From assembly GCA_937860165.1 (NCBI GenBank), contig CALMBE010000012.1:1-12245 (forward strand): a stretch of DNA of 12,245 nucleotides. Direction: 5' to 3'. Below are positions 1 to 12,245 of this stretch, in pieces (within the stretch, counting starts at the first letter, position 1; each line of letters begins with the position of its first letter). The position numbers and the translations under genes are program-made. The notes under the pieces were generated by a model. It was not told the DNA's origin. It worked only from the letters and a program-made list of their open reading frames with translations, and did no database searches. The stretch comes from an uncultured Planctomycetaceae bacterium (lineage in GTDB: Bacteria > Planctomycetota > Planctomycetia > Pirellulales > Lacipirellulaceae).

Positions 1-3000
1 CGGCGATGTCGTCTTCCAGCGTAAAATTGGATAGATACCCATTGAAATACAAGGGTGACTTACCCTGTTTGCGTATTGCGATGGTATGCCGACCAGCCGC
101 AAGTTCCTCGCCCGTCAGGACGAGTTTATTCTCGAACGTGAAGAGATTCTCCTTGGTAATCGCTACCGATTTTCGCTGCTGACCGTCGATCCACACCTCC
201 ACTTTAAGGTCCGGCTCGGCTTCGCCTGTGGCTTTCAAATATCCGGCAAAGGCTTCTACCACCAGGGCAGTATCGCGAGTGCTATTCCAAGAAGAAGCGT
301 GCTTGCGGTTGTTGAGAAGGTATTTTACCAACCGCGACGCAACCGGGTCTTGAGGATCATTCGCTACCAGCAATTTGAGAAAATAAGCGTGGGCCTCGAA
401 CTCGCTGCCGTACCAGTACCACCAACCGCTCGCAGGAAGTTCGAGCCACGCGGTTTGATTTTCGTCGTCCTGCCGCACGTATTGCCGCAAATTGCGGAGT
501 ACCATGGCCAGCTTCTCCGTTTCCTTTTGAACTTCTAGACCAATCCCAAAAGTTGCCAGACTGGACACAGCAAGCTTCGTGCGATCACGGTAAAGGAAGT
601 CACACATCTTGCCCATGGTGCTGCTGGTAGGTTGATCACCCCCCCTTTCCGCGAGAACCATGTAGACCAAGGCGTCGAGATCGTCAGCAGCAGATTTCGA
701 GGGTTGCTGGCTGCGTTCTTTAACGGGTAACTGTTGGTCGGCAAGGTATCGTTCGATGAGTCGCACATGTTCAGTTTGATAACTCTCTAGCCAACTAAGA
801 CCTCGCTCCAATACGCCCGGCACCATTGCGACTCCATTCTCTTGGGCAACCAAAAGCCCATGAACTACGACCGCCGTTGTGTGGGGGGTGCTCTGCTCGC
901 CGTAGCCGCTAAACCATCCCCAACCACCATCGGCTAGCTGCATTTCCGTCAGTCGATTGACTCCGGCTTTAACCACGGTATTGAGTTCCGCATCATCGAA
1001 AACAGGGTTGCGTTCGAACCGTTGCCAACCAGTACCACGTATGGGATCGTCGCCGATCTCTTGGGCGTTGAGATTCGTCCGTTTGTCGCGGATCGCCGCT
1101 AAATCAATCCCCATCTTCCGCAGTGTTTGCTGGGTAATAACCGCCGGCAGAAACCGATTGAGCGTCTGCTCGGTGCAACCGTAAGGGTAATCAATCAAGT
1201 AAGGGAGCGAATCGACCATCGCACCTGCTAGAGTAGGGGTGTAGCGAACTTCCAGCCTTGTCTGTTCGGCACGCCTTTCGGCTGGGACGGCAATGGTGAA
1301 CTCGCTGGAAGTCTCCTCAGGAGCAATCACTCCCGAGGTGGAATCGGTCTTAAGCATCCCGTGAACCAACGCGGGAAAACTCATTTGCATGGCGTCGGAC
1401 TCTTCGTCGGTGCGGGCCGACATGCGAATCGTCGCTGTCCCCTGGCCGATTACTTTAACCCGCCAATCAACGCGTTTCTCACCGTTGGAAGCGATTGTTA
1501 CTAACTGCTCCAAATCTGTCGGACCACGAAGCGTGTTTCCTTCCAATTCCAATCGCACTCGGACCTCTTTGTCGCTGGGCAAATAATTGTGGACATTGGC
1601 CGAAAGGACCACCTCATCGCGTTCGACGAAGAATCGCGGAGATTGCAGCCGCACGATGAGATTCTTTCGCGTGACTACCTCGGCCGATCCCTCACCAACC
1701 TGAGTGCCATGCCCCATACCCCAGGCTTTGATCTTCCAACTTGTGAGATTCTCGGGCATGGGGAAACGAACCTCGGCCAGCCCTTCCGCATTGGTTTCCA
1801 GGGTTCCCTTCCAGAAAGCGGTGTCGGCAAAGTTTTGGCGAATCACGGGCTCTACCAAGGCAGCGCCCCCAGTGCTATTGGACCGAGAACCATCAAGTAC
1901 CGCTAGTTTTTCCCCAGCAAAGTCTCCGCCCTCGGCCATCGCGGCGGCCATGGGAGCGTTCTCAGCGAATCGAGCGCCAAGCATGAGTCGTCGATCACCG
2001 CTGCGATCGCGACTGAACCATTCCTTGTTCTTGTTACTGGGAATCTCATCAACCACCGAATCTCCAAAAATCCCTAGTAGCCCCATCCCCGGCTTGTTGG
2101 GTTCATCGAGCACCGAGGAATACTCTTCGAGGTTGGTTTCTCCCTGAGACTGATGACTCCGCCTCCACTTCCAGAAATACTCGCGAATGTCGATAACATT
2201 GGAACCTCCCGAGATATACTCCAACGATTTGTCGTAGACAGCCAGCGCTAGCGAACCAAGAAACGGTTTTCCGGACAAGTCAGAAAGTTTTAGGACAACG
2301 GTGGCTTCTTGTCCTGGGAGATATGCGACCGTGTTGGGAACCACCTCGAGATTGAGTACACGCTGCTGGGGCGGAACAAATAGTTCACGGACTAAAGAGT
2401 GAACCCGACCACCGTGAACCGTGACTGCCTCAACAAAAAAGTTAGGAGTGTCACGCGGTAGGACGTCGACTTCGACAACCGTACTTTTCCCCTTGAGTGT
2501 CACCAATTGAGGAGGTTGATAGACCCCATTGGCAGGACGCACAAATAAAAGCACAACGGAATTAAGCTGATTTGTATTAATTTGTAACGCGGCTTTTTCA
2601 CTAGGCTGATAATCACGGCGATCGGGGATGACCTCCAAGTCGTTGAACTGAAAAGGCGCGCCGTCAAAGGTGGGCCCGGCAATCGTAAACACATGCCCGC
2701 CCTCTTCGGTGTGATTATTGCCATCGTTTAGTTCATAAGCCAGCCGGTATTGGCCTGGATTGGCTGCTTTAATCGGCAACTCTGCTTGGCCAGTTTCCCC
2801 CAGGTCGAGTTCCCATTTTCCCGCCTCGGTTTCTACCGGTTTACCGTCTTCGTAAACAATTTGGAGAAGTCGCAGGATGCCTTTGCCAGTCACCGGTTTC
2901 CCAGCGAGTGTTCGGGCGGCGGTGCCCACCGTCACGGTGTCGTTCATCCGATAGTGCCCCCGATCAGTCCAAACCACGACCTGAAACGGCTTCCTCGCTA

Positions 3001-5707
3001 CCAGCACTTGTCCCGTGCCGACAATCGTACGACGCGATGCATCGACGACTTCCACTTGGATTTCGTAGCTGTGATCTTCATCGGGATGAAACTGTTTTGC
3101 CGCGGCGGTATCAAACTCAATGTCAACTGTTCCTTCGGGACCGATGGCAATTTCTTGTTCAACCACGAGTTCGGGTGGGGTAGGTGCGCGCCAGAACCAC
3201 CAGGGATACGGAGCAATACATCCCCAGCGAGACCAACCTGGATACCAGGAGTACTCTTGCGAGAACCAACCATAGCCCGCCCCATAAAGCCAATCCCAAG
3301 GCGATGGGGGATACCAATGCTGTTGGTGACTGGTGCGCAAGACTTTGTAATGGAGACGTGCCTCAGTCACAGGCGATCCGAAATAATACCGGGCCGAGAT
3401 CTTCGCGTTGACTTTGTCACCCAAAATCACGGGGGACTTGGGGGCTTCGACGGTCACTTCAAATTCAGGTTTCTTATATTCTTCAACGCGAAATGTTCCC
3501 CCTCCATGATTAACCACATTGATTTGGTATTGCCCCAGGATCGCTCCCTCGGGAACCTGCCATTCGCCCGTCAATCCTCCGTAAAGGTCGGACGTAAGTT
3601 GGGTGCTGTAGGCTTTTTCGTTCTGGGGATCACGAATTTCAATCTGAAACGTCTTCGCCGCAAACTGCGATTCGTCGGCCATGTCATACTGAGCATGAGC
3701 GACCCAAAACTTGTAATACAGCTTCTGCTCAGGGCGATAAACAGGACGGTCGGTGATCGAGAATACCTTTACTTGTTGGTAGATTTGATCGTAATAGTCC
3801 CCGCTCCAGATATTGCGGAAACCGAGATACGCAAACCGCCCTTGGGGCGTCGTGGCAACTGCCAACCATTGATGCCGACGGTTCGTTTCATCGGCATCGA
3901 TGGTCGTCAGGCCACTTTCGTCGGTTAGCTCCGCAAAGTTCTTGGTTTCGATCCGAAAGCGATTGCCTTCGAGCTGCTCTTGCCAGTAGCCGAAGAATTC
4001 TACATTGCACTGCGGAATTGGCTGGCCCGTAGCCGCATCGGCGACGTAATACAACGATTTCCCTTCGACTGGTTTTTTTACGATCGCGGTATCGTTGAGC
4101 CAGAGCACGATCCTTGTCGAATTTCCTCCGATCACTTTGGAAGTCACCAAATAGGCCCCAGGCTTCTGCAGGGGTGTGGTCACGGTCGTGCGACGATCAA
4201 AGTGATTGTCCAGCGGATCGAGATCCAAACTCCAGCGAGCCACTTCGGCTCCCACATATTTGTGCTGCTCTTTTTGGACCAAACGATATCCAAGGCTCTC
4301 GATCTGGAGTTGATTCCAATCGAGTTTTTCTGGGTTTTGCTTGAGATATGTCTTTACATCGTCGAGCAGTTGTTGCACCTCAATCCGACGGGCCACGAAT
4401 TCCACTCGCTTGGCGTTGCGATATCGAAATTCGATCGTCGCGCCCATGCCTGCGGGTTGAGAAGCGACCGGCTCGAACCGCCCCCACATTCCCGTAATTT
4501 GCGCAAGCTGGTCTCGTGCAACTTGCTGACTTCCGCCGCGCTCGGAAAGTTGCTTCCAGTAGTGGGCTGCCCTCGCATATTGGCGACGATTCTCGAACAG
4601 ATTAGCCAGCTCCGTGGTCGCCTGCTCCCACAGACCCAGCCCTTCTCCCTCCTGTGCGTTGAGTTGCTCGGCAGCAACTTGTTCGTAGAGTTTGATGAAA
4701 TTTTGTTCGTCTGGAAGCTCGAAACGGCGAATTCCCGTGGCGAGTCGGGCAATCGTTTCCTGATCTCCCAGGGTATGCAACTCAAAAGTTCCCGACTGCT
4801 GCTCGGCATCAGTTTCCGAATGCTGACGGCCGAACCACCAACCGTAGTCGGCCAAAGTTTGCTCTCCAAACTGAGATCTCAGGAATCCTGCGCGAATCCG
4901 CGATACCTGTGAGTGCCGTTCAGGCTGCCAATCAACTAGTTCCTGCAATATCCACCGCCAACGCTCCCCATCGTTCTGGGATTTCTCCCACGATACGGGA
5001 ATTGAGTAAAAAACTGGATTCCCCGCGGCATCCACGGGTGCGCCGATCCATTGTCGGCCGTAGTTCCAGCCTTCCTCATACTCGGGCAAGACCGCGAGAT
5101 CAGTAAGTTCCTGTAAACGCCAAGCCCCATGCGTTTGAACCGACCACATCACACTCGCAAAACCTTCGAGCAACTGGTAAGCGTCGTCGGACTTCAAGTC
5201 AACTGGGACTGACTTCTCGGAAAGAATCTCATGTGCTTGCAAGAAGACTTGCAGTGCGCGAACTCGATCGCGCCCGAGCGCATTGGCCACTCGACCCTGT
5301 CCGCCCCTTTGTGGCCCCCGCTGAAACTCACCAGCGACAATCGTGCCGAAGTGCCCCAGATTCGATATTTCGCGGGCAACCGCTGCTAACACACGCCAGT
5401 TTTTGGCGTGCCGTTTAACGGTTGACTCGAGAACAGCATCCATTTCCTGTTCGCGGTTCAATTGCCGATAGCACTCGACCGACTTTTGAATCGCCTGAAT
5501 CAAGTCTTTAGATTCCGCTTGAGGTTCGGCGACGATTTCCTGAAAAGCGCTCAGGGCTTCTTGATAGTTACCTTGGGTAAACAGTTCCGTCGCACGATTC
5601 AGCGGGGTATCGAGTTCGGCGCCCACCGTAGCGGCGGCGCAGACCAAGACACAGAGGCTGCCGAAAACCGCGCGGCACAGCATTTCAAACCATTGGGGAG
5701 GAATCAT
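1..5707 (-). CDS. Alpha-2-macroglobulin family protein with thioester motif, secreted; C-terminus off the left edge
   Basis: The minus-strand frame is open from ATG 5707 to the window edge, giving at least 1902 residues with no stop or frameshift. Residues 1-30 look like a type I signal peptide (hydrophobic stretch about 13-27, cleavage near V-G-A/E31). No Cys follows a proper lipobox, so it is probably not a lipoprotein, unlike E. coli YfhM. Residues about 35-130 are helical and TPR-like. An MG2-type motif with Y-R-P lies near 652-660, the family motif EEYKKPEFEV is at 742-751, and R-x-N-F-A-D-T-A-F-W near 1290 marks the A2M domain. A PRFFVE-like segment is near 1357-1362. The thioester motif is GCTEQ, with Cys1511 and Gln1514, followed by a thioester-domain repeat DGGWGWFSG near 1593. 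An aromatic-rich insert occupies 794-846. The family traps proteases by covalent thioester attachment; a periplasmic or envelope-defence role is inferred. In many bacteria it pairs with penicillin-binding protein 1C, but no such gene is visible here. Confidence 0.95.
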   Translation of the reverse strand, partial: MIPPQWFEMLCRAVFGSLCVLVCAAATVGAELDTPLNRATELFTQGNYQEALSAFQEIVAEPQAESKDLIQAIQKSVECYRQLNREQEMDAVLESTVKRHAKNWRVLAAVAREISNLGHFGTIVAGEFQRGPQRGGQGRVANALGRDRVRALQVFLQAHEILSEKSVPVDLKSDDAYQLLEGFASVMWSVQTHGAWRLQELTDLAVLPEYEEGWNYGRQWIGAPVDAAGNPVFYSIPVSWEKSQNDGERWRWILQELVDWQPERHSQVSRIRAGFLRSQFGEQTLADYGWWFGRQHSETDAEQQSGTFELHTLGDQETIARLATGIRRFELPDEQNFIKLYEQVAAEQLNAQEGEGLGLWEQATTELANLFENRRQYARAAHYWKQLSERGGSQQVARDQLAQITGMWGRFEPVASQPAGMGATIEFRYRNAKRVEFVARRIEVQQLLDDVKTYLKQNPEKLDWNQLQIESLGYRLVQKEQHKYVGAEVARWSLDLDPLDNHFDRRTTVTTPLQKPGAYLVTSKVIGGNSTRIVLWLNDTAIVKKPVEGKSLYYVADAATGQPIPQCNVEFFGYWQEQLEGNRFRIETKNFAELTDESGLTTIDADETNRRHQWLAVATTPQGRFAYLGFRNIWSGDYYDQIYQQVKVFSITDRPVYRPEQKLYYKFWVAHAQYDMADESQFAAKTFQIEIRDPQNEKAYSTQLTSDLYGGLTGEWQVPEGAILGQYQINVVNHGGGTFRVEEYKKPEFEVTVEAPKSPVILGDKVNAKISARYYFGSPVTEARLHYKVLRTSHQQHWYPPSPWDWLYGAGYGWFSQEYSWYPGWSRWGCIAPYPWWFWRAPTPPELVVEQEIAIGPEGTVDIEFDTAAAKQFHPDEDHSYEIQVEVVDASRRTIVGTGQVLVARKPFQVVVWTDRGHYRMNDTVTVGTAARTLAGKPVTGKGILRLLQIVYEDGKPVETEAGKWELDLGETGQAELPIKAANPGQYRLAYELNDGNNHTEEGGHVFTIAGPTFDGAPFQFNDLEVIPDRRDYQPSEKAALQINTNQLNSVVLLFVRPANGVYQPPQLVTLKGKSTVVEVDVLPRDTPNFFVEAVTVHGGRVHSLVRELFVPPQQRVLNLEVVPNTVAYLPGQEATVVLKLSDLSGKPFLGSLALAVYDKSLEYISGGSNVIDIREYFWKWRRSHQSQGETNLEEYSSVLDEPNKPGMGLLGIFGDSVVDEIPSNKNKEWFSRDRSGDRRLMLGARFAENAPMAAAMAEGGDFAGEKLAVLDGSRSNSTGGAALVEPVIRQNFADTAFWKGTLETNAEGLAEVRFPMPENLTSWKIKAWGMGHGTQVGEGSAEVVTRKNLIVRLQSPRFFVERDEVVLSANVHNYLPSDKEVRVRLELEGNTLRGPTDLEQLVTIASNGEKRVDWRVKVIGQGTATIRMSARTDEESDAMQMSFPALVHGMLKTDSTSGVIAPEETSSEFTIAVPAERRAEQTRLEVRYTPTLAGAMVDSLPYLIDYPYGCTEQTLNRFLPAVITQQTLRKMGIDLAAIRDKRTNLNAQEIGDDPIRGTGWQRFERNPVFDDAELNTVVKAGVNRLTEMQLADGGWGWFSGYGEQSTPHTTAVVVHGLLVAQENGVAMVPGVLERGLSWLESYQTEHVRLIERYLADQQLPVKERSQQPSKSAADDLDALVYMVLAERGGDQPTSSTMGKMCDFLYRDRTKLAVSSLATFGIGLEVQKETEKLAMVLRNLRQYVRQDDENQTAWLELPASGWWYWYGSEFEAHAYFLKLLVANDPQDPVASRLVKYLLNNRKHASSWNSTRDTALVVEAFAGYLKATGEAEPDLKVEVWIDGQQRKSVAITKENLFTFENKLVLTGEELAAGRHTIAIRKQGKSPLYFNGYLSNFTLEDDIA

Positions 5708-5714
5708 CCAGATG

Positions 5715-5722
5715 CTTTCCTT
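5715..5722 (-). promoter_or_regulatory. Ribosome binding site of the macroglobulin gene
   Basis: Read on the minus strand, AAGGAAAG ends 7 bases before ATG 5707. The other possible start, Met9 (ATG 5683), gives a shorter signal peptide and has no purine-rich site before it. This favours the first ATG. Confidence 0.6.
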
Positions 5723-5891
5723 GTTGATGTTGTCTATCGAATGTCCGTCTCACACGATTCAGCCGAGCTCTCACAAGTGTGTTCTACGCCAGAACATGCC
5801 CGATGGTCCACCCGAGTGCCTCGACCTGGCAGAATTAACCTGCATATTCGACGTATTCCGAACGACAAAAGTTCCCCACCTCAGCTTGGAA

Positions 5892-5918
5892 AGAATATTC
5901 TGTTGCATTTTCGCAACA
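5892..5918. repeat. Palindrome plus adjoining hairpin in the divergent spacer
   Basis: The self-complementary 10-mer agaatattct (5892-5901) abuts a stem tgttgc/gcaaca (5901-5906 and 5913-5918) with loop attttc. It lies about 130 bp upstream of the sugar transferase start and about 190 bp upstream of the macroglobulin start. An operator is possible, but so is chance, since neither arm is long. Confidence 0.35.
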
Positions 5919-6045
5919 CCTATTACCGGACTCGAAATATCCCCACCGTTCAGCCAGGTAGAACGTAAACTTCGTTAAATCAGCAGTTCCATGTGTGGCG
6001 TTCTGCAATCTCATGACCTTCCTATCACAACCGACCTGACCCACC

Positions 6046-7458
6046 ATGGTTTCAACTTCCCAATACCAGGTTCGGACCCACCACTCGCTTGTGGGAATCA
6101 TCTATCGACTTCTGGATGCCCTAGCCGTTGTGGGTGGCGCGTGTGTGGCCCTTCGATTCACGCCCGATACCTCGGGACAATCCCTGGCGGTGATTGCAGC
6201 GACCACGCTCCTGGTACACCACATTGCGTCGGAGATTAGTGGTCTGTACCGAAGTTGGCGAGGTTCGCGGATTGGCTTGGAAATTGGTTGCTTGGGTCTG
6301 AACTGGATGATTACTTCTCCTTTGGTCTTGGGGGCAGGATTACTCACTCAGCTCAATGCCCATTTCAGCTACGAATCTAAACTCATCTGGTTGATTGCCA
6401 CGCCGCTCGCCATGGGTAGTTCGCGTGTGTTCCTGAGAATTGTACTCAAGGGTCTGCGCAAACGTGGTTTCAACATCCAACGATTTGCCATCTGTGGACT
6501 AAATAACTTGGGGCTCCAACTTGCCGAAAACATTCAAGCATCGCCCGAACTTGGACTGGAATTCATTGGCTTCTTCGACGATCGCCCTTCGCACCGACTG
6601 CGCGAGGTAGTCGGTCACGAGCTTCCCAGCGCTGGCACCCTGCGAGGGCTGGCGGAAAAGGCCCGCAATGGGGAGATCGATATGGTGTTTATTACATTTC
6701 CGATGCGCGCCGAAAAACGCATCCGCGATTACCTCAGCACGCTCAGTGACACTACTGCGTCGGTCTACATTGTTCCTGATTTTTTCGTTTTTCAAATGCT
6801 CCATGCTCGCTGGAATCAAATCAACGGCTTGCCAGTCGTGAGTGTTTATGAGACCCCGATCACGGGAATCGACGGCGTGATCAAGCGCGGCTTCGACCTG
6901 TTGGTAGGTTCCCTGCTCCTGGTGCTGCTTGCGATTCCACTGGCCTTGATTGCAGCCGCAGTGAAATGGAGTTCTCCGGGACCCGTATTTTTCCGACAAC
7001 AGCGTTACGGATTGATGGGGGAGGAAATTCGGGTCTGGAAATTCCGATCCATGCGGATTTGCGAAGATGGTCCCGTGGTCCGGCAAGCCACCCAGAACGA
7101 CGACCGTGTTACGCCCATTGGCCGACTGCTCAGAAAAACCTCACTCGATGAATTGCCGCAATTGTTCAATGTGGTGGCGGGCAGCATGTCGCTCGTAGGG
7201 CCTCGGCCCCACGCCTCGGCCCACAACGAGCAATATCGCTTGTTGATCGACGGCTATATGCTCCGCCACAAAGTTAAGCCCGGCATCACGGGTCTGGCCC
7301 AGGTAAACGGCTCCCGGGGCGAAACAGAGACCCTGGACAAGATGGAACGCCGGATCGAATTCGATCACCGCTACATCCGTGAATGGACTCCGTGGTTAGA
7401 CCTCAAAATCCTGGCAAAAACTGTCCTGGTACTCCTGCGACCCCACAATGTGTATTGA
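6046..7458 (+). CDS. Undecaprenyl-phosphate sugar-1-phosphate transferase (WcaJ-like exopolysaccharide initiator)
   Basis: This 470-residue membrane enzyme is of the polyprenyl glycosylphosphotransferase type. It would move a hexose-1-phosphate from a nucleotide sugar to the polyprenyl-phosphate carrier at the cytoplasmic face, the first step of exopolysaccharide or O-unit assembly. Hydrophobic segments lie near residues 13-37, 45-60, 82-101 and 112-131. A Rossmann-like CoA_binding_3 region follows (about 145-265; the usual GxGxxG loop reads GLNNLG at 151-156). A fifth membrane segment is at 284-307. The C-terminal sugar-transferase domain begins at KRGFDLL (280-286) and contains PGPVFFRQQR (311-320), WKFRSM (331-336), the catalytic-type Asp368-Glu369 in SLDELPQ, SLVGPRPH (382-389) and KPGITGLAQVNG (411-422). 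The length is normal for the family. The start has no clear Shine-Dalgarno site, but it gives a sensible N-terminus. The sugar cannot be told from sequence. No other glycan genes are in the window, so it may act alone or with a distant locus. Confidence 0.93.
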   Translation: MVSTSQYQVRTHHSLVGIIYRLLDALAVVGGACVALRFTPDTSGQSLAVIAATTLLVHHIASEISGLYRSWRGSRIGLEIGCLGLNWMITSPLVLGAGLLTQLNAHFSYESKLIWLIATPLAMGSSRVFLRIVLKGLRKRGFNIQRFAICGLNNLGLQLAENIQASPELGLEFIGFFDDRPSHRLREVVGHELPSAGTLRGLAEKARNGEIDMVFITFPMRAEKRIRDYLSTLSDTTASVYIVPDFFVFQMLHARWNQINGLPVVSVYETPITGIDGVIKRGFDLLVGSLLLVLLAIPLALIAAAVKWSSPGPVFFRQQRYGLMGEEIRVWKFRSMRICEDGPVVRQATQNDDRVTPIGRLLRKTSLDELPQLFNVVAGSMSLVGPRPHASAHNEQYRLLIDGYMLRHKVKPGITGLAQVNGSRGETETLDKMERRIEFDHRYIREWTPWLDLKILAKTVLVLLRPHNVY

Positions 7459-7682
7459 AGCGACCTTTGCCGCAGTGAGTTCCACGGACGAGCGGTGGAT
7501 TTCTGCCTAATATAGCTGCACGTTCCCGCGTGGCAAATTAGTGCCGTGCCTAATGGCACGCCCAGAGCGAATTGGGTATCATGGCGTCGGCCCGTGGCGG
7601 ACATCGATTCAACAGTATATCGAGCCTGCCGATTGGTGAGTCCAACTGCCAGTTTCTCTTACTCCAATTCACGATTACACTC
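7459..7682. other. Intergenic region before the nucleoside-salvage cluster
   Basis: These 224 bp separate the sugar transferase from deoC and probably contain the cluster promoter. A TAATAT box (7508-7513) could serve as a -10, but no well-spaced -35 is apparent. The stretch 7581-7682 is open in the deoC frame from an ATG at 7581, but the encoded 34 residues do not resemble any DeoC N-terminus. It is therefore treated as untranslated leader. Confidence 0.5.
7545..7560. repeat. Short perfect hairpin cgtgcc-taat-ggcacg
   Basis: A 6-bp perfect stem with a 4-base loop lies 87 bp after the sugar transferase stop and 122 bp before the deoC start. No T-run follows on the plus strand, so it is not a classical intrinsic terminator. 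It may be a regulatory hairpin in the deoC leader or a remnant of a dispersed palindrome. Confidence 0.4.
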
Positions 7683-8405
7683 ATGCCTTCCTCCGTCGTT
7701 TCATTGATAGATCACGCCGTATTGAGTCCCACACAGACTGATATCGATCTCCGCGATGCGTGCGAGATGTGTATCGAAGTCGGCACTGCAAGTGTGTGCG
7801 TGAAACCCTCGATGGTGGTACTCGCCAGCGAACTGCTGGCAGGTTCGGCGGTGGTCCCCAGTACGGTGATTGGCTTTCCGCACGGGGGAACGACGACAGG
7901 GGCAAAAGTTCGCGAAACTGAGATTGCCTGCCGCGAAGGGGCCCGAGAGGTCGACATGGTGGTTAATCTCGGGCGTGTGATGCAACAAGATTGGGCGTAC
8001 GTCGAGTCGGACATTCGCTCCGTAATCGATGTTGCCCGCGCTGCCGGGGTGATCACCAAAGTGATTTTTGAAACGGGGCTATTGCCAAACGACGGCTTGA
8101 AAATTCGTTTATGCGAGATTTGCGAATCTGCCGGTGCCGCTTTTGTTAAAACTAGTACGGGTTTTGGCTACCTAAAAGCAGCCGACGGCACCTTGCAGGC
8201 CACGGGAGCCACGGAGCACGACATCCAACTGATGCGGGCCCATGTCAGTGAGCGCGTGCAAGTGAAAGCATCCGGAGGCATTCGCAATTACGCCGACGCC
8301 CTGCGATTTGTCGAACTGGGTGCCACTCGCCTAGGAACCAGCGGCACCCTGGCGATCACCCATGGCGAACAAGGCCAACACGCGGAAAACACCGGCGCTT
8401 ATTAA
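7683..8405 (+). CDS. deoC: Deoxyribose-phosphate aldolase DeoC
   Basis: This class I aldolase splits 2-deoxyribose-5-phosphate into glyceraldehyde-3-phosphate and acetaldehyde, the last step of deoxynucleoside catabolism in the cytoplasm. The 240-residue product begins MPSSVVSLIDHAVL, matching the family's usual start (IDHTxL type). Key residues are visible: the Schiff-base lysine Lys156 in AAFVKTSTGFG, the second lysine Lys195 in VKASGGIRN, Asp91 in VDMVVN, and the phosphate-binding tail GTSGT (218-222). In-frame starts at 7572 (TTG) and 7581 (ATG) would add over 30 residues with no family similarity, so 7683 is preferred even though no ribosome site is seen before any of them. It is separated by 197 bp from the phosphorylase genes that supply its pathway, so it may be in the same transcript or have its own promoter. 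Confidence 0.95.
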   Translation: MPSSVVSLIDHAVLSPTQTDIDLRDACEMCIEVGTASVCVKPSMVVLASELLAGSAVVPSTVIGFPHGGTTTGAKVRETEIACREGAREVDMVVNLGRVMQQDWAYVESDIRSVIDVARAAGVITKVIFETGLLPNDGLKIRLCEICESAGAAFVKTSTGFGYLKAADGTLQATGATEHDIQLMRAHVSERVQVKASGGIRNYADALRFVELGATRLGTSGTLAITHGEQGQHAENTGAY

Positions 8406-8438
8406 GAGTTTACCACGAAACACACTAAACCAAAGGTG

Positions 8439-8480
8439 TAAGTCGTTAGTCATAAGTCGTTAGTGGGGTCAGTGGTCAGT
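8439..8480 (+). repeat. Short direct and tandem repeats (taagtcgttagt x2, ggtcagt x2)
   Basis: The 12-mer taagtcgttagt occurs at 8439-8450 and 8453-8464 (14-bp period). It is followed by ggtcagt at 8467-8473 and again at 8474-8480. These are slippage-prone simple repeats within the inverted-repeat element. Confidence 0.7.
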
Positions 8481-8498
8481 AACAAGAGGTATTTTCTT

Positions 8499-8510
8499 GC
8501 CGCTAGCGGC
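8499..8510. repeat. Perfect 12-bp palindrome gccgctagcggc
   Basis: A fully self-complementary GC-rich 12-mer, able to form a small hairpin with a 4-bp stem. It lies near the middle of the inverted-repeat element. The following bases (ttagcacttt) are only mildly T-rich, so termination would be weak at best. Confidence 0.55.
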
Positions 8511-8582
8511 TTAGCACTTTGCCAATCTCTAATCCCCAGTCCCCGTTATCTCTGTTTTTCGTGGTAACTATTTCATCTTAGT

Positions 8583-8594
8583 AATAACGTTATT
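8583..8594. promoter_or_regulatory. AT-rich 12-bp palindrome just upstream of the first phosphorylase
   Basis: The sequence aataacgttatt is a perfect palindrome ending 8 bases before ATG 8603, where a ribosome site would normally be. No Shine-Dalgarno sequence is present. Position and symmetry suit a repressor operator or an mRNA structure at the start codon. This is inference only. Confidence 0.35.
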
Positions 8595-8602
8595 TGCAAA
8601 CC

Positions 8603-9436
8603 ATGTTAGACCTCTACGATCAAATACAATCAGCCGCCGGTGCGATTCGCAAACAGTGGGATCACACTCCGCGCGCTGGTATCATTCTCGGCACTGGACT
8701 AGGGGGTTTCGCGGACCGGATCGAAACGTCGGTGGCCATTGATTACGAAGACATTCCCCACTTCCCACGCTCCACGGCAGTGAGTCATCGTGGCAGATTC
8801 GTGTGCGGGAAACTCGAAGGAGTCCCCGTAGTGGCCATGGAAGGAAGATTCCACCAGTACGAGGGCTACCCGCTCAAGCAAATCACACTCCCGGTACGTG
8901 TGATGAAAGCACTGGGAGCGGAATTATTAATCGTCACTCATGCCGTCGGAGGGATGAACCCACTGTATGTACCTGGCGATGTCATGATTATCGACGACCA
9001 AATCAATCTCATGGGTGATAATCCACTAGTCGGGATCAACGACGATCGCCTCGGTCCACGATTTCCCGACATGAGTGCTCCCTACACGCCAGAACTGATT
9101 GCCGTGGGACAGGAAATCGCGCGCTTGCAAAACTTTCCCGTGCAGCGCGGCGTGATGGTGGCAGTCACGGGTCCGAATCTCGAAACCCGCGCCGAGTATC
9201 GTTTTCTGCGGCTCATCGGAGCCGATGTCGTCGGAATGTCGACGGTTCCAGAAGTAATCGTCGCAGTCCACAGCGGGATGCGGGTATTGGGCTTGTCGGT
9301 GGTGACCGATATGTGTCTCCCCGACTCGCTCAAACCGGCGAATGTGGAAGAAATCATCGCCGTGGCCAACTCGGCTGAACCCAAGTTGCGGGCATTGGTG
9401 ACGGGAATCTTGGCACACGAACGAGCACGGGGATAA
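8603..9436 (+). CDS. Purine nucleoside phosphorylase paralog 1, with altered specificity residues
   Basis: This 277-residue enzyme is of the trimeric (human PNP/PunA) type and should cleave a purine nucleoside with phosphate to the base and pentose-1-phosphate. Family marks are the phosphate loop GTGLGG (30-35), GRFHQYEGYP (81-90), RFPDMS (153-158), GPNLETRAEYR (190-200) with Glu194, and GMSTVPEV (211-218). Compared with human PNP, Thr31 replaces Ser33, His113 replaces Asn115, Asp236 replaces the base-selecting Asn243, and Val248 replaces His257, which contacts the ribose 5'-OH. Thr, Asp and Val at the phosphate loop, base and 5' sites match those of methylthioadenosine phosphorylase, but Glu194 is PNP-like. 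Adenosine or a 5'-modified nucleoside is a plausible substrate (inference). ATG 8603 is chosen over a TTG at 8594. The stop is 6 bp before the second phosphorylase, indicating co-transcription. Confidence 0.92.
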   Translation: MLDLYDQIQSAAGAIRKQWDHTPRAGIILGTGLGGFADRIETSVAIDYEDIPHFPRSTAVSHRGRFVCGKLEGVPVVAMEGRFHQYEGYPLKQITLPVRVMKALGAELLIVTHAVGGMNPLYVPGDVMIIDDQINLMGDNPLVGINDDRLGPRFPDMSAPYTPELIAVGQEIARLQNFPVQRGVMVAVTGPNLETRAEYRFLRLIGADVVGMSTVPEVIVAVHSGMRVLGLSVVTDMCLPDSLKPANVEEIIAVANSAEPKLRALVTGILAHERARG

Positions 9437-9442
9437 TCGGCC

Positions 9443-10273
9443 ATGCGGGATTGGGCAAACAGAATATCGGAATCCGCTATCGCCGTGCGAAAGCATTGGG
9501 ACACATCGCCACGGGTGGGAATCGTTCTTGGTTCGGGACTGGGTGAACTTGCCACTCAAATCTCTGTCGAGAAAGTGATCGACTACGCCACGATCCCACA
9601 TTTCCCTAAGCCAACCGCCATGGGCCACAAGGGCCAACTCGTTTGCGGGCAACTTGAGGATGTTCCAGTCGTTGCCTTCCAGGGGCGTTTTCACCTCTAC
9701 GAAGGTTATACCGCTCAGCAAGCAGCTATCCCAGCGCGGCTGAGCCGCGCGCTGGGGGCTGATACGCTCATAGTTTCCAATGCCGCAGGAGGGTTGAACC
9801 CGCATTTTGCTGTTGGCGATGTCATGTTGATCGACGACCAGATCAATTTGATGTTTGCCAACCCCTTGATCGGAATCAACGACGACCAGCTTGGACCCCG
9901 ATTTCCCGACATGTCCTCCCCCTATGATCGAGAGTTGCTCGACACAGCCACACAAGTCGCACGTCGTGCGGATTTCAATGTCCATTGCGGGGTCTATGTG
10001 GCGATGCGCGGTCCCACTTACGAGACTCGGGCCGAGTATCGCATGGCCCGTCGGATCGGTGGCGATGCCGTCGGAATGTCGACCGTCCCCGAAGTAATTG
10101 CCGCCCGGCACGCGGGAATGCGAGTACTCGGATTGTCCACGATCACCAATGTTGGATCCCCCGACGCCCCCTGCGGAACCTCAGGACACGATGTGATCGC
10201 TGCCGCTGCTACCGCCGCCGGCAAGCTATCGAAAATCGTGCGCGGTGTCTTGGCAACTCTCGGAACCGTGTAA
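9443..10273 (+). CDS. punA: Purine nucleoside phosphorylase paralog 2, canonical 6-oxopurine type
   Basis: This 276-residue trimeric-type purine nucleoside phosphorylase should act on inosine, guanosine and their deoxy forms. The complete active-site set is visible: Ser31 in LGSGLG, His62 in GHKGQ, GRFHLYEGY (81-89), SNAAGGLNP (112-120), Phe154 in RFPDMS, Glu194 in PTYETRAEYR, Ser213 in GMSTVPE, Asn236 in STITN and His249 in SGHDV. These correspond to human Ser33, His64, His86/Tyr88, Asn115, Phe159, Glu201, Ser220, Asn243 and His257. It aligns without gaps to paralog 1 through residue 236, with about 140 identities by hand count (about 59%). The C-terminal part differs more and has a one-residue length shift. 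It starts 6 bp after paralog 1 and ends 13 bp before deoA, so the three are probably one operon. The symbol punA is by family; the name varies among genomes. Confidence 0.94.
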   Translation: MRDWANRISESAIAVRKHWDTSPRVGIVLGSGLGELATQISVEKVIDYATIPHFPKPTAMGHKGQLVCGQLEDVPVVAFQGRFHLYEGYTAQQAAIPARLSRALGADTLIVSNAAGGLNPHFAVGDVMLIDDQINLMFANPLIGINDDQLGPRFPDMSSPYDRELLDTATQVARRADFNVHCGVYVAMRGPTYETRAEYRMARRIGGDAVGMSTVPEVIAARHAGMRVLGLSTITNVGSPDAPCGTSGHDVIAAAATAAGKLSKIVRGVLATLGTV

Positions 10274-10274
10274 T

Positions 10275-10279
10275 AGGAA
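10275..10279 (+). promoter_or_regulatory. Ribosome binding site of deoA
   Basis: AGGAA lies 7 bases before ATG 10287, in the 13-bp gap after the second phosphorylase. It decides the start of deoA against the in-frame upstream start at 10245, which would overlap the phosphorylase. Confidence 0.7.
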
Positions 10280-10286
10280 TTCGTTC

Positions 10287-11570
10287 ATGAATCCTGTCTG
10301 GATCATTGCCAAGAAACGCGATGGCGAAGAATTGTCTTCGCAGGATATCGGCACATTCATCTCGGGATATGCCGCGGGCAAAATCCCCGATTATCAAATG
10401 TCGGCCCTGGCAATGGCGATTTATCTTCGCGGCATGTCGACCGCCGAGATTGCCGCGCTCACCGATCACATGCTCGCCTCGGGGGCCCGATTTACGTGGC
10501 CTTCGGGAGGAACGCCCAAAGTCGACAAACATTCGACCGGTGGCATCGGCGATAAAGTGTCGCTCCCCCTCGCCCCCATGCTCGCTTGTTGCGGCCTTCA
10601 GGTGCCGATGATATCCGGTCGTGGCCTGGGCGCCACGGGGGGAACGCTTGACAAGCTCGAAGCCATCCCCGGCTTTCGCACGAATCTATCCCTGGACGAA
10701 ATGCGTGCCGTCACCGAACGGGTCGGCTGTGTCATCAGCGGCGCCACTGCCGATCTGGTCCCTGCTGATCGCAAACTCTATGCCCTCCGCGACGTGACCG
10801 CCACGGTCCCTTCAATTCCGCTCATCACGGCGAGCATCATGAGCAAGAAACTCGCCGAGGGGCTCGAGGCCCTGGTACTCGATGTAAAATTCGGCAGCGG
10901 GGCCTTCATGAAAACTGCTGAATTGGCCCGTCAGTTGGCCCGCTCGATGGTCAACACCGGCCAGCGAATGAATGTGCCAACCACTGCCCTCCTGACCGAT
11001 ATGAACCAACCCTTAGGTCGGATGGCTGGCAATGCTGTCGAGGTTGATGAGTCAGTCGCCGCCCTCGAAGGCCGGGGGCCTGCCGATCTCATGGAAGTGA
11101 CGCTGGCCTTGGGTGCGGAACTGTTAGTTTCGACCCGCAAAGCCGAAACCGTCGAATCGGCCCGGCAGCAATTGCAGCAAACGATCGACTCCGGTGCGGC
11201 CCGCGAAAAATTCGCCGAGATGGTCGCCGCCCAGGGTGGCAATCTCGACGCCCCTCGATCGGTCGCCCCGGCCAGTGAAGTCAAGACGCACCAAGCAGGT
11301 TTTATTTCCAGGATGGATACCGAAAAACTTGGCCAAGCCGTGATCGCCATGCGAGGGGGCCGCAAACAACTGGGCGACCTGCTCGATCTGTCGACCGGTT
11401 TTGAAATGCTCGTGCGTTTGGGCGACCGAGTAGAAACAGGTCAGCCCCTTGCGAAACTCTTTGCCCCGGCGAATGTCGCCGAGGAAGGCCGCCAACTTTT
11501 GCTCGCGGCGATAGAAATCGCCGAAGAGTCACCTGTGCTTGGCCCGTTGATTCTCGAGCACGTCGGGTAA
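10287..11570 (+). CDS. deoA: Thymidine / pyrimidine-nucleoside phosphorylase
   Basis: This 427-residue enzyme is of the nucleoside phosphorylase family II (DeoA/Pdp). It converts thymidine, deoxyuridine or uridine plus phosphate to the base and pentose-1-phosphate. The N-terminal helical domain (about 1-65) is followed by the phosphate-binding loop KHSTGGIGDK (81-90), with His82. The family signature SGRGLGATGGTLDKLE occupies 110-125. Arg168 in ALRDVTATV, Ser183 in TASIMSKK and Lys187 match the pyrimidine-binding Arg171, Ser186 and Lys190 of the E. coli enzyme. The C-terminal alpha/beta domain (from about 330) ends normally at residue 427, close to the usual 430-440. It is the last gene of the salvage cluster and follows the second purine phosphorylase by 13 bp. 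Whether it is thymidine-specific (DeoA) or broad (Pdp) cannot be settled by eye. No terminator is seen in the 24 bp before the convergent toxin gene. Confidence 0.95.
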   Translation: MNPVWIIAKKRDGEELSSQDIGTFISGYAAGKIPDYQMSALAMAIYLRGMSTAEIAALTDHMLASGARFTWPSGGTPKVDKHSTGGIGDKVSLPLAPMLACCGLQVPMISGRGLGATGGTLDKLEAIPGFRTNLSLDEMRAVTERVGCVISGATADLVPADRKLYALRDVTATVPSIPLITASIMSKKLAEGLEALVLDVKFGSGAFMKTAELARQLARSMVNTGQRMNVPTTALLTDMNQPLGRMAGNAVEVDESVAALEGRGPADLMEVTLALGAELLVSTRKAETVESARQQLQQTIDSGAAREKFAEMVAAQGGNLDAPRSVAPASEVKTHQAGFISRMDTEKLGQAVIAMRGGRKQLGDLLDLSTGFEMLVRLGDRVETGQPLAKLFAPANVAEEGRQLLLAAIEIAEESPVLGPLILEHVG

Positions 11571-11594
11571 CACTGGAAATAAATAGCGACGAAA

Positions 11595-11891
11595 CTACAC
11601 TCTTTTCTTCCAATATCCAGGTCGACGCTTGACATGTGCAATCGCCACGACAGTAACGAGTGTGGTTTCACGAAAGTAAACAATCAGAAATGGGTATTTT
11701 TGCAGTCGGTAGTATTGGCACCCTGCAAAAGTCCTGGCAAACCGATCCGGTAATTGAAGGATTTTTTCAATCCCCACATCGACCTCAGATGCAAACCCTA
11801 TTGCGGCTGCGTGACTCCGTACAGAATACCAATCGAAGGCCTCGTTGAATTCTTCATGTGCTTCAGCAGAAAAAAAGATCTCAACTGCCAT
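11595..11891 (-). CDS. Type II toxin, RelE/ParE family
   Basis: This 98-residue basic protein has the RelE/ParE toxin layout: an N-terminal strand VEIFFSAEAHEEF, a helix-turn-helix pair around 14-46 (FNEAFDWY), and a C-terminal sheet with YYRLQKYPFLIVYFR (60-74) and VVAIAHVKRRPGYW (81-94). The closing HxxRRPGYW is typical of the ParE-like branch (PF05016). Members either cleave ribosome-bound mRNA or poison gyrase, and sequence alone does not say which applies here. An upstream in-frame start at 12017 would add 42 residues unlike any toxin N-terminus. ATG 11891 instead overlaps the antitoxin end by 11 bp, implying translational coupling. The gene ends 24 bp from the convergent deoA stop, so read-through antisense transcripts are possible. 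Confidence 0.9.
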   Translation of the reverse strand: MAVEIFFSAEAHEEFNEAFDWYSVRSHAAAIGFASEVDVGIEKILQLPDRFARTFAGCQYYRLQKYPFLIVYFRETTLVTVVAIAHVKRRPGYWKKRV

Positions 11892-12117
11892 AGCCGATCC
11901 GCTCAAGGGCTTCTTCTCGAATCTTTGACCAGGCAAGAGTCGGAGCAGTGCCTTGGACAACGTCGCCAACGCGCCGCAATAGCTCCTGTTCCCAATCGGC
12001 ATGAAGGGGCAATTCACTTTCTGGAGGAACCGAGTTCCATAAAGCCTCGATCAATCGCAATCGATCTTCCGGAGGAAGTTGTTCCGCGGCTCCCAGGATG
12101 GATTCATAATTTCTCAT
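11881..12117 (-). CDS. Type II antitoxin, putative addiction module component (Unstab_antitox type)
   Basis: This 78-residue acidic protein resembles the small addiction-module antitoxins of PF09720/TIGR02574. The recognisable core is the N-terminal segment ILGAAEQLPPEDRLRLIEAL (7-26) followed by WNSVPPES (27-34), and the C-terminal part 41-75 is a charged helix with W-x-x-E-L-x-R-R and a final EEALERIG. It should bind and neutralise the toxin encoded immediately downstream and probably repress their shared promoter, as usual for such pairs. ATG 12117 is preferred over the start at 12198 because GAGGA lies 6 bases before it and the homologous region begins there. The last codons overlap the toxin start (11881-11891). 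Confidence 0.9.
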   Translation of the reverse strand: MRNYESILGAAEQLPPEDRLRLIEALWNSVPPESELPLHADWEQELLRRVGDVVQGTAPTLAWSKIREEALERIGYGS

Positions 12118-12123
12118 ACTTAA

Positions 12124-12128
12124 TCCTC
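12124..12128 (-). promoter_or_regulatory. Ribosome binding site of the antitoxin
   Basis: Read on the minus strand, GAGGA stands 6 bases before ATG 12117. This supports the short 78-residue antitoxin over the longer in-frame version starting at 12198. Confidence 0.7.
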
Positions 12129-12216
12129 GGCTTTCGGTTCGACAATCACGATTTGACGAACTACAGTGAGCTAATCGGTGATCTAAGGGGTGACTCAAGA
12201 ATAACTTCCGTAGACT

Positions 12217-12242
12217 ACGCCAACGGCGTTTCAGCTTTCAGC
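12217..12242. repeat. Hairpin plus tandem heptamer at the right edge
   Basis: The sequence acgcc-aac-ggcgt (12217-12229) can form a 5-bp stem. It is followed by two copies of tttcagc (12229-12235 and 12236-12242). It resembles a dispersed intergenic repeat of planctomycete genomes, but that is recollection rather than a search result. The region upstream of the antitoxin (12118-12216) probably also contains the toxin-antitoxin promoter, which could not be placed. Confidence 0.4.
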
Positions 12243-12245
12243 CCA

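Follow-up and report, generated by a model that had tools for sequence, protein, structure and literature searches.

Low-mass purine nucleoside phosphorylases and the residues of the base site

Human purine nucleoside phosphorylase (PNP) provides the frame in which the two bacterial enzymes described here are read. We take Glu194, Asp236 and Val248 of the first of them (copy 1) to correspond to Glu201, Asn243 and His257 of the human protein, respectively; in PNP, the His at the position equivalent to 248 faces the 5′-hydroxyl. When Asn243 of human PNP is replaced by Asp, the efficiency with adenosine rises about 4,000-fold, as stated, with reference to other work, in PMC6128611, and the better-known prodrug enzyme derived from human PNP carries the double change Glu201Gln and Asn243Asp (PMC2799393). 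These human variants are engineered, whereas the Asp of copy 1 is natural. Schistosoma mansoni likewise has two low-mass PNP paralogs, PNP1 and PNP2, one of which has a widened specificity: SmPNP2 accepts cytidine, inosine and adenosine but, unlike copy 1, keeps its Asn (Asn245), the specificity having been changed by other means (PMC6128611). The trimeric PNP of Aneurinibacillus is reported to cleave adenosine weakly (PMC6983109).

A natural Asp is also found in PNP I of Planctopirus (Planctomyces) limnophila (PDB 4m1e), which is 58% identical to copy 1 over structurally aligned residues (rmsd 1.0) and shares its Leu/Glu/Asp set and the motif TDLCLPD, but has Leu as the hydrophobic residue at 248. 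A near-identical sequence in our sample (genome G206) is the single listed match to copy 1 there, so that no copy 2 was seen in that genome. Searches of open-access papers returned no substrate data for the 4m1e enzyme. The PNP of B. fragilis has the Asp of copy 1 but a His in the later motif, and its structure was determined with Immucillin H, an analogue of the 6-oxopurine class. In the Thermus thermophilus structure PDB 6tk9, which we take to be PNP I of that organism, the Asp is present, but Ala replaces the Glu and Glu stands at 248. T. thermophilus PNP I has been reported to act on 6-oxopurines only (PMC11430614). Judged by the Thermus and B. fragilis enzymes, the rule that Asp means adenosine is not absolute.

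Methylthioadenosine phosphorylase (MTAP, TIGR01694) belongs to the same superfamily. Its substrate, methylthioadenosine (MTA), is a by-product of polyamine synthesis, and mtnA encodes the next enzyme of methionine salvage after MTA phosphorylase. Like copy 1, MTAP combines Asp with V, I or L at two specificity positions; in all 11 planctomycete MTAPs that could be read ungapped at the motifs (12 were fetched), this pair is present and Ser replaces the Glu. That Ser, and a separate clade in the tree described below, set MTAP apart from copy 1; in the reading proposed here, both would carry out the same step before MtnA. Among open-access titles and abstract openings, none was found in which an Asp-type low-mass PNP is identified as an MTA phosphorylase.

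The tandem pair and its operon

The window, i.e., the whole stretch of 12,245 nucleotides that was analysed, from an uncultured member of the Lacipirellulaceae (the family, in what follows), contains two adjacent PNP genes (Table 1). The preliminary description had taken copies 1 and 2 for duplication paralogs that align without gaps at about 59% identity, and the computed value is 59.3% over residues 1–236, with no gaps. Both copies exceed the cut-offs of PRK08202 (363.5 bits for copy 1 and 357.4 bits for copy 2; cut-off 218) and TIGR01700 (312.6 and 323.7 bits; cut-off 293.35), and the PNP fold spans the full length, copy 1 having been modelled as a monomer. Neither copy reaches the cut-off of the MTAP model TIGR01694 (80 and 78.9 bits; cut-off 274.85) or of TIGR01699, the xanthosine phosphorylase XapA (222.3 and 212.6 bits; cut-off 370.9). 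The label of TIGR01700 is inosine and guanosine-specific; copy 2 has the Asn, and copy 1 is without it.

Table 1. Features of the window, with strand and the evidence for each
Feature	Positions	Strand	Evidence or conservation
Open reading frame (1902 residues) that continues past the end of the contig	2..5707	-	CTEQ-type thioester motif; resembles bacterial alpha-2-macroglobulin (by eye)
deoC, deoxyribose-phosphate aldolase	7572..8405	+	TIGR00126, 205.9 bits (cut-off 117.3)
PNP copy 1, Asp-type low-mass purine nucleoside phosphorylase	8603..9436	+	PRK08202, TIGR01700
Residue 113 codon, copy 1	8939..8941		Gln (30) or His (7) across 37 family copies 1
Glu194 codon, copy 1	9182..9184	+	Glu in 105/105 copy-1-like sequences
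Asp236 codon, copy 1	9308..9310	+	Invariant in 58-sequence alignment A1
Val248 codon, copy 1	9344..9346	+	V, I or L in 102/105 copy-1-like sequences
PNP copy 2, derived Asn-type paralog	9443..10273	+	PRK08202, TIGR01700; nested in Asp clade
Asn236 codon, copy 2	10148..10150	+	Asn in 38/38 family copy-2 sequences
deoA/pdp, pyrimidine-nucleoside/thymidine phosphorylase	10287..11570	+	PRK05820, 552.2 bits; TIGR02644, 524 bits
Addiction-module antitoxin and ParE-like toxin, overlapping frames	11595..12198	-	Antitoxin over the TIGR02574 cut-off; toxin slightly below its Pfam cut-off

The residues Glu194, Asp236 and Val248 attributed earlier to copy 1 are present in the sequence. Leu193, Glu194, Asp236 and Cys238 occur in all 37 full-length family copies 1, in which residue 248 is V (31), I (5) or T (1). 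A further 68 sequences from other families of the phylum complete a copy-1-like set of 105, defined by Asp236; these have Leu193, Glu194 and Asp236 in 68/68, Cys238 in 67/68 and I, V or L at 248 in 66/68. The exceptions at 248 in the whole set are T, A and M, one each. It had been asked whether the pair of Asp and a hydrophobic residue is conserved in one clade, and it is, Glu/Asp being found in 37/37 family and 68/68 other-family sequences. Copies 2 of the family have Tyr193, Glu194 and Asn236 in 38/38. Of the three residues assigned to copy 2, Glu194 and Asn236 are thus conserved among copies 2, whereas His249 is not, a His being present in the stretch after Asn236 in 25 of the 38. At the position of residue 113 of copy 1, the 68 other-family sequences have Asn, Ser, Gly, Ala or Cys; the Gln or His of the family (Table 1) marks one more change close to the base site, and it accompanies the tandem of this family.

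Together, deoC, the two PNP genes and the pyrimidine-nucleoside phosphorylase gene would form a nucleoside-cleaving operon. The last of these starts 13 bases past copy 2, and both of its model scores exceed the respective cut-offs; the called TTG start of deoC is probably too early, because the family match starts only at residue 43. Across six widely fetched family loci, deoC lies upstream of copy 1 in all six, the pyrimidine phosphorylase downstream of the PNP pair in five, AMP nucleosidase upstream in five and a deaminase-fold gene in four. The AMP nucleosidase of the window's genome, which passes PRK07115, is on a separate contig. A PADLOC scan of four proteins of the window gave no match.

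An old duplication and a return to Asn

The PNP pair is an old duplication that has been kept in the family. A match was found in 39 of the 43 family genomes searched, and the copies are adjacent on one strand in 36 of the 39; in the other three, the copies lie on different contigs at contig ends (two genomes) or only copy 1 was found (one genome). A second family of the order has two neighbouring copies in 5/5 sampled genomes.

The direction of change was read from a tree made by a quick method and with many weak forks, for which 120 rows were chosen and MTAP served as the root. The alignment before the tree held 175 sequences (172 from loci and three PDB chains), four of which were dropped for length, and the columns of the Asp/Asn trait itself were retained in the tree alignment. 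The Asp clade, including the copy-2 group, comprises 93 rows (SH-aLRT 99); a set of 49 rows unites the copy-2 group with the Asp sequences closest to it (SH-aLRT 98), and the copy-2 group itself comprises 24 rows from three families (SH-aLRT 95). Only two changes in the Asp/Asn column are needed among the non-MTAP rows. Since the copy-2 group is nested in a broad Asp clade, copy 2 returned from Asp to Asn; the form usual in planctomycetes combines Asp with a hydrophobic residue at 248, and it is from this form that copy 2 regained the Asn. On the same nesting, copy 1 was rejected as the derived copy. The observation of divergent tandem PNPs is therefore confirmed and its earlier interpretation partly supported: copy 1 as an enzyme for 6-aminopurine or 5′-modified nucleosides is still the best guess, whereas the view of it as a modified copy on a 6-oxopurine scaffold is not supported by the tree.

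The Asp type and MTAP in Planctomycetota

The phylum was sampled with 195 Planctomycetota genomes, all at least 90% complete except the window's own at 87%, and about 150 of the best matches to copy 1 were used. An Asp-type PNP was found in 83 of the 195 genomes and a true MTAP, over the TIGR01694 cut-off, in 80; no genome has both (0/195), the Asp-type counts holding among the matches listed. Six more genomes have near-cut-off, partial or split MTAP matches, and none of these has the Asp type. Counted by families (n = 60), 31 have the Asp type, 25 have MTAP (including the six near-cut-off or split matches), none has both and four have neither. A match to mtnA counted as present at E ≤ 0.001 (172/195; 169/195 over cut-off). 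Of the Asp-type genomes, 80 of 83 have such a match, as do 77 of 80 with MTAP, 4 of 6 with near-MTAP matches and 11 of 26 with neither. The split between Asp type and MTAP within the phylum follows families. Fisher p-values for these counts ignore kinship and are not relied on, and an independent-pairs test, circular because its rows were picked as Asp-type or MTAP, was left unused. For MtnA a tree of 62 rows was made, of which 57 come from the sample, two from the family of the window and three from other phyla. On the best tree the supplier switches at least 13 times, with three to four switches forced by well-supported branches; this tree of MtnA should not be read as a tree of the species.

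A single match to copy 1 was found in 38 of the 83 Asp-type genomes, among the matches listed; thus, the Asp type there may also have to serve 6-oxopurines. Within the window's family, 37 of 43 genomes have an mtnA over cut-off; none was seen in the window's own genome, an assembly 87% complete in 828 contigs. A gene resembling a thiamine-diphosphate decarboxylase (by eye) lies downstream of mtnA on the same strand in four of five family mtnA loci (L165, L166, L168 and L169), with none seen in L164. The PF01048 members of the family are copy 1, copy 2 and a third, AMP-nucleosidase-like protein, with one weaker extra member in 6 of 43 genomes. Four extra members were examined, and two, L219 (genome G011) and L218 (genome G034), are phosphorylase domains inside larger proteins that resemble conflict-system effectors by eye, one of them followed by a nucleotide-binding-loop region.

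Adenosine deaminase (PF00962) is over cut-off in none of the 43 family genomes, with one weak match. Across the phylum, however, it is present in 44 of 83 Asp-type genomes and in 47 of 86 MTAP or near-MTAP genomes, and it was dropped as a general discriminator; its absence bears on the window's family at most. Outside the family, the Asp-type gene stands in some of 68 loci near genes that look by eye like those of a protein kinase, isoleucyl-tRNA synthetase, YggS or PurN, from which no function follows, and no nucleoside or methionine operon was seen around it in the planctomycete loci read. One planctomycete locus, L364 (genome G126, positions 1732–5423), combines mtnA, an Asn-bearing MTAP homologue, an MTA-deaminase-like amidohydrolase and a hypoxanthine phosphoribosyltransferase. 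This operon looks like a methylthioinosine route, in which the Asn goes with the deaminated substrate; genome G126 also carries two Asp-type genes.

The Asp type in other phyla

Named genomes were scanned more widely, using an alignment headed by the Spirosoma chain. By record title, the best 80 loci belong to Bacteroidota, Gemmatimonadota, Ignavibacteria, Chlorobi, Kapabacteria, Balneolales, Hydrogenedentota, Omnitrophota and others, with a few Planctomycetota among them. All 80 are Glu/Asp; residue 248 is I, L, V, F or M in 65 and His in 15, mostly Bacteroidales. The Bacteroidales PNPs (L283, L300, L276 and similar ones) form a Glu/Asp/His subgroup with the motifs FETPAEY and TDLG...SHEE, which is intermediate between the Asp type and the classical set of residues; in the P. 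gingivalis chain, the Asp is replaced by Asn.

Forty-six of the genomes behind these loci, chosen for spread, were searched for MTAP and mtnA. MTAP was over cut-off in none of the 46, and mtnA was over cut-off in 23 and not in the other 23. On the same strand within the fetched flanks, mtnA accompanies the Asp-type gene in 4 of the best 80 loci, from two lineages: in three Chlorobiaceae it follows directly (27 bases apart in L239), and in an Atribacterium one short gene lies between the downstream mtnA and the Asp-type gene, which carries His at 248. Residue 248 does not track mtnA among the 46 genomes (2/7 with His vs. 21/39 with a hydrophobic residue); thus, it was dropped as a decisive mark, and the argument does not rest on it.

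Proposed function and alternative explanations

From what was computed, namely orthology, residue conservation, the order of changes on the tree, gene order, the exclusion of MTAP and the closeness of mtnA in other phyla, we infer, with slightly better than even confidence, that copy 1 is a 6-aminopurine phosphorylase, acting on adenosine and MTA, in the slot of MTAP, and that copy 2 serves inosine and guanosine. Copy 1 would represent the conserved Asp type of the trimeric PNP family, whose Glu194/Asp236 pocket and hydrophobic residue 248 may allow phosphorolysis of 6-aminopurine nucleosides, including MTA. Phosphate would attack C1′ of an adenosine-class nucleoside, Asp236 in the place of Asn243 could accept the 6-amino group, and the hydrophobic residue at 248 would stand in for the His that faces the 5′-hydroxyl. 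The predicted products are adenine and ribose-, deoxyribose- or methylthioribose-1-phosphate. Methylthioribose-1-phosphate would supply MtnA where an organism lacks a dedicated MTAP, while deoxyribose phosphate, after a mutase step, would feed DeoC. Copy 1 may thereby give a family that lacks adenosine deaminase access to adenosine or deoxyadenosine, and copy 2, the old duplicate changed from Asp to Asn and from Leu193 to Tyr, would serve the 6-oxopurine nucleosides. For this assignment speak the 0/195 overlap, the mtnA matches in 80 of the 83 Asp-type genomes, the 0/46 count of MTAP in the wider sample, the closeness of mtnA, the MTAP-like pair of Asp and a hydrophobic residue, the Asn243Asp effect in human PNP, and the family's lack of adenosine deaminase. 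Against it stand the Glu194 kept where MTAP has Ser, the 23 of 46 genomes without mtnA over cut-off, the failure of residue 248 to track mtnA there, the way the split follows families within the phylum, the 6-oxopurine ties of the Asp-bearing B. fragilis and Thermus PNPs, the 38 of 83 single-match genomes and the lack of a visible mtnA in the window's genome.

Several of these opposing points would fit a broad PNP for adenosine, deoxyadenosine and 6-oxopurines with no special role in MTA cleavage, the exclusion of MTAP being an inheritance of deep lineages. We regard this as rather unlikely. The retained Glu194, the genomes without mtnA over cut-off, those with no second listed match to copy 1, the setting of the gene outside any nucleoside or methionine operon in those planctomycete loci that were read beyond the family, and deoC in copy 1's own operon all agree with it. 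However, both types are spread across the phylum and yet never occur together in the 195 genomes, the supplier switches at least 13 times on the best MtnA tree (three to four times with good support), and mtnA is found close to the gene in Chlorobiaceae and in an Atribacterium. That exclusion also weighs against copy 1 being an ordinary inosine/guanosine PNP, as its NCBIfam label would have it, with Asp236 a neutral or orientation change. This is improbable in our judgement, given further the invariance of Asp236 in alignment A1, the Asn-type paralog retained alongside in 36 of 39 family genomes and the Asn243Asp effect in human PNP (PMC6128611), although copy 1 does exceed the TIGR01700 cut-off, the Asp-bearing B. 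fragilis enzyme was solved with Immucillin H, and Thermus 6tk9 has the Asp in an organism whose PNP I is described as 6-oxopurine only (PMC11430614).

MTA might instead be deaminated first, with copy 2, as the Asn type, cleaving methylthioinosine for MtnA and copy 1 uninvolved. Such an operon exists in one planctomycete (L364), and an amidohydrolase matching PRK09045 below cut-off is present in 41 of 43 family genomes, but the cut-off is reached in none of the 43, and the best match in the window's genome (L362) reaches 62.7 bits with the MTA/SAH deaminase model, whose cut-off is 779, and fits the aminofutalosine-deaminase family best, itself below cut-off. Moreover, the single listed match in 38 of the 83 Asp-type genomes means that no Asn-type partner was seen there, and the exclusion of MTAP holds nonetheless. 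We therefore consider this route very improbable.

Beyond the window, and with somewhat less than even confidence, the Asp-type clade may provide the missing MTA phosphorylase for the salvage of methionine or 5′-deoxynucleosides, both in many Planctomycetota and in those members of other phyla that carry mtnA (Gemmatimonadota, Chlorobi, Ignavibacteria, Balneolales, Hydrogenedentota, Omnitrophota and others), with repeated exchanges between it and MTAP. In the lineage of the window, a duplication would have followed, after which one of the copies reverted to 6-oxopurines. If this is true, many proteins labelled inosine/guanosine-specific PNP would be wrongly described, and a gap in methionine salvage would be closed for several phyla. 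The natural reversal from Asp to Asn would then offer a ready paralog pair for testing the switch between 6-amino- and 6-oxopurines. Low-mass PNPs that accept adenosine are useful as biocatalysts, too.
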